Assembly: GCF_009828775.2 (NCBI RefSeq)
Contig: NZ_WTSY02000009.1
Span: 1-64,000 of the forward strand
Direction of reading: 5' to 3'
From: Erysipelothrix aquatica
GTDB lineage: Bacteria; Bacillota_I; Bacilli_A; Erysipelotrichales; Erysipelotrichaceae
DNA: 64,000 nucleotides
The notes under the pieces were generated by a model. The model was not told the DNA's origin and searched no databases. It saw only the letters and a program-made list of their open reading frames with translations. The translations under genes and the position numbers were made by a program. Of the stretch, positions 1 through 64,000 are shown piece by piece (within the stretch, counting starts at the first letter, position 1; every line of letters begins with the position of its first letter).

Positions 1-98
1 CTCTAAATCTCAAAATATTTTCGATAAATAACCTAAATATATGAATCAAACGACATAATTATCATTATTTCGTTATAATAAAAGCAAGGGAGATCTAT

Positions 99-647
99 AT
101 GATAATTAGTCCAACACAAAAAACTGTCGAGCGATTTAAAATAAATATTATGGATTCATCCGGACAAAATGAGCCGTTATTTCGTTGGGGCATGAAAATA
201 TTCTACGTTCAACGTAGAATATGTTTACTTGTAATTAATGAACAGACTAAATTAAGTTTCGCACTCTTTGATGTAAGAAACGATGATATACAATATTTAG
301 ATAACTTTATCCGACATGCAATCTTGCAACTGTACAGACACGACTATGAGGTAGTACAGTTGTTAATGATGTACTTCGAAGAAGATAAAACGCTAGAATT
401 CGAGAAGTTGGTAAACAAGTCGATGATTTCATCACTCAATCTACTCCAATCTTCACTTTTTGACGATTTAGACTTTCTGGCTAACTTTGTGATCAATAAT
501 AATTTACAGGTTAATGATGTCAATGCGTACTTGAACTTTGATTGGCTTGTGACACGTAAACACAATAACAGAAAAGAATACACGTTTTCAGGAGAACTTT
601 TTGTAGAAAGCCTAATTGAGCGGTATTTAGACAATGCTGTTCTCTAG
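99..647 (+). CDS. small cytosolic protein resembling DUF6933 family
   Basis: This 182-residue protein has no signal peptide or membrane segment. It opens with MIISPTQKTVERFK and continues with an FRWGMKIFYVQRR segment and a LLVINEQTKLSFAL segment. That layout (short beta strand, Trp, then an RRxxLLVxN strand) resembles the DUF6933 proteins of Firmicutes, whose function is unknown. The start is supported by an AAGGGAG ribosome binding site just upstream. A TATAAT-like box lies at 74-79. It stands alone, convergent with the response regulator gene and separated from it by a shared terminator. The family link comes from recall of the pattern and is tentative. Confidence 0.6.
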   Translation: MIISPTQKTVERFKINIMDSSGQNEPLFRWGMKIFYVQRRICLLVINEQTKLSFALFDVRNDDIQYLDNFIRHAILQLYRHDYEVVQLLMMYFEEDKTLEFEKLVNKSMISSLNLLQSSLFDDLDFLANFVINNNLQVNDVNAYLNFDWLVTRKHNNRKEYTFSGELFVESLIERYLDNAVL

Positions 648-681
648 AATTAAAGGCGTAACAAACATTGATAATACTTAT

Positions 682-723
682 AAAAAAGGCCACGGTTGTC
701 GATACGACTCCGTGGTCTTTTCT
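682..723. terminator. bidirectional intrinsic terminator
   Basis: A 10-bp stem (686-695 with 710-719) contains an inner GTCG/CGAC helix. A-rich and T-rich flanks on both sides let it serve the plus-strand gene ending at 647 and the minus-strand response regulator ending at 722. Confidence 0.85.
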
Positions 724-2302
724 ATTGCTTTTGATTGGCAAAGTAATTCTTACGATAGTCACCCGGTGTTTCTCCGGTTACCTTTTTGAAAGTCGTTGAG
801 AAGATAATCGGTGAGCTAAAGCCAACCATCTCAGAGATTTCATAAAACTTAAGACTTTCGTTTTCAATGAGTTCTTTGGCTTTTATAATACGAACCTCAT
901 TGATATACGAGACAACAGATTTTCCAATAATTTTGGGGAAGAGCCGACTCAAGTATGAAGGGGTAACATCGACATTTTCTGCGATGACGGTTAAATGAAT
1001 GTCTTCAAAATAATGATTTTTAATATACATCATTGCCTTATTTACGATGTAGTTGGATGAACTCGCAAGTTCCTTATCTTGCATTGGTAACATAAAATCT
1101 CGAAGGGTAGCTTTCATAACTTCCAAATTGGGCATGTTGGTTAAATTGAAATTTGGAAACTCAAGTTTCTTCTTCTCAATGAAAACATAGAAGGCGTTAT
1201 GTATCATTAGTGCAAATTGGTCATACGTTAAAATGATTTTTTCGTTGAATATTTGTTCAATATATTGATCCATTACAAGTTCAATCGAACCAAAGTTTTC
1301 TTGGTCGAAAGCAGCATGTAAATCACTCAAAAATTGTTGGCTTCCAGCCTGTTTAGAATCATTAATAAACATAAATTCTGTAAGGTTATGAACTGCTGCA
1401 TCATCTTTCAAACGGTGCATTTCATGTAAGGCCTCAAGGCTTTTGAATGTATCTTTGACGTCAGAAAGTGCAATAACTTCGTCAACATAGTAAATTGAAT
1501 TATGGATATCTAAGAATTTGCTAAGGCTCTTATGCAACTGATTGGCTTTGTCTTGAATTGTTTTCGTGAAGCTTCCAAAGAAATAAGAATTGTGCATGTT
1601 CAGTAGAATTGCATAAGCACCAGATTTCTCGGTAACGTGAAGGAACTTACACTCTTGAAATGTATTTTGAATTATGTTTTTTAAGACAAAGTCAAATTCG
1701 AGGATATCCCGCTCTGCGTAACGCTCAAGGACGTGGTCAAAATTTTCAATCGCAATAATCATGGGAACGTAATGTGGCATTTGTTGTGGTAAATCAATCA
1801 CCGATAAATTGGGGATGGTATTGCTTCGTTGAAACAACCAATGTTCAAATTGTGCGAGTGTTTCATTGTAGATTTCTTTAACTTGATATTCGGCAATGAG
1901 GGAGTCTTTCTGGCCATTAGTACGTCTTGCTTCATTTTCAGCACTTACGCCATCAATCATTTTGATAATATTATCGCGAGAAATATCCGTTTTAAGAATA
2001 TAGTCATGAATACCATAAAGCATTGCTTTTTTCACAATTTCAAATTCGTCATGAGCAGACATAACGACAACGCGTGTTGCGAAGTCTCGGGTTGACATCC
2101 ATTCAAGGACATCCAAACCTGTCATGATAGGCATCGTAATGTCCAAACACATGACGTCAATTTGTTGTTCCTGTAGCATGTCGACCGCCTCTTTACCATT
2201 GCTTGCGGTCAAAAACTCATATCCATGCTCTTCCCAGTTAACTAATATTTTTAGATACTGAAGGATTTTTTTTTCATCATCGACAAAGAGTATTTTCATC
2301 AT
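722..2302 (-). CDS. YesN-type response regulator with AraC-family DNA-binding domain
   Basis: This 526-residue regulator is the DNA-binding partner of the adjacent kinase. Residues 1-120 form a receiver domain, with phospho-acceptor Asp in DVMCLDITMP and the conserved Lys in YILKTD. A long middle region has no recognised motif. The last ~105 residues are a double helix-turn-helix AraC domain (AMMYIKNHYFEDIHLTVIAE through GFSSPIIFSTTFKKVTGETP). Its start overlaps the kinase stop by 4 bases, so the two are translationally coupled. The YesM/YesN family usually controls carbohydrate uptake. The nearest candidate target is the solute-binding lipoprotein gene at 4738, but no direct evidence ties them. 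Confidence 0.93.
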   Translation of the reverse strand: MMKILFVDDEKKILQYLKILVNWEEHGYEFLTASNGKEAVDMLQEQQIDVMCLDITMPIMTGLDVLEWMSTRDFATRVVVMSAHDEFEIVKKAMLYGIHDYILKTDISRDNIIKMIDGVSAENEARRTNGQKDSLIAEYQVKEIYNETLAQFEHWLFQRSNTIPNLSVIDLPQQMPHYVPMIIAIENFDHVLERYAERDILEFDFVLKNIIQNTFQECKFLHVTEKSGAYAILLNMHNSYFFGSFTKTIQDKANQLHKSLSKFLDIHNSIYYVDEVIALSDVKDTFKSLEALHEMHRLKDDAAVHNLTEFMFINDSKQAGSQQFLSDLHAAFDQENFGSIELVMDQYIEQIFNEKIILTYDQFALMIHNAFYVFIEKKKLEFPNFNLTNMPNLEVMKATLRDFMLPMQDKELASSSNYIVNKAMMYIKNHYFEDIHLTVIAENVDVTPSYLSRLFPKIIGKSVVSYINEVRIIKAKELIENESLKFYEISEMVGFSSPIIFSTTFKKVTGETPGDYRKNYFANQKQ

Positions 2303-3996
2303 TTAATGTCCTCCAAGGGTATATGAATCGTGAATTGCGTATAGCTTTGTGCATCACTTTCAATCTCTAAGGCTGCCACTTCACCATAATGTTGAATTAG
2401 GCGTTGGTTAAGATTGTTTAAGCCGACTTGAGTACTCGAACTGTTGCGTTTGCGCGTTAACGCCTCAAGATTGGTGGTCGGTACACCTTTTCCATTATCA
2501 CGCACTTTAATAAGCATTTCATGATCGTACTTCGTGATTGAGATTTGAATCACTTGATTGTTTGATTCGTTGGTAAATGCATGAATATATGCATTTTCGA
2601 TGAGTGGTTGAAGAATGAATTTCATGATTTCAATATCAAAGGTTTCTTCGTCGATGTCATAGTCAATATCAACTTCATCAGAATAACGAAGCCTCATGAT
2701 TTTGATATAACTTTCGAGTAATTCGAGTTCTTCAGCAACGGTATTTGTACTACTATCATTTTTGAGAATTGATTTTAGATAATTAACAAGCGCTTCGATT
2801 GAGCCTGCAAGTTCATAGGCAGAAATTGACTCAGCCTTCCATTTTAATGCATTCAGCGTATTGTATAAGAAATGTGGATTCACTTTGGTTAATAAGATTT
2901 CGTAGCGTAAATCACTCTTATCAATTTCTGCTTGGCGAATGTCTTCCACTTGAATTTCGAGTTGTTCCATCAGGCTATTGAAGGCATCACTGAGGTCTTG
3001 GAATTCCCCCTCAAGTTGCGGACTTCTAACAGCTAGATCACCATCCATGGCTTCACGCATATCATTTTTAAGGCTAAGGACAGGGGAGGCAATTGAATCA
3101 GTCACTTTGGTGATGTTACGCATCACAATGTAAATTAGTAGAATAAACCCTGTTAATAAGATAAGAGATTGGATCGCAAGCACGGTAAACATCTTGCTAT
3201 AGTTGGTGATGTAAGAGAAATAAAATCCAGGATAAGTTCCTTCAAACTCGGTAATTACAAAGAAGTCTGCGGTATTGGGGACTTTAACAATTTCCCATTC
3301 AACTAAAGAATATTGTAAGTTCTCATCACCAATTCCTATAATAATAAAGTCGTCGGGATTAATTAAAGCATTGATGGCAAAGTTCTCAAGTTGTTTCATA
3401 TCAACATCCAATTTTAGAACGCCAAGCGTGTTTTGAGTTATTGGATCATTGATGCGTTGGACGACTGAGAGATTCTTACAATCATCACAACTCTTATCAA
3501 TATGTAAGAAGTAAGATTGTTGGTTTAATGCTTTTTGATACCAGTCTGAGGTTATTGCGTCCGCGTAAGTTCCGGTATCAGCTTCGGCAAAATCGAGTGC
3601 ACTGCGATATACTTCTTCACGGTTTGCTGGAATCAGTGACACGTTAGAAATAGAAATATTGGCATTTAAAATTCGATAACGGAGTTGTTGATTCATCTGA
3701 ATTGTATCGGTTTGTTTAGCCCAGGCATCATTGCTATAAACGGTAGCGTCCTGGCGAAGTATATCCATCATTTCTTGACTTGCATATGGTGCTTCGAGGG
3801 ATTTGATAGACTGGCGAAGACTGGTATCAAGCATGTTGTCGATCTGATGCAAACTAATATTACTGGTTTGTGTAATCCGCTCGGTGAAAGTTTTAATAAT
3901 CGTATAGAATGACAGAACAAAAACCAAGGTCAAAATTGGGATAATCAAAAGCAGTTGTTTTTTAATAATATCATGTTTAATTGAATTTTTTTTCAT
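2299..3996 (-). CDS. YesM-type sensor histidine kinase
   Basis: This 565-residue membrane kinase has a first membrane segment at about 14-33, an extracellular sensor region of ~235 residues, a second membrane segment at about 270-293 and a HAMP linker at ~295-350. A His_kinase domain follows with the phospho-acceptor His375 in KVNPHFLYNTLNALKW, then an ATPase domain with IENAYIHAF and DNGKGVP motifs. This is the normal length and order for the YesM/LytS-like class. It is co-transcribed with the response regulator at 722-2302. The extracellular region carries a CDDC pair at about 170-173, which is unusual and could form a disulfide. A TATAAT box on the minus strand (4131-4136) may be its promoter. 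Confidence 0.93.
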   Translation of the reverse strand: MKKNSIKHDIIKKQLLLIIPILTLVFVLSFYTIIKTFTERITQTSNISLHQIDNMLDTSLRQSIKSLEAPYASQEMMDILRQDATVYSNDAWAKQTDTIQMNQQLRYRILNANISISNVSLIPANREEVYRSALDFAEADTGTYADAITSDWYQKALNQQSYFLHIDKSCDDCKNLSVVQRINDPITQNTLGVLKLDVDMKQLENFAINALINPDDFIIIGIGDENLQYSLVEWEIVKVPNTADFFVITEFEGTYPGFYFSYITNYSKMFTVLAIQSLILLTGFILLIYIVMRNITKVTDSIASPVLSLKNDMREAMDGDLAVRSPQLEGEFQDLSDAFNSLMEQLEIQVEDIRQAEIDKSDLRYEILLTKVNPHFLYNTLNALKWKAESISAYELAGSIEALVNYLKSILKNDSSTNTVAEELELLESYIKIMRLRYSDEVDIDYDIDEETFDIEIMKFILQPLIENAYIHAFTNESNNQVIQISITKYDHEMLIKVRDNGKGVPTTNLEALTRKRNSSSTQVGLNNLNQRLIQHYGEVAALEIESDAQSYTQFTIHIPLEDIK

Positions 3997-4183
3997 GGGT
4001 TTACATGGGGTGGCGATTGTATATCGTAATCTCCCAAGGCCTTCCTATTTTGATTGTGTAACGACGTCTGTGATTGCAATTTGGGGGCAAGGTTGACGTC
4101 ATAAGTATAAAGTCTTGAAATACTATTCACATTATAACACAGTACACATTTTGGTGGGAATTAGACCAACACGAATGAAGGAC

Positions 4184-4220
4184 AAAAAAATACCAAGGAT
4201 ATAGGTTGTATCCTTGGTAT
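4184..4220 (-). terminator. intrinsic terminator of the structured RNA
   Basis: A perfect 12-bp stem (4190-4201 with 4209-4220) and a 7-nt loop are followed on the minus strand by seven Ts (4184-4190). It points away from the lipoprotein gene and toward the kinase gene, so it ends a minus-strand transcript that starts in the 4523-4530 area. Confidence 0.9.
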
Positions 4221-4523
4221 CTTTTGTGCTTGCACACTTGTAAATACGATATCTGTTCTTCATTGAAAGGCGATCTGGTAGGAAACCAGATATTCCATAT
4301 GAATGTTAGCCCCCCCGACCCAACAATCATTGGTGTGTAGAATGTCAATCGTGCTTAGATTATGTTCAAGTGTCCGACGCATTCGATGTAGATTTAGCAT
4401 AACCTTGTATGATATGTTGCAAGGTGGAGTCGATAAACATTAGCCCCCCCGACCTAATGCTTATTAAACTAGTAATTCACATCATGATATGTTGATGTGT
4501 GTGCTAGCTGTCTTCTAAATCTA
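4184..4523 (-). ncRNA. candidate structured RNA with two G7 loops (unrecognised)
   Basis: The minus strand can fold into an ordered structure. A 10-bp closing helix (4515-4524 with 4388-4397) encloses three hairpins: 4478-4484/4493-4499, 4438-4443/4454-4459 and 4402-4407/4420-4425. Outside it lie a further hairpin at 4304-4309/4320-4325, one at 4273-4279/4285-4291, and a terminator at 4190-4220. Hairpins 4438-4459 and 4304-4325 have identical 10-nt loops (minus strand GUCGGGGGGG) on different stems. An 11-mer (minus CAACAUAUCAU) recurs in the other two loops, at 4484-4494 and 4409-4419. Two stem positions pair as G-U only if the minus strand is the RNA. No open reading frame of note lies inside. 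I do not recognise the family. It could be a free RNA or a terminated leader of the kinase operon. Confidence 0.6.
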
Positions 4524-4528
4524 CTTAA

Positions 4529-4557
4529 ATTATAGTTAATATAATGCGTTTTGTGCC
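4529..4557 (-). promoter_or_regulatory. putative promoter of the structured RNA
   Basis: A perfect TATAAT on the minus strand lies at 4529-4534. Its expected start point is around 4522-4524, exactly where the closing helix of the RNA begins. The -35 region at 4552-4557 (GGCACA, 17-bp spacing) is weak, so the promoter is supported mainly by the -10 box and its position. Confidence 0.5.
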
Positions 4558-4737
4558 CCCTTTAATAATTGCATTTTCTTAATTATTTTTGCACTTTCAA
4601 GTAAGAAATATATAGAATATTTGTCTAAGGACACAATTTATACAGAAATGACAAAATTCATTAATGAAGTGCAAATATAGAGAATAAAAGGAAGCAACTA
4701 TCTATATTATACTTTTTGTAGAAGATGGAGATGTGCC

Positions 4738-5949
4738 ATGCGAAAGAAAATCATATCTTTATTTGTTGTACTGATGTTGATCACTACGGGATGTTCAACA
4801 GGCAAGAAAAATGAAGATAAAGAAAGTATAATCTCTGTTGCGTATTGGGGAGACGTAAGAGAAGATTTAGTATATCAAACTGCAATTGAAGGCATCGAAG
4901 ATGTGGTGCCAAATACGCGTGTGGAGTTACATAAATATGAAAGTGCGACTGCATTTTGGAGTGCAATGGTTAATCGGGATGAGAGCGTCAAAGTTCCTGA
5001 TGTTATTTCACTCACGAATGAAAATCATTTGGAATACATTGAGGCAGGTTTTTTGTTGCCTTTGGATGAATTTAATATCAACTTGGAAACTTCAAAGCCT
5101 TCTGCAGTGAATGTATGGAATTATAAGGGCAAACAATATGGAATCCCGTTAACTGCTTCACCGGCGGTCTTGGCGATTAATCGTGATATGTGGGATGCGT
5201 ATAATTTAGGTGCTTATCCAAAAACATGGAACGATGTTCGCTCAATTTCCAAGGAAGTTGAAAAATATGGTGTTGAGGGCTTAATTATTAATACAGAAGA
5301 TACCTACCATCTAACGCAATACATGAATTCATTTGGAGGCGGGTGGCGTTTTGGATCCGCAATTAATTCGGAAGCGAATCGTGAGGCATTAACCTACATT
5401 TTTACGATGTTTGACGAGGGACTAGCTATGAACCCAAAAGATGAAGGATATACGTGGGATGGTGCCGCCTTTGCAGATGGTGCCGCCCTCATGACTACGG
5501 CCGGAACATGGTACATTGGGCTTCTACAAGATGAAGCGCCAGATATGAACTACGATCTAATCCCCATGCCATCACGAACTGGCCATGAGAACGGAACGCT
5601 GTATTCTAATGCCCTCGCTATTCGTAAGGATTCAAAAGATCCTCAAAAAGCTGCACAAGTTGCACAGTACATGGCCCGCCCACTGTGCCAAAAAGAATTT
5701 GCGCGAGTTATTGGATCTGCTCCCGCAGACATTGAAGAGAATAATGACTATTATCAAGAGAATACCCATATGGAGCATTTACAGTCACGCTCTGCAAATG
5801 CTGAACCATTCGCATACCCTAATCAATCGACACAATTTCAAAAGAACTTAAGTGACGAAGTTGAGGCAGTCATTTATGCACCTAAACCCACTGACAACAG
5901 CGCCCGGGCACACGAAATTTTAAGTCGATTAGAGCGTGCATACAAATAG
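4738..5949 (+). CDS. extracellular solute-binding lipoprotein, family 1 (sugar type)
   Basis: This 403-residue protein has a lipoprotein signal peptide ending in the lipobox LITTGC, so it is expected to be anchored to the outer face of the membrane. The mature part has the layout of family 1 solute-binding proteins: AYWGD near the start, GIPLTASPAVLAINRDMWD, then AALMTTAGTWYIG. Such proteins deliver sugars, oligosaccharides or polyols to ABC permeases. No permease or ATPase gene is adjacent, so it either feeds a transporter encoded elsewhere or acts as ligand sensor for the neighbouring YesM-type kinase. The substrate cannot be told from sequence. Confidence 0.88.
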   Translation: MRKKIISLFVVLMLITTGCSTGKKNEDKESIISVAYWGDVREDLVYQTAIEGIEDVVPNTRVELHKYESATAFWSAMVNRDESVKVPDVISLTNENHLEYIEAGFLLPLDEFNINLETSKPSAVNVWNYKGKQYGIPLTASPAVLAINRDMWDAYNLGAYPKTWNDVRSISKEVEKYGVEGLIINTEDTYHLTQYMNSFGGGWRFGSAINSEANREALTYIFTMFDEGLAMNPKDEGYTWDGAAFADGAALMTTAGTWYIGLLQDEAPDMNYDLIPMPSRTGHENGTLYSNALAIRKDSKDPQKAAQVAQYMARPLCQKEFARVIGSAPADIEENNDYYQENTHMEHLQSRSANAEPFAYPNQSTQFQKNLSDEVEAVIYAPKPTDNSARAHEILSRLERAYK

Positions 5950-5975
5950 AAAATGTACATCACACCTACACCAAG

Positions 5976-6009
5976 AAGCGTATCCTCAGGGATGCGCTTT
6001 TTGTTTTTT
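5976..6009 (+). terminator. terminator after the binding lipoprotein
   Basis: A 10-bp stem (5976-5985 with 5990-5999, one T-G wobble) with a 4-nt loop is followed by a T-rich tract. Confidence 0.85.
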
Positions 6010-6093
6010 TGTAAGTGGGAAACAGGTTTGTGAGGGAACGTCATTATCGTACAAACAAACATAATAAATTACGCTTCGAAGTCTCTTCGACCA

Positions 6094-6122
6094 TTGACAA
6101 AACACACCAAAATAGCTATAAT
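6094..6122 (+). promoter_or_regulatory. consensus sigma-A promoter upstream of glg
   Basis: TTGACA (6094-6099), a 17-bp spacer and TATAAT (6117-6122) match the consensus in all 12 positions. The predicted start is near 6129. It drives a transcript that meets a terminator about 77 nt later. Confidence 0.85.
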
Positions 6123-6128
6123 TTAATC

Positions 6129-6205
6129 ATAAGTTAGAGCTAACCATTCAAAGTTATTTTTTTAGTGAAGTACCATTAAAAAGTAATCTTTGGGTGGTTT
6201 TTTTT
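6129..6205 (+). ncRNA. short terminated transcript or leader upstream of glgC
   Basis: From the consensus promoter to the T-run at 6198-6205 the sequence is almost one long hairpin. The outer arms are 6142-6153 and 6188-6199 (with G-U pairs). The inner arms, near 6159-6168 and 6173-6182, close on a small loop, and eight Ts follow. It contains no start codon with a ribosome binding site. It is either an independent ~77-nt RNA or an attenuated leader of the glycogen operon. A second promoter nearer glgC (6279-6306) argues that the operon does not depend on it. Confidence 0.5.
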
Positions 6206-6278
6206 CATATTTAGGCGATAACTTAGTGTTCTTATCAATGAAAAATGCTGGCGCAATATCTGTTAATTTGTTGGGAAG

Positions 6279-6306
6279 TTGACATATATTAAACGTAGAT
6301 AATATT
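6279..6306 (+). promoter_or_regulatory. putative glgC promoter
   Basis: A perfect TTGACA lies at 6279-6284. TAATAT (6300-6305) or AATATT (6301-6306) follows at 15-16 bp. A start near 6312 would give a ~55-nt leader that contains a run of seven Gs (6320-6326). Confidence 0.5.
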
Positions 6307-6366
6307 CAAAATATGCTATGGGGGGGTATATGTTGCTTTTTACTGTGGACTACAGGAGGAAGTAGT

Positions 6367-7503
6367 ATGAAACATGAAATGGTAGCAATGATTTTGGCGG
6401 GAGGGCAAGGAACGCGTTTGGGTAAATTAACCAAAGAAACTGCGAAGCCTGCTGTTCCGTTTGGTGGCAAGTATCGAATTATTGATTTTACATTAAGTAA
6501 CTGTGCGAATTCAAATGTTTTTGATGTGGGGGTAGTAACACAATACCAACCACTTGAGCTGAATGAGCATATCGGAAATGGGGCATCGTGGGGACTCTCA
6601 CGACGTAATAGTAGCGCAAAAATACTACAACCTTTCTCAAGTCAAGATGGCGAAAAATGGTTCCGTGGAACTGCTAATGCAATTTATCAAAATATCAGTT
6701 ATATCGATTCTAAAAATCCGGATTATGTCTTGGTATTGTCGGGGGATCATATCTATAAAATGGACTATGAAGCGATGCTTGATTTCCATAAAGAAAACGA
6801 AGCAGCATTAACGGTCGCCGTTATCGATGTTCCTTTAGAAGAAGCTTCACGTTTTGGCATCATGGAAACAGATACCTCAGGTCGTATCATTGAATTTCAC
6901 GAAAAACCAGAGGAACCTAAAGGTACACTTGCGTCGATGGGAATTTATATCTTTGATTGGCCTAAATTGCGTGCTATGTTGGTTCATGATCAAGCAACAG
7001 AACGTAGTATGGAAGACTTTGGTAAAAATGTTATTCCGGCATACATTGCGAATGGAGAGCGTGTCTTTGCGTACGCCTTTGAGGGATATTGGAAAGATGT
7101 CGGAACCATTGAGAGCTTATGGGAAGCGAACATGGAATTCTTGGATTTGGATCACAGCTTAAATATACGGGATAGCCACTGGCCAATTTATACGAAGGAT
7201 ACCATATCACCACCCCAATACATTGCTAAAAATGCGTTTGTGAAGCACGCAATGATTGGTGACGGATGCTATATCGATGGTACTGTCCAACACTCTGTAT
7301 TATCGCAAGATGTTAAAGTGGGTGCTGATAGTACAGTCTTGCAATCAATTATTATGGCAGGGGCGTCCATTGGCAAAAATGTCAATGTTGAATATGCAAT
7401 TGTCGGTGAACATGCAGTGATTGCGGATGGATCTCAAGTCATCGGAAGTAAAGATGCGATTCAAGTAATTGGTTATCACGAAGTTGTGGGGGTAAAGAAA
7501 TAA
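6367..7503 (+). CDS. glgC: glucose-1-phosphate adenylyltransferase, catalytic subunit
   Basis: This enzyme makes ADP-glucose from ATP and glucose-1-phosphate, the committed step of bacterial glycogen synthesis. The start at 6367 is chosen for the ACAGGAGGAAG site just upstream and gives 378 residues, the usual length. An upstream in-frame ATG at 6313 lacks a ribosome binding site. The nucleotidyltransferase motif [12 protein letters not shown] and [18 protein letters not shown] lie at the N-terminus, with GTANAIYQN and [10 protein letters not shown] in the core. The C-terminal ~100 residues form a left-handed beta-helix typical of allosteric control. It is first in glgC-glgD-glgB-glgA and ends 1 base into glgD. 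Confidence 0.97.
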
Positions 7504-8657
7504 TGAAAAAGAATAGTGTATGTGCAATTATTAACTTAGCAGGTCATGAAACTCGATTGCATCCATTAACGAAGCAACGTCCAATCGCGGCCTTACCGTT
7601 CGCAGGACGTTATCGAATTATCGATTTTTCGTTATCAGCAATTTCATCAGCACACATCAATTCCGTCGCAATTTTTATCGAGGAAAGTGGTCGTGCCATT
7701 TATGACCATGTCCGAAGTGGTCGTGAATGGGATCTACACGGTGCTGTGAGTGGTGGTATCTTTACATTTTCGCAACAACGTCGTAAACTCGCAGATTTCT
7801 TGATGCTTGAGTCGGGAGAACGTTACTACGAAAACCAACGTATCTTCATTGATCGTTCGGAAGCCGATTATGTCTTAATCATGGAAGGGGACGCAGTCCA
7901 TAATGTTGATGTTAAAGCATTAACGAAATTCCATCAACAACGTGATGCTGAAATAACCATCGCTTATAAATCAATCCCTACGGAAAAAACAAAATCATAC
8001 AAAGCCGACGAATACTACCGCATTGATGATGAAGATTATCTTGAAGGGGTCATGTTGGGTAACACCAAAGATGATGAGCGTCATGCCATCGATGGTCATG
8101 TGTATCTTGTAAATAAAGCAGTCTTGTTCGATATCTTTAACCGTGCTGAGGCAGGAAATCTATTCGTAGACATTGGATCACTAATCCGTAGTTATTCACT
8201 CTTGTATCGCACAAGTATGTATGAATATACCGGATATTTAGAAGTTATTAATTCTTTAGCTTCGTACTATGCTGCAAATATGTCGATGCTTGAGCCTACA
8301 AACTTAAATGCCTTATTTAAAGGCAGCAATACCATCAATACACGTTCGAAGAGTGGAGTACCAACCTATTATGCTGAAAGTGCATCGGTTCATAATGCCG
8401 AGCTGGCAACGGGATGCATCATAGAAGGAACAGTGGATTCATCCATCATCTCCCGAAAATCGTCCATAGCACGAAATGCCCATGTGTCAAATAGCATTAT
8501 CCACTCGGGTGTCAAAGTATGTGAAGGGGCTCGTGTTGAGTACGCAATTATTGAAAAAGGTGCTGTTGTTCAACCGAATGCTGTTGTAGTTGGAACCAAA
8601 TATGCACCAATAATTATTGGCAAAGGTGCATGTGTCGAATGCCAAGATTCCCTGTAA
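7503..8657 (+). CDS. glgD: GlgD, regulatory paralogue of ADP-glucose pyrophosphorylase
   Basis: This 384-residue paralogue of GlgC starts in the GlgC stop codon (TAATG overlap). The catalytic GGxGxRL loop is replaced by NLAGHETRLHPLTKQRP while the PFAGRYRIIDFSLS block is kept. This is typical of GlgD, which in bacilli forms a hetero-oligomer with GlgC and modulates its activity instead of catalysing. A C-terminal beta-helix (EGTVDSSIISRKSSIARNA) is present. Confidence 0.95.
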   Translation: MKKNSVCAIINLAGHETRLHPLTKQRPIAALPFAGRYRIIDFSLSAISSAHINSVAIFIEESGRAIYDHVRSGREWDLHGAVSGGIFTFSQQRRKLADFLMLESGERYYENQRIFIDRSEADYVLIMEGDAVHNVDVKALTKFHQQRDAEITIAYKSIPTEKTKSYKADEYYRIDDEDYLEGVMLGNTKDDERHAIDGHVYLVNKAVLFDIFNRAEAGNLFVDIGSLIRSYSLLYRTSMYEYTGYLEVINSLASYYAANMSMLEPTNLNALFKGSNTINTRSKSGVPTYYAESASVHNAELATGCIIEGTVDSSIISRKSSIARNAHVSNSIIHSGVKVCEGARVEYAIIEKGAVVQPNAVVVGTKYAPIIIGKGACVECQDSL

Positions 8658-8679
8658 TTTACTGATAAGGAGAACTTTT

Positions 8680-10473
8680 ATGAGTTTTGATGTTACAACG
8701 TTTCCACATCAACTCAGCCATGATGCGTACCGTTATTTTGGTGCGCATCTTGTTGAGGGTGGTGTCGTCTTTCGAGTTTACGCACCGAGCGCTGCAAAAG
8801 TAAGTCTTGCGGGTGCATTCAATGGTTGGAATTATTGCCAAGATTGGATGCATCGTATTAATGATGCTGGAGTTTACGAATTATTTGTTGCAGGTATCGG
8901 TGAGTGGGCCGTCTACAAATTTGGTATTTTTAACCATCAAGGGACCTATGTCGAAAAATCGGATCCTTACGGCTTTTATCACGAATTAGCACCCGGGTAT
9001 GCCAGCAAAGTTGTTGATATCAACCGCTATCAATTTAACGATGATGCCTGGATGAAACAACGTACGACGAATATGGATAAACCCATGCACATCTATGAAG
9101 TGCATTTAGGATCATGGGTTCATGATGGTGTTGATACCTACGAATCGCTCGCATATAAGCTCGTAGACTACTTACGTTTTATGCAATATACGCATGTCGA
9201 ACTGATGCCGATTACAGAGCATCCCTTTTTAGGGTCGTGGGGTTATCAAGTTACAGGTTTTTTTGCTGTGACGGAACGGTACGGGTCTTTAGAACAATTT
9301 AAACTGTTTGTTGATGTTTTGCACCAACATGGTTACGGCGTTATTTTAGATGTTGTACCTGTTCATTTTGTAAAAGATGCGCATGGGTTACGTCAGTTTG
9401 ATGGCAGTGCACTTTATGAAAACGTGGATGAGTCTGAGTGGGGGACCTTATATTTTGATTACTCTCGCGTTGCGAATCAAACGTTTTTCTTATCGAGCAT
9501 CGCTTACTGGATTGAAATGTGTCACATTGACGGAGTGCGAATGGACGCTGTTTCACATTTAATCTATTACCAAGGCAATCGTGACCATGGTGTCAACGAA
9601 CCAGGGATTCACTTCTTAAAAACGATGAACAGTTGTTTGAAAGCAACCTATCCAACAGTGATGTTAATTGCGGAAGATTCCAGTGATTACGGCAAAGTTA
9701 CCCATCCGGTAGCGGACGGTGGACTTGGGTTTGATTACAAATGGGACTTGGGGTGGATGAATGATACACTTCGTTATTATATGTTAGATCCAGTGTATAA
9801 AAAAGATCACCATCATGCGATGACATTTAGCATGGCGTATTTCTACAGTGAACGCTTTTTAATGCCCTTATCTCATGACGAGGTTGTGCATGGTAAAAAA
9901 ACGATTGTCGATAAAATGTGGGGTAATTATGACCAAAAATTTGCGTTGGCTAAAAATTTATACATGTACATGATGACGCACCCTGGGAAAAAATTAAATT
10001 TTATGGGTAATGAACTTGCGCATTTTCGCGAATGGGACGAAGAAAAACCACTGGATTGGTTTTTGCTTGATTATTCGCGCCACGATGCTTTTAGAAGGTA
10101 TATGCACGATCTTAATCACATTTATACACATCACGATGCTTTGTTTGAAAAGGACTATTGCTTAGATGGATTTAAGTGGATTGAGGTTGATAACAGTGAC
10201 TTGAGTATTTTTAGTTATTATCGGGTTGGCACGACAAGTACCATTGTTGTAGTTCTTAATATGACACCCAACGCTTATGAAACTTATGACGTTGGCGTAC
10301 CGGAATCAGGTGTATATCGGGAATTAATTAATTCAGAGAAAGCAATTTATGAAGGCTGTGATATGACGAACTATTCTAAGTTATCCAGCACCGCCGAACC
10401 GCTACATCAATTCGATTATCGAATTCGGACACGCATTGCGCCTTTTGGTAGCATGATGTTCATCAAAGAATAA
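8680..10473 (+). CDS. glgB: 1,4-alpha-glucan branching enzyme
   Basis: This GH13 enzyme adds alpha-1,6 branches to the growing glucan. I place the start at 8680 because AAGGAG sits 7 bases upstream, giving 597 residues. Residues ~20-120 form the CBM48 domain (VYAPSAAKVSLAGAFNGW). The catalytic barrel follows, with ELMPITEHPFLGSWGYQ, nucleophile Asp in GVRMDAVSHL, acid Glu in LIAEDSS and transition-state Asp in LMPLSHDEVVHGK. A C-terminal all-beta domain ends the protein. The gene lies between glgD and glgA. Confidence 0.97.
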   Translation: MSFDVTTFPHQLSHDAYRYFGAHLVEGGVVFRVYAPSAAKVSLAGAFNGWNYCQDWMHRINDAGVYELFVAGIGEWAVYKFGIFNHQGTYVEKSDPYGFYHELAPGYASKVVDINRYQFNDDAWMKQRTTNMDKPMHIYEVHLGSWVHDGVDTYESLAYKLVDYLRFMQYTHVELMPITEHPFLGSWGYQVTGFFAVTERYGSLEQFKLFVDVLHQHGYGVILDVVPVHFVKDAHGLRQFDGSALYENVDESEWGTLYFDYSRVANQTFFLSSIAYWIEMCHIDGVRMDAVSHLIYYQGNRDHGVNEPGIHFLKTMNSCLKATYPTVMLIAEDSSDYGKVTHPVADGGLGFDYKWDLGWMNDTLRYYMLDPVYKKDHHHAMTFSMAYFYSERFLMPLSHDEVVHGKKTIVDKMWGNYDQKFALAKNLYMYMMTHPGKKLNFMGNELAHFREWDEEKPLDWFLLDYSRHDAFRRYMHDLNHIYTHHDALFEKDYCLDGFKWIEVDNSDLSIFSYYRVGTTSTIVVVLNMTPNAYETYDVGVPESGVYRELINSEKAIYEGCDMTNYSKLSSTAEPLHQFDYRIRTRIAPFGSMMFIKE

Positions 10474-10505
10474 AGGAAGCAGTCCGAAAGACTAAAGGAG
10501 ACAAA

Positions 10506-11930
10506 ATGAATATTTTATTTGCCGCAAGTGAAGGCTTGCCTTACGCCAAAAGTGGAGGACTTGCAGATGTTGTCGGTTCACTCCCAGCTAAGTTAAAAAC
10601 ACGTGCAGTAACTGTTTCGGTGATAATGCCTTTGTATCAAACAATTATCGAAACAATGATGCCTGAGTTAGAGTATGTTAAGACCATTCATGTGAAGCAT
10701 GGAATGTTCGATACAGATTCACGCATTTTTGCTCATACAATGAGTGGCGTTACCACATATTTTGTGGAAAACCGTGAGTACTTTGAACGCGATAATTTGT
10801 ATGGTTATATTGATGATGGCGGACGTTTTGCATATTTTCAATTGGCTGTTATGAATTTTATATTAGAACATGATACCGTTTTCGATGTAATCCATTGCCA
10901 CGATTGGCATACTGGAATGATTCCTGTACTTGGCAAAACGTTGTTCAAATGGCATGAACGGATTGCCCACTTAAAGTATGTTTACACCATTCATAATCTC
11001 GCATTTCAAGGCAATTTCCCTAATAGTGTTTTAACAGATTGCTTTGACCTTACAATGGATTTGGTATACGACAACAGTGTAAACTTTGATGATGGTATCA
11101 GCTACATGAAGGGTGGTATCTTTTATGCAGACAAGATTACAACAGTTTCTCAATCGTATGCGCGAGAAATATTAACGCCTGAGTTTGGAGAGCGCATGGA
11201 TGGTGTGCTTCGATTGCGTGAGCCAGACTTAGTGGGGATCGTCAATGGCATTGACACAAAGCTTTGGAATCCTGCAAAAGATACGTTGTTAACGTCGGTT
11301 TACGATGTTGATTCACTTGATCTCAAAGCACCAAACAAATCATCCTTACAAGCAAACTACGGATTAACGGTTGATGCTGATATTCCGCTTTTGGGAATGG
11401 TTACACGCCTAACAGATCAAAAGGGCGTGACGCTTTTGATTGATACGATGGAAGACCTTGTACGGATGGGGACACAAGTAATTGTGTTGGGATCTGGAAA
11501 TCCGCACTATGAAGATCGTCTCGCATACCTTGCTTACCAGTACCCTAAAAATGTATGTTTCTATAAAGGCTACAATGAAAACCTTGCTCATGAAATATAT
11601 GCTGGTAGTGACTTCTTCTTGATGCCATCAGCCTTTGAACCGTGTGGAATTTCCCAACTTATATCAATGCGTTATGGGACACTGCCAATTGTTCACGAAA
11701 CAGGTGGTTTACGAGATACCGTAATCCCTTATAATGTGTATACAGGTGAAGGAACAGGTGTTTCGTTTACTTACTTCAACAATGACGAATTTTACAGTGC
11801 AATTGAACGTGCAGTGGGCGTCTTTGGCGATAAGCGCTTCATGAAGACGCTACAAACAAATGCTATGAAAACGGATGTTGATTGGCTAGAATCCGCAAGA
11901 GCTTATCGCGATTTGTACCGCAACTTGTAA
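10506..11930 (+). CDS. glgA: glycogen synthase (ADP-glucose dependent)
   Basis: This 474-residue GT5 glycosyltransferase extends alpha-1,4-glucan using ADP-glucose from GlgC/GlgD. The KSGGLADVVGSLP nucleotide-binding motif lies at residues ~15-27, IHCHDWHTG in the N-terminal Rossmann fold, and the C-terminal fold carries PSAFEPCGISQLISMRYGT followed by the HETGGLRDTV loop. The length is normal. It is last in the operon. No glgP phosphorylase or debranching gene follows, unlike many glg operons. Confidence 0.97.
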   Translation: MNILFAASEGLPYAKSGGLADVVGSLPAKLKTRAVTVSVIMPLYQTIIETMMPELEYVKTIHVKHGMFDTDSRIFAHTMSGVTTYFVENREYFERDNLYGYIDDGGRFAYFQLAVMNFILEHDTVFDVIHCHDWHTGMIPVLGKTLFKWHERIAHLKYVYTIHNLAFQGNFPNSVLTDCFDLTMDLVYDNSVNFDDGISYMKGGIFYADKITTVSQSYAREILTPEFGERMDGVLRLREPDLVGIVNGIDTKLWNPAKDTLLTSVYDVDSLDLKAPNKSSLQANYGLTVDADIPLLGMVTRLTDQKGVTLLIDTMEDLVRMGTQVIVLGSGNPHYEDRLAYLAYQYPKNVCFYKGYNENLAHEIYAGSDFFLMPSAFEPCGISQLISMRYGTLPIVHETGGLRDTVIPYNVYTGEGTGVSFTYFNNDEFYSAIERAVGVFGDKRFMKTLQTNAMKTDVDWLESARAYRDLYRNL

Positions 11931-11938
11931 GAAAGAAG

Positions 11939-11962
11939 ACCCACCAGTGTGTGGGTTTTTTT
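11939..11962 (+). terminator. terminator of the glg operon
   Basis: A 6-bp ACCCAC/GTGGGT stem (11939-11944 with 11951-11956) is followed by a run of Ts. The 270 bases from here to the surface protein show no other feature I can support. Confidence 0.85.
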
Positions 11963-12230
11963 ATGAATATTTGTCGTATGTATCTAACTTTAAGAGGATT
12001 CACAAAGACTACATATCCTTGGTTTTCACATAACATTTGTACTTACTTAATACAGTATGGTGTAGAATTACGATATTATAAGTATAAATAGGTTAGAAAT
12101 GTGGGGAAGTTATAGTCATGAGTCAATAAAACCAAATATTGAAATCTAAAATGCATGCCAATGCAGTCGCTAACGGATCCGCGTCTCACACTATTTGATA
12201 AAAAAATGTTTCAAATTTGAGGAGGGGCAA

Positions 12231-14789
12231 ATGAACATACGAAAAAAAGCAGTGCAGGTCATTCTTGTTTTATTAATGCTAACGACAGTATTCATGAGTA
12301 ACCTAAATCTAGGATATGCGAATGATGACACACGAGCGATTGTTAATCGTGGAGACATTTTGATATCGGAGCAATTTAAGAATAATGTTCAGTTTGAAGT
12401 GTCGACCGTTGTTCGTCGTACCGATACGAAGGAAATGGTGCCTGAAGGCATTGCCTTACGCGGATTGTATTACGACCAAGAAGTTGGTGGAACGGTAATT
12501 AAAGAAGAAGTTTACGCTACAGGTCCCACGGACACGACGTATAATTTCAAACAAAAAATGAGCAGCTTAAGCAATGGTGCTAAACGGGTTGATGTCGTTC
12601 TTGATGAGACCTTAGACTATTCCATCGAACGAGGGTCATCATCCTATAACCCTATTTCACCGAAGACGATGCGTTATGATGCAGCCGGTGGAACGTTTAG
12701 CACGGGCTATGAATTCAACTCGATTCGCCAGTATTATGGCGAACCAATCACGCTCTATGATGATTATGAAATTCCGACCCGTGAGGGTGGAACGTTTTTG
12801 TATTGGTTAACTAATGCTGGTGTTGCGTGGAATGAACTTGATAACCTTGAGGCTGGGGACGCTCCTTTCACTGCAAAATGGAAAATGGACGTCTATACGA
12901 TTTCGTTTGAGACAAATGGGGGAACACCGGTGAACCCTCTAAGTAACGTTGAACATGGGAGTCTTCTCGTTGAGCCTGAATCCCCAACGAAAGTTGGACA
13001 CACATTTGCTGGTTGGTATCATGATGAAGCGCTAACTCAGGCTTGGAATTTTGATAATGACAAAATTTCCGGAGCAGTAACCTTATATGCGAAATGGACC
13101 CCGGAGGTTTATACGATACGCTTTGTCAGTAATGGTGGGACGACAGTACAACCAATCACCAATGCTCCATATGGTCAGTTATTGGTAGAACCAGATGAAC
13201 CATTCCGTGATGGTTTTGGCTTTGGGGCATGGTATAAAGACGCACTACTCACAGATATTTGGGACTTTGATCATGATGTTGTGACAGAACCAATAACACT
13301 TTATGCGTCGTGGAATGAATCCATCTACACGGTTGAATTTGAAAGTAATGGTGGAACGCCGATTGCTGAGATCCAAGATGTCCATCATGGCACAACAATT
13401 CCGGCTCCGACGCCACCAACACGTCCCGGTTATACCTTCAAAAACTGGTATTCTGATCCGGCACTAAAAACAAAATGGGACTTCAAAAAACATACAGTTA
13501 CCAATGATATGACTTTGTATGCAGCATGGAACGAAGTAAAATATACTGTTACGTTTGAAACCGGTGGTGGCACACCTGTTGCACCAATAAAAAATGTAAA
13601 GTACGACCAAACGATAAAGGAGCCTGCTGCACCACATCGCGAAGGATATGGTTTTGATGGATGGTATCATGACGCAACATTTACACGTCAATGGAATTTT
13701 GCAACAGACACTGTGACTGATGATACGGTTCTGCATGCACTCTGGGATTACCAACGTTACAACGTAATGTTTGAATCGTATGGCGGAACCCCAGTGGCGA
13801 CCATCGAAGATATCAACCATGGTGAAAAAGTACCCCAACCAGCAGATCCAATACGGGAAGGGTATCAATTTGTAGGATGGTATCATGATGATACGTTGAC
13901 TCAAAAATGGGATTTTGAGACCGAGTTGCTGACGAAAGATACGACACTTCATGCCAAATGGCTTCTAAATAGCTATCAGGTTCATTTTCAAAGTAACGGT
14001 GGAACAGTGATTCCGAGCACCACCACAGAGCATGGAATGCCGGTTACAAAACCGATAGATCCAATTCGAATTGGTTATACTTTTGATGGGTGGTATCAAA
14101 ACAAGGATCTTTCAACACCTTGGAACTTTGACAAGGATTATCCGACAAGCGAAATGACATTGTACGCAAAATGGAATCTCAACACGTACACAGTCTCATT
14201 TGAAACGTATGGTGGAACAGAGGTTCCTAGTACTACAGTTTCTCATGGCGAAAAAGTATCACAACCTCATGATCCAATTCGTGATGGGTATCGTTTTGTG
14301 GGTTGGTATCAAGATGAAGGTTTGATGATCCTTTGGGATTTCGAAATGAGCTCAGTTGATGAAGCCTTAACACTCCACGCAAAGTGGAACCCGGCTGACT
14401 CTGAAAGTGGGAGCACAAATGACACCGTTTCGGTTTACTTCGATAGCAATGGTGGTTCAAATGTTACGACACTGAGTGGTCTCAAAAAAGATACACTTAT
14501 TCTACAACCCGAGGATCCCCAGCGAGATGGTTATACTTTTGACGGATGGTATACCGATGCTTCACTCACACGACCATGGAACTTTGAGATGGACACAGTC
14601 CATCAAACAATGACCCTCTATGCGAAGTGGGGTCCAGTGAATAAAACACCGGATGTCACAACATCTCAACCGAGCCTACCTGCAACCGGTGTACAGTCAA
14701 CGTACCAAGTCATGGTGGGATTGACATTTATCCTAATGGGAATCACATTGAAACACGCAACACGCAAACGTCGAAATTTAGATGCTTAA
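12231..14789 (+). CDS. LPxTG-type surface protein with InlB B-repeats
   Basis: This is a predicted secreted, wall-anchored protein of 852 residues. The start at 12231 follows a GAGGAGGGGC site. A signal peptide (about residues 1-30, ending near LGYAND) is followed by a unique N-terminal region to ~residue 165 and one degenerate repeat. Eight clear ~70-residue InlB B-repeats (Listeria-Bacteroides type) then follow, each running from a YTVxFETNGG strand to LYAKW. The C-terminus has LPATG, a hydrophobic segment and the positive tail KHATRKRRNLDA, as sortase substrates do. Such repeats act as stalks or adhesion modules. The ligand is unknown. Confidence 0.93.
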   Translation: MNIRKKAVQVILVLLMLTTVFMSNLNLGYANDDTRAIVNRGDILISEQFKNNVQFEVSTVVRRTDTKEMVPEGIALRGLYYDQEVGGTVIKEEVYATGPTDTTYNFKQKMSSLSNGAKRVDVVLDETLDYSIERGSSSYNPISPKTMRYDAAGGTFSTGYEFNSIRQYYGEPITLYDDYEIPTREGGTFLYWLTNAGVAWNELDNLEAGDAPFTAKWKMDVYTISFETNGGTPVNPLSNVEHGSLLVEPESPTKVGHTFAGWYHDEALTQAWNFDNDKISGAVTLYAKWTPEVYTIRFVSNGGTTVQPITNAPYGQLLVEPDEPFRDGFGFGAWYKDALLTDIWDFDHDVVTEPITLYASWNESIYTVEFESNGGTPIAEIQDVHHGTTIPAPTPPTRPGYTFKNWYSDPALKTKWDFKKHTVTNDMTLYAAWNEVKYTVTFETGGGTPVAPIKNVKYDQTIKEPAAPHREGYGFDGWYHDATFTRQWNFATDTVTDDTVLHALWDYQRYNVMFESYGGTPVATIEDINHGEKVPQPADPIREGYQFVGWYHDDTLTQKWDFETELLTKDTTLHAKWLLNSYQVHFQSNGGTVIPSTTTEHGMPVTKPIDPIRIGYTFDGWYQNKDLSTPWNFDKDYPTSEMTLYAKWNLNTYTVSFETYGGTEVPSTTVSHGEKVSQPHDPIRDGYRFVGWYQDEGLMILWDFEMSSVDEALTLHAKWNPADSESGSTNDTVSVYFDSNGGSNVTTLSGLKKDTLILQPEDPQRDGYTFDGWYTDASLTRPWNFEMDTVHQTMTLYAKWGPVNKTPDVTTSQPSLPATGVQSTYQVMVGLTFILMGITLKHATRKRRNLDA
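12891..14630 (+). repeat. eight tandem InlB B-type repeats within the surface protein
   Basis: Each unit encodes ~70 residues with the pattern xYTVxFxxNGGTPV, an EP...R.GY.F.GWY motif in the middle, W(D/N)F, and LYAKW at the end. Units differ by many substitutions at DNA level, so the array is old and not a recent slippage product. The last unit is set off from the others by a Ser/Gly-rich linker (SESGSTNDT). Confidence 0.9.
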
Positions 14790-14793
14790 TGTC

Positions 14794-14821
14794 AAAGCGC
14801 TTCAAATTTGAAGCGCTTTTG
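14794..14821. terminator. terminator after the surface protein
   Basis: A perfect palindrome, AAAGCGCTTC with its complement around an AAATTT core, is flanked by Ts. It should end transcription on the plus strand. Confidence 0.85.
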
Positions 14822-14968
14822 TTAAGTTTGGAAAAGAAAACGATACAGTTTATGGTAATCTTACAGAACATATGGTACAACTATTATATTGTGATTAGTT
14901 TGCTTAGTATGCATTAGGGGATGGAAGCACGCTTATCACGAGTAAACCAAATAAATAGGGGGAAAATT

Positions 14969-15460
14969 ATGGAGAAGATTATAAGTTTTGTGAATGAAAA
15001 TCCAATGATATGGCTATACGTTGGATTTATGCTTATCGCGGTCGTATTTTCAATCGTTTCTATGAGACGTGCAAAAGCTGGGAAGGTTGATTTTTTAGAC
15101 AATCACCCAGATGCAGCACGCATTCTATTGAACCAACAAGGATACATCAGCACGACAACCATTCATCTGTATGAAGTAAACGATGAACCTGTCCAATTGG
15201 ACTTTAAAACATTCAACAAGGCAACAACCAAAGAATCACAATATTACTCAGAAAAGATGAAATACGGTGTACTTGTTAAACCAGGCGTAAACAAACTCTT
15301 AGTCAGTTATGAAAATACCAAACCTGGAGTTGTGCATAAGAGTGTTACGACGTATTCCGATCCAGTGCATGTTGAAATTAACTGTGCACCAAACACAACA
15401 TATCGTCTAAGCTATGACTTGGATACAAACTTATACAGTGTGGAGGAAGTCACAAAATGA
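14969..15460 (+). CDS. single-pass membrane protein of unknown function
   Basis: The start at 14969 is chosen for the AGGGGG site just upstream and gives 163 residues. An N-terminal membrane segment (about residues 12-32, WLYVGFMLIAVVFSIVS) is followed by a soluble ~125-residue region rich in beta-strand patterns (STTTIHLYEVNDEPVQLDF, NTTYRLSYDLDTNLYSVEE). It overlaps the next gene by 4 bases, so the two are coupled. I do not recognise the family. Confidence 0.75.
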   Translation: MEKIISFVNENPMIWLYVGFMLIAVVFSIVSMRRAKAGKVDFLDNHPDAARILLNQQGYISTTTIHLYEVNDEPVQLDFKTFNKATTKESQYYSEKMKYGVLVKPGVNKLLVSYENTKPGVVHKSVTTYSDPVHVEINCAPNTTYRLSYDLDTNLYSVEEVTK

Positions 15461-15921
15461 CAAATCGCGTCTTTAAACGAACACCAATAAACATTATAAA
15501 GAACCTTTTATATACACTTTTTACACCTGTCTTTATTTACATTGCTGCCTATTTCTTGCTCCAATTTACAGGCCTTGAAGCCAAGATGCAAGAAATGATT
15601 GCGATTGGGCTGTCGGCATTAATCTTCCTTTGGATGTTGAAAATGTTAGTCGTTGATGAAAAGGTTGTGGTTACAGTTGATGCAACAGGACTTACATATA
15701 AGTCAGGCTCTAAAGAATCTCGCTACGATTTTGAAGATTGCCAATTTGGCTATAAAACAGTATCAAGCCAAGGTTCTACCGATACAATTAATTTGTACGT
15801 ATACAAGGGTGACCAAGAAATAATGTTGAATTGCGAGCCATTAGGGCCACGTCAATTTGACGAATTATTTAATATCCTCAAAGGTCATACTGTTAAAGAT
15901 GAACCACAACGCTTAAACTAA
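15457..15921 (+). CDS. two-pass membrane protein with PH-like soluble domain
   Basis: This 154-residue protein has two closely spaced membrane segments (about 16-38 and 46-65). A soluble C-terminal domain starts VVVTVDATGLTYKSGSKESRYDFEDC, which resembles the bacterial PH-like domains found in small Firmicute membrane proteins. It is coupled to the preceding gene by a 4-base overlap. The minus-strand gene at 16019 has the same design and similar length, so they may be distant paralogues. Function unknown. Confidence 0.72.
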   Translation: MTNRVFKRTPINIIKNLLYTLFTPVFIYIAAYFLLQFTGLEAKMQEMIAIGLSALIFLWMLKMLVVDEKVVVTVDATGLTYKSGSKESRYDFEDCQFGYKTVSSQGSTDTINLYVYKGDQEIMLNCEPLGPRQFDELFNILKGHTVKDEPQRLN

Positions 15922-15928
15922 TATTTTG

Positions 15929-15952
15929 ACCACTACGCGTAGTGGTTTTTTT
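15929..15952 (+). terminator. intrinsic terminator
   Basis: A perfect 18-bp palindrome (15929-15946, ACCACTACG and its complement) is followed by seven Ts. Confidence 0.9.
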
Positions 15953-16001
15953 AAAAATTTCTCATTCACTAAATAGTTAGTATACTGTCAAGAAGATAAT
16001 T

Positions 16002-16037
16002 AAAAAACGACCCAATAATTAATCAAGGGTCGTTTTT
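16002..16037. terminator. bidirectional terminator overlapping a stop codon
   Basis: The stem AACGACCC/GGGTCGTT (16006-16013 with 16027-16034) has A6 on the left and T5 on the right. It therefore works for the minus-strand gene, whose last codons form the right arm. Confidence 0.75.
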
Positions 16038-16480
16038 GTGTCATTGACATCAAAAAGCGCTGTTTCGATGTGATCGATGGCTTTTTGGTCGTATCCAGCA
16101 AGTGGAAAGCGTTGCTGTCTTCCGTTTGATTTTTGAACAACTGTCAGATACAGGAGTGGTGCAAATTGTTGTTGGTAAATGGTAAAACCACCAATACTGC
16201 CATAAAATCCAGAATCATTGCGTGTAAAAATGTGCGTTTTGCCAAAAATAGTGCGAATGCATACCGTGTCACCTCCAAGTTCAAGGGTGTTAAAGGTTTT
16301 GATTATTTTATAGGTGATGTAGACGATTGCAATTGGTAAGGCTATCGCCATAATCTGCTCGAACTTATCCGGTATTTTTTTGGTAACGACTAAGATCAGT
16401 GACACAATACCACCAATTCCAAAACCATAGACCGTGTACCCAAAGATAATTTTTGCTTTTTGTGTTGCTGATTGTTTCAT
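16019..16480 (-). CDS. two-pass membrane protein with PH-like soluble domain
   Basis: This 153-residue protein has two membrane segments (about 10-31 and 42-58) followed by a soluble beta-rich region (LELGGDTVCIRTIFGKTH, then APLLYLTVVQKSNGRQQRFPLAGY). The design matches the convergent gene at 15457-15921, suggesting distant paralogy, though sequence identity is low by eye. The GGGGAAC ribosome binding site supports the start. Function unknown. Confidence 0.72.
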   Translation of the reverse strand: MKQSATQKAKIIFGYTVYGFGIGGIVSLILVVTKKIPDKFEQIMAIALPIAIVYITYKIIKTFNTLELGGDTVCIRTIFGKTHIFTRNDSGFYGSIGGFTIYQQQFAPLLYLTVVQKSNGRQQRFPLAGYDQKAIDHIETALFDVNDTKTTLD

Positions 16481-16547
16481 ATTAGTGTTCCCCCTACTGC
16501 AAAAAAATTATATCACATACATTTCAAGTTGTATTGAGGGTAAATAT

Positions 16548-16576
16548 TTGACATCTATTATTAAACGCGTTAACAT
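16548..16576 (+). promoter_or_regulatory. promoter of the alpha/beta hydrolase
   Basis: TTGACA (16548-16553), a 17-bp spacer and TAACAT (16571-16576) lie about 60 bases before the coding start. Confidence 0.65.
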
Positions 16577-16638
16577 AAACATACCGATTGAATGTTTGCG
16601 AACAATCAAGACATTCTTAGGAGATAGAAGGTACAAAA

Positions 16639-17592
16639 ATGGAAAAATTTTGGAAATATTTTAAACGCATTGTTATTGGTATTGTTGTAACAGCGCTCGT
16701 GTTGTTATCATCAATGTTTATCTTTGGAAAAATTGGAAAAGCATCAGATCGTAAGAAAATCGAAGATTATGGTGAAAAAGTAGAAGTCTTCGGTAAAAAT
16801 ATAAACATGTATATTACAGGAGAAGGCGAAGAAAAAGAAACAATTGTGTTACTTCCTGGATACGGAACCATTGCTCCAAAAATTAGCTTCGACCCTGTGA
16901 CTGAAAAGCTTAAAGATGATTATCGTGTTGTCTTAGTAGAACCTTTCGGATATGGATTAAGCGATCAAACAGACCGCGAACGTACAACTGCAAACATGGT
17001 TGAAGAAATTCATATGGCACTTCAAGCGAAGGGTATTGATGACTTTATCTTCATGGGACACTCGATTGCAGGAATCTACATGTTAAGCTATATTAATACA
17101 TACCCTGGAGAGGCGAAGGCATTTATTGGAATTGATACGAGTGTTCCGACACAACCGATGTTCCCAATGGACACAACGGTACTCCGTCTCGCAGATAAAC
17201 TCGGTTTCTTACAGCTTACAATGACGCCACCTTTTGGAAAACCAACGGTTCCTTCATTTGTTCCTGAAGAAGATGTTGATCAATACATTTACTTTACCCG
17301 TAATACAAGTCTAAATGACACATTACTCAATGAACTAGGGAATCTAAGTCAAATTTTTGATGATGCCAAGGGCTACTCACTACCGAAAGATATGCCAGTT
17401 TATTTATTTGTTCAAGAGTTCAATGAACCAATTCCAACATGGCAAGCATTGCACGAGGAACAAGCAAATTCGGTTGATAATGGAAAAATGATGCTTATCG
17501 ATGGCGATCACTTCTTGCACTTTGAACATTCAGAATTAATCGTGAAAGAAACAAAAGCATTCCTTAATGAATTTGTTGTTAAACCACAATAA
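16639..17592 (+). CDS. membrane-anchored alpha/beta hydrolase
   Basis: This 317-residue protein has one N-terminal membrane segment (about 10-32), so the catalytic domain probably faces outward. The alpha/beta-hydrolase fold shows an oxyanion-loop motif (LLPGYGT), the nucleophile elbow GHSIAG, and a C-terminal His in GDHFLHFEH. The acidic member of the triad is not certain. The substrate is unknown, with lipid esters or small esters both possible. The gene is monocistronic, with its own promoter and a terminator just after the stop. Confidence 0.88.
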   Translation: MEKFWKYFKRIVIGIVVTALVLLSSMFIFGKIGKASDRKKIEDYGEKVEVFGKNINMYITGEGEEKETIVLLPGYGTIAPKISFDPVTEKLKDDYRVVLVEPFGYGLSDQTDRERTTANMVEEIHMALQAKGIDDFIFMGHSIAGIYMLSYINTYPGEAKAFIGIDTSVPTQPMFPMDTTVLRLADKLGFLQLTMTPPFGKPTVPSFVPEEDVDQYIYFTRNTSLNDTLLNELGNLSQIFDDAKGYSLPKDMPVYLFVQEFNEPIPTWQALHEEQANSVDNGKMMLIDGDHFLHFEHSELIVKETKAFLNEFVVKPQ

Positions 17593-17596
17593 AGCG

Positions 17597-17622
17597 AAAA
17601 CTCCAGTTTCTGGAGTTTTTTT
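17597..17622. terminator. terminator after the hydrolase
   Basis: A 7-bp ACTCCAG/CTGGAGT stem (17600-17616) has a 3-nt loop, with A-rich and T-rich flanks. Confidence 0.85.
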
Positions 17623-17868
17623 GTTGTGTGAAGATTAATGGTTTATGTCCTTTAGTGAGAACTATCGTGGTGATTAAGCGAAATTTGGTTTTAATAAGTT
17701 GATCGAACTTACTGCGTGCTTTGGTTCCAAAATATAGAAGTTTACTAACCAATTCCTCTGGATTCACGGAAACCTGTTCGAGAGTGCAGTCTTTTTGAAC
17801 GTTCGAGACTGGAAGATTGAAGTGATAAAAGCTATAATACAAGTCTATGATAAGTTAATGGAGTCGAT

Positions 17869-18576
17869 ATGAAAAAAATTGTTTTAGTCTTAGCGCTGCT
17901 TGCTTTTTTAGGGGTAGTCTACTATGCGTTTAGTTCGTTACATGAAAATGTTACGAAAGAAGCGAACCCAATTGTATCTGTTGATGCAAGCATGGGCAAT
18001 CAATACATCAGTTTTGAAGAAATGAAAAATGCCCCCATCGTTGATAACTGTAAGACTTCAAAGTTGAAAAAAAATACAACGGTAAATATATCTGCGTCAG
18101 GAGAATTTGCGTATTACGCAAAAACAGATGACCAAGGCCGCGTAAAATATATCTACGCACCAGAACTCTTCTTCGCAAACTATGACGAGCGATACAATGG
18201 CAACAAACGCCTTTGTGATCGTCAACAAAAAACACCGGGTGATACAAGTAGTGATGATGCCGGTCATATGATAGCGAATCAATTAGGAGGTAATGGATCA
18301 TTGTATAACCTTGTCGCACAAAATGAGGTTCTTAATCGAAGCGGGGGCTGGCGTAAAATGGAACGTAAAATTGTAGAGGATATGCAAAACAATAACCCGG
18401 TTACGAATTATAGTGTTGTGATAAATTATAATAATGATGAACTGCGTCCAGATCGCTTTACGGTGTCGTATGATGTGGATTATCAAAATCCGAAGACTGG
18501 GAAGAAAACGTATGAACATAGTTTTAAAAACAATGGGACGAACCAGAATTTACAGCAAGCAAAACCAAAAGTCTAA
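17869..18576 (+). CDS. membrane-anchored or secreted DNA/RNA non-specific endonuclease
   Basis: This 235-residue protein has an N-terminal hydrophobic signal or anchor (about residues 4-22). The body matches the non-specific endonuclease fold of the Endonuclease_NS_2 type: DDAGHMIANQLGG holds the catalytic His in place of the classical DRGH, and LYNLVAQNEVLNRSGGW holds the metal-ligand Asn and the NxxxW region. It probably degrades nucleic acid outside the cell for nutrition or defence. There is no immunity-like gene beside it, so a toxin role is not supported. Confidence 0.87.
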   Translation: MKKIVLVLALLAFLGVVYYAFSSLHENVTKEANPIVSVDASMGNQYISFEEMKNAPIVDNCKTSKLKKNTTVNISASGEFAYYAKTDDQGRVKYIYAPELFFANYDERYNGNKRLCDRQQKTPGDTSSDDAGHMIANQLGGNGSLYNLVAQNEVLNRSGGWRKMERKIVEDMQNNNPVTNYSVVINYNNDELRPDRFTVSYDVDYQNPKTGKKTYEHSFKNNGTNQNLQQAKPKV

Positions 18577-18599
18577 TCTGACCCACTGAGTTAATGATA

Positions 18600-18630
18600 A
18601 AACCCATATCTGTGAAAGATGTGGGTTTTT
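18600..18630 (+). terminator. terminator after the nuclease
   Basis: An 11-bp stem (18601-18611 with 18617-18627, one wobble) with a 5-nt loop is followed by Ts. Confidence 0.85.
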
Positions 18631-18756
18631 GCACATTTAGATTGCAACAATTATGAAATTGATTTATATATGAACGTAAATTTAATATCGTGGATGTTGT
18701 AAGGGACATGTATTTACAGAAAGGGTGCTATGATTAAAGAAAAGCGAGGGAATGCC

Positions 18757-20196
18757 ATGAAGATACGTATCGATGAAACATTTTATAACATTGTACAAAA
18801 AGACCCAGAATTGCGAAATATCTTGGTTGAATTTGGGTTCAAACCGATGAAACACGATTTGCAATTTTCTACGGTGGGAAAAGTTGTGACAATTCGTAAA
18901 GGACTCAAACATCTTGATAAAGACGTGGAAGCACTCAATAAGTGGTTAGAAGAACAAGGGAGTGTGCACCGCTTTATCGATGAGACAATAGCAGCGAACG
19001 ATGAACATGAAACCGAAAGTCGAACCCTAGGATCTCTAATCAAGCGGCTTCACGAAGGGGAAAATCCAGAGCATGTCAAAGAAGATTTTCAAAAGCACTT
19101 TGGCAGCGTACATGCTTCGGAAATTGTCGCTATGGAACAAGAACTTGTGAAAGAAGGGATGCCAATTGGAGAGATTCAACGCCTTTGTGATATCCATGCA
19201 GATGTGTTCAATGGCTCGATTGAAGCCATTCATGCAAGCATGAACGATATCGACATTCCAGGTCATCCAGTCCATGTTTTAAAAGCAGAAAATAAAGCTA
19301 TAACGGATCTACTAGAAACACTTAACCAAACTTTACAAGCGTATGTAAACGGAGCAGATGATTCGATTAAGTTTGGGATTTTAATGCAGGTTAATGAGCT
19401 TTTCGATATTGAAAAACATTATAAACGGAAAGAAGAATGCTTTTTTCCACTCTTAGAAAAACACGGTTTTACGGCACCGCCACAAGTTATGTGGGGCGTC
19501 GACGATGAAATCCGTGCTGACCTGTCGGGTTTTCATCAATCGGTGTCAGAGTTACCAGCGATAGAGGTCTACGAAATCTTTAAAGCACTAAGAAAACGTA
19601 TCGAAGATATGATTTTCAAAGAAGAAATGATTCTTTTGCCCATGATTATTGATGTTGTTACGGAAGACGATTGGCTTAAAGTAGCCCATGATTCAAAAGA
19701 AATCGGGTACTGCTTAGTTAGCCCGTCTCAAGAATGGGTTCCTGTTCGTAAATCGTTCTATGACCGTGTTAAGGATGATCTTTCGACACGGGATAATTCA
19801 CTTCATTTTAAAGTGGGAACGTTACGCTTTGAAGAACTGGAAGCTGTCTTGAATCTCTTGCCGATAGATATTACATTCGTCGATAAAAATGATACCTTTA
19901 AGTATTTTAATCAAACCAAAGATCGCCTCTTTTTCCGTTCTCAAGCCCAGATTGGACGACAAGTTCAGCACTGCCATCCCCCAAAATCACTGGATATTGT
20001 GGAAGGTATTTTACGGGACTTTAAATCTGGCGCGAAAGATGAAGAAAGTTTTTGGATAGAAATCAAAGGGAAACTAATCTACATTACGTACTATGCAGTT
20101 CGGGATCAATTTGGAGCCTACATGGGAACCTTAGAAGTCTCTCAAGACATTAAGCCCTATCAGGCAATCAGTGGTCAAAAACGCTTGCGTGACTAA
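18757..20196 (+). CDS. DUF1858/DUF438/hemerythrin/PAS protein
   Basis: This is a cytosolic multidomain sensor of 479 residues. The start at 18757 follows GAGGGA; an ATG at 18730 is possible but has its AAAGGG too close. The order is a DUF1858-like segment (IDETFYNIVQKDPELRNIL), DUF438 (~90-160), a hemerythrin-like helical bundle with spaced His/Glu residues (HPVHVLKAENKAI, KHYKRKEECFFPLLEKHGF, KEEMILLPMI), and a C-terminal PAS domain (LPIDITFVDKNDTFKYFN). Hemerythrin folds bind di-iron and sense oxygen, NO or peroxide. Its position just before the Fnr-linked metal module supports a redox role. Confidence 0.9.
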   Translation: MKIRIDETFYNIVQKDPELRNILVEFGFKPMKHDLQFSTVGKVVTIRKGLKHLDKDVEALNKWLEEQGSVHRFIDETIAANDEHETESRTLGSLIKRLHEGENPEHVKEDFQKHFGSVHASEIVAMEQELVKEGMPIGEIQRLCDIHADVFNGSIEAIHASMNDIDIPGHPVHVLKAENKAITDLLETLNQTLQAYVNGADDSIKFGILMQVNELFDIEKHYKRKEECFFPLLEKHGFTAPPQVMWGVDDEIRADLSGFHQSVSELPAIEVYEIFKALRKRIEDMIFKEEMILLPMIIDVVTEDDWLKVAHDSKEIGYCLVSPSQEWVPVRKSFYDRVKDDLSTRDNSLHFKVGTLRFEELEAVLNLLPIDITFVDKNDTFKYFNQTKDRLFFRSQAQIGRQVQHCHPPKSLDIVEGILRDFKSGAKDEESFWIEIKGKLIYITYYAVRDQFGAYMGTLEVSQDIKPYQAISGQKRLRD

Positions 20197-20206
20197 GGAG
20201 GCAGTG

Positions 20207-20791
20207 ATGGATAAATTTGAAATGTTACGAACACAAATCAAGCATGACTCTGAGAATAAAGTATTTACTGAAAAAGGATGGGAACCTATTTATATGGTCG
20301 ATGCGCGTGCTCGCATCCTTATTATTGGACAAGCACCAGGTGCCAAGACACAGGAAATGAAAGGTGTATTTCATGATCAAAGTGGTGTTCGCTTGCGCTC
20401 ATGGATGGGGGTCGATGACTCCATATTTTATGAAAGTGGCCTGATTGCTGTACTTCCCATGGATTTTTACTTTCCAGGACATGGAAAACAAGGCGATTTA
20501 CCCCCTCGGCCAGAGTTCTACCAAAAATGGCATCCGCAATTTCTTGAAGCAATGCCTCATATTGAACTGATTATCCTCGTGGGAATGTATGCACAAAATG
20601 CGTATCTCAAACCGAGCGCATATAAAACGATTACTGAAAATGTACTCCATTATAAAGCATTTCTACCACACTATTTTCCCTTGATACATCCGTCACCACG
20701 AAATCAGGTATGGATGTCACGGCACCCAGAATTTGCAGAAGAAATTCTTCCGGATTTTAGAAAGTGTATTCAAAAAGTATTGAACACTTGA
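20207..20791 (+). CDS. uracil-DNA glycosylase family protein
   Basis: The start at 20207 follows AAGGAGG and gives 194 residues. The N-terminal GQAPGAKTQEMKGVFHD resembles motif 1 of the UDG superfamily (GxxPG), and HPSPRNQVW near the C-terminus corresponds to the HPSP motif of the leucine loop. It lacks the cysteine cluster of family 4 and 5 enzymes, so it belongs to the short single-domain UDG-like group. It is predicted to remove uracil or related damaged bases from DNA. It follows the hemerythrin gene by 10 bases and is likely co-transcribed. Confidence 0.82.
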   Translation: MDKFEMLRTQIKHDSENKVFTEKGWEPIYMVDARARILIIGQAPGAKTQEMKGVFHDQSGVRLRSWMGVDDSIFYESGLIAVLPMDFYFPGHGKQGDLPPRPEFYQKWHPQFLEAMPHIELIILVGMYAQNAYLKPSAYKTITENVLHYKAFLPHYFPLIHPSPRNQVWMSRHPEFAEEILPDFRKCIQKVLNT

Positions 20792-20801
20792 TCTAGGTCA
20801 A
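20788..20801 (+). promoter_or_regulatory. Fnr/Flp-like operator before the metal module
   Basis: TTGATctagGTCAA differs by one base from the TTGAT-N4-ATCAA Fnr consensus. With a -10 box TATACT at 20823-20828, its centre falls about 41 bases upstream of the expected start, the class II activator position. The Crp/Fnr regulator encoded two genes downstream is the obvious candidate to bind it. Confidence 0.6.
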
Positions 20802-20851
20802 GGTGTCAAACTTAGAAATCTCTATACTATAAGTATGGAGGTTGAAAGACT

Positions 20852-21055
20852 ATGGAAAAGAAAATTAGATTAGAAACGCTCACATGTCCATCATGTGTTG
20901 CGAAAATTGAAAAGGGCGTCAGCCAAATGGAAGGTGTTGAAGCTGTTGATGTGGGATTTAACACATCGACCGTACGAGTCAGCTTTGATGAGAAGAAAGT
21001 GGATGCGAATGTCATCGAGCAACGCATTAAGGACCTAGGGTTTGCACTTCGATAA
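20852..21055 (+). CDS. stand-alone heavy-metal-associated (HMA) domain protein
   Basis: This 67-residue ferredoxin-like HMA protein has the metal-binding pair in TCPSCVAKIEKG. Such proteins act as metallochaperones or as a detached N-terminal domain of a P1B ATPase. The ATPase gene starts 14 bases before this gene ends, so the two are coupled. The loop is CPSC and not the CxxC context of classical CopZ, so the metal cannot be assigned. Confidence 0.9.
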   Translation: MEKKIRLETLTCPSCVAKIEKGVSQMEGVEAVDVGFNTSTVRVSFDEKKVDANVIEQRIKDLGFALR

Positions 21056-22772
21056 GAAGTGGCTTCCATTTGGACTTGCTCTTGTCTTACGAATGAGCGT
21101 TCCCAACACAATGATTGCACAACTCATCTTTGGACTGGTAGGAATCTTTTATGCTTCCTACTTTTCAATACAAAGTTTTCGAAATCTACGATTCCGTATT
21201 GTAGGAATTGACTTGCTTGTTACGCTAGCTGCGCTTGGATCTTTACTGATTGGTGAACCTTGGGAAGCTGCCTCAGTAACATTCCTGTATGTATTTGGAA
21301 AACATCTCGAATCGCGAGCACTTTACAAGACACAAACGGAGCTCAAATCACTCATTGACTCGATGCCAACAACGGTTGTGGGTGCTGATGGGATGTCCTA
21401 TACGATGGATGAAGTATTCCCTGGTATGAATATCAAAGTTGTTGCTGGAAATGTTATTCCGGTGGATGGTAGTGTTTATGAAGGAATTGGAAGTGTTGAT
21501 GAAGCATCGATTACTGGTGAATCAAACCTCCAACAGAAGACGGTTGCTAGTCAGGTCTTTATGGGGTCGATACTAAAAGAAGGTTACTTACTGATACGCG
21601 TTGAGCGTACGAGCGATGATACTGTCTACGGTCAAATTTTAGATTTGGTTGAGAATGCCCAAAATAAGAAATCAAGAGTTCAAAATTTTATTGACCGTTT
21701 TTCACAATACTATACACCTGCGGTGATAGGGATTGCGATTGTAGCGTATCTTCTAACTCAAGATACCCGGATGGCGCTATCATTGCTTGTTGTATCATGC
21801 CCAGGCGCTCTCGTTATTGCGATTCCGATTGCATCTTCAGTAGCATTAAGTCATGCTCTTAAACATCATGTCTTAATTAAAGGTGTTGATATCTTTGAAA
21901 AACTAAACAAAATTGAAACAATCGCATTCGATAAGACAGGTACATTGACATTAAACACACTGAGTGTTGTTCGTGTTGAAGCCCATGCACAATCCCAAGA
22001 AACAGTACTGCAAATCGCTGCGTCGTTAGAACACTATTCCGAACATGTTATTGCATCCGCAATATTGGATAAAAATACATTGCCGCTTAAAGAAGTATCA
22101 GACTTTGAAGTAATCGGTGGTATGGGTGTTACAGGAACTATTGATGGCGTATCTTATCGCGTAGGTCAAGAAAACCTCTTCTCCTATGATGTCCCTCAAG
22201 TTTCGTCTAGTGCAGTATATGTCGGGACAGAAGTGGAACTCTATGGTATTGTTATTTTAGAAGATACATTACGTCCAGAAGCACCTGATGCACTTGCTCA
22301 ACTTCAAGACTATACACTAATGATGTTAACGGGTGACAACGCTCATAGTGCTCAAAGAATTGCGGATATGGTAAATATCAGCCATGTTAAGAGTCGGTTA
22401 CTACCGCAAGAAAAGCTCAATATCATCAACCAACACGAAAATATCATGATGGTTGGTGATGGTATGAATGACTCACCATCGTTAATTGCAGCAGACTTAG
22501 GAGTCTCAATGGGTGGTTCGGAAAATCGTGTGGCGATGGAATGTGCGGATATGATTTTGGCACATCGTGATTTAAATCAACTGCCAAAAATGTTCCGATT
22601 AGCACGTCGTGTTCGCAATGTTATGTATCAGAATATTGTGATTGCATTGGTCACAGTTGGTGTGCTATTTATTGGAGTGCTTAATGCACATGTATCCATG
22701 TCATTAGGTATGATAATTCATGAATTATCAGTTTTAATTGTCATTGTAAATGCAATGAGATTGCGAGGATAA
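21042..22772 (+). CDS. P1B-type heavy-metal-translocating ATPase lacking its own HMA domain
   Basis: This 576-residue pump has a TTG start at 21042 inside the HMA gene, with AAGGA 8 bases upstream. Visible motifs are TGES in the actuator, SCPGAL in the transport helix, the phosphorylation motif DKTGTLT, MLTGDN and GDGMNDSPS. Two features are unusual: the intramembrane motif is CPG instead of CPC, CPH or SPC, and the P1B HP locus reads SEHV. It probably exports a transition metal under control of the Crp/Fnr protein encoded next. The substrate is uncertain. Confidence 0.9.
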   Translation: MHFDKKWLPFGLALVLRMSVPNTMIAQLIFGLVGIFYASYFSIQSFRNLRFRIVGIDLLVTLAALGSLLIGEPWEAASVTFLYVFGKHLESRALYKTQTELKSLIDSMPTTVVGADGMSYTMDEVFPGMNIKVVAGNVIPVDGSVYEGIGSVDEASITGESNLQQKTVASQVFMGSILKEGYLLIRVERTSDDTVYGQILDLVENAQNKKSRVQNFIDRFSQYYTPAVIGIAIVAYLLTQDTRMALSLLVVSCPGALVIAIPIASSVALSHALKHHVLIKGVDIFEKLNKIETIAFDKTGTLTLNTLSVVRVEAHAQSQETVLQIAASLEHYSEHVIASAILDKNTLPLKEVSDFEVIGGMGVTGTIDGVSYRVGQENLFSYDVPQVSSSAVYVGTEVELYGIVILEDTLRPEAPDALAQLQDYTLMMLTGDNAHSAQRIADMVNISHVKSRLLPQEKLNIINQHENIMMVGDGMNDSPSLIAADLGVSMGGSENRVAMECADMILAHRDLNQLPKMFRLARRVRNVMYQNIVIALVTVGVLFIGVLNAHVSMSLGMIIHELSVLIVIVNAMRLRG

Positions 22773-22773
22773 A

Positions 22774-23409
22774 ATGGATCAATACAACCGTTGTTTACTA
22801 CAGGTACCGGTGTTTCAAGCGTTAACTGAGGACCGCTTAATTGCGATCTCTGATTTGATAGAACCACGCCATTATCATGCAGATGAAACCATCTACGATG
22901 AAGCAGATGTGATCGAAACATTAGGGGTTATTCATCGCGGGTCAGTCAAGTTACGAAAAATTAATGAAGATGGCAAAGAGCGAATTTTGAGCATCCTTTA
23001 TCCAGGTGATTATTTTGGCGAAGCATCATTACTCATTTCGAAAGAAAGTCAATATGATATTGTTGCGCTTGAAAAGAGTGCCATTTGTACAATTGAGTTG
23101 GATGCATTTCGGGCGATTATGAAGCGTGACGAAACCATGATGCTATCCATGATGGATTCTTTAATTCAAAGAATTGCGAGTCGTGACGATCTCGTGATTG
23201 CTGAGAGTTTAGTACCCGCAAAAGAACGTGTGCTTAAGGCATTAGCACACTATACAACGCCTGACGGACTTGTGCAGTTACCACTCACAAAAAAAGATTT
23301 AGCGAGTTCGCTGGGGATAACACCCGAAACAATGAGCCGTGCGATCAATACTTTAGTTCTTGAAGGTACCCTAACAAAGAAGGATCATGAACTCTACTTT
23401 AAGACTTAG
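22774..23409 (+). CDS. Crp/Fnr family transcriptional regulator
   Basis: This 211-residue regulator has an N-terminal cyclic-nucleotide-like beta-barrel (GSVKLRKINEDGKERILSIL, GDYFGEASLL), a dimerisation helix, and a C-terminal winged helix with LTKKDLASSLGITPETMSRA. The N-terminal cysteine cluster of Fnr is absent, with only Cys7 near the start, so any redox sensing would be Flp-like. It follows the ATPase with one base between, as the third gene of the operon, and likely acts on the Fnr-type box at 20788. Confidence 0.92.
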   Translation: MDQYNRCLLQVPVFQALTEDRLIAISDLIEPRHYHADETIYDEADVIETLGVIHRGSVKLRKINEDGKERILSILYPGDYFGEASLLISKESQYDIVALEKSAICTIELDAFRAIMKRDETMMLSMMDSLIQRIASRDDLVIAESLVPAKERVLKALAHYTTPDGLVQLPLTKKDLASSLGITPETMSRAINTLVLEGTLTKKDHELYFKT

Positions 23410-23453
23410 ATTGTGACCACAAATGACCTCTCGTATTTAGATTCTGTAAATAT

Positions 23454-23487
23454 AAAAGCAAACACTGATTAAGGTGTTTGCTTTTTT
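23454..23487. terminator. bidirectional terminator between convergent genes
   Basis: The stem AAAAGCAAACAC/GTGTTTGCTTTT (23454-23465 with 23474-23485) lies between the Crp/Fnr gene and the minus-strand glycosylase. Its right arm encodes the last residues of the glycosylase. Confidence 0.85.
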
Positions 23488-24686
23488 GGTGGTATTTCCT
23501 TGGAAATTTTCCATAGATAAATTGAAATAATACTGCGGTAGGGAGCGTAGGGAGAAAGGAGTTGGTTATACTGCGACTCATCAATCGCGTCCAATTGATA
23601 CCATGTAACAAGACCTCTTCGAAGGGCAACATCCGCATAACTGGTCATGTCCATTCGACCATATCCGTGTAATGCAATCATGCGTGCACTCCAATCACCA
23701 ATACCTGGCAAGGCAACTAAAGACTTGATCAAATCAATATCATCGAGTGAATCTAAGCGTGCCAGGTTAAGTTTTTTTGATTTTATCTGTGTAGCAATAG
23801 CGTGAATTGCTTTGGCTTTATTATTTGTTAATCCAATCTGTTTTAAATTCTCCACACTATCATTTGCAACTGCGTAATAGCTGGAATATGCGTCTTGATA
23901 CCGTGCATAAATACTATCTGCGGCTTTCACCGAAATTAGTTGGCCAATAATAGTTGAGACAATGGCATCAAAAGGGTCATTGATTGTTGGGCGATCTACA
24001 AATCCATACTGATCAAAGATACGATTAAAGCGTTGATCGATTGTACGTAAATGGTCGATGTGATCGGTAGTATATTGAAAGATTGGAATTGCAAAATTTT
24101 CAAGTGGATCAGGGTCGCTAATTTTGCGTTTGCCGTAAGCAACAATCAAAGCATGAAATTCTTGATATAAAGTGACATCTTGTGACAGTTGCGTCATAAC
24201 ATAGTCTTGGTACTGGTTGTAGGTGGAAAACTGGGGAAGATGAACGTGTTTGAACAGGCGCTTCAGATATGTATCCACTACGAAGAAGGGTTGATTAAAT
24301 GCATAAAGAAGGATAGCATCTGCAGTTTCTGGTCCAATTCCTTTTAATGCGAGCAAATCTTTGCGTAATGCATCAAGACTAATCGCATCAAAATCAAAAT
24401 TAGTATGTTGGAAATACGCAACGAGATTCTTAATGGTGTTTGATTTTGCGCGATAAAAACCTGCTGGTTTTATAATCGTTTGGAGTGTTTCGAGGGACAT
24501 CGCACTAATTGAAGTAAAGGAAAAATCATTATCAAAGTTAGACAGTGCTTTTTCAACGTTAGTCCACGAAGTATTTTGTACGAGGATTGCGCCCAACATC
24601 ATTTCTTCACGGCTTTTGGCTGGCCACCAGTCCTGAGGACCATATGCACTATGTAGTTCATAGTAAATATCCATTAATCTCAGCAT
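23469..24686 (-). CDS. fused MagIII-like and AlkA-like DNA glycosylase
   Basis: This 405-residue protein has two HhH-GPD domains in tandem. Residues 1-~205 resemble an endonuclease III/MagIII domain (EEMMLGAILVQNTSW, KGIGPETADAILLYAF, catalytic Asp in FVVDTY) but lack the C-terminal [4Fe-4S] cysteines, ending YGKRKISDPDP. Residues ~215-400 resemble 3-methyladenine glycosylase II (IVSTIIGQLISVKAAD, LPGIGDWSARMIALHGYG, Asp in SYADVAL). Each domain usually stands as its own protein of ~200 residues. It is predicted to excise alkylated bases. The gene is monocistronic. Confidence 0.9.
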   Translation of the reverse strand: MLRLMDIYYELHSAYGPQDWWPAKSREEMMLGAILVQNTSWTNVEKALSNFDNDFSFTSISAMSLETLQTIIKPAGFYRAKSNTIKNLVAYFQHTNFDFDAISLDALRKDLLALKGIGPETADAILLYAFNQPFFVVDTYLKRLFKHVHLPQFSTYNQYQDYVMTQLSQDVTLYQEFHALIVAYGKRKISDPDPLENFAIPIFQYTTDHIDHLRTIDQRFNRIFDQYGFVDRPTINDPFDAIVSTIIGQLISVKAADSIYARYQDAYSSYYAVANDSVENLKQIGLTNNKAKAIHAIATQIKSKKLNLARLDSLDDIDLIKSLVALPGIGDWSARMIALHGYGRMDMTSYADVALRRGLVTWYQLDAIDESQYNQLLSPYAPYRSIISIYLWKISKEIPPKKQTP

Positions 24687-24713
24687 AATCCTTACCTCAC
24701 TGCCTTAATTATA

Positions 24714-24738
24714 CAAAAAAAAGCCCTCGAAGAGGGCA
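24714..24738 (-). terminator. terminator of scrB-scrK
   Basis: On the minus strand a GCCCTC/GAGGGC stem with a short loop is followed by eight Ts (plus-strand As at 24715-24722). Confidence 0.9.
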
Positions 24739-24747
24739 TGATTAACA

Positions 24748-25641
24748 TTAATAAATGATATCTGGAATTGCTCCTTGTTTTTGGACAACCTGAGCACTAA
24801 CATTACTGGCGTGTGCAATCGCATCTTCTAGATGCGTTTCTAGCCACGTGTCAAACGAAACGCTTGAGAGCGATAGCGATGCTAAAATCATTGCAATATA
24901 ACTATCACCGGCTCCGGTAGTATCGACTTGTTGTACAATCTCTGGCTTGTATGTAATGAGTTCACCATTTGGTTTGAGGATCTTCGACCCTTCAGCACCA
25001 AGGGTACAAATAATCAGCTGCTTATGAGTCTGAAGTCGCATCATTCCGATCGTAACATCATTAGTTTCCGTTAGCCATGCCAATTCGTCCTCATTAACTT
25101 TGATGATATCTACATGTGGAATCAATGCCATGACAGCAGCATAAGCATCGTCTAATGATGACCATAACCGCTCACGAAGGTTAACATCAAAGCTTACAAT
25201 ACCACCAGCTTTTTGACATTGTTGGATTGCGTAATGATGGGCATCCCGTGTTGTGCTCTCAGCTACGAGCCCTAACGAACAAAAGTGCAAAATGTCATCT
25301 GGTTTGAATGCAATGGTATCAATATCTTCAATGTTTAAAGATAGGTCGGCAGTATCATTGCGATAGAATTGAAAACTACGATCGCCATTTTGATGCGAAA
25401 CTAAAGCTAAAGCCGTGTTTTTGTGACTGCGAGGTAAAGGAAGCAAAATGTTGTGTTCTTTGAGCGTTGCGTACAAGAGATCACCCAAAGAATCTGTACT
25501 TATCTTACCAACAAAGACGGCATCGGCACCACGTCGGCGCGCGTGGGCTGCAACGTTTGCAGGCGCTCCGCCAGGATATGGCACATAATGGGAATCTTCT
25601 TGCATAAAATCAATGAGCATTTCGCCTAAACTATAGATCAT
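24748..25641 (-). CDS. scrK: fructokinase (PfkB/ribokinase family)
   Basis: This enzyme phosphorylates the fructose released from sucrose-6-phosphate. The start at 25641 is preferred because GGAGG lies 9 bases upstream; the upstream ATG abuts that site. The protein has 297 residues, with the N-terminal YPGGAPANVAAHARRRGA and the C-terminal anion-hole and base motif DTTGAGDSYIA. It overlaps the end of scrB by 11 bases, so the two form an operon divergent from scrA. Confidence 0.93.
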   Translation of the reverse strand: MIYSLGEMLIDFMQEDSHYVPYPGGAPANVAAHARRRGADAVFVGKISTDSLGDLLYATLKEHNILLPLPRSHKNTALALVSHQNGDRSFQFYRNDTADLSLNIEDIDTIAFKPDDILHFCSLGLVAESTTRDAHHYAIQQCQKAGGIVSFDVNLRERLWSSLDDAYAAVMALIPHVDIIKVNEDELAWLTETNDVTIGMMRLQTHKQLIICTLGAEGSKILKPNGELITYKPEIVQQVDTTGAGDSYIAMILASLSLSSVSFDTWLETHLEDAIAHASNVSAQVVQKQGAIPDIIY

Positions 25642-27016
25642 GATTAACATCCTCCAAAGGGTAAAGTGTTTTCAATGCTGAATCGTTAAGTGTCTTTATT
25701 TTAACATGGCCTTCAATATGTTGAGGGAAAAATCGCAGAGACAGTGTATATCGACCTTGGTTTATAAATATTTCCAAGGTAGATGTATCACGGAATACAT
25801 GAAGGTTTTTTAGTGGTTCATCGAGGCGAAGTGTTCGAGTTTCGCCTCGCTCAGTAGCATAAGTGTTTTTAAGTGCGCTACGATCAAGGGTCAATGTCTG
25901 TGTTGATGCATCATAACGAAGATTAATGCACTCATCTCGAAAATGATAAAGATCAATGTCCAAATCGCCTTGAATTGAATCGACAGTCAGTTCGTAGGAG
26001 CATAGTGGGGAATCAATGGGAACGGAATCTGTGCGAAGTGCAATGAGATTGGGGTGTGGCTGCTGATAGAGATGGTTATCAATCAGTGTAAGGACACGTG
26101 GTAGTGTTAATACATGAGCCCATCCATACTTATCACTTGGATATCCGCCTTCAGCAGCCCCCATCCATGCCAAGAGCACTCGTTGACCCGTCTGGTCAAT
26201 AAATGTCTGTGCGGCATAAAAATCAAAGCCATAATCGAGTAATTGAGGATTGGTATGATGGCTCATATCAAAATGAGTTGTGTCATATTCTCCGACAATG
26301 TAAGCATTGGGATAGATATTTGTATTCAATTGCGGAACATTCATGGCCCCTTGCGGACAAAATAGCAATATACCTTTTTGATCGAGTTCGAAATAATCAG
26401 GACATTCCCACATATAACCAAAAGATTGTAACCACGTCGTCAGTTCTTTGGCAAAATGCCAAGTTTTAAGATCTGTTGATGTATACAACAAAGCGGTTCC
26501 GGTCATATCTTGGCGTTGTGCTCCAAGAATCATCGCGTATCCTTGTGGAGTTGTGAAAACTTTGGGATCGCGAAAATGGTCAGTATATCCTTTTGGGATA
26601 TGGTCAATAACAACCTTTTTGTCCACAATGCCGTTTGAATCTAAGCGTGCGTTGAGTTGGTATGGAATACGGACATCGTCAAGTGTTCGAGTGTTTCCGG
26701 TGTAAAAAAGTTCAAGCGTGTCATCGACGATAAGCGCAGATCCGGAATAGGCACCGTGACTATCATAAATGGAGTCAGGTTGAAGAATTCGTTTATCTTG
26801 AGTCCAATGGACGAGGTCGGTTGATGTAACATGATTCCACGACTTTAAACCATGTGTTGGTCCATCTGGATGCCATTGATAAAAGACATGATAAACGCCA
26901 TCATGGTAAATTAAGCCATTGGGGTCGTTAAGAAGTCCGGTTGGTGGCTGAATATGAAATTGCGTGCGCCAATGATTATTGGTGATATGATTAAGAGTGT
27001 GTTTTGTATCTTTCAA
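25631..27016 (-). CDS. scrB: sucrose-6-phosphate hydrolase (GH32)
   Basis: This intracellular enzyme splits sucrose-6-phosphate delivered by the PTS into glucose-6-phosphate and fructose. The GH32 motifs are LLNDPNGLIY (nucleophile Asp), FRDPKVF and the acid Glu in WECPDYF, followed by a C-terminal beta-sandwich. I choose a TTG start at 27016 because GAGGT lies 7 bases upstream, giving 461 residues. Another TTG at 27037 has no ribosome binding site. It is the first gene of scrB-scrK. Confidence 0.93.
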   Translation of the reverse strand: MKDTKHTLNHITNNHWRTQFHIQPPTGLLNDPNGLIYHDGVYHVFYQWHPDGPTHGLKSWNHVTSTDLVHWTQDKRILQPDSIYDSHGAYSGSALIVDDTLELFYTGNTRTLDDVRIPYQLNARLDSNGIVDKKVVIDHIPKGYTDHFRDPKVFTTPQGYAMILGAQRQDMTGTALLYTSTDLKTWHFAKELTTWLQSFGYMWECPDYFELDQKGILLFCPQGAMNVPQLNTNIYPNAYIVGEYDTTHFDMSHHTNPQLLDYGFDFYAAQTFIDQTGQRVLLAWMGAAEGGYPSDKYGWAHVLTLPRVLTLIDNHLYQQPHPNLIALRTDSVPIDSPLCSYELTVDSIQGDLDIDLYHFRDECINLRYDASTQTLTLDRSALKNTYATERGETRTLRLDEPLKNLHVFRDTSTLEIFINQGRYTLSLRFFPQHIEGHVKIKTLNDSALKTLYPLEDVNHDL

Positions 27017-27050
27017 TGGATGTACCTCACAAGACAATATGTCGTTTTAA

Positions 27051-27066
27051 TGGGAACGATACCGCA
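27051..27066. promoter_or_regulatory. putative ScrR operator next to scrB
   Basis: The sequence TGGGAACGATACCGCA is an imperfect copy of the operator at 27169, sharing the GGnAACGATACC core. It lies 35 bases upstream of the scrB start. Confidence 0.55.
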
Positions 27067-27127
27067 TATTTAGCCTACCATATCTTAGTAAGGAGTGCAA
27101 TGGCGGCGGAAAAATTGTTGAAAGGGC

Positions 27128-27156
27128 TTGCTTTATCATAAAAACGGTGTTAATCT
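27128..27156 (+). promoter_or_regulatory. putative scrA promoter
   Basis: TTGCTT (27128-27133), a 17-bp spacer and TAATCT (27151-27156) place the start near 27163, just ahead of the operator. Confidence 0.5.
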
Positions 27157-27168
27157 GTGAATGTAAAC

Positions 27169-27184
27169 GTGGTAACGATACCAC
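27169..27184. promoter_or_regulatory. putative ScrR (LacI-family) operator before scrA
   Basis: GTGGTAACGATACCAC is a near-perfect 16-bp palindrome just after the expected scrA start, where bound repressor would block transcription. A weaker CcpA cre-like sequence (27161-27175) overlaps it. Confidence 0.65.
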
Positions 27185-27201
27185 ATTGTAGGAGGAACAA
27201 T

Positions 27202-28572
27202 ATGAACTATCAAGATATTGCAGCACGCATCCTTGAATCAGCGGGTGGCAAAGATAATATTCAAAATTTTGAGCACTGTGCGACCCGTCTACGTATTATT
27301 GTGAAAGATGATACGGTGGTCGATGTTGCAAAAGTTGATGCATTAAAAGAAGACATCGGTGGATACTTTTTCCAATCCGGACAGCATCAATTTATTATTG
27401 GAACAGGGAAAGTCAATTATGTTTATGAAGCGTTTCAAACACTTATGGGTAAAGCCCCTTCAGATACCAACTTTAAAGAAGATGCTTATGCAAATATGAA
27501 ACCGATGCAAAAGCTAATGCGAATCTTCGCCGATGTGCTCATTCCTTTAATCCCAGCCTTAGTGACAACAGGTTTGTTAATGGGGATTAGAGGTATGCTT
27601 ACAAACATGGGTGTCGAAATGTCAGTCGAATTCGCAACCTTGTTTGGAATGTTGACTGATATTGCCTTTGCATTCTTGCCGGTATTGATTACTTACTCTG
27701 CAACTAAACGTTTTGGTGGAAATCCAATTCTTGGAATCGTTGTCGGATTAATGATGGTCGCACCACAACTTCCAAATGCTTGGGCAGTTGCTACTGGTGG
27801 TGCTGAACCAATGGTAGTATCAATTTTCGGATTATCAATTAATATTGTAGGATATCAGGGATCCGTTTTACCTGGAATTTTTGCTGGATGGTTAGTTGCT
27901 TGGGTTGAACGTCATGTTCGTAAATATGTACCTGCTATGATGGACTTGATTGTTACACCATTTGTTTCCATTCTTGTATCTATTACAGTTGTACTCTTTG
28001 TGGTTGGGCCGATGCTGCATGGTGTCGAACAGTTTGCAACACATGGCGTACTACTTCTAACACAAATTCCGTTTGGAATTGGTCAGATCTTCTATGCTGC
28101 AATTCAGCAAGTGATTGTTATTACAGGAATGCACCATGCGCTTAGCGTTATCGAAATACAACTGATTACTGAAACAGGTGTTAACATACTACAACCATTG
28201 GGTACTGCATCAATGGCTGGACAATTTGGGGCGGCGATTGCTGTAGCAACATTAATGAGGAATAAGAAACAACAATCGAATGCAATTTCTGCTTCTGCTT
28301 CGACGTTGTTCGGAATTACTGAACCGTTACTCTTTGGTGTCACCTTGCCAAATCCCAAAGCTTTCGCAATGGGAATGGTTGGTGGAGCAGTCGGAGGGTT
28401 CGTAACATATATTCTCGGGGTAGCACCTGCAGGGATGGGAATTACATTCATCCCAGGACTTCTTCTCTATACACAATCTGTTGGAGCAATGATTGGTTAT
28501 CTCATAGTTATTGCAAGTTCATTTGCAACCGCATTTATCTTGACACGTATGTTTGTGAAAGTAGATCAATAA
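27202..28572 (+). CDS. scrA: sucrose-specific PTS EIIBC component
   Basis: This permease imports sucrose and phosphorylates it to sucrose-6-phosphate. The start at 27202 follows AGGAGGAAC, giving 456 residues. The N-terminal EIIB domain has the phosphorylated Cys26 in EHCATRLR, and the EIIC membrane domain spans ~100-456 with many membrane segments. No EIIA domain is attached, so a separate EIIA must supply phosphate. The gene is divergent from scrB-scrK with two shared operators between them. The sucrose assignment rests on the scrB and scrK context. Confidence 0.93.
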   Translation: MNYQDIAARILESAGGKDNIQNFEHCATRLRIIVKDDTVVDVAKVDALKEDIGGYFFQSGQHQFIIGTGKVNYVYEAFQTLMGKAPSDTNFKEDAYANMKPMQKLMRIFADVLIPLIPALVTTGLLMGIRGMLTNMGVEMSVEFATLFGMLTDIAFAFLPVLITYSATKRFGGNPILGIVVGLMMVAPQLPNAWAVATGGAEPMVVSIFGLSINIVGYQGSVLPGIFAGWLVAWVERHVRKYVPAMMDLIVTPFVSILVSITVVLFVVGPMLHGVEQFATHGVLLLTQIPFGIGQIFYAAIQQVIVITGMHHALSVIEIQLITETGVNILQPLGTASMAGQFGAAIAVATLMRNKKQQSNAISASASTLFGITEPLLFGVTLPNPKAFAMGMVGGAVGGFVTYILGVAPAGMGITFIPGLLLYTQSVGAMIGYLIVIASSFATAFILTRMFVKVDQ

Positions 28573-28577
28573 TGTAA

Positions 28578-28617
28578 AAACACCACGCTTTAGAAATGCG
28601 TGGTGTTTGTTTTTTTA
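28578..28617. terminator. terminator between scrA and scrR
   Basis: The stem AAACACCACGC/GCGTGGTGTTT (28578-28588 with 28598-28608) and the following Ts end scrA. On the minus strand it is also followed by five Ts, so it can end scrR as well. Confidence 0.85.
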
Positions 28618-28643
28618 TCATAAAGATCCAGAAGGGTCTTTTT

Positions 28644-29603
28644 TTATTTGCTTGAATTGCGTTCAATGAGTTCCAAATGAACTTGCTCAAGTGTAGAAGT
28701 GAAGTCTTTTTCTAACAGCGCTAACATAGCATTTGCCGCATTGCGACCTAAAGTTTGATAGTCAATGTGCAGTGTTGTAAGTGTTGGATGCATAAAGTGA
28801 CTTAAATCATAGTTACCAATTCCTACAACTTTTACTGTTTGGGGAACTTCGATGTGTTGGTCATGCAAATAGCGCAATGCACCAATCGCAATATTATCTG
28901 TGGCTCCAACTACAATATCAAATTTTACAGTTGCGGATTCGCGTTTCATAACCTCAAAGGCATCTGTTTGTTGGAATCCTGTGACGAGCGTACGGACGGG
29001 TTTATTCAAATGTTGTAAAAAACCTTGTTTTCGGGAAACACCTACCGCATGATCACTCTCGGATACAGAAAGATACAAAACATTTTGAACATCCAATGTA
29101 TTGACGTATTCCGCAACTTTTTTACCAATCTCAAAATCTTCTAAGGTAATAGAACGAGTCTGTGGATGATGTTGCCCTGTAAAAATAATGGGGGTTTGTG
29201 ATGCTTTCGCAATCGCAACATGATCATCCGTAATGGCATGTGCCATTACGATGATGCCATCAAATCCTTGGGTTGTGATTCGACGAAGATAGGTAATTTC
29301 ATCTTCTTCAATTGTATTTTTAGGAACGACAACCATTTGGTAACCATAGTGTGATAACACAGTATTCATACCATTCAGTGATTGAATGGATGTAAAGGAA
29401 TCCAAACGCGGCAATATAATAGCAATCAATTTACTTCGGTTGGTTTTTAATCCACGGGCAAAAACATTTGTTTGATAGCCTGTTTCTTCGATTGCTCGAC
29501 GGATTTTTTTCCGGTTTTCATCACTGACATATCCGTCATTCAGATAACGAGAAACAGTACTTTTAGAGACCCCAGCTACTCGAGCCACATCATTAATTGT
29601 CAT
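28644..29603 (-). CDS. scrR: LacI-family repressor of the sucrose genes
   Basis: This 319-residue regulator has an N-terminal LacI helix-turn-helix and hinge (MTINDVARVAGVSKSTVSRY, then ARGLKTNRSK) and a periplasmic-binding-protein-like effector domain. It is convergent with scrA. The palindromes at 27051 and 27169 are its likely targets. The effector is probably a sucrose breakdown product such as fructose or sucrose-6-phosphate, as in other ScrR systems. That last point is family knowledge. Confidence 0.9.
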   Translation of the reverse strand: MTINDVARVAGVSKSTVSRYLNDGYVSDENRKKIRRAIEETGYQTNVFARGLKTNRSKLIAIILPRLDSFTSIQSLNGMNTVLSHYGYQMVVVPKNTIEEDEITYLRRITTQGFDGIIVMAHAITDDHVAIAKASQTPIIFTGQHHPQTRSITLEDFEIGKKVAEYVNTLDVQNVLYLSVSESDHAVGVSRKQGFLQHLNKPVRTLVTGFQQTDAFEVMKRESATVKFDIVVGATDNIAIGALRYLHDQHIEVPQTVKVVGIGNYDLSHFMHPTLTTLHIDYQTLGRNAANAMLALLEKDFTSTLEQVHLELIERNSSK

Positions 29604-29675
29604 TCGATCACCTCTTCGTGTACCTCTATTATACGCATCTTGCTATTAAAAAGCGATGCAAAACTATTTAGGTGA

Positions 29676-29948
29676 TTAGTTCTTTGTATCCATGTTACAA
29701 TTCGAGTTCTTAAAAATAAGGGCAAGTGTTAAAAACAAAATAATAGTAAGTAAAAAAACAATAATCCAAGTATAGTTGTCGACGTAGTTATAAGCAAGAA
29801 AAGAGAATTCAGTGATACCCTGGTCTCCATGATCCATAAGAATATTTGATAAAGAAAGACTGTTGAACGTTCTTTTGATGAATACAATATAAAAGCATAG
29901 AACTGCATAAGCCCAGACAGTTCCGATAAGAAGTAGTGTTTTTTTCAT
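29676..29948 (-). CDS. small two-pass membrane protein
   Basis: This 90-residue protein starts at 29948 after AGGAGGT and has membrane segments at about 4-27 and 60-82, with a short loop between (SNILMDHGDQGITEF). I do not recognise the family. The gene lies between scrR and the GntR regulator, both also on the minus strand. A pair of direct repeats sits about 70-105 bases upstream of it. Confidence 0.6.
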   Translation of the reverse strand: MKKTLLLIGTVWAYAVLCFYIVFIKRTFNSLSLSNILMDHGDQGITEFSFLAYNYVDNYTWIIVFLLTIILFLTLALIFKNSNCNMDTKN

Positions 29949-30016
29949 GACAAGAGACCTCCTAATGTTGGTGCAATCCACAATAACAATAAAAGCATGG
30001 AAAGTCGATGGTCGCA

Positions 30017-30053
30017 GTTTAAGTTGCAAATTCCCACGTTTAAGTTGAGAATT
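30017..30053. repeat. two 16-bp direct repeats with 21-bp period
   Basis: GTTTAAGTTGCAAATT (30017-30032) and GTTTAAGTTGAGAATT (30038-30053) match at 14 of 16 positions. The 21-bp period and GTT core resemble LytTR-type regulator boxes, but the orientation is opposite to the adjacent small membrane protein gene, so the role is unclear. Confidence 0.5.
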
Positions 30054-30055
30054 GG

Positions 30056-30706
30056 TTAAAGTAAGGAGCCAGTTTCTTCGATCTGCGCGAACGCATAAGC
30101 TTGATATGCATCAAATAACTTCCGGGCACGTTTCGTGTCTTTTATTTTTAAGGCAGCAATGAATTCCGCGAGTTGTTGAATTGTTGTTTGTGGTTTGGGC
30201 GGTATTGTCTTCCGGTAGGTAGGATTGATGTAGACCGCAGATGTCATTGTTTGCAGAGAGACACGACGGGAAACATTGATAATGGTTTGATTATTGAGTG
30301 GTTCCATTAAGGTAATATAAATTTCGTGGATGGTTTCAGCATAGGCGACGATATCTCCTACATCACGATATTGATATCCAAGGGTACATAATTGATTAAG
30401 TAATGAAAAGTTAACCGTACCTTTACCAAGAAGTAACGGTTCGATTGCATTTGAAACAAAAAGAAGTAGCATTTGAGTCGCGTCTTTGACTTCAGAAGGG
30501 GTTGCCTGTCGGATGCGAATTCCTTTATTCCGATGATACGTTATTAAGTGATCTTGCTCTAACTGTTTTAGGGCATAGCGAACGGGTGTACGGCTAATAT
30601 TTAGCTGTTGTGAAAGGGTGACTTCTGAGTGATATTGGTCGCGTTTTAAATCGCCGTTTAGAATCATTTGACGTAAAACTGTATAGGTATTTTGTTCCGT
30701 ATTCAT
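30056..30706 (-). CDS. GntR-family transcriptional regulator (FCD-like)
   Basis: This 216-residue regulator has an N-terminal winged helix (LSQQLNISRTPVRYALKQLEQD) and an all-helical C-terminal domain of FadR/FCD type. It is divergent from the phosphonate-type ABC operon with 131 bases between, which suggests that it controls that operon. A GTAGTAT/ATACTAC inverted repeat in the gap is a candidate operator. Confidence 0.88.
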   Translation of the reverse strand: MNTEQNTYTVLRQMILNGDLKRDQYHSEVTLSQQLNISRTPVRYALKQLEQDHLITYHRNKGIRIRQATPSEVKDATQMLLLFVSNAIEPLLLGKGTVNFSLLNQLCTLGYQYRDVGDIVAYAETIHEIYITLMEPLNNQTIINVSRRVSLQTMTSAVYINPTYRKTIPPKPQTTIQQLAEFIAALKIKDTKRARKLFDAYQAYAFAQIEETGSLL

Positions 30707-30779
30707 GTATTTTCCTCTTAACTTTCTTTTAACAGAATCATTACGGTGAATCCCAAGACATAGTGTTATGATGACCTCA

Positions 30780-30808
30780 GTAGTATCCTATTGACAAACA
30801 AATACTAC
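30780..30808. promoter_or_regulatory. candidate operator and -35 box of the phn operon
   Basis: A 7-bp inverted repeat (30780-30786 GTAGTAT with 30802-30808 ATACTAC) flanks TTGACA at 30791-30796. No good -10 box follows at 17 bp, so the promoter itself is uncertain. A repressor bound to the repeat would cover the -35. Confidence 0.45.
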
Positions 30809-30837
30809 ACTATTTCCATTATAAACGGGAGGAAAAT

Positions 30838-31740
30838 ATGAAGATTTCAAAAATTATTTCGGGTGGTCTTGCCCTCTTTGCCCTTGTCGGTTGTAGTGCT
30901 CAAGGTCAAGAATCATTTACGATTGCATACTTACCGGTTGAGGACTCAATGGCGGTTCAAGAATTGAATACAGCCTTTCAAGAAGATTTATCTAAAGCAA
31001 TTAATATGGAAGTTAAATCGTATCAGACAACAAGTTATTCTGCAGCGATTGAAGCCGTTTCAAGTGGCAAAGTTGATATGGTGCAACTCACACCATTCTC
31101 GTATGTGGTGGCCCGAAACAAAGGCGGCGTTTCTTTAGTGGCCAATGTGGAGATGCCATCCATGGCAAATGACAATGGTTACGTCGCATGTTTCATTACA
31201 TCACAGGCTTCCGATATCCAATCTCTAGATGATGTTAAAGGAAAAACAATAGCCTTCGGTGATCCAGCTTCAACGACAGGACATCTTATTCCTAAATACA
31301 AATTATTAGTTGAATCGGGCGTTCCATTGGAAACATTAGAATCCTCATATTTTAAACAAATTCAATTTTCAGGTGGGCATGATAAAACGGTTATTGGTGT
31401 TGCTCAAGGAACGTATGATGTTGGTGCAACTTATTGCCAAATGCCACAAATTCTTGAAGATAATGGTGTGATTGACAAAGATAGCGTGCGTGTTATCGGT
31501 GGTGCGGGCAGTGAACTAGGTGTTGATATTAGTGCTGTTCCAGTCGTTGTTCGGGAAGATCTTGATGCTACGGTGAAACAACAAGTTCAAGATTTCCTAA
31601 TGGCATATTCAAATCCAGATTATTTCAAAAACCTTGGTATGAAAGATGGTAAGTATGGTGCACCCAATGATGCCTTATACGATGGCCTCGAAACAATGTC
31701 GAAAGAACTTAAACTTACTGAAGAAGCGATGTCGCAATGA
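30838..31740 (+). CDS. phnD: phosphonate-type ABC transporter binding lipoprotein (PhnD family)
   Basis: This 300-residue lipoprotein has lipobox LFALVGC. The mature region follows the PhnD layout: DMVQLTPFSYVVARN, GKTIAFGDPASTTGHL, and QFSGGHDKTVIGVAQG, whose Ser/His loop binds phosphonate, phosphite or phosphate esters in this family. It begins the operon phnD-phnE-phnE-phnC-phosphatase and overlaps the first permease by 4 bases. The natural ligand is not shown by the sequence. Confidence 0.9.
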   Translation: MKISKIISGGLALFALVGCSAQGQESFTIAYLPVEDSMAVQELNTAFQEDLSKAINMEVKSYQTTSYSAAIEAVSSGKVDMVQLTPFSYVVARNKGGVSLVANVEMPSMANDNGYVACFITSQASDIQSLDDVKGKTIAFGDPASTTGHLIPKYKLLVESGVPLETLESSYFKQIQFSGGHDKTVIGVAQGTYDVGATYCQMPQILEDNGVIDKDSVRVIGGAGSELGVDISAVPVVVREDLDATVKQQVQDFLMAYSNPDYFKNLGMKDGKYGAPNDALYDGLETMSKELKLTEEAMSQ

Positions 31741-32510
31741 TTCATACGCTTAAAGATAAGTGGCAAACATTATTGGTCTTGGTTTTTTTTGCAGGGCTCT
31801 ATATACTCGCAAGTCAAGCAATTGATTTTAATCTTGCAGTCTTTCTGACATCGATACCAGGTTTTATTCGATTTATTATCGTGGAGTTTTTACCGCCGAA
31901 CTTAACAGCGTTACCCCTTTATGTGGAACCAATTCTTAATACAATTTTTGTTTCCATTCTTGCCAGTGTTATCGGAGCCCTTCTTGCATTTGGGTTTGCA
32001 TTGTTGATTGCGAAACGAACGACACCATTTCCAAAAATTGCAATTGTGATACGTGGGGCTCTTGCCTTTGTCCGAAACATTCCAATGATGGTATGGGCAT
32101 CGCTATTTGTCATCATTGTGGGAATTGGTATTACAGCTGGAGTGGTTGCCCTTGTCTTTTTCTCAGTATCGTTTCTCAGTCGTGTGTTCGCAGATGCACT
32201 CGATGATATTGATAAAGGAACGTTAGAAGCGTTGCGTGCCAATGGCGCATCCAAGTTAGCATTGATTCATCACGTTATGATTCCAGAATTTCTTCCAACC
32301 TTTTACGGTTGGGTCTTATTTCTCTTTGAGATCAATATTAAAGCATCTTCCATCTTAGGGCTGGTAGGGGCAGGTGGATTAGGATACGAACTTAAAAAAT
32401 CACTGGATTTATTTAAGTATCATGATGCGAGTGCACTCATACTGGTGATTGTTGTATTGATGATCATGGTAGAAATTATTTCCAACAAAATTAGAAAGGC
32501 CATTTTATGA
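31737..32510 (+). CDS. phnE: phosphonate-type ABC permease 1
   Basis: This 257-residue integral membrane permease of the PhnE family has about six membrane segments and the cytoplasmic EAA loop (EALRANGASKLALIHHVMIP) that docks on the ATPase. It overlaps both neighbours by 4 bases, so it is tightly coupled. It pairs with the second permease as a heterodimer. Confidence 0.92.
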   Translation: MIHTLKDKWQTLLVLVFFAGLYILASQAIDFNLAVFLTSIPGFIRFIIVEFLPPNLTALPLYVEPILNTIFVSILASVIGALLAFGFALLIAKRTTPFPKIAIVIRGALAFVRNIPMMVWASLFVIIVGIGITAGVVALVFFSVSFLSRVFADALDDIDKGTLEALRANGASKLALIHHVMIPEFLPTFYGWVLFLFEINIKASSILGLVGAGGLGYELKKSLDLFKYHDASALILVIVVLMIMVEIISNKIRKAIL

Positions 32511-33343
32511 GACCCGAAGACTTAACCTTAACAACCTCAAAGCAGGTCGCAAGAAAACGCATTCGTGTGAAACATGGCCCAACACAACGGCAAAACCGAC
32601 GCTTTATGGTTGGGGCAACGATCCTTGTTATTGTGTCGTTGTGGTATGTAAAACTTGATTTCTCAATGTTTGTCGCGAACATCGATAAAACGTACGGAAT
32701 TATCGGGCGACTTTTGAATCCAAACTGGACCATGGCACTTCCGTATCTAACAAGTTTTATCGATACGCTTGCAATTGCCTTTGTCGCATTATTGACGGCA
32801 TTACTATTTGCTCTACCCATTGCTTATCTGACTGCATCCAATACAGCACCGTTTCCGAAGTTAGCTCGCGTCTTACTCACACTCTTTTCATTGATTCGGG
32901 CAGTACCGATAACGATTTGGGGGTTGGTTGGAGCTGCGAGTATTGGGTTTGGATCCCAAGCGGGCGTACTTGGCCTCTTTCTTCCAACGATTTCATACCT
33001 TGCGAGAATCTTGGCACATCGTATTGAAGAAGCAGGTTATGACATTATTGAAGCCATGAGTGCGAGTGGAACCCCCTGGCTTGTGATGGTGTTTCGTGGG
33101 ATCACCCAAGAGTTAATGCCACAACTGATCGCAACCGTCGCACTACGATTTGAATTAACAACATCAGAAACCATTTCGTTGGGAATGGTCGGAATTGCAG
33201 GTATTGGATACACCTTAAATATGTCGATAGGAACCTATAACTTTGAAAATGCAAGTATGGGGATCCTCATCATATTTATAGGAATGTGGATCACAGAATA
33301 TACAACCCGACGCATGGTGTCGTGGATTCGAAAGGAACGTTAG
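32507..33343 (+). CDS. phnE: phosphonate-type ABC permease 2
   Basis: This 278-residue permease has a basic N-terminal extension (ARKRIRVKHGPTQRQNRR) before six membrane segments. Its EAA loop reads EAMSASGTPWLVMVFRG. It is homologous to the preceding permease. Two PhnE-like genes side by side are common in Firmicutes. Confidence 0.92.
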   Translation: MRPEDLTLTTSKQVARKRIRVKHGPTQRQNRRFMVGATILVIVSLWYVKLDFSMFVANIDKTYGIIGRLLNPNWTMALPYLTSFIDTLAIAFVALLTALLFALPIAYLTASNTAPFPKLARVLLTLFSLIRAVPITIWGLVGAASIGFGSQAGVLGLFLPTISYLARILAHRIEEAGYDIIEAMSASGTPWLVMVFRGITQELMPQLIATVALRFELTTSETISLGMVGIAGIGYTLNMSIGTYNFENASMGILIIFIGMWITEYTTRRMVSWIRKER

Positions 33344-33344
33344 C

Positions 33345-34103
33345 ATGGAAGCAATCTTAGCAATGCATGATATTTCAATGATTTATCCGAATGGAACCCA
33401 GGCTCTAAAGGATGTAAATCTAACAATTTATGAGGGAGAGTTTATTGCAATTATTGGCCCTTCTGGGTCTGGTAAATCCACTTTACTACGCTCGATTAAT
33501 CGTCTGGTGACACCAACATCAGGCACGTTAAGCGTGAAAGATATCGAAGTCTTAACGGCTTCAAAGCATGAACTGCGAAATGTCCGTTCTCGCATCGGGA
33601 TGATCTTTCAAAATTATAATCTTGTACACCGATCAAGTGTTCTCGAGAATGTGCTTCATGGACGATTGGGCCAGATGTCAACCCTCAAAGGATTTATGGG
33701 ATTGTATTCCGAAAAAGACAAACGCCACGCAATTCGACTGTTAGAAGATATTGGATTGGGTGAAAAAGTATATGCTCGTGCAGATGCCTTATCAGGTGGT
33801 CAAATGCAACGTGTTGGGATATGCCGTGCATTATCACAAAATCCTGATTTGATGTTGGCGGATGAGCCCATTGCATCGTTAGATCCGAAAGCATCCAAAG
33901 ATGTCATGGATACGTTAAAGCGCGTTAACGAGGCACAAGGAATCACAACAATCGCAAACCTCCACCAAGTAGATGTGGCGAAACACTATGCAACGCGAAT
34001 CATTGCATTAAAACATGGACGCATTGTGTTTGATGACAGTCCAGACAAATTGAGTGATGCACACATTCATGATTTATACGAAAACATCGAGGAGAAACAC
34101 TAA
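33345..34103 (+). CDS. phnC: phosphonate-type ABC ATPase
   Basis: This 252-residue ATPase has Walker A GPSGSGKSTL, Q-loop QNYNLV, signature LSGGQMQRVGICRAL, Walker B LMLADEPIASLD and a switch His in NLHQVD. Length and motifs are standard for PhnC. It ends one base into the phosphatase gene (TAATG). Confidence 0.94.
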   Translation: MEAILAMHDISMIYPNGTQALKDVNLTIYEGEFIAIIGPSGSGKSTLLRSINRLVTPTSGTLSVKDIEVLTASKHELRNVRSRIGMIFQNYNLVHRSSVLENVLHGRLGQMSTLKGFMGLYSEKDKRHAIRLLEDIGLGEKVYARADALSGGQMQRVGICRALSQNPDLMLADEPIASLDPKASKDVMDTLKRVNEAQGITTIANLHQVDVAKHYATRIIALKHGRIVFDDSPDKLSDAHIHDLYENIEEKH

Positions 34104-34798
34104 TGCAAAAACGCTATCGTTTTAAACAGGTTCATAATTTCCGTGATTTGGGTGGATATCCATTAGCGAATGGTTCCCAAACGAAATGGAATGCACTATT
34201 TAGATCGGATGACATGGGTCTATTAAGACCCGAAGAAGTTATGTATCTTGAGCAACGTGGACTTCAAACTGTCATTGACTTGCGTCATCAAGAAGAGCTA
34301 GCCCAGAGTCCGAATCCTTTTGCGGTTCATGAAACAATTGCATATTACAATCACAGTGTCTCCAATTTAGATCTAAATCCCGACCCAAGTCTGAAATTGG
34401 GCGATATGTATGTCATGATGATGGACGATCATGCGTTTATTCGCAATGTTTTCAACACGATAGCGGAAAGTGAAGGTCCCGTCGTATTTCATTGCTCTGC
34501 GGGAAAAGATCGGACAGGTATCATCGCAGCGACACTTCTTGGTTTAATGGGGGTTGAACACCGAGATATTATCAACGACTACCAACAATCCTATATCAAT
34601 ATCAAAGATCGTTTTCAAACTATGGATCCTGAATTAAATCACCGATACATGAATTTAATGAAATCAGAACCGGAAGCCATTGAACAGTTCCTGCATGCGA
34701 TTCATGACCGTTATGGCTCGTTTGTATCATATCTTTCTACAGTCGGTGTGGATGTCACAGTCCAAGACCAAATTGTCAAAAAATTTACCTCAAAATAA
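34103..34798 (+). CDS. tyrosine-phosphatase-like enzyme (Y_phosphatase3 family)
   Basis: This 231-residue cytosolic protein has the P-loop HCSAGKDRTGI (catalytic Cys and Arg) and an N-terminal NFRDLGGYPLANG motif typical of the Y_phosphatase3 group (Listeria LipA-like). It carries no signal peptide. Co-translation with the ABC ATPase indicates that it acts on the imported phosphorus compound or on a signalling phosphate linked to the transporter. The substrate is unknown. Confidence 0.88.
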   Translation: MQKRYRFKQVHNFRDLGGYPLANGSQTKWNALFRSDDMGLLRPEEVMYLEQRGLQTVIDLRHQEELAQSPNPFAVHETIAYYNHSVSNLDLNPDPSLKLGDMYVMMMDDHAFIRNVFNTIAESEGPVVFHCSAGKDRTGIIAATLLGLMGVEHRDIINDYQQSYINIKDRFQTMDPELNHRYMNLMKSEPEAIEQFLHAIHDRYGSFVSYLSTVGVDVTVQDQIVKKFTSK

Positions 34799-34804
34799 CA
34801 CGAA

Positions 34805-34833
34805 AGGCCACTTATTAGGTGGCCTCATTTTTT
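34805..34833 (+). terminator. terminator of the phn-type operon
   Basis: A GGCCAC/GTGGCC stem (34806-34811 with 34819-34824) is followed by a T-rich tract. Confidence 0.85.
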
Positions 34834-34846
34834 GTGAGTGGCAAAA

Positions 34847-34875
34847 TTGACATACATTGTGACTCTAGGTATAAT
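34847..34875 (+). promoter_or_regulatory. consensus promoter of the PadR operon
   Basis: TTGACA (34847-34852), 17 bp and TATAAT (34870-34875) match all 12 consensus positions. ACATAG repeats downstream (34878-34894) may be the PadR operator. Confidence 0.85.
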
Positions 34876-34907
34876 ATACATAGATACACATAGGTAGGAG
34901 GGATACC

Positions 34908-35255
34908 ATGAAACGAAATCGAGAATGGTTGCGAACCGGTGCAGAATTTATGTTACTGTCACTCATCCAAGAACAGGATCGCTACGGCTATGAAATCATT
35001 AAAGAATTGGAATCACGATCTGACAATACTTTCGAGATGAAAGAAGGAACGTTGTATCCAATTTTGCATCGCATGGAAGCATCAGGATATTTAAAATCTT
35101 ATATGGCAAAAGGGGAGAATGAAAAGAAAAGGAAGTATTATCGCATCACGACTGCGGGTCAAAAACAACTCGAAGAAGAACGTGCAATTTGGGAACAATT
35201 CTCAAATTCTGTGAAACGAGTTGTGAATACACCGCAAACACTTACGTCATCATGA
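34908..35255 (+). CDS. PadR-family transcriptional regulator
   Basis: This 115-residue winged-helix protein has EFMLLSLIQEQDRYGYEIIKEL and KEGTLYPILHRMEASGYL, which are diagnostic for PadR. It is the first gene of a three-gene operon and overlaps the next by 4 bases. PadR proteins usually repress their own operon and respond to envelope or drug stress. Confidence 0.93.
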   Translation: MKRNREWLRTGAEFMLLSLIQEQDRYGYEIIKELESRSDNTFEMKEGTLYPILHRMEASGYLKSYMAKGENEKKRKYYRITTAGQKQLEEERAIWEQFSNSVKRVVNTPQTLTSS

Positions 35256-36022
35256 CACCACGGCAACAATTCATCCAAACCCTGATTGCTCACATTAAAT
35301 ATCCATTTGATCGAAACGCAATTCGTGCTGAGTTTGAAAATCATCTTGATGAATTGACGGAAACTTTTACGGACTTAGGAATGTCTTTAGAAGATGCCGA
35401 GCTAGAAGCCGTCCACCAAATGGGAAATCCTGAAGACATAGGTAAACAGCTGAATGCGGTGCATAACCCCATCATTGCATGGCTATATTTCGGTTTGAAA
35501 ATAGTACTTGTGATTTCAGTTGTTTATATTCTTATAGCAATTTATCCTTCATTAAGTCGCACTGTTGATATTGCGAGAGCTCCTAAGCCGTCACTAACAA
35601 CGGCATTGGAAAATGAAAATCCGACTTTTATCCAGCCGGTCGAGGGGGCAATGACAATCGCAAACACGAACTATACATTTCTAAATTTTGCATATTTCGA
35701 TGACAACTCGTTAGTAATTACAGTGCGTAAAGAAACGCCGCCGTTTACGGCCTTTAGCACGAATATCCAATACCTTGATTGGACGATGACACTTAATGAC
35801 AAGCAACTTGAGATGGGAGAACGCGGCAACTATACTATGCCAGGAATCCCTGAAGGAGGGTTTGCCGCACTCGATACCCATGAATCACTCACACTGAAGG
35901 TTTACTCGCAAACTGAATTTTATTTTATAGTTCGTAATGTGATGGAAGCACCTGAATCTATAAAAATAACGGTTAATCGTGACGACGGCGTTGCGATATC
36001 GACCGTTTTAGAAAGGAAGTAG
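35252..36022 (+). CDS. membrane-anchored protein with N-terminal HAAS-like domain
   Basis: The start at 35252 overlaps the PadR stop (ATGA). Of 256 residues, the first ~75 (FENHLDELTETFTDLGMSLEDAELEAVHQMGNPEDIGKQL, shown in parts) form the helical HAAS/DUF1700-like signalling domain often paired with PadR. One membrane segment (~83-105) and a beta-rich external domain follow. It probably works as the membrane partner of PadR. The external ligand is unknown. Confidence 0.78.
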   Translation: MTPRQQFIQTLIAHIKYPFDRNAIRAEFENHLDELTETFTDLGMSLEDAELEAVHQMGNPEDIGKQLNAVHNPIIAWLYFGLKIVLVISVVYILIAIYPSLSRTVDIARAPKPSLTTALENENPTFIQPVEGAMTIANTNYTFLNFAYFDDNSLVITVRKETPPFTAFSTNIQYLDWTMTLNDKQLEMGERGNYTMPGIPEGGFAALDTHESLTLKVYSQTEFYFIVRNVMEAPESIKITVNRDDGVAISTVLERK

Positions 36023-36027
36023 GCCAT

Positions 36028-37002
36028 ATGCGTAGAACTCATAAATTAACACTTGCGACACTCATCGGGGTTGCACTCGTTGGAGCGTATCTCTTTGTTT
36101 CAGGGTGGAAGCTTTCTACCGATGCATACATTGAAGAAGTGTGTATAGGCGCAACAATCCCGCAGTGTGATGTTGGATATAAAGAAGACATAAATCAACG
36201 GGATACCCTCTATATTCTTGAAACAGATACGTATTATCTACCAATTATTTTTGAAAAATTGGGTCCTTTAACACGTCCCAAAATGTTATCGGGAGCGACG
36301 TATTTTGAAGGGTCGCCTATCGAAACCAATATCCGATTCTATCCGAAAGAAAGTACCACGCCGCTAACGGCACTGACAAAATACCGTACACAACCAGATA
36401 CGATCGTACTTGCGTTTCCAGGAGATGCAACTAAAAATTATGAGGTCGCCCTCAAAAACACAAATCAAAGTTACACAAACAATAAAGCACTCGATGTTTT
36501 TTCATTTGATGATATGTTTGATGCTCCAGAAAAAATTCAAAAAAAAGGTAACTATTATGTGCACGTATTACCAAACGACACTTCGACCAATTACGATAAT
36601 TATGCCGTGATTGAATCAAAACTTGATGGTACGAAGCTCATGACAATCGCGGACTACAGTATAGACATCGATGGCACAGTCATCGAAGCATATGACAGTG
36701 TCAGTGAAAAAACGGTTAATACACCGACGCCGTTCCAATTTAATGATGTATTTCGTCGGCGTGTTCATGATACAACCCTTGTGGATTCGGCTTTAGAAGA
36801 AAATCCTATTCTTACTTTGCGCTATCGGGATGCAAGCATAAATGAGATTATTGTGGATGACTTACAACTGAGTGTGTATGCATTTGATACAACAGAAACA
36901 GTAATGAAATGGGAGTGGACAGACCATAATACGGCCACCCGACATACAGAGTTTCTCTTAACTCATAGGGATCGTTACTTTACAGACAGATTATTCAATT
37001 AA
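36028..37002 (+). CDS. membrane-anchored extracytoplasmic protein, unknown function
   Basis: This 324-residue protein has a single N-terminal hydrophobic segment (about 9-27) and a long extracytoplasmic, beta-rich region with no motif that I recognise. It is the third gene of the PadR operon, 5 bases after the preceding gene. It has two Cys close to the membrane (EEVCIGATIPQCDVG) that could form a disulfide. Confidence 0.72.
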   Translation: MRRTHKLTLATLIGVALVGAYLFVSGWKLSTDAYIEEVCIGATIPQCDVGYKEDINQRDTLYILETDTYYLPIIFEKLGPLTRPKMLSGATYFEGSPIETNIRFYPKESTTPLTALTKYRTQPDTIVLAFPGDATKNYEVALKNTNQSYTNNKALDVFSFDDMFDAPEKIQKKGNYYVHVLPNDTSTNYDNYAVIESKLDGTKLMTIADYSIDIDGTVIEAYDSVSEKTVNTPTPFQFNDVFRRRVHDTTLVDSALEENPILTLRYRDASINEIIVDDLQLSVYAFDTTETVMKWEWTDHNTATRHTEFLLTHRDRYFTDRLFN

Positions 37003-37006
37003 TAGC

Positions 37007-37031
37007 GAGGGCATTTAAGCCCTCTTTTTTA
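37007..37031 (+). terminator. terminator of the PadR operon
   Basis: A GAGGGC/GCCCTC stem (37007-37012 with 37019-37024) is followed by six Ts. Confidence 0.9.
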
Positions 37032-37092
37032 ATTGCGAATTATTAAGACTTTTTAAACACGTGAGTCGTCTATTAAGTGTGGGGTGATTGTT

Positions 37093-37254
37093 TTGAATCA
37101 ATTTGAAGAGAAGTTGCGGCGTTTATTTTGTACCGATAAACGTGAATATGTTATTCCGAAACAACAGTATATGGATATTTGGAATAAAATTTTGTTGCTG
37201 TATTTGCAACAGGATACGAAAACAATCTCAGAAAAAATACAACGGAAACAATGA
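37093..37254 (+). CDS. possible small protein or gene remnant, TTG start
   Basis: This 53-codon frame starts with TTG (37093) behind GGGGTGAT and reads NQFEEKLRRLFCTDKR then YVIPKQQYMDIWNKILLLYLQQ. The composition is protein-like, with amphipathic helices. It is followed by a stretch with broken protein-like fragments, so it may be the 5' end of a decayed gene. No family is recognised. Confidence 0.4.
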   Translation: MNQFEEKLRRLFCTDKREYVIPKQQYMDIWNKILLLYLQQDTKTISEKIQRKQ

Positions 37255-37698
37255 AAAGCTTCAGTACAGCGATTCAGGATCGGACTACCTTGAAAAAATG
37301 TGGGTTCCTAAGCACTATAGGGTAAAATGAACGATGTTTTTGAAAATGGTACTGGTACATTTATAAGCCATCTGAGTGTTCAAACTTCCTCAAAGCGTTG
37401 GTTTAAACAGTGATTTTAGTCGCCCCATTGCAAGGCGTCATTGAAAGACTTGCAGCCACGCAAACAATATCAGCTGTTTTGATATCACGATACTTTCTCC
37501 ATCCCCATTATGATCAAAACCACCCGGTGTTGATCTGCAACAGGAAGTTATCGTACCGTATAATGACTCATTACGGGTTTGTACATAAAATCGTCTTTGC
37601 ACAACACAGGTTATGCGCACCATGCCGATTCACATCGAGCACATTCAATAGGAATCCACATGTGCCAAGGTTATGAGATAACCATGATATGGGCACAG
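37255..37698. other. gene-free stretch with decayed coding sequence
   Basis: No intact gene is visible in these ~440 bases. Short protein-like fragments appear in shifting frames, for example SDSGSDYLEKMWVPKHYRV before 37327 and a 28-codon frame at 37327-37413 containing VFENGTGTFISHLSV. This suggests an inactivated gene, but I cannot name the ancestor. No promoter or RNA fold is evident until the terminator at 37699. Confidence 0.4.
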
Positions 37699-37727
37699 AA
37701 AAGCACACTCGTCGAGTGTGCTTTTTT
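37699..37727. terminator. intrinsic terminator
   Basis: The near-perfect stem AAAAGCACACTC/GAGTGTGCTTTT has a 3-nt loop and is followed by Ts. It ends whatever transcript still crosses the decayed region. Confidence 0.88.
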
Positions 37728-37786
37728 ATATAAAGGCAATGGCGTCGGCATGATATAATGAAATCATCACGTGTTAGGAGGGAATT

Positions 37787-38434
37787 ATGGTTTCATATAT
37801 ACAATACATCGACGTCTTATTGAAGTTGTTAATTGGAATTGCGTATGCCATTCTTGTCATGAAAGTATCGGGGAAAGCGAATTTAGCACCCATGGCACCA
37901 CTTGACCAAATACAAAATTACATACTGGGTGGCATTATTGGAGGTGTGCTTTACAACCCTGCGATTACGACACTTCAATTTGTGGTCGTGATGACAATTT
38001 GGGCAATTCTATCCATCAGTTTGAATCTCTTACGAAAGCATAACATTTTTGTCAAACGATTAATTGATGGTGATATCATTAATGTCATTAAAGACGGTAA
38101 AATTACACGTAAAGGTGTGGAAAAAGCCCGCCTTCCCATTGCTGATTTATATCTCAAACTTAGACTCCAAGGAATCCAAGATATTGCCCATATTACTTCT
38201 GGACAAATTGAACAGAATGGGTCGCTCGTCATCACCACACACGAAAGCGATACAAAATATCCAATGCTCTTAGTTGTTGATAAAGTCATCTATAAAGATA
38301 ATCTTGAGCGCACGGGTAAAGATACATCATGGGTAAATGAGTTTATTAAGGAACAAGGTTATGCCTCTCTAGACGATATTGCAGCAATCGAATATTTTGA
38401 AGGTGAGTATCGAATTATTGAGTGGAATGCTTAA
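37787..38434 (+). CDS. DUF421 (YetF-like) membrane protein
   Basis: This 215-residue protein has three N-terminal membrane segments (about 10-27, 45-60, 65-80) and a cytosolic or surface domain with the DUF421 core: RKHNIFVKRLIDGD, IKDGKITRKGVEKARL and DLYLKLRLQGI. The family is common in Firmicutes; YetF-type proteins act in the spore or vegetative envelope. The partner DUF3290 gene that often accompanies it is absent. An extended -10 promoter (TGATATAAT, 37751-37759) precedes it. Confidence 0.85.
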   Translation: MVSYIQYIDVLLKLLIGIAYAILVMKVSGKANLAPMAPLDQIQNYILGGIIGGVLYNPAITTLQFVVVMTIWAILSISLNLLRKHNIFVKRLIDGDIINVIKDGKITRKGVEKARLPIADLYLKLRLQGIQDIAHITSGQIEQNGSLVITTHESDTKYPMLLVVDKVIYKDNLERTGKDTSWVNEFIKEQGYASLDDIAAIEYFEGEYRIIEWNA

Positions 38435-38682
38435 ATACCAGGCTTCATCATAAGTGCTAGACGCTCCAGGTCATATGCAATTGAATAGCGTAGTGGATAC
38501 GTTATCTCTGCATCTTGAGTATAAACAGTTCCGTTTGATACGGTATATGCGACATCGCGTTTGTTCACGACTTCAAAGTCGTTTATGACGTGGTATCCGT
38601 CTTCTTTGAGCCAAGCAACAGCACGCTCAAAGCGATGCATGTCTGTATTGGGTGCGAGTGGTTCAATTACAATATACTTCAT
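38431..38682 (-). CDS. small conserved-looking cytosolic protein
   Basis: The start at 38682 follows AGGAGATGA and gives 83 residues. It begins MKYIVIEPLAPNTDMHRF and has an alternating alpha/beta pattern with no membrane segment. The 3' end overlaps the DUF421 gene by 4 bases, tail to tail. I do not recognise the family. Confidence 0.6.
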   Translation of the reverse strand: MKYIVIEPLAPNTDMHRFERAVAWLKEDGYHVINDFEVVNKRDVAYTVSNGTVYTQDAEITYPLRYSIAYDLERLALMMKPGI

Positions 38683-38750
38683 AAAATCATCTCCTCTCAG
38701 CCATACTGTAATGGATGGAACGCGTTTCATGTCAAGTCAATCGAGAGAAT

Positions 38751-38766
38751 GTGGAATCCCTTCCAC
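38751..38766. promoter_or_regulatory. candidate autoregulatory operator of the LacI gene
   Basis: GTGGAAtcccTTCCAC is a perfect 6-4-6 inverted repeat 41 bases upstream of the LacI-family start. Its 16-bp length fits LacI-family operators. Confidence 0.45.
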
Positions 38767-38806
38767 ATATAAAAGTACGATACACTAAGACTAAAGGAGG
38801 ATTACA

Positions 38807-39748
38807 ATGGCAAACATCTATGATATTGCGAAACATGCAAATGTTTCGCCAGCAACGGTTTCACGTGCAATTAATAAGTCGGGATACGTATCAAAAGAAA
38901 CCTATGCGATTATTATGAAATCGGTAGAGGCGTTAGACTATCGAAAAAATGTTCATGCTGTTCATTTGAGTACCGGTTCCACAAAAGTGATTGGTGTGAT
39001 CATTCCTGATAATACCCATTGTTACGATACCTTTGTGAAAGGCGTACTTCATGAGGCGATAAATAATGGCTATGAAATTCTACTGATGCCAACATATTTT
39101 GATGCAGCAATTGAGCTAGAACACCTTAATAAACTAAAAGACAAACGTGTTGATGGAATAATTCTCACCTCACGCAGTAATGATGTGGAAGTGCTTCAAG
39201 CGTTCAATGATGAAGGCTATCGTTTAATAGTATGTGAACGCGACCTACCCCAAGGAATTGCCTCCGTATTTACAAAACGTTATGAGGCCTATCGGGAAAT
39301 GTTTAAAACATTTCAACGCAATGGTCTGGAACGCATTGCAATTACTGTAGCCCGTGAATCACAATCGCTCAAAGAATTAATGCGAGCGTTTCATGAGTTT
39401 TATACAACAGACAACATTGTTTACTATCGTAGTGATGCCCATCATTTCGACGATGGCCAAGCGTGTGCACTGGAAATGTTTCGATCACAACAGGTACCAG
39501 ATGCTATTTACACCCACAGTGATGATCACGCCGCAGGAATTATTACTGGAGCACTGTCATTAGGGTATCATGTGGGCAAAGATTTCATGATTGTTGGCGA
39601 AGATAATCTAACATTAAGTCAAGTAATGGAGTTTTCCACAATTCAATTGAATCTCGACAAAGTCGGTGCGATTGCGGTGCAAACGTTATTAAAGGGTGAA
39701 TCACAATCCGAAGGCGTCGAGGCCGAATTCATTCCTCGTAACATTTAA
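38807..39748 (+). CDS. LacI-family transcriptional regulator (orphan)
   Basis: This 313-residue regulator has an N-terminal HTH (NIYDIAKHANVSPATVSRAI) and an effector domain starting VIGVIIPDNTHCYD. It has no adjacent transport or sugar-metabolism genes, so its target is elsewhere in the genome or it is autoregulatory through the 38751 repeat. The effector is unknown. Confidence 0.88.
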   Translation: MANIYDIAKHANVSPATVSRAINKSGYVSKETYAIIMKSVEALDYRKNVHAVHLSTGSTKVIGVIIPDNTHCYDTFVKGVLHEAINNGYEILLMPTYFDAAIELEHLNKLKDKRVDGIILTSRSNDVEVLQAFNDEGYRLIVCERDLPQGIASVFTKRYEAYREMFKTFQRNGLERIAITVARESQSLKELMRAFHEFYTTDNIVYYRSDAHHFDDGQACALEMFRSQQVPDAIYTHSDDHAAGIITGALSLGYHVGKDFMIVGEDNLTLSQVMEFSTIQLNLDKVGAIAVQTLLKGESQSEGVEAEFIPRNI

Positions 39749-39868
39749 GATTCCCCAATACCGGATACAAAAAAATGAAAGCGTGTACATAGTGTCATCT
39801 TGTGATAAAATAAAGGTAGGATAAATAGTTGTTGAAATAATCCACAGTTAGCAAAGGGGGACTAAATT

Positions 39869-41116
39869 ATGGATGACTTCGAAAAACAATTATCACAGAA
39901 TGAAGAAAAGGCACAACAAAAGAAACGAAATACCACCATCGTACTGATCGTTATTGGTGTTCTTGTTGTTGGTGTGGGTGTGTGGGCGCTGATGCGCAAG
40001 CCTAAACCCGTTGTGCCACCAATCATTGAACCACCAATTGTTGAACCGTCGGTAGTTGATAATACCGATCCAGTATATGCGTTCGAAAAACTATTCGAAC
40101 CCATCGCATACAATCAGTTATTTTTCTTTGATGCATCAGGCGGGTCTGTAATTGAAGATAATGGTATGGTAAAAGCTATTGATAAGCACGGAAACGCAAC
40201 CAATGTTGTTGAAACATCAAAAGTAAATATGTTCAGCTACAAATATGATAATGGTCATCGTTATCCAACTTTTATATTAAAAGATTTAGAATCGCAGTTT
40301 ACTGTTATGTTCAATGAGGATGGAACACCAAAGGTTCTAGAAGAAGCGCTGTATGGTGGTGACTACTATGCAAGCACTCAAATATACGGTGTTGAAAATG
40401 GCGTTCTTTACCAATATGAATATGCTGTTGACTCATTGGTAGAAGGCGTAATTCGAACTGAAATTAACATTGACTACATTATAGAATATGGGAAGTCGAA
40501 CTTAATTCCAATTCATCAAATTGTAGCGACCGAAGGTCAAACCTATCATGAAGATAGCCAAGCACTTACATTTGAGTCCATAACCATTGGAGACAAAGTA
40601 GCGGTTGCTCTATTGCAAGCAGGGACACCTATCGATGTTTCAAAATTAGATTTTAAATATGATATTGTTACAACGCCACGTCATGATTTCCAAGCTGATA
40701 ATAAAGCAATTGGGGTCATCGAAAATGGCAAACTTGGATACATCAATACACAAGGTGAAACAGTCGTAGCCACTGAATTTGAGTTGCCAAATGGTTATGA
40801 AATCGTAGTAAATCAAATCATGAAATTTAACTGCGATTCTACGCCAATCCGTAAATTCACCTGTTTTGATGGGTTCCCAGAGATTGACGCACGATTCAAA
40901 AATTTCCGTAAAGTTGCCGAACCTGATGTGACCCTTTCAACGAATCTGTCATTCCAAACACCATTTATGATTGTTGGAAAAGCTGGCAAAACACATTTAA
41001 TTGACAGAACGGGCAATGTTTCTAAACAAGGTTTTGATAAATTGTATCTACATGATAACTATATTCTAGAGTTCTCAGATTCAACGTATACAGTTCACAA
41101 AGTCAGTATGAAATAG
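39869..41116 (+). CDS. single-pass envelope protein with WG-like repeats
   Basis: This 415-residue protein has a charged, Gln/Lys-rich N-terminus, a membrane segment at about 24-43 and a Pro-rich linker (PPIIEPPIVEPS). The long external beta-rich domain includes segments such as AIGVIENGKLGYINTQGETV and TPFMIVGKAGKTHLIDRTG, which resemble WG repeats. That topology suggests a cytosolic N-terminus and an external C-terminus. The gene is monocistronic with its own terminator. Function unknown. Confidence 0.72.
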   Translation: MDDFEKQLSQNEEKAQQKKRNTTIVLIVIGVLVVGVGVWALMRKPKPVVPPIIEPPIVEPSVVDNTDPVYAFEKLFEPIAYNQLFFFDASGGSVIEDNGMVKAIDKHGNATNVVETSKVNMFSYKYDNGHRYPTFILKDLESQFTVMFNEDGTPKVLEEALYGGDYYASTQIYGVENGVLYQYEYAVDSLVEGVIRTEINIDYIIEYGKSNLIPIHQIVATEGQTYHEDSQALTFESITIGDKVAVALLQAGTPIDVSKLDFKYDIVTTPRHDFQADNKAIGVIENGKLGYINTQGETVVATEFELPNGYEIVVNQIMKFNCDSTPIRKFTCFDGFPEIDARFKNFRKVAEPDVTLSTNLSFQTPFMIVGKAGKTHLIDRTGNVSKQGFDKLYLHDNYILEFSDSTYTVHKVSMK

Positions 41117-41120
41117 TTCA

Positions 41121-41150
41121 AGAAGGTATCCAAGTGGATACCTTCTTTTT
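41121..41150 (+). terminator. terminator between convergent genes
   Basis: The 11-bp stem AGAAGGTATCC/GGATACCTTCT (41121-41131 with 41136-41146) is followed by Ts and lies just before the 3' end of the carboxypeptidase gene. Confidence 0.88.
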
Positions 41151-42171
41151 ATGCATCTTTGAAAACTTTACTGATAAGATATATCATAAATCCAATCACA
41201 GTAGTTAGAGAACCAATTAGGAAGAATAAGTTAGCAGAAAATAATTCAGTCTTTCGCGGTTCGTTAATTTTGGTTATCGGTGGTTCCGTCGTTTGTTGAT
41301 TGTTTTTTTGTGAGACGTTTGAGTCACGCGCTATGGATCCATAAAATTTAAGCGCATCTTGGACGTTATAAAAATCAAAAGGGTTATACGGCGCACCTGA
41401 AGAAATTAGCATGTAGGACGAGCCATTAACGGTCGCTGTTGAAGCTAACGCCGATCCTGCGAGCTCGGTATATCCAGATTTTGTACCTGTTAAGGGGTTT
41501 TGTGGGTCAACACCATTCGCAAATTCAAGGTTTTTATCAACCCAAGTATATCCAGACTCTTTGAAATTAGTCGGCGAAGACTGATATTCTGAGGCCGCAA
41601 ATATTCTTTTGAATGTTGAATTTTTCAATGCAGCTTCAAGGATGATCCGTAAATCATGGGCGGTTGTTAAATGATTTGGATGATCTAAACCACTTGTGTT
41701 TTCAAAATGAGTATTCTCGAGTCCTAATTCATGCGCTTTTTGATTCATCAAGCGTACAAACGCATCCTCACTCCCACTAATATAATTCGCAATTGCGCGC
41801 GTAGCATCTGCGCCAGAAGGAAGCATAATTCCATAAAGAATATCAACAATTTTGACGGTTTCACCAGCATCAAAACCAGCGACAGAAGCATCCAATGAAA
41901 CTAAATCATAAAATATATCATGAGTTAAGGTATACGTATCGTTTAGTTGATTTTCATCCATCATTTCGAGTGCAACAAAAGTTGTCATTATTTTTGTTAA
42001 GGAAGCAGGGTGAATCAGCCTTTCATCGTTTAATTGTTCAAGAATAGCACCCGTATCTCGGTTGACCAAAAGATACGTCGTTGAGTAATAGGTTTCAGAT
42101 ACTGCTAGGGTAGATACATTCATATTAGTTAAAAGTCCAAGTATAAAAAGTAAAAGGGTATATTTTTTCAT
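41149..42171 (-). CDS. D-alanyl-D-alanine carboxypeptidase (PBP5/DacA type)
   Basis: This enzyme trims the terminal D-Ala of peptidoglycan stem peptides outside the cell. I place the start at 42171 (MKKYTLLLF after GGAGGAAT), giving 340 residues. It has a signal peptide (~1-25), the SxxK motif in HPASLTKIM, the second motif as SGAD and the third as KSG (GTKSGYTE) in place of KTG. Both variants occur in Firmicute members of the family. A C-terminal membrane anchor ends the protein. It is divergent from a two-component system. Confidence 0.9.
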   Translation of the reverse strand: MKKYTLLLFILGLLTNMNVSTLAVSETYYSTTYLLVNRDTGAILEQLNDERLIHPASLTKIMTTFVALEMMDENQLNDTYTLTHDIFYDLVSLDASVAGFDAGETVKIVDILYGIMLPSGADATRAIANYISGSEDAFVRLMNQKAHELGLENTHFENTSGLDHPNHLTTAHDLRIILEAALKNSTFKRIFAASEYQSSPTNFKESGYTWVDKNLEFANGVDPQNPLTGTKSGYTELAGSALASTATVNGSSYMLISSGAPYNPFDFYNVQDALKFYGSIARDSNVSQKNNQQTTEPPITKINEPRKTELFSANLFFLIGSLTTVIGFMIYLISKVFKDA

Positions 42172-42204
42172 ATTAAATTCCTCCGTAAACATCTTAACTC
42201 TGAC

Positions 42205-42233
42205 TTGTAACAGAAATGTATCCAGAATAAAAT
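42205..42233 (+). promoter_or_regulatory. promoter of the two-component operon at 42267
   Basis: TTGTAA (42205-42210), 17 bp and TAAAAT (42228-42233) lie 33 bases before the response regulator start. Confidence 0.6.
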
Positions 42234-42266
42234 ACCGCATGATATACTGAACTAAAAGGAGCGCTT

Positions 42267-42920
42267 ATGAAAATATTAGTTATTGAAGATGATAAATCGA
42301 TTCTTTCATTGATTCAACAAACCCTCGTAGAACATGGTTATGATGTCGATGTTGCGCAAGATGGCCAACGCGGGGCCGATGCGATAGAAGCGAGTTCGTA
42401 TGACCTCATCATTTTAGATGTTATGCTCCCGATTCATAGTGGCTATGACCTGTTGCCAATGATTAAGGACTATAAGATACCAGTTCTTATATTGACGGCA
42501 CTCGGTTCGATTGATGATAAAATTAAAGCCTTTGACTTAGGCGTCGAAGACTATTTAACAAAACCGTTTGAAGTCCCTGAGCTTTTAGCACGCGTAAAAG
42601 TAATCTTGCGACGTTATCACAACACTATGACTAACCTACAGTATAAAAATATTCAAATTGATCTTGAGGCATCGACAGTATGGATGAACGGAAATGCGGT
42701 ATCATTAACACCATTAGAATACCGTCTCCTGTTATTTTTAATCGAAAATACTGGAATTGCGTTGTCTCGTGAGTACCTTCTTGAAAGTATCTGGGAAACA
42801 GATCATGATGAAACACGAACGCTTGATTTACACATCCAAAGGTTACGTAAAAAAATGCATCTCGAGACAAATATTCGAACTATTTTTAAATTTGGCTATA
42901 TCTTGGATAACATATTATGA
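42267..42920 (+). CDS. OmpR-family response regulator
   Basis: This 217-residue regulator has a receiver domain (IEDDKSILSLI, phospho-acceptor Asp in DLIILDVMLP, Lys in YLTKPF) and a winged-helix domain with LTPLEYRLLLFLIENTG and DLHIQRLRKKM. It overlaps its kinase by 4 bases and is divergent from the carboxypeptidase, which may be a target. The signal is unknown. Confidence 0.93.
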   Translation: MKILVIEDDKSILSLIQQTLVEHGYDVDVAQDGQRGADAIEASSYDLIILDVMLPIHSGYDLLPMIKDYKIPVLILTALGSIDDKIKAFDLGVEDYLTKPFEVPELLARVKVILRRYHNTMTNLQYKNIQIDLEASTVWMNGNAVSLTPLEYRLLLFLIENTGIALSREYLLESIWETDHDETRTLDLHIQRLRKKMHLETNIRTIFKFGYILDNIL

Positions 42921-44263
42921 AACCTTACCTTAAAATTTTTACAATCCTTTTAGCAACGTTTGTTACGTTTATCTGTGCTGTAGGGATAACATGGTTCACC
43001 ATCGCATCTCAAAGCCTCATGCAGCAAGCACAAGAACGGGCTCTAGAAGAACATAAGTCCCTTGAATATATAACGAAGCAGCGGGTCCCAGATATTGAAA
43101 AAGACGCACCCCGAGAACCATTGGAAAATGATTTACGCCAAACTCTTCAGAGTGAATATGTCATTGGTTCCACATCCGGTGCTATTTTGCTTAAATCAGA
43201 GGACTATTCGGCTTTTGGTCCACTTGAAATCATGAGTACAGTTAATTATGACAAAGTATGGATTAAAACCTACCAGTCTCCTACAGAAACCATGTTGGTC
43301 ACACAAGAGTATATTGAAACAGCATTTAGTCCATTGGTTATTAGCTTGCGCTACGACCTCACGAATACGATTCAAACGATTAATGTCTTATACTTTAATG
43401 CCGTGAGTGTCATGATTGTTGCAACACTTGGCTCAGGGGTTATTGCATGGATTTTAGCACGCTACGTTGTTAAACCGACAGAATCCCTAACACAAGCGAT
43501 GGCTGAAGTCCGTGCAGGTAACCTCAAAACAACCGTTCGGGTTGATGATATTGATAGCAATCGGGTTGCGGCAGTAGCCCATCAGTTTAATATAATGATG
43601 GCGAGTGTGAACCAGCAACTCTCGAGTTTGACGGATGCGAACGCATCACAACAAGAATTCATTCGTTATTTGTCTCATGAAATCAAAACACCATTAACTA
43701 GTATATTGGGCAATATCAACCGCTTGCTATCTCAAAACAAAGACCCAGAAGTAGAAGCAACGCTCGTTGCAATCCATCAAGAAGCATATCGACTCAAATC
43801 ATTATCGGTTTCATTACTCAAGCTGTATAGTCAAAATACGCAAGTGCTTCAAAATGTAACGCTTGATACACAGTGGCTATCTGAGTTAATTGTTAGCATT
43901 GCCGAGTCGACCCATCAAGCACTTACGATTGAACTTGAGTCATCAACATTCGAACTCGATGAAGGGCTATTCCACATTGCGATTCTTAATGTAATGACGA
44001 ATGCGATTGAAGCAACGATGGATCGTATGATACCAATACACGTTTGTGGAATCGATGCACCAACACACTACACATTCCATATTAGAAATAGAATAACATC
44101 TACGCGTTCCTTAACTTCAAAATCAGAAAACTTTGGTATGGGTTTAGCGTTAACAGAGAAAATAATGAAGCTCCACAACGGATCCCTAACAACCCGTCAT
44201 ACAGAAACACATTATGAGGTGGTACTTACAATTCCACACAGAGGTTACTATGAAACAGTATAA
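42917..44263 (+). CDS. sensor histidine kinase of the OmpR-type system
   Basis: This 448-residue kinase has membrane segments at about 9-30 and 155-180 around a ~125-residue external sensor, then HAMP (RYVVKPTESLTQAM). HisKA follows with the phospho-acceptor in YLSHEIKTPLTSILG, and an ATPase domain with NVMTNAIEA and FGMGLALTEKIM. The ATP-binding G1 box seems weak between these motifs. It overlaps a small membrane peptide gene at its 3' end. Confidence 0.92.
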   Translation: MKPYLKIFTILLATFVTFICAVGITWFTIASQSLMQQAQERALEEHKSLEYITKQRVPDIEKDAPREPLENDLRQTLQSEYVIGSTSGAILLKSEDYSAFGPLEIMSTVNYDKVWIKTYQSPTETMLVTQEYIETAFSPLVISLRYDLTNTIQTINVLYFNAVSVMIVATLGSGVIAWILARYVVKPTESLTQAMAEVRAGNLKTTVRVDDIDSNRVAAVAHQFNIMMASVNQQLSSLTDANASQQEFIRYLSHEIKTPLTSILGNINRLLSQNKDPEVEATLVAIHQEAYRLKSLSVSLLKLYSQNTQVLQNVTLDTQWLSELIVSIAESTHQALTIELESSTFELDEGLFHIAILNVMTNAIEATMDRMIPIHVCGIDAPTHYTFHIRNRITSTRSLTSKSENFGMGLALTEKIMKLHNGSLTTRHTETHYEVVLTIPHRGYYETV

Positions 44264-44381
44264 ACATTATGTCATCATGCTTTTGCTCCTATTTGTACTT
44301 TTTGCCCTGAGTATCGGGATTCTCAACGAAATTCGACACAAAACAATTGTTGTGGATGAGATTATTACCCATGTGGAGTGA
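44250..44381 (+). CDS. 43-residue single-pass membrane peptide
   Basis: This tiny gene starts inside the kinase 3' end (ATG at 44250 after GAGGTT) and encodes MKQYKHYVIMLLLLFVLFAL followed by a short charged tail. One membrane segment fills most of it. It is positioned as the third gene of the two-component operon and may tune the kinase or be a target of it. Small membrane partners of kinases are known, but this one is not recognised. Confidence 0.6.
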   Translation: MKQYKHYVIMLLLLFVLFALSIGILNEIRHKTIVVDEIITHVE

Positions 44382-44438
44382 GCATGTTGCTTGCATGAAA
44401 TACCGGGGGTGGTATATTTATAGTCAATGAGGTGACCT

Positions 44439-44891
44439 ATGATACGTAACTACATTACCGACAATAAATACAAGTTTCTCGGATTTTTTGCTTTCTTTTT
44501 ACTCGTAAATCTAATTATTGATAATTTAAATACAAGCTATGGTGAAATGCAGTCGCAGTATTCACTTGCACTTGTCATGATTAATATCATTCTCAACATT
44601 GTTATGGCAGGTATATCTTCTTACTTAATGATGATCAGTAGTTTACAGTTTAGCATCATCGGAAAAGAGAGCAAAAGCCAAAATTTTAGTTTTATATCGA
44701 TAATCTTTGGCATCTTGACATATGGCTGCACTCCTTGCGTGATTGCATTCTTTGCGTCCTTCGGCGTTGCATTTTCTGTTTATGCCTTGCCACTAGCGAA
44801 TTTACCTTATAAAATAATATCATTAGGAATTCTTGCTCTGGGTATTTGGTTTACGCATCGTGAACTCAATAAAACATGCAAGATTGGGTAA
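44439..44891 (+). CDS. four-pass membrane protein with CTPC motif
   Basis: This 150-residue protein has about four membrane segments. The third begins with a CxxC pair (YGCTPCVIAFFASFGVAF) set in the membrane. That pair suggests thiol-redox or metal handling, as in DsbD-like or MerT-like proteins, but the family is not recognised. It is 57 bases after the small membrane peptide gene and just before the 122-residue protein. Confidence 0.75.
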   Translation: MIRNYITDNKYKFLGFFAFFLLVNLIIDNLNTSYGEMQSQYSLALVMINIILNIVMAGISSYLMMISSLQFSIIGKESKSQNFSFISIIFGILTYGCTPCVIAFFASFGVAFSVYALPLANLPYKIISLGILALGIWFTHRELNKTCKIG

Positions 44892-44894
44892 TGT

Positions 44895-45263
44895 ATGAAT
44901 AAAGATTTAGTTGCTTTTACAGGCGCATATTTTGCAAAGTATATGGATCAACATCCAGATGTCTCCGAAGTATTTGATAAAACGTATACGACATTCACAG
45001 ATGCCATTGAGTTTGGGTCGCGGACGTACCAGGATGATCGCACATTTTATATCCATGCGGAGATCACGCATGAAGGAAAAGAACATGTAATGCTTATTCA
45101 TGATTTTGGTGGTACGGCAGCATACTTTGAAAAAGATGGTTTTTTTGAATTGTTGGTGTCTTATTTAATAGTGCTTAAGAAAATAAGAAACGTGAGCACT
45201 GTTCGTTTTACCCAAAACACTGACCATTATTATAGATTTGATTTACTTGAAAGATTACACTAA
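44895..45263 (+). CDS. cytosolic protein of unknown function
   Basis: This 122-residue protein begins 3 bases after the CTPC membrane protein, so the two form an operon. It has an alpha/beta pattern (FTGAYFAKYMDQHPDVSEVF, HVMLIHDFGGTAAYF) and no membrane segment. I do not recognise it. Confidence 0.6.
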   Translation: MNKDLVAFTGAYFAKYMDQHPDVSEVFDKTYTTFTDAIEFGSRTYQDDRTFYIHAEITHEGKEHVMLIHDFGGTAAYFEKDGFFELLVSYLIVLKKIRNVSTVRFTQNTDHYYRFDLLERLH

Positions 45264-45284
45264 TCGGCCTCGGCCGATTTTTTT
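45262..45284 (+). terminator. intrinsic terminator
   Basis: The AATCGGCC/GGCCGATT stem is followed by a T-run and overlaps the stop codon of the preceding gene. Confidence 0.85.
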
Positions 45285-45387
45285 ATTCTTATTTGGAATG
45301 TGAAAGTTACTTAATAATTGTTTTGGAATACAAACTATCGATTGTGAAGAAATCGCCACTGTTCACAGACTATTTTCAATGACTGAA

Positions 45388-45424
45388 TGTAAAAGTTTAC
45401 ATTACAAATATGTAAAATTTTACA
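45388..45424. promoter_or_regulatory. tandem 14-bp palindromes upstream of oppA
   Basis: TGTAAAAGTTTACA (45388-45401) and TGTAAAATTTTACA (45411-45424, perfect) are spaced 23 bp centre to centre, about two helical turns. They lie ~18 bases upstream of a likely -35 (TTGCAA, 45442-45447). They look like a double operator for an unknown dimeric regulator of the opp operon. Confidence 0.6.
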
Positions 45425-45503
45425 ATTTGTGATGAAAATATTTGCAATGCGCTTGCGTTATGTGATAAACTCGAGAAAACCAGTGAAGAGAAGGAGAACA
45501 AAT

Positions 45504-47039
45504 ATGAAATATCGCAAAAAATTATCGATCATTATGATCGCAGCATTCGCATTATTTTTAACCGCATGTTCAAGTGGATCAAGCCAAGGAGCAAAAGATT
45601 CACTTATCATTGCATCAAGTGCTGATGCCGTAACATTTGACATCCAAAATACGAATGACCAAGCAACAACACGAATTGCCCGTCAAATCTATGAAACACT
45701 GATTAAACAAAATGAAAAACTTGAGTTGGAGCCAGGACTTGCAGAGTCATGGACTGCTATTGATGATACAACTTATGAATTTAAACTTCGCAAAGACGTT
45801 AAATTCCACAATGGAGAAGCATTTACAGCGAAAGATGTTGCATACACCATGAACCGTGCAGCTGCATCTGAGCAAATTGGACACATTGTCGGTGCTGTTG
45901 ATCCAGCAAAAGTAAAAATTGTTGATGATCATACCATTCAAATTGGAACTAAAGAACCGTTTGGACCATTCCTAACACACCTTGCACACCCTGCAACAGC
46001 GATTATGAACGAAAAAGCTGTCACAGAGGGTGGTCAAGACTATGGAACACAACCAGTTGGTACAGGACCATATAAATTTACGAACTGGACTGCGGGAAGT
46101 GAAGTCAATGTAGAACGCTTTGCTGATTACTGGGGGGAAAAAGGCTTAGCAGAAACAATTACATTTAAAGTTATCAAAGAGAACTCGGTCCGACTTATTG
46201 CACTTGAGAATGGTGAAATTGACATCGCATTTGATGTTGCACCATCAGACATTGCAAAAGTTGAAGAAAATAAAGACTTAGCACTTTACCGTGACCTTAA
46301 CTTATCAACAGGCTATGTTGGTTTCAACACTCAAAGTAAAACACCGGTCAATGATGTTCGCGTCCGTCAAGCTATTAACTATGCTATCGACGTAGATGCA
46401 ATCGTTAAAACGGTATATCAAGGTGTTGGTAAAGCCGCACAAGGACCGTTAAATCCACTTGTATTTGGTGCGAACTCAGAATTAGAACCATACAATTATG
46501 ATGTAGATAAAGCGAAAGCATTACTTGCTGAAGCAGGATATGCAGATGGTGGGTTTACATTGAAACTGCTTGTTGGTGACAACAACGCTGAGCGTATTAA
46601 GATTGCGGAAGTTGTCAAAGAAGAACTTTCAAAACTTGGAATTACAGTTGAAATTAACCAATTAGAATGGGGAGCATACTTAGATGCAACCGGAAAAGGC
46701 GAAGGTGATATGTATATCTTAGGATGGACAACTGTCACAACTGATGCTGATTACGGTCTGTATCCATTGTTCCATACATCACAATTTGGTAAAGCTGGAA
46801 ACCGTGCATTCTACAGTAATCCTAAGGTTGATCAATTACTAGATGATGGTAAAACAACAACGGATCCAGCAGCACGTGAAGCTCTTTATAAAGAAGCACA
46901 AGTCATCATTCGTGATGAAGCTCCTTGGATTTTCGTTCAAGATGGCGAGAATGTCACAGCAACACGTAAAAATGTTCAAGGATTTAAACACCATCCAACA
47001 GGTTCATACTTCTTGAGCCAAGTTAAGGTTGGAGAGTAA
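45504..47039 (+). CDS. oppA: oligopeptide-binding lipoprotein (SBP family 5)
   Basis: This 511-residue extracellular lipoprotein has lipobox LFLTAC. The start at 45504 follows AAGGAG. The SBP_bac_5 layout is clear: DPxxVKIVDDHTIQIGTKEPF-like core, FNTQSKTPVNDVRVRQAINYA, and a C-terminal WGAYLDATGKGEGDMYILGW. It delivers peptides to OppBC. A terminator after it should make it more abundant than the rest of the operon, which is typical for oppA. Confidence 0.95.
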   Translation: MKYRKKLSIIMIAAFALFLTACSSGSSQGAKDSLIIASSADAVTFDIQNTNDQATTRIARQIYETLIKQNEKLELEPGLAESWTAIDDTTYEFKLRKDVKFHNGEAFTAKDVAYTMNRAAASEQIGHIVGAVDPAKVKIVDDHTIQIGTKEPFGPFLTHLAHPATAIMNEKAVTEGGQDYGTQPVGTGPYKFTNWTAGSEVNVERFADYWGEKGLAETITFKVIKENSVRLIALENGEIDIAFDVAPSDIAKVEENKDLALYRDLNLSTGYVGFNTQSKTPVNDVRVRQAINYAIDVDAIVKTVYQGVGKAAQGPLNPLVFGANSELEPYNYDVDKAKALLAEAGYADGGFTLKLLVGDNNAERIKIAEVVKEELSKLGITVEINQLEWGAYLDATGKGEGDMYILGWTTVTTDADYGLYPLFHTSQFGKAGNRAFYSNPKVDQLLDDGKTTTDPAAREALYKEAQVIIRDEAPWIFVQDGENVTATRKNVQGFKHHPTGSYFLSQVKVGE

Positions 47040-47047
47040 CTAACACT

Positions 47048-47079
47048 GAGTGGGGCGACAATCTCCCCACTCTTTTTTT
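47048..47079 (+). terminator. partial terminator between oppA and oppB
   Basis: A GAGTGGGG/CCCCACTC stem (47048-47055 with 47065-47072) is followed by Ts. It likely sets the ratio of binding protein to permease. Confidence 0.85.
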
Positions 47080-47098
47080 AAAAGAAAGGATGAGTACA

Positions 47099-48028
47099 AT
47101 GTACAAATATGTTCTAAAAAGACTTCTATGGGTCATTCCAATTCTCTTGGGTGTATCATTGATTGTCTTCGCAATCATGCACTATTCACCAGGAGATCCC
47201 GCAACTTTAATACTTGGTGAATCTGCGACACCTCAGGCAATTGCTCAATTAAGAAGTGAAATGGGGTTGGATCAGCCCTTCCTCATCCAATATTTCAAAT
47301 ATATTGGGAATGCGTTTCTAAAATTTGATTTGGGTCGTTCGTTTGTCAATAACCGTCCCGTCATCACTGAGATTATGACGCGTTTTCCAAATACAATGAA
47401 ACTTGCTGGATATAGTATTTTATTAGCGGCAGTCGTTGGAATTCCACTGGGAGTTCTTGCAGCCCGTAAGCCTTATTCAGCTGTGGATAATGGAACAATG
47501 TTTGTATCACTTTTGGGTGTATCCATGCCAACATTTTGGCAAGGGCTCCTACTCATCATTGTCTTCTCATTACAACTTAAATGGTTCCCATCCACTGGAT
47601 TTGAATCATGGCAACAAATGGTCCTTCCAGTTATTACCCTTGCATCAAGTTCAATAGGATCGATTGCGCGTATTACCCGCTCAAGTATGCTGGATGTGAT
47701 GGGACAAGATTTCATTCGTACAGCTCATGCTAAAGGGGTATCCCAGCGCGGGGTCATTTATGTCCATACATTACGAAATGCATTACTTCCCGTAGTAACC
47801 GTGATTGGATTACAGTTTGGAGCGCTTCTGGGTGGGGCAGTACTGACAGAGACTGTTTTTAGTATTAACGGTCTTGGGACCTTGATGGTCAATGCAATTC
47901 GTCAACGTGATTTAATTGTAGTTCAAGGTGGGGTTCTCTTTATTGCCTTTATCTTTACGATTGTGAACTTAAGTGTTGACATTCTATACGGGTATATTGA
48001 CCCACGAATTCGTTCACAATACAAATAG
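47099..48028 (+). CDS. oppB: oligopeptide ABC permease OppB
   Basis: The start at 47099 suits the GAAAGG site 6 to 9 bases upstream; the ATG at 47090 abuts it. Of 309 residues, six form membrane segments. The family N-terminus is MYKYVLKRLLWVIPILLGVS with FAIMHYSPGDPA, and the EAA loop reads ARAKGVS-like in FIRTAHAKGVSQRG. It forms the pore with OppC. Confidence 0.95.
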   Translation: MYKYVLKRLLWVIPILLGVSLIVFAIMHYSPGDPATLILGESATPQAIAQLRSEMGLDQPFLIQYFKYIGNAFLKFDLGRSFVNNRPVITEIMTRFPNTMKLAGYSILLAAVVGIPLGVLAARKPYSAVDNGTMFVSLLGVSMPTFWQGLLLIIVFSLQLKWFPSTGFESWQQMVLPVITLASSSIGSIARITRSSMLDVMGQDFIRTAHAKGVSQRGVIYVHTLRNALLPVVTVIGLQFGALLGGAVLTETVFSINGLGTLMVNAIRQRDLIVVQGGVLFIAFIFTIVNLSVDILYGYIDPRIRSQYK

Positions 48029-48042
48029 AAGGGAGATCCAAT

Positions 48043-48924
48043 ATGTTTAAACGAAATAAAAAGAAAGACATCGTGGTAGCTCCTGAAGGATCATTTCGCG
48101 ATATATGGCGTGCATTAATCAAAAATAAACGCGCGGTTGTAGGTTTGATTTTTATTGTTGTTCTTGTCTTTGTTGCTATCTTTGCAGACAAAATTGCACC
48201 GTTTGGCATGACAGAACAAAATTTGTCGAATGCGCTTCAACATCCTAACGGAACGCATTTGTTAGGTACTGATGCGCTTGGACGTGATGTTCTTAGTCGT
48301 ATTCTATACGGAGCTCGCGTATCGGTCACCATCGGAATTTCAGCAGTTATTATCTCATTATTCTTTGGTGGTATTTTTGGATTGCTAGCAGGCTACTACG
48401 GCGGTAAAGTCGATACTGTGATTATGCGCTTTACAGATGTACTACTTTCAATTCCATCGATTCTACTTGCCATTGCGATAGTTGCCTCATTTGGTCCAAG
48501 TTTAATGAACTTAATTCTAGCGATAGGTATTGGTGGGATTCCAAGTTATACCCGGATTGTACGATCAGCAGTTATGGCTGTACGCGAGAAACAATTCATT
48601 GAAGCAGCACATGCAATTGGCTTATCCAATACATCAATCATGATAAAACATATTGTACCCAACGTTTTATCACCGGTTATTGTTCAGGCAACCATGGGTG
48701 TTGCTTCCGCAATTTTATCTGCAGCAGGACTTGGCTTCATCGGATTAGGGATTGAAGCATCCGTTGCTGAATGGGGTACCATGTTAAGTTTAGGACGTGA
48801 ACATATTCGAACACATACCTATCTTACGGTATACCCTGGACTTGCAATCATGTTAACCATTTTAGCCTTTAATTTATTGGGTGATGGGATTCGTGATGCA
48901 ATTGATCCAAAGATGCGTGATTAG
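48043..48924 (+). CDS. oppC: oligopeptide ABC permease OppC
   Basis: This 293-residue partner permease has a soluble N-terminus, the LLGTDALGRDVLSR motif and the EAA loop EAAHAIGLSNTSIM, with five or six membrane segments. The order oppA-B-C-F-D and short gaps mark it as part of the operon. Confidence 0.95.
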   Translation: MFKRNKKKDIVVAPEGSFRDIWRALIKNKRAVVGLIFIVVLVFVAIFADKIAPFGMTEQNLSNALQHPNGTHLLGTDALGRDVLSRILYGARVSVTIGISAVIISLFFGGIFGLLAGYYGGKVDTVIMRFTDVLLSIPSILLAIAIVASFGPSLMNLILAIGIGGIPSYTRIVRSAVMAVREKQFIEAAHAIGLSNTSIMIKHIVPNVLSPVIVQATMGVASAILSAAGLGFIGLGIEASVAEWGTMLSLGREHIRTHTYLTVYPGLAIMLTILAFNLLGDGIRDAIDPKMRD

Positions 48925-48935
48925 GAGGACTCAAG

Positions 48936-50375
48936 ATGACAACACGACAATTATTTAAAATACAAAACTTACAAAAATATTACCCTGTCAAAAAATCCAA
49001 TGTCTTCCAACGTCACCAAGAGTATGTGAAGGCAAACAAAAATATTTCCTTGGAAATATTTGAAGGTGAGACGTTAGGAATTGTAGGTGAGTCAGGATGC
49101 GGTAAATCGACATTTGGTCGCACGTTAATTCAACTTCAGGAACAGACTGGTGGTACAACCATGTTTTATGGTGATACCATTGAAAATCTGATGCCTTCCT
49201 ACGTTAAAGAAACCTATGACTCAATTCCGAAAATATCAGGATCCTATGATAAAGATTTTGCGGAGTTAAAAGCATTGGAGGCACAACGAAACGATGAAGC
49301 GAGCATCGATGCGTATCGTCTCAAAGAAATTGACTTTAATAAGAAGTATGGGAACGTACTGAGGCTCGCAGGTGGATTGTTGGTGCATGATGATCTTAAC
49401 TTTGTTCGTCAGTTACTGATTAAACGATACAGTGCGGGATCAAAGTTAGCTCAGATTCATCAGGATTTATACATGACACAAGCCCGTTTGAAAATTGTTG
49501 GAACTGATGCAAAATTAGAAGCCAATGAAAAACGTTTACAAGCACAGTTTGCAGATGAAACAAAAGTCTTTGAAACAATCGAGGCTGAGGTAGAAACTGT
49601 GAAAGCAACCTTAAGTGGTCATGAGCGCTTTGCGTACTTTGAATCATTTTTAGATCATGGCATCGACTTAACGTCACTATCTACAAAAGAATTACGTGGA
49701 TTACGTCATAATATCCAAATTATTTTCCAAGACCCGTACTCATCATTAAATCCCCGTTTTACAGTTGGTGATATTATTGGTGAAGGATTGATTACGCATG
49801 GTGTTTTTGAAAGTAAAAAGAGTGATGGTTACATTGAATATATTGAAGATGTCATGGAAAAATGTGGTCTTAGCAAGTCCTTTCGAAATCGTTACCCGCA
49901 CCAATTCTCAGGTGGACAACGACAACGTATTGGGATTGCCCGCGCTGTTGCACTGAAGCCTAAATTCATTGTTTGTGATGAAGCGGTTAGTGCATTGGAT
50001 GTTTCCATTCAATCGCAAATCATTAACTTACTTCAGGAGCTAAAAGAGAAAGAAAATCTTACGTATCTATTCATCACCCATGACTTGGGAGTTGTCCGAT
50101 ACATTAGTGACCGAATCGGAGTTATGTATTTTGGAAATCTTGTGGAATTGGCACCTGCTGATGAAATCTTTACGAATCCACAACATCCTTATACAAAACG
50201 GCTCTTAGATGCAATTCCGCGCTTAAATGCAGATGAGCCATTGTATGAGTCCCGTGAAGACACCCGATTTGAATTCTTATTTGATGAAACGGGCGAAGCG
50301 GATAAAGATTGGTTTGAAGTATCACCCGGACACTTTGTCGCATGTCATTTGAAAGAAAGAGGTGAAGCAGCATGA
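48936..50375 (+). CDS. oppF: OppF-like ATPase with large insertion between Walker A and Q-loop
   Basis: This 479-residue ATPase has Walker A GESGCGKST at residues 51-59 and the Q-loop QDPYSSLNPR at ~265, about 206 residues apart; the usual distance is about 45-50. The extra ~160 residues (~84-245) are charged and helix-rich. The remainder is standard: SGGQRQRIGIARA signature, Walker B FIVCDEAVSALD, switch His in FITHDLG, and a C-terminal peptide-transporter tail (PGHFVACHL). It powers the Opp importer. The insertion role is unknown. Confidence 0.93.
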   Translation: MTTRQLFKIQNLQKYYPVKKSNVFQRHQEYVKANKNISLEIFEGETLGIVGESGCGKSTFGRTLIQLQEQTGGTTMFYGDTIENLMPSYVKETYDSIPKISGSYDKDFAELKALEAQRNDEASIDAYRLKEIDFNKKYGNVLRLAGGLLVHDDLNFVRQLLIKRYSAGSKLAQIHQDLYMTQARLKIVGTDAKLEANEKRLQAQFADETKVFETIEAEVETVKATLSGHERFAYFESFLDHGIDLTSLSTKELRGLRHNIQIIFQDPYSSLNPRFTVGDIIGEGLITHGVFESKKSDGYIEYIEDVMEKCGLSKSFRNRYPHQFSGGQRQRIGIARAVALKPKFIVCDEAVSALDVSIQSQIINLLQELKEKENLTYLFITHDLGVVRYISDRIGVMYFGNLVELAPADEIFTNPQHPYTKRLLDAIPRLNADEPLYESREDTRFEFLFDETGEADKDWFEVSPGHFVACHLKERGEAA

Positions 50376-51307
50376 GTAGCATTTTAGAAGTTAATAACTT
50401 GCACACATACTTTACAACCCGCCATGGATTGGTAAAGGCTGTTAATGGTGTTTCATTTAAAGTTGAAGCTGGAAAAACTTTGGGAATTGTGGGGGAATCG
50501 GGGAGTGGCAAAAGTCAAACTGCGATGTCAATTCTCCAACTGTTTACAGCCAATCAAAAAATTCATGAAGGTACTATAACTTTTGAAGATAAAGCCATCT
50601 CGACGATGCCTGAAAAAGAACTTCAACAGATTCGCGGGAATGAGATATCAATGATATTCCAAGAACCGATGACTAGTTTGAATCCTGTTTTTACGGTTGA
50701 ACGTCAAATTAATGAAGTACTTATTCTCCATCAAGGACTATCCAAAAAAGAAGCGTCACAGAAATCACTTGAAATGTTGGAAGCGGTTAAGATTCCGAAT
50801 GCTAAACGAATCTTAAAGTCTTATCCCCACCAACTTTCAGGCGGAATGAGTCAACGTGTCATGATTGCGATGGCCCTTGCATGCAATCCCAAATTACTAA
50901 TTGCGGATGAACCAACAACTGCTTTGGACGTCATTATTCAAGCAGAGATTTTGAAGTTAATGAATGATTTGAAACGTGATTTTAAAACATCAATCATGTT
51001 TATCACTCATGACTTGGGTGTCATTAGCCAAATGGCGGATGATATCATAGTTATGCATGGGGGAAAGATTGTGGAAGCGGCGCCAATCGCAGCACTCTTC
51101 AATAAACCCACGCACCCGTATACGAAACGCTTGATTGCGGCGTTTTTGAAAACTGATATCGCTGGAAAAGCACAAGAGCGTCATGCGCTTGATTACTTCT
51201 CAGCGGAAACAGAGGTATTTGATTTTAGAGCCTTTAGAGAAGGGCAAATTGATCCGGATTGGCATGAAATTGACCCCGGACATTTTGTAGCAGTAACACT
51301 TAAATAG
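50372..51307 (+). CDS. oppD: oligopeptide ABC ATPase OppD
   Basis: This 311-residue ATPase has Walker A GESGSGKSQT, Q-loop FQEPMTSLNP, signature LSGGMSQRVMIAMAL, Walker B LLIADEPTTALD and switch His in FITHDLG. The C-terminal tail ends DPGHFVAVTL, matching OppF. The length is normal, in contrast to the extended OppF, and the start overlaps it by 4 bases. Confidence 0.95.
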   Translation: MSSILEVNNLHTYFTTRHGLVKAVNGVSFKVEAGKTLGIVGESGSGKSQTAMSILQLFTANQKIHEGTITFEDKAISTMPEKELQQIRGNEISMIFQEPMTSLNPVFTVERQINEVLILHQGLSKKEASQKSLEMLEAVKIPNAKRILKSYPHQLSGGMSQRVMIAMALACNPKLLIADEPTTALDVIIQAEILKLMNDLKRDFKTSIMFITHDLGVISQMADDIIVMHGGKIVEAAPIAALFNKPTHPYTKRLIAAFLKTDIAGKAQERHALDYFSAETEVFDFRAFREGQIDPDWHEIDPGHFVAVTLK

Positions 51308-51312
51308 CCTTG

Positions 51313-51353
51313 AAGCCTGTACGATGAAGAAGGAACATTGTACGGGCTTTTTA
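51313..51353 (+). terminator. terminator of the opp operon
   Basis: AAGCCTGTAC (51313-51322) pairs with GTACGGGCTT (51340-51349, one G-U), followed by Ts. The loop is 17 nt. Confidence 0.75.
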
Positions 51354-51366
51354 TGTTGCGTATTAT

Positions 51367-51399
51367 TTAATACCGTCTTAATACCGTATGTGGTATGTT
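51367..51399 (+). promoter_or_regulatory. KdpE-like direct repeats and promoter of kdpDE
   Basis: TTAATACCGTC (51367-51377) and TTAATACCGTA (51378-51388) are adjacent 11-bp direct repeats. After 5 bp comes an extended -10 (TGGTATGTT, box at 51394-51399). The same arrangement precedes kdpF, so this is the likely KdpE activator site. Confidence 0.7.
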
Positions 51400-51417
51400 T
51401 GGGATGAGGTGATACAG

Positions 51418-54021
51418 ATGAAGCGTGGAAGTCTAAAAATATTTCTTGGTTATGCTGCGGGTGTTGGTAAAACATATGCGATGTTGGAGGCAGCTCATGC
51501 TTTAAAGCAAAATGGTCATGATGTTGTAGCAGGTTACATTGAGCCACACCAACGTCCTGAAACGTCGGCGCAAATTAAAAATCTTGAAATAATCGAACCA
51601 CAGAGTGTGTATCGACAAAACGTAGCCCTTCAAGAATTTAATCTTGAAGCTGCCTTAGAGCGCCATCCAGAGTATATTTTGATTGATGAATTGGCACATA
51701 CGAATGCACCAGGTGTTCGTCATCATAAACGATATCAGGATATTGAAGAACTTTTACATAATGGTATCAATGTGTACACAACAGTGAATATTCAACATAT
51801 TGAGAGCCTGAACGATGTCGTCGAAGTCATTACAGGAGTGGTTGTTAATGAACGCGTGCCAGATCGAATATTTGATGAGGCAGAAACAATCGCATTAATA
51901 GATATTGCACCGCGTGATCTGATAGATCGTTTACATGCTGGTAAAATATACAAAACGGAGCAAGCCAAGCGTGCGTTGGATAATTTCTTTACAGAAGAAA
52001 ACCTTGTCGCGCTACGCGAGATTGCATTGCGTAAAGCTGCTGATCAAATTAATCAAAACAGCTATAAAACATCCCCTTATTTTACGAAAGAGCACATTTT
52101 AGTATGTCTTTCGGCATCGCCGACCAATGAGAAAGTCATTCGTACGGCTGCTCGGATGGCAGATGCCTTTCATGCAACGTTTACTGCAGTTTATGTCGAC
52201 GACGAATCGGATGAGATGGACGATGTGTCACGCCAACAACTTAAAGTTAATATACGTTTAGCGGAAGAATTAAATGCTCAAGTATCATTATTATATGGTG
52301 ATGATATTGCGTTGCAACTTTCGGAGTATGCAAAAATTAGTAATGTCTCAAAAATCGTGATTGGTCGAAGTATTCGTAAACGAAGTTTGTTTAAAGGACA
52401 AAGCATCATTGACCAAATGTCAGAATTTGCACCGATGATTGATATTTACGTCATTCCGGATCAAGCGTCATCTTATTATCATCGCCGCTCGAGTATCATC
52501 CAAAAAGAATACTTTCAATGGAAAGATGGGTTTGTAGCATTTGGCATCATCGCGCTTGCAACGGCTGTGGGTGCAATTTTTGCCGAGCAAGGCTTTAGTG
52601 AATCCAATATTATTGTTGTTTATTTGCTTGGGGTACTTTTCATCTCGATTCTCACACGGGGCCGTATTTGGTCATCGCTAGCATCGGTAGTATCCGTTCT
52701 TGTTTTCAATTATTTCTTTACACAACCGCAATTTTCATTACAAGCGTATGACACTGGGTATCCCTTTACCTTTTTATTTATGTTTATCGCAGCATTTGTA
52801 ACCAGCACACTGACCACAAAACTCAAGCAAAAAGATATTCAGTCGGCGAAGAAGGCATACCGTACTGATATTTTGCTTGAAACTAGTTTGCGTTTGCAAA
52901 GTGCATCTAATCGCAGTGAGATTATCGATGCTCTGGGTCATCAAGTAAAGAAATTACTCAATACATCGGTCATCATTTATACTTTGGAAGCAGACCAACT
53001 TATCCCAACTGTGTATAGTGATTTAAGTTCAGATTATATTCATGACGTACTTTTAACGCAACAAGAACGTGCAATCGCACAGTGGGTTTTTGAGAATAAC
53101 AAACGTGCGGGTGCCCATACCAATACATTGTCAAACGCAAAACTTACATATCTTGCAATTCGGTCTGTAGACAAAGTTGTAGCTGTGCTTGGTTTTGCGA
53201 ATCACGAAGACGGCATGGACCCCTTTGAAAAGAATCTTCTGGTATCGTTAATTAATGAAGGGGGTCTCGCGTTGGAGAAAGCGTCGTTGGATGAAGATCA
53301 ACATCAGAATGCGTTGTTGATTGAACAGGAAAAGTTGCGATCCACAATACTTCGAACAATTTCTCATGATTTACGTACGCCTCTCACTACGATACTTGGG
53401 AACATGGATTTGCTCCAGCAAGCTTCCCTAGATACAGTCAAAACGCATGAGATTTATGAGGATGTGCGTAATGATGCCTTGTGGTTGATTGATTTGGTTG
53501 AAAATATCTTAGCCATGACGAAAATTGATCAAGACCATGTGATGTTGCATATGGAAGGGGAAATCCTTGAAGATTTAGTAGACGAAAGTGTCCAGAGAGT
53601 GCGTACGAAAGCGAAAAATCATCGCATCGAAGTCGTGAATTCGGATATCCTTGCAACCGTTAATGTTGACTCGAAGCTTATGATTCAAGTTTTTACGAAT
53701 ATTTTGGACAACGCTTTAAAGTATACTCCCAAAGGAACGCTCATTAAGATAACAACGGAAATTGTCGATCGTGAATGGGTTACCGTTCATTTTGAAGATC
53801 AGGGACCGGGAATTACTGACAAATCAAAGATTTTTGAGATGTTTTATACGCAAGACCAGGACAGTCGTCGCGGCCTGGGACTGGGTCTATTTTTAGTATA
53901 TGAAATCGTTAAAGCCCACAAAGGCCGCATTAGTGTCGAGGATGTTTTTCCGCATGGAGCGTGCTTTAGTATCATGTTAAGGAGGTATGATGTTGATGAA
54001 ACCACAGCTATTAATCATTGA
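51418..54021 (+). CDS. kdpD: KdpD potassium/turgor sensor kinase
   Basis: This 867-residue sensor is full length. The start at 51418 follows GAGGTG. Residues ~1-210 form the KdpD domain with Walker A GYAAGVGKT and Walker B YILIDELAHTN, followed by a universal-stress-like domain (ILVCLSASPTNEKVIRTAAR). Four membrane segments (DUF4118, ~365-480) and a GAF-like region come next. HisKA carries RTISHDLRTPLTTILG and the ATPase domain NILDNALKYTPKG. It overlaps kdpE and controls kdpFABC under potassium limitation. The gene order kdpDE-kdpFABC is common in Firmicutes. Confidence 0.96.
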   Translation: MKRGSLKIFLGYAAGVGKTYAMLEAAHALKQNGHDVVAGYIEPHQRPETSAQIKNLEIIEPQSVYRQNVALQEFNLEAALERHPEYILIDELAHTNAPGVRHHKRYQDIEELLHNGINVYTTVNIQHIESLNDVVEVITGVVVNERVPDRIFDEAETIALIDIAPRDLIDRLHAGKIYKTEQAKRALDNFFTEENLVALREIALRKAADQINQNSYKTSPYFTKEHILVCLSASPTNEKVIRTAARMADAFHATFTAVYVDDESDEMDDVSRQQLKVNIRLAEELNAQVSLLYGDDIALQLSEYAKISNVSKIVIGRSIRKRSLFKGQSIIDQMSEFAPMIDIYVIPDQASSYYHRRSSIIQKEYFQWKDGFVAFGIIALATAVGAIFAEQGFSESNIIVVYLLGVLFISILTRGRIWSSLASVVSVLVFNYFFTQPQFSLQAYDTGYPFTFLFMFIAAFVTSTLTTKLKQKDIQSAKKAYRTDILLETSLRLQSASNRSEIIDALGHQVKKLLNTSVIIYTLEADQLIPTVYSDLSSDYIHDVLLTQQERAIAQWVFENNKRAGAHTNTLSNAKLTYLAIRSVDKVVAVLGFANHEDGMDPFEKNLLVSLINEGGLALEKASLDEDQHQNALLIEQEKLRSTILRTISHDLRTPLTTILGNMDLLQQASLDTVKTHEIYEDVRNDALWLIDLVENILAMTKIDQDHVMLHMEGEILEDLVDESVQRVRTKAKNHRIEVVNSDILATVNVDSKLMIQVFTNILDNALKYTPKGTLIKITTEIVDREWVTVHFEDQGPGITDKSKIFEMFYTQDQDSRRGLGLGLFLVYEIVKAHKGRISVEDVFPHGACFSIMLRRYDVDETTAINH

Positions 54022-54682
54022 AGATGATCCTGTTATCCAAAATTTGATGCGGAATACGCTAATTCAAGATGGCTATGCCGTGACTGTAGCCAAAAGTGCT
54101 CGTCATGGGATGAAACTGTTTCACGATGCAGTGTTTGATTGTGTGATTCTTGATTTAGGACTTCCAGATAAAGATGGAGTATGGGTTGTCACCCAAATTC
54201 GTAACAGCTCTGATATCCCCATTATTATTGTGAGTGCACGGGCTGAGGTTAAAGATAAGATTGAAGCATTGGATGCAGGAGCTGATGACTACATTACGAA
54301 ACCGTTTCAAGCCGATGAATTGATGGTTCGAATTCGGGTTCTTCAACGACGTATGCGTCGTCATGAAGACGAGACCAATCTCTACACAAACCGCAATCTT
54401 GTGGTTGATAATGACGCGAAAACGGTAAGTGTGTCGGGCCAAGATGTTCATGTAACGCCAACAGAATATAAGTTACTCTTACTTATGGTTGAAAATATGG
54501 GGAAAGTAATTACGTACCAAAAAATACTTCGCGAGGTATGGGGCATGTATTCCGACAACATTCCTGCACTGCGTGTTTTTGTGACAACGCTTCGTAAGAA
54601 GATTGAACATTATGATCCAGATAATCGGTACCTTCAAACCCATGTGGGTGTTGGTTATCGCATGATAAAGTATGAAAAATAG
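53996..54682 (+). CDS. kdpE: KdpE response regulator
   Basis: This 228-residue OmpR-family regulator begins MKPQLLIIEDDPVIQ. I prefer the third ATG (53996), 10 bases after GGAGG; earlier ATGs crowd it. The receiver Asp lies in DCVILDLGLP and the Lys in YITKPF. The winged helix contains VTPTEYKLLLLMVENMGKV. It likely binds the TTAAT-type repeats at 51367 and 54718. It overlaps kdpD by 26 bases. Confidence 0.95.
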   Translation: MKPQLLIIEDDPVIQNLMRNTLIQDGYAVTVAKSARHGMKLFHDAVFDCVILDLGLPDKDGVWVVTQIRNSSDIPIIIVSARAEVKDKIEALDAGADDYITKPFQADELMVRIRVLQRRMRRHEDETNLYTNRNLVVDNDAKTVSVSGQDVHVTPTEYKLLLLMVENMGKVITYQKILREVWGMYSDNIPALRVFVTTLRKKIEHYDPDNRYLQTHVGVGYRMIKYEK

Positions 54683-54705
54683 GACCGGATTTCCGGTCTT
54701 TTTTC
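54683..54705 (+). terminator. terminator between kdpE and kdpF
   Basis: A GACCGG/CCGGTC stem (54683-54688 with 54693-54698) with a 4-nt loop is followed by six Ts. It separates kdpDE from kdpFABC transcription. Confidence 0.88.
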
Positions 54706-54717
54706 TATGTCAAATTA

Positions 54718-54750
54718 TTAATGCCACCTTAATATCCTTGGTGCTAGAAT
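54718..54750 (+). promoter_or_regulatory. KdpE-like direct repeats and promoter of kdpFABC
   Basis: TTAATGCCACC (54718-54728) and TTAATATCCTT (54729-54739) are 11-bp repeats with the shared TTAAT start. After 5 bp comes an extended -10 (TGCTAGAAT, box at 54745-54750). Spacing is identical to the kdpDE promoter. Confidence 0.7.
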
Positions 54751-54779
54751 GGGGATACTCAAGAAACGGGGGATTCTCT

Positions 54780-54857
54780 ATGATCTTACTGAGTATCGTA
54801 ATTATTGCTGTGTTTGCATATCTCATTTATGCACTTATTCATCCAGAAAAATTTTAA
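54780..54857 (+). CDS. kdpF: KdpF small membrane subunit
   Basis: This 25-residue peptide (MILLSIVIIAVFAYLIYALI with the tail HPEKF) is a single membrane segment, typical of KdpF, which stabilises the KdpFABC potassium pump. The start follows CGGGGGA. It lies 11 bases before kdpA. Confidence 0.88.
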   Translation: MILLSIVIIAVFAYLIYALIHPEKF

Positions 54858-54868
54858 GGGGAATGGTT

Positions 54869-56506
54869 ATGACGTATACATTATCGTTTTTTATTTTGGC
54901 GGCTGCAGGAATTTATTTAAGTGGTCGTTACTTATATGCCATTATGAGCAATACATCTCATATTGGGCAAAAATTCTTTTCTAAAGTTGAGTCACCGTTG
55001 CTCGCACTGAGTGATGGCTCGAAAATCAATATGTCGTGGAAAACCTATTTTTGGTCACTTGTTAAAATTAACTTGATTGCTGTGATACTGGGAGGTTTCA
55101 TACTTTTGATAACATCAAACATGAGTTTATCACAAGTTATCCACACACTTTCAAGTTTTATTACGAATACCAACTTGCAACACTATACACCTGAAACCAG
55201 CCTAACAATGTTGGGACAAATGTTTGTTATCATGGTCATGATGTTTCTTTCAAGTGCTTCAGGAATCGCGGTGGGATTTGCATTTATTCGTGGATTATCC
55301 GGACAACCCCTTGGGAACTTCTATAAAGATATTACACGCGTGTTAATTCGCTATCTGATTCCAATCGCATTCATAATTGGTCTCTTGCTTGTCTGGCAGG
55401 GGGCACCACAAACGTTGCTTGCGACACAGACTGCGCACACGATCAGCGGATCCACGCAAACCCTCTATTTGGGACCGGTTGCTGCCTTCGAAGCCATTAA
55501 GCATTTAGGAACAAATGGTGGTGGGTTTTTCGCAGCAGGATCGGCAGTGCCCTTTGAAAATCCAAGTGTTATAAGTAATCTTATCAACATGGTGGCGATG
55601 ACGTTGGTTCCGGGCGGTATGTTACTCGTGTTCGGTTTCAATGTACGCAAACAACATGGAAAAAAAGGATGGCTCGAAAGTACACCCATTCTAATAGCCT
55701 CTGTCGTTTTCTTTGTGCTTGCTTTCGTCCTCTTGGTTTTTGCAGAGACACAAGGTAATCCATTATTTACGCATCTCGGATTGAACTCACCAGCGAATCT
55801 TGAAGGAAAAGAGCTCCGATTCGGAATAGTCCAAACGGCTCTATTTACGACAGTATCGTCGGCGTTTACCACAGGTTCAGTCAACAGTATGCTTGACTCA
55901 ATGACACCTTTAGGTGGCATGGTACCGATGATTCTAATGATGCTTAATGTGGTTTTTGGAGGTTCGGGTGCAGGGCTCATGAATGTCATGATGTATGTCT
56001 TCTTAACAGTCTTTATGTGTGGTCTTATGATTGGTCGCTCTCCATCTTATCTTGGCAAAAAAATTGAAAGCCAGGAAATGAAACGTGTTGCGATGGTGAT
56101 TGTGATTCACCCTTTACTGATTTTAGGATTTACTGCACTCGCAGTTGTAATGATGCAAGGTACTGGGAGTCACCACAGCTTGTCACAGGCACTTTATGAA
56201 TTTACATCAGCGGCAGCGAACAATGGTTCGGGCTTTGAAGGATTAGCAGACAATACGACATTCTGGAATGTATCGACAAGCATCGTTATGATTGTAGGTC
56301 GATATGTCACGATGTATCTCCAGTTAAGTATTGCCGCAATGATGTTGAAGAAACAAAGCATCAGTGAATCTATCGGAACATTAAACACGAACACGCCGTT
56401 GTTCACAATTGCATTGATTGTTATTATCGTCTTAATTTCTGCACTTACATTTTTCCCAACCTTAATCTTAGGGCCAATTGCAGAAGCAGTAAGCATGGGA
56501 ATCTAG
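54869..56506 (+). CDS. kdpA: KdpA potassium-binding channel subunit
   Basis: This 545-residue membrane subunit forms the selectivity filter and channel of the high-affinity pump. The start at 54869 follows AAGGGGAATG; an ATG at 54863 is a close alternative. Conserved segments include AIKHLGTNGGGFFAAGSAV, TTVSSAFTTGSVNSM and FTSAAANNGSGFEGL, each part of a filter loop. It has about ten membrane segments and normal length. Confidence 0.96.
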   Translation: MTYTLSFFILAAAGIYLSGRYLYAIMSNTSHIGQKFFSKVESPLLALSDGSKINMSWKTYFWSLVKINLIAVILGGFILLITSNMSLSQVIHTLSSFITNTNLQHYTPETSLTMLGQMFVIMVMMFLSSASGIAVGFAFIRGLSGQPLGNFYKDITRVLIRYLIPIAFIIGLLLVWQGAPQTLLATQTAHTISGSTQTLYLGPVAAFEAIKHLGTNGGGFFAAGSAVPFENPSVISNLINMVAMTLVPGGMLLVFGFNVRKQHGKKGWLESTPILIASVVFFVLAFVLLVFAETQGNPLFTHLGLNSPANLEGKELRFGIVQTALFTTVSSAFTTGSVNSMLDSMTPLGGMVPMILMMLNVVFGGSGAGLMNVMMYVFLTVFMCGLMIGRSPSYLGKKIESQEMKRVAMVIVIHPLLILGFTALAVVMMQGTGSHHSLSQALYEFTSAAANNGSGFEGLADNTTFWNVSTSIVMIVGRYVTMYLQLSIAAMMLKKQSISESIGTLNTNTPLFTIALIVIIVLISALTFFPTLILGPIAEAVSMGI

Positions 56507-56515
56507 AGGTATCGT

Positions 56516-58543
56516 ATGAATAAAAAAATTATCAAACAAGGACTCCTTGATAGTATCAAAAAAATGGATGTTCGTTATATGATCAAGAACCCCGTTATGT
56601 TCGTGGTCGAAATTGGATTTTTCTTAAGTGTAATCTTGACCTTTGTGCCAACTGCTTTCGGAGATCCAGACGCATCTATGCAAGTTATCAACGGAATTGT
56701 TGCGTTCATCTTATTGTTGACATTACTCTTCGCAAACTTTGCCGAATCCTTGGCAGAAGGACGGGGAAAAGCACAAGCAAATACTTTGCGTCAAACTAAA
56801 AAAGACATGATGGCCAATCGTATCTTGCCAGATGGATCGTTTGAACGTATTGCAGCCTCCATGTTGCAAAGAGGTGATCGGGTGCGCGTTGTTGCTGGAG
56901 AAACAATCCCTAATGATGGTGAAGTTATTGAAGGGGTTGCGACGGTTGATGAGTCTGCAATTACCGGAGAATCGGCTCCAGTTGTAAAGGAGCCCGGAGG
57001 CGATTTCTGTTCTGTTACCGGTGGAACAACTGTTACAAGTGATGCCTTGTTGATTGAAATTACGTCAGAACCAGGGGCATCGTTTCTCGATAAAATGATT
57101 GCGATGGTCGAAGGTGCATCGCGCAAGAAAACACCGAATGAGATTGCTTTAAGTACCCTTTTGGTTTCACTAACTTTAATTTTTGTGATTGTGATTGTAA
57201 GTTTAAAACCGTTGGCGATGTATGTTGGCATCACTATTCCGACATCAATTTTGATCGCTTTAACCGTATGTTTAATACCAACTACAATTGGGGGTCTCTT
57301 ATCAGCTATTGGGATAGCGGGGATGGATCGAGTTACCCGTTTTAATGTTATCGCAATGTCTGGTAAAGCGGTGGAAGCATCAGGTGATGTGGATGTCATG
57401 ATTTTAGATAAAACGGGAACCATTACATATGGAAATCGAATGGCTTATGCGTTTTTACCTGTCGCAGGTATTCAAGAAGCAATGCTAGCACAATATGCGG
57501 TGATTGCTTCATTGGATGACAATACACCAGAGGGAAAATCAATCCTTTCACTCGCGACTACGAAGGGGATTCACGTTGATGATACGTTGCGTGATGGTGC
57601 GACATTCCAAGAGTTTACAGCTCAAACGCGAATGAGTGGCTACGAACGAGATGGCCTTGTTGTGATGAAGGGTGCAGCTGATGCGATTAAGACGTATGCA
57701 CTCAATCGTGGACAAGCGATTCCATCCGATTTGGATGAACATGTTAATGCTGTCTCGAAACTAGGGGGAACACCTCTAGTGGTGATTAAAAATGCAGAGA
57801 TTCTTGGTGTTGTATACCTCAAAGATACAATTAAAGAAGGGCTTGTGGAACGTTTTGCACGACTCAGAGCCATGGGAATAAAAACGATTATGTGTACCGG
57901 GGATAATCCACTTACGGCTGCAACAATCGCCCAAGAAGCAGGTGTTGATGGCTTCCTTGCTGAATGCAAACCTGAAGATAAAATTGATGTTATCAAACAA
58001 GAGCAAGCGCAAGGAAAAGTGGTTGCCATGACAGGAGATGGAACGAATGATGCGCCAGCGCTCGCACAAGCCGACGTCGGTATCGCTATGAATAGTGGTA
58101 CGATTGCTGCGAAAGAAGCGGCAAACATGGTTGATTTAGACTCGGATCCAACTAAAATCTTAGATATTGTTGAAATTGGAAAACAACTTCTCATGACGCG
58201 GGGGGCACTCACAACGTTTAGTATCGCTAATGATATTGCCAAGTATTTCGCAGTGTTACCAGCCCTATTTGTAGCATCTGTTCCGGCATTAGGAGTCTTG
58301 AATATCATGCACCTCAATTCGGCAACATCCGCAATCCTTAGTGCTCTTATTTTTAATGCATTGATTATTCCTGCATTAGTCCCTATTGCCATGAAAGGTG
58401 TTAAATACCGACCAACGAGCTCAGATGCCTTGTTGAGTCGCAACCTCCTGGTCTTTGGCTTGGGTGGAATTATTACCCCATTTGTGGCGATCAAGGTGAT
58501 TGATCTTGTGATTACACCGCTCTTACTTTGGGCTGGAATCTAG
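56516..58543 (+). CDS. kdpB: KdpB potassium-pump ATPase subunit
   Basis: This 675-residue P-type ATPase drives the KdpFABC complex. It has ITGESAPV in the actuator domain, the phosphorylation motif [17 protein letters not shown] and [16 protein letters not shown] in the P-domain, and seven or so membrane segments. The start follows GAGGTATCGT. Confidence 0.97.
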
Positions 58544-58551
58544 GAGGAACT

Positions 58552-59100
58552 ATGAAAAAAATACTGAAAAATTGTCTCTTTGTTGTTGCACTTACGATTC
58601 TTTGTGGTGGTGTTTTTCCCCTTGCACTTACTGGTCTTGCACAACTTGCAATGCCGCATCAAGCGAATGGTAGCCTGATTTATGCGGAGAACGTTGTGGT
58701 GGGTTCGGAGTTGGTTGGCCAGGACTTTGAGGGGAGTGACTACTTCTGGGGACGTCCCTCGCGTGTTGCTTACAATATGGATGGGAATGCCAGTGGATCG
58801 GGTTCAAACAATTACAGTGTGTCCGACCCACAACTCGAACAACGCATTGTAAATCGTATCGAGGGACTTTCCCTTGTCGGAAAGGATAATGCAATTCCAA
58901 CAGATTTGGTAACAGAATCAGGTTCCGGATTGGATCCGCATATAAGTTATGAGTCAGCACGTATTCAAGTGCCAAGAATAAGTCAAAATACAGGTATATC
59001 AGAATCTGAACTAATCGTGTTAATTGATAAACATACTGATAATTACAAGCTCACTCAGGTCGTGAACCTTAACCATGATCTTTACGAACTTCGAAAGTAA
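58552..59100 (+). CDS. kdpC: KdpC subunit
   Basis: This 182-residue subunit has one N-terminal membrane segment (about 6-28) and an external domain with SDYFWGRPS and ASGSNNYSVSDPQL motifs typical of KdpC. The start at 58552 follows AGGAGGAAC. It is the last gene of kdpFABC. Confidence 0.96.
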   Translation: MKKILKNCLFVVALTILCGGVFPLALTGLAQLAMPHQANGSLIYAENVVVGSELVGQDFEGSDYFWGRPSRVAYNMDGNASGSGSNNYSVSDPQLEQRIVNRIEGLSLVGKDNAIPTDLVTESGSGLDPHISYESARIQVPRISQNTGISESELIVLIDKHTDNYKLTQVVNLNHDLYELRK

Positions 59101-59103
59101 TGG

Positions 59104-59131
59104 AAAAGCGTTGATTTATCGACGCTTTTTT
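59104..59131 (+). terminator. terminator of kdpFABC
   Basis: AAAGCGTTGA pairs with TCGACGCTTT (one G-U), with a 4-nt loop and T-run. Confidence 0.85.
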
Positions 59132-59206
59132 AGTGTCATAATAGGTAGCACTTTCGCGTCCGTGTTATAATTATAAAAACTAATGACTGATGAGGAGGTC
59201 TTTACT

Positions 59207-59569
59207 ATGCATGATGAATTTTTAGCAACACTGGGGGATGCAACGCAACGTGAAAAATTAGCGTCCATTTTGACATGGATTCAGTCACACTTTCCTCATT
59301 TAGAACCCGTTGTAAAATGGAACCAACCCATGTTTCTTGATCACGGAACCTTTATCATTGGATTTAGTGTCTCAAAACAGCATATCGCGGTTGCACCCGA
59401 AGTTGCGGCAATGAAGCAATTTGAACTCTCGATTCAAGAAGCAGGCTATAAAGCCACAAGTAATTTGTTCCGTATTAAATGGCATGATGCCATTTCATGG
59501 GACTTGCTAGAGCAAATTATTTCCTTTAATATCGAAGACAAAAGAGCTGTCACATCATTTTGGCGCTAA
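59207..59569 (+). CDS. DUF1801 (YdhG-like) protein
   Basis: The start at 59207 follows GAGGAGGTC, giving 120 residues; an ATG at 59183 lies upstream of that site and is not used. The sequence HFPHLEPVVKWNQPMF with HGTFIIGFSVSKQHIAVAP fits the DUF1801/YdhG group, a frataxin-like fold reported to act in iron delivery in Bacillus. It has no membrane segment. Proximity to the Fur/PerR-type box is suggestive only. Confidence 0.82.
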   Translation: MHDEFLATLGDATQREKLASILTWIQSHFPHLEPVVKWNQPMFLDHGTFIIGFSVSKQHIAVAPEVAAMKQFELSIQEAGYKATSNLFRIKWHDAISWDLLEQIISFNIEDKRAVTSFWR

Positions 59570-59614
59570 CTATTTTTAACAGACTATTTACACAAAAATG
59601 ATAGGATAAAAACA

Positions 59615-59751
59615 GAGTGGAGTTAGACTATGGTTGTAGGGATGAACACTACACATTATTCTGGGATCATACCACACGAATCATTGTTTCTCTTCCTTGT
59701 TCTCAATTCTAAGTGTGGTCAAAAAGGTTGTTTATTAACAATCTTTTTTTC
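59615..59751 (+). ncRNA. possible small RNA upstream of ahpC
   Basis: A stem ACCACAC/GTGTGGT (59671-59677 with 59713-59719) holds a pyrimidine-rich loop (TTTCTCTTCCTTGTTCTC, 59686-59703). An intrinsic terminator follows (59724-59732 with 59737-59745 and seven Ts). The CU-rich loop could pair with Shine-Dalgarno sequences, as in known Firmicute small RNAs. A 45-codon frame from ATG 59631 with a GGAG upstream is an alternative reading. The 5' end is not defined; a weak -10 TAGGAT lies near 59602. Confidence 0.4.
59724..59751 (+). terminator. terminator upstream of ahpC
   Basis: AAGGTTGTT pairs with AACAATCTT (one G-U), with a 4-nt loop and T-run. It ends a transcript that starts before 59700. 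Confidence 0.75.
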
Positions 59752-59812
59752 TATTTGCAAGGAATAAAGATGTAATCTCGACGAATCTTACAAAATGTGA
59801 ACATTCGATGAT

Positions 59813-59831
59813 AATGATAACTATTATCATT
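59813..59831. promoter_or_regulatory. PerR/Fur-type operator over the ahpC promoter
   Basis: AATGATAA-CTA-TTATCATT is a perfect 8-bp inverted repeat with a 3-bp spacer, matching the core of Fur/PerR boxes. It overlaps the -35 TTGACT (59830-59835); the -10 is probably GACAAT (59853-59858). Peroxide (PerR) control is expected for ahpCF, but Fur cannot be excluded from sequence. Confidence 0.7.
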
Positions 59832-59858
59832 GACTTTACCCGCATAAAGCGTGACAAT
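59830..59858 (+). promoter_or_regulatory. ahpC promoter
   Basis: TTGACT, a 17-bp spacer and GACAAT lie 34 bases ahead of the ahpC start. The left edge is covered by the palindromic operator. Confidence 0.55.
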
Positions 59859-59891
59859 ATATATAGCGGGGAAACCCAAGGAGGATAAAGT

Positions 59892-60455
59892 ATGTCATTA
59901 ATTGGAAAAACAATTGAGCCATTCACAGCGAATGCTTATCACAACGAAGAATTCATCAGTGTCAGTGATGAAAACTTTAAAGGACAGTGGAGTGTTGTGT
60001 GCTTCTACCCAGCGGACTTTACATTTGTATGTCCAACGGAACTCGCAGATCTTCAGGATCAATATGAGACGCTAAAAAAACTGGGTGTTGAAGTGTATTC
60101 AGTATCCACCGATACACATTTTACACATAAAGCATGGCATGACCATTCAGAAGTAATCAGTACAATTGAATACATTATGATTGGTGATCCATCACACCGT
60201 ATTTCTCGATTCTTTGATGTTCTCAATGAAGAAGAAGGAACTGCACAACGTGGAACCTTTATTATCGATCCAGATGGTGTCGTACAAGCTATGGAAATCA
60301 ATGCAGATGGTATTGGTCGTGATGCAAGTACACTTATTGATAAAATTAAAGCCGCACAGTATGTTCGTAAAAACCCAGGTGAAGTTTGCCCAGCAAAATG
60401 GAAAGAAGGAGAAGAAACACTCACTCCAGGACTTGACCTTGTAGGGAAAATTTAA
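59892..60455 (+). CDS. ahpC: alkyl hydroperoxide reductase, peroxiredoxin subunit
   Basis: This 187-residue two-Cys peroxiredoxin has the peroxidatic Cys in [10 protein letters not shown] and the resolving Cys in GEVCPAKW. It reduces hydrogen peroxide, organic peroxides and peroxynitrite, and is reduced by AhpF, encoded 2 bases downstream. A GGAGG site precedes the start. Confidence 0.97.
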
Positions 60456-60457
60456 AC

Positions 60458-61969
60458 ATGCTCGATGCAAATATTGTTAAGCAACTTGAAAGCTATGTTG
60501 CCTTACTTGAAGGTGATGTTGTCTTAACACTCAGTGTTGGTGACGATGAAACGTCTCTCAAATTAAAATCGTTTGTGGAAGAAGTTGCCGCATTATCGCC
60601 ACGAATCACGGTTGTTTCTGAAACCTTGTCACGAACACCAAGTTTTGCAATTGGTGATACGGGTATTGTCTTTGCAGCAATTCCCTTAGGTCATGAGTTG
60701 TCTTCGTTTGTGTTGGCTCTCATTCAAGCAAGTGGTCGTGCTCCCAAAGTTGATGCAAGCGTTATTCAACGAATTCAAGGCATTACAGATACTTTACATT
60801 TTGAAACCTATGTGAGTTTATCGTGTCATATTTGCCCGGATGTCGTTCAAGCACTTAATATTATGGCAGTACTCAACCCGAATATCAGTCATACAATGAT
60901 TGACGGTGGTATCTTTAAAGCAGAAATTGAAGAACACAACATCATGGCTGTACCAACAGTCATGTTGAATGGCGAAGAATTCTCTGGTGGCCGTATTACT
61001 TTAGAAGAAATTGTGGACAAAGTAGGCGGTAAAGCTGCAATCACGGCAGATTTATCGAAACCTTATGATATTCTTGTCATTGGTGGTGGTCCAGCAGGAA
61101 GCAGTTCGGCTATATATGCTGCACGTAAAGGACTTCGTGTCGGAATGATTACAGACCGTATGGGTGGTCAAGTTCTAGAGACACTTTCAATTGAAAACTT
61201 GATCAGTGTTCCACAAACTGAAGGTCCTAAACTAGCAATGGCTTTAGAAGCACATGTCAACGAGTATCCAATTGATATCATCAAATCACGAACAGTTGCC
61301 TCCCTTCGTAAAGAAGATTTTGCGATAGCAACGTTAGAAGATGGTACAGAAATTCGCAGTAAAATGGTCATCCTCGCAACAGGTGCCCGTTGGCGTAACG
61401 TTAACGTGCCGGGTGAACAAGCGTTTAAAAACAAAGGAGTGGCTTATTGCCCTCACTGTGATGGACCGCTTTTTGAAGGTAAACGTGTAGCTGTTATTGG
61501 TGGTGGAAACTCAGGAATTGAAGCAGCCATCGATTTGGCAGGAATTACCAAACATGTTACTGTCGTTGAGTTTATGCCCGAATTGAAAGCTGATGAAGTG
61601 CTGCAAAGACGTCTTGCCACACTTGATAATGTAACCGTCGTCACCAATGCTCAAACAATGTCGATTGAGGGCACGGAGAGTGTCAACGGCTTACGCTATA
61701 AAAATCGAGACACTAACGTTGAAAGTCATGTCGATCTTGATGGTGTATTTGTTCAAATTGGTCTTGTGCCTAATACAGAATGGTTGGGCGACTTTGTTGA
61801 TAAGACAAAACAAGGTGAAATCATTGTCGATAAACATGGTGCAACAAGTGTTCCTGGCATCTTTGCTGCAGGTGACTGTACCGACAGTTCTTATAAGCAA
61901 ATAATCATTGCGATGGGTTCTGGTGCAACTGCTGCATTGGGGGCATTCGATGCGCTCATTCGTGAATAG
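60458..61969 (+). CDS. ahpF: alkyl hydroperoxide reductase, flavoprotein subunit
   Basis: This 503-residue NADH-dependent disulfide reductase has an N-terminal tandem thioredoxin-fold domain with the CHIC pair ([11 protein letters not shown]). The thioredoxin-reductase-like part carries FAD motif [17 protein letters not shown], active-site pair CPHC, NAD motif [12 protein letters not shown] and FAAGDCTDS. It passes electrons from NADH to AhpC. Full length and in standard order. Confidence 0.96.
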
Positions 61970-61981
61970 TTAATAAAAATC

Positions 61982-62012
61982 AAAAAGATGCACACTGTGT
62001 GCATCTTTTTTT
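61982..62012 (+). terminator. terminator of ahpCF
   Basis: A near-perfect palindrome, AAAAAGATGCACA with its complement around a 3-nt loop, is followed by Ts. Confidence 0.9.
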
Positions 62013-62186
62013 ACTTTGTCTAAGTTGTATGTATTGATGTCTAAATGGACAAATATTCTTAAATGCTTGTGAAAATATGAGTTTTATGTGTAAATTATGC
62101 ATTTAACATCATATTTGATTTGAAAGAAAACGTTTCATGAATTAAAATAAAAGTATATGTATATCATGTAACTAGGGGGTGGGAAC

Positions 62187-63482
62187 ATGAAGAATTTGTT
62201 AAGTGCAAAAACATTACGTTATCTTAAAATTATCGATATTACCCGCGAGACCGGCGTTGTGACCTTCGATATGATTCAAGCCGTCAACAGTTCTAGTAAA
62301 AACACAGTGTATGCAGATTTAGAATTCATGCGCGAGCAATGGGGCGAGTTTTTGGATATTCGTGTCAATAAAAATAATATTTTTATATCAAATAATGCTA
62401 TGCAGGATTTTATTGAAGTCCGAAAGGAATTGTTTCGCAATGAAATCGGCATTCGTTTTTTGCTGAACATTTTTGAAAATCCAACGCATACCATTGTGGA
62501 TCATGCCCTTGATTTATCATACAGTGAATCACATCTTCGAAAAATTGTGATTGAAATCAATAAATTCATGAAGCAATTTAAAAGTGAAGTGGTCTATAAT
62601 CAAAATAATGCCCTCGTCTATACGACAACGAGTGAAGGCCATCTTAATTATGCAATTGCAGAAATAATCAAATTTTCAGATTTAGAACCGACGCTACCGA
62701 CAGTGGATCGTCAAGCTTTTGCAGAAGTTTTAAACTATGTTTCAACTTATAAAAATGTAGAAGCAGTTCATATAGTTGATAACATTGAAATGATTATCCG
62801 GGTTGCGATGTATCGCATTCAAACACATCAAACTACAGAAACTGCCATCGTTGACCAATTCCGTAATACTGTATTAGCCATTGATCACGAAACCTTCCAC
62901 CGTGATTTTGTGGACTCTGTTGAACGTAACTTTGATGCGTTATTTGACCGCACTAAAATTGATGCTGAATCGTATGAAACGTTCCTCGAAACCCTCTATA
63001 TTCTCGTTATTTGGGCCCGTACGTTCCCTGTAAAAATAGATACTATTATGAGTCGACATGCTATTTTCTATAAAGAATTTAAACGTCAAAACTCCTACTA
63101 CGCTGATTATGTTGAATTAGGAACACAAGCACTGGGAGAAGATTTAGGAATCGATTTATTACCGTTTGTGGATGATATGGTTTTCCACATCTACAACAAC
63201 ATTCCCCATTTACGAAACTACAAGCGTTTGGATATTGCGATTCATAGTGATTTGGGTTTCCATCACACGCAAGCGATTATCACATTTTTGATGAAGTACT
63301 TTAACACACAACATTTCTTTGAATTTGATCCCAACAAAGAATTTGATCTCTTATTGTCGACAACGAGCAGTATTTTTGAAGGAACACCGATTATGAAAAA
63401 GTTATATCCCATTTCTGATTTACCGAATGATCGTGATATCCAAAATATTTTCAGACTGATTCAATATACACAAAAAGTTTAG
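62187..63482 (+). CDS. Mga-like helix-turn-helix transcriptional regulator
   Basis: This 431-residue protein has an N-terminal helix-turn-helix (ETGVVTFDMIQAVNSSSKNT) and a second HTH-like segment at ~105-125, then a long helical region reminiscent of the PRD-like domains of Mga/AtxA virulence regulators. The C-terminal ~70 residues (IYNNIPHLRNYKRLDIAIH) could be an EIIB-like fold. The start follows GGGGTGGGA. An inverted repeat, TGAAAGAAAACGTTTCA (62121-62137), lies upstream. Its targets are unknown. Confidence 0.75.
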   Translation: MKNLLSAKTLRYLKIIDITRETGVVTFDMIQAVNSSSKNTVYADLEFMREQWGEFLDIRVNKNNIFISNNAMQDFIEVRKELFRNEIGIRFLLNIFENPTHTIVDHALDLSYSESHLRKIVIEINKFMKQFKSEVVYNQNNALVYTTTSEGHLNYAIAEIIKFSDLEPTLPTVDRQAFAEVLNYVSTYKNVEAVHIVDNIEMIIRVAMYRIQTHQTTETAIVDQFRNTVLAIDHETFHRDFVDSVERNFDALFDRTKIDAESYETFLETLYILVIWARTFPVKIDTIMSRHAIFYKEFKRQNSYYADYVELGTQALGEDLGIDLLPFVDDMVFHIYNNIPHLRNYKRLDIAIHSDLGFHHTQAIITFLMKYFNTQHFFEFDPNKEFDLLLSTTSSIFEGTPIMKKLYPISDLPNDRDIQNIFRLIQYTQKV

Positions 63483-63517
63483 GGTATAATAGAATAATAC
63501 AGGTTGAAGGAGATCGT

Positions 63518-64000
63518 ATGAAAAACTTAGTACTCACATCATCGTTTATTGATTTTGCACCCGAATTAGAAAAGTTGGGAATTAAGAGTGGAGATACGCC
63601 CTTACGTGTTGCCTTTATTCCTACAGCATCATATGTCGAGACCGTAGACTTCTACGTCGATGAAGCAAGAAAATGGTTTGAAGCACATAACATGGCAATC
63701 ACGAATCTGGAGATAGGTGCCTTACATGAATCTGACATTGTATCGATCATCGAAGCCAGTGATATTATTTATGTATCAGGTGGGAATACGTTCTATTTAC
63801 TTCAAGAACTGCGTAAAAAAGGCGTTGATAAAGCGATTGAAAAACATGTTGCAACTGGGAAATGGTACATTGGCGAATCTGCAGGGTCAATCGTATGCAC
63901 GCCCAATATTGGTTATATAACGCTCATGGATAACGAGGCAGCAGCAACAACATTAACAAGCCATCGTGGCTTAGGCTTGGTTGATGTTCATATCGTTCCC
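63518..64000 (+). CDS. peptidase S51 family protein (5' part, cut by window end)
   Basis: The first 161 codons lie in the window. The sequence shows an AFIPTAS strand, YVSGGNTFYLLQELR and the nucleophile elbow GESAGSIV, which marks the S51 (dipeptidase E/cyanophycinase) family. It starts 35 bases after the preceding gene, following GAAGGAGA. A TATAAT box at 63485-63490 may give it its own promoter. The 3' end is outside the window. Confidence 0.88.
   Translation, partial: MKNLVLTSSFIDFAPELEKLGIKSGDTPLRVAFIPTASYVETVDFYVDEARKWFEAHNMAITNLEIGALHESDIVSIIEASDIIYVSGGNTFYLLQELRKKGVDKAIEKHVATGKWYIGESAGSIVCTPNIGYITLMDNEAAATTLTSHRGLGLVDVHIVP

Follow-up and report, generated by a model that had tools for sequence, protein, structure and literature searches.

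The small RNA RepG of Helicobacter pylori pairs, through a C/U-rich loop in its terminator, with homopolymeric G-repeats in the leaders of mRNAs (PMC8295292). CJnc190 of Campylobacter jejuni likewise presents a C/U-rich loop to a G-rich ribosome site, and is itself countered by an antagonist RNA, CJnc180 (PMC8687705), while the LhrC sRNAs of Listeria use C-rich loops to bind a cell-wall adhesin mRNA at its G-rich ribosome site (PMC4132741). Small RNAs that act on one another are known from Staphylococcus aureus, where SprY titrates RNAIII and RsaI binds RsaG, RsaI being paired with RsaG, RsaD and RsaE (reviewed in PMC9266662).

The locus described here, on the minus strand of a 64,000-nt stretch of Erysipelothrix aquatica DNA (the window), would stand on the opposite, G-rich side of such systems. 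Its likeness to RepG lies in a C7 element upstream of copZ and in G-tract leaders, not in the window RNA itself (PMC8295292), which is ~340 nt long, carries two G loops and has no known homology to RepG; in the literature on RepG that we examined, we came across no antagonist with a G loop. Whereas CJnc180 is antisense to CJnc190, two separate loci are involved here and only the loops would match (PMC8687705). The S. aureus pairs are similar in that one sRNA, encoded on its own, titrates or modulates others in a Gram-positive bacterium of low GC content, and RsaI is tied to sugar metabolism, like the neighbours of the window RNA (PMC9266662). In contrast to these sRNAs, the window RNA matches no Rfam family and has a larger fold with two identical loop pairs. 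LhrC offers a parallel to the proposed C7 RNA and its surface-protein targets (PMC4132741), but it is a multicopy C-rich sRNA, of which the window RNA would be the mirror image, a G-rich decoy. The features of the locus are as follows.

722-2302: response regulator gene, beside the kinase gene
2299-3996, minus strand: YesM-type sensor histidine kinase gene (Pfam His_kinase, HATPase_c)
4131-4160, minus strand: a distinct promoter of the extended -10 type, TTCCCA-18-TATAAT with TG, lying between RNA and kinase gene (promoter scan)
4184-4524, minus strand: predicted structured RNA of ~340 nt, entire transcript (fold energy; E. anatis copy; no Rfam match)
4184-4225, minus strand: intrinsic terminator with a seven-T run (sequence; fold; identity to E. 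anatis collapses just beyond)
4234-4373, minus strand: domain 2, with a long-range closing helix of 4361-4373 and 4234-4246 (fold; complementarity)
4273-4291, minus strand: hairpin E, whose pair 4290/4274 reads U-A in the window but C-G in E. anatis (between-species comparison)
4299-4330, minus strand: hairpin D, the second G7 hairpin, loop GUCGGGGGGG at 4310-4319, a diverged duplicate of hairpin B (hairpin alignment)
4388-4397, minus strand: 3' arm of the 10-bp closing helix of domain 1 (complementarity; fold)
4402-4425, minus strand: hairpin C, with the second CAACAUAUCAU copy in its loop (4409-4419) (fold; repeat search)
4433-4464, minus strand: hairpin B, the first G7 hairpin, loop GUCGGGGGGG at 4444-4453 (fold; hairpin alignment)
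4467-4509, minus strand: hairpin A, with the first CAACAUAUCAU copy (4484-4494) (fold; repeat search)
4515-4524, minus strand: 5' arm of the closing helix of domain 1 (100% complementary; fold)
4529-4534, minus strand: TATAAT -10 box (sequence; identical in E. anatis)
4738-5949, plus strand: sugar-type solute-binding lipoprotein gene (Pfam SBP_bac_8)

The minus-strand RNA folds with a minimum free energy of -104.6 kcal/mol, compared to -69.2 in shuffles (z = -7.55). The plus strand gives z = -4.26 in the same shuffle comparison, some structure being expected there because stems remain stems on both strands. The original prediction, made from the sequence, had placed a minus-strand TATAAT box at 4529-4534 ahead of a 10-bp helix enclosing three hairpins, followed by two further hairpins and a terminator with seven Ts. 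The box is present, the helix (4515-4524 with 4388-4397) is perfect and is recovered by folding, and sequence and fold agree on the two hairpins and on the terminator, whose arms (4185-4201 and 4209-4225) are 94% complementary and which has a T7 run. Equally sound was the claim that two hairpins with differing stems share the loop GUCGGGGGGG: the 64-kb window holds exactly two copies of GTCGGGGGGG (4444-4453 and 4310-4319) where 0.01 occurrences are expected, both of them as a hairpin loop. The two G7 tracts are separated by 124 nt, a distance that would make an intramolecular G-quadruplex less likely. The central four Gs of each loop are unpaired at a level of at least 0.99, and a weak 2-bp helix lies within the rest of the loop. 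Two further hairpins, on mutually unrelated stems, carry the twin CAACAUAUCAU loop sequences. These had been read as a shared 11-nt loop, and the repeat is real (CAACATATCAT, at 4484-4494 and 4409-4419), although some of it is base-paired in the first hairpin. Each pair of identical loops sits on unrelated or diverged stems.

The choice of strand had been rested on two G-U pairs. One, 4321/4308, is still G-U in Erysipelothrix anatis, whereas the other, 4460/4437, is G-U in the window genome and an A-C mismatch there; the T-run, the -10 box and the fold energies are better grounds for the strand assignment. We hold the locus to encode, very probably, a genuine structured RNA of its own on the minus strand, with predicted transcription.

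The best evidence for more than chance comes from the internal duplicate hairpins. B and D are a diverged 25-nt duplicate with 84% identity. When the four hairpins, two per species, are aligned, 3 of 11 stem pairs have changed on both sides (A-U/G-C, C-G/U-A and A-U/G-C), one has changed on a single side and another lacks pairing in three of the four hairpins, while the G7 loop is constant save that the second hairpin of E. anatis has one G more (G8). The earlier statement that the stems vary and the loops are kept is therefore borne out by compensated pairs. As a control, shifting the pairing by 1 to 2 columns abolishes the two-sided changes and leaves 20-36% of cells paired instead of 93%; a shift of +3 leaves one pair with a two-sided change. 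Covariation between species comprises, for two species, a single double change, in which the hairpin E pair 4290/4274 goes from U-A to C-G, alongside two pairs altered on one side. The compensated stems around an identical G7 loop, plus the second identical loop pair, suggest selection centred on the loops.

The closest relative among the genomes searched is E. anatis (NZ_WTSX01000001), whose copy of the RNA is about 95% identical (95.5%), compared with an average of 85% for coding genes, and has the same fold (z = -6.61). A search with the Rfam 15 covariance models (4227 families) gave no match in the window at the gathering score, and at E <= 10 the best was a chance match of a miRNA model on the plus strand (E = 7.4), in agreement with the earlier view that no known family has this design. 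A double-loop pattern turned up no third copy among 245 genomes of the family, and a covariance model of domain 1 identified only the two species among 316 genomes of the order. Three weak matches to that model were rejected; none has the G7 hairpin, and one consists of the end of a coding gene and another terminator. Nor was there a blastn match among plasmids and phages, or a match to a G7-loop plus AU-loop pattern in viral contigs. In the same contigs, one exact match to the hairpin pattern, within a phage coding gene, and 25 matches to a double-G6 pattern, mostly GC-rich or simple repeats, were judged to be chance. Across 84,980 species, with one genome each, two hairpin copies occur only in the E. 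anatis record; eight single hairpin matches in unrelated groups, one of which was inspected for a second copy, were taken as chance.

As the flanking kinase and lipoprotein genes have close orthologues within the genus only in the same two species, the whole locus is lineage-specific. A limited literature search found no description of the RNA and no relevant small-RNA study in Erysipelothrix. The RNA gene thus appears to be undescribed, and even without a mechanism it adds a well-formed RNA gene that Rfam is missing.

The high identity to E. anatis extends over a block from 4183 to about 4929, which takes in the RNA, the 200-nt gap upstream of it (97%) and ~190 nt of the lipoprotein gene; on the other side, beyond the terminator, identity in the gap is ~70%. 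Within the first 64 codons of the lipoprotein gene there are 5 silent and 5 replacement changes relative to E. anatis, while in later parts of the gene silent changes far outnumber replacement changes. Recombination would leave a tract of this appearance and may explain part of the conservation. Because the block runs into the lipoprotein gene, evolutionary rate alone is no proof of function; that its left edge coincides with the terminator is nevertheless suggestive. It could then be supposed that no functional RNA exists and that inverted repeats happen to lie within a recombined intergenic segment, as the restriction to two sister species and the extension of the shared block past the RNA would allow. 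We consider this highly improbable, since z is about -7 in both copies, the block edge falls at the terminator and the duplicate hairpins are compensated around identical loops.

Two other segments were noted. Between the RNA promoter and the lipoprotein gene, the gap shared with E. anatis contains a 23-nt imperfect inverted repeat (4574-4596 and 4667-4689), a putative site that a regulator could bind. Further downstream, the glgC leader and the first part of glgC (6018-6738, plus strand) are almost identical to E. anatis, reaching 100% at 6300-6499, with zero amino-acid changes in the first 256 codons. The glgC leader contains TTGACA/TATAAT around 6095-6122 and, near 6205, the T8 that ends a possible attenuator hairpin. 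It has no Rfam match, and the segment may either have a regulatory function as a leader or have been recombined.

The RNA lies on the strand of the kinase gene, 188 nt upstream of it, and has the order of a leader, with a large folded 5' part and then a terminator. These features would fit a cis-acting, riboswitch-like leader or attenuator of the kinase/response-regulator operon, working by signal-dependent read-through of the terminator. We regard such a leader as improbable. The extended -10 promoter (4131-4160) lies past the terminator, and the ~48 nt around it are identical in E. anatis within a gap that is otherwise poorly conserved (~70% identical as a whole). Moreover, no antiterminator alternative was seen, the terminator being present in both the minimum-energy and the centroid folds. 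The kinase therefore probably has its own promoter, and the RNA would be a separate unit. At the RNA itself, there is no good -35 element at 16-18 nt from the TATAAT box and the box is absent from the consensus promoter scan. The RNA may therefore need an activator, for which the neighbouring response regulator would be a natural candidate.

A possible partner for the G7 loops is found at the copper locus, where a putative RNA of ~55 nt lies upstream of copZ.

Window genome C6 L156:1434-1528 and E. anatis C11:21680-21825: copZ-upstream C7 element (sequence)

Its terminator hairpin, a strong one, has the form CGCGAACAC-AACCCCCCC-GUGUUCGCG-UUUUU, with AACCCCCCC as the loop, and TTTGCA-17-TATAAT lies shortly upstream. 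The downstream copZ/copA copper operon seems to have a promoter of its own, with boxes there that we take to be CopY-like. The two kinds of loop are complementary, with 7 Gs facing 7 Cs, both within hairpin loops, although each G loop has its weak 2-bp helix; the isolated G7 loop-C7 loop duplex is worth -16.5 kcal/mol. By DNA search, the C7 element is present in 2 of 13 genomes of the genus, the same two that have the window RNA, and was not found in the 11 other members; the nearest copZ locus of another species has a different terminator at that place. As the two species are sisters, this co-occurrence is weak evidence, and as the copper locus is uniformly 95-97% identical between them, conservation of the C7 loop says little. 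The element was found by a targeted look, after the fact, and the chance of a C7 terminator loop is, by a rough hand estimate, a few per cent per genome.

In the reading that we prefer, the window RNA would be a stand-alone, trans-acting RNA whose two G7 loops serve as kissing sites for a C-rich RNA, the likeliest partner being the putative C7-loop RNA upstream of copZ. The latter would act in a RepG-like manner on the mRNAs of surface proteins, at their G-tract leaders and Shine-Dalgarno sequences, and the window RNA, binding it at two loops in what could be a very stable kissing complex, would relieve that control as an antagonist or sponge. We infer the transcription of both RNAs, their pairing, and the regulation and its direction from sequence elements that are themselves observed. 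To a RepG-like C7 RNA on G-tract leaders with the window RNA as its two-site antagonist we assign a probability of roughly 35%. The figure is held down by the post hoc choice of partner, the co-occurrence in sister species, the presence of G-tract sites throughout the genus, and the twin CAACAUAUCAU loops, which the kissing model does not account for. The fuller version is doubtful, namely a two-part G7/C7 kissing-loop circuit in which the C7 RNA silences or tunes surface-protein mRNAs via slippage-prone G-tract ribosome sites and the two-G7-loop RNA at the sugar-sensing locus is a dedicated bivalent decoy.

If the antagonist model is right, the window RNA works like known sRNA antagonists, with an unusual anatomy of two identical loop pairs, one of them G-tracts. 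RNA control via homopolymeric G-repeats, as in Helicobacter, would then extend to a Gram-positive genus and gain a decoy built for the purpose, displaying the same G7 loop twice, and sugar sensing, copper and surface-protein expression would be linked in animal-associated bacteria.

The G7 loops, together with the twin CAACAUAUCAU loops, might instead be used directly, on C-rich mRNA sites or an RNA-binding protein, with no part played by the copZ-upstream RNA. Duplicated loops that are independent of their stems suit any bivalent recognition element, and both genomes have some C6-8 tracts outside genes. Against this, no sense-oriented ACCCCCC among the sites examined falls at a start codon, and several of the intergenic C-tracts are the complement of G-tracts 5-8 nt upstream of start codons. 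Complements of the AU-rich CAACAUAUCAU loops elsewhere showed no pattern, several being apparently intragenic. We hold such direct use to be somewhat unlikely, though almost as probable as the antagonist model.

G7/C7 tracts are rare, at about 17 per genome, and fall into Shine-Dalgarno positions, an adhesin leader hairpin, the C7 terminator loop and the interior of coding genes. Tracts of G6-8 lying 5-8 nt upstream of ATG occupy the Shine-Dalgarno position mostly of large secreted or surface proteins, whose domains include List_Bact_rpt (Listeria-Bacteroides repeats), DUF285/MucBP and beta-helix repeats. Among the pattern matches, these tracts and the adhesin leader hairpin are the possible targets of the C7 RNA. 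Summed over 13 Erysipelothrix genomes, GGGGGG-N4-9-ATG occurs 170 times compared to 62 for the reversed control, an excess of ~2.7-fold. These ribosome-binding positions are also found in members of the genus without a detected C7 element, and so do not depend on the G7/C7 pair.

As G7-spacer-ATG is a ribosome-binding arrangement in the genus, the G7 tracts of the window RNA could themselves be Shine-Dalgarno sequences, making the RNA a small mRNA or a dual-function RNA. The first tract does precede CTA-ATG and a frame of 24 codons, MFIDSTLQHIIQGYAKSTSNASDT, which is open in both species, and a G7-TAT-ATG leader frame precedes glgC. However, all three differences between the species in the 24-codon frame are non-synonymous, and the second G7 of E. 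anatis is kept although no start codon lies within 15 nt of it. Furthermore, a coding role leaves the compensated stems and the twin AU-rich loops unaccounted for, and we hold it to be quite improbable.

The G-tract ribosome sites may be prone to slippage. Tract lengths vary between the sister species, as G6/G7 (L188/L183) and G7/G8; under the antagonist model such differences mean that the strength of control could drift by slippage.

Two leaders with G7 tracts were also observed. Upstream of glgC, the G7-TAT-ATG at 6320-6366 (plus strand) opens an 11-codon leader frame that ends just upstream of the glgC start and overlaps its AGGAGG, an arrangement resembling translational coupling. In the leader of a SpaA-type (SpaA/ice-binding-like) adhesin (L174 around 1470-1550; L167 in E. 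anatis), a hairpin has a G7 loop holding AAAGGAGGGGGGG, which is Shine-Dalgarno-like and lies about 45 nt upstream of the real start, and its stem is preserved in both species.
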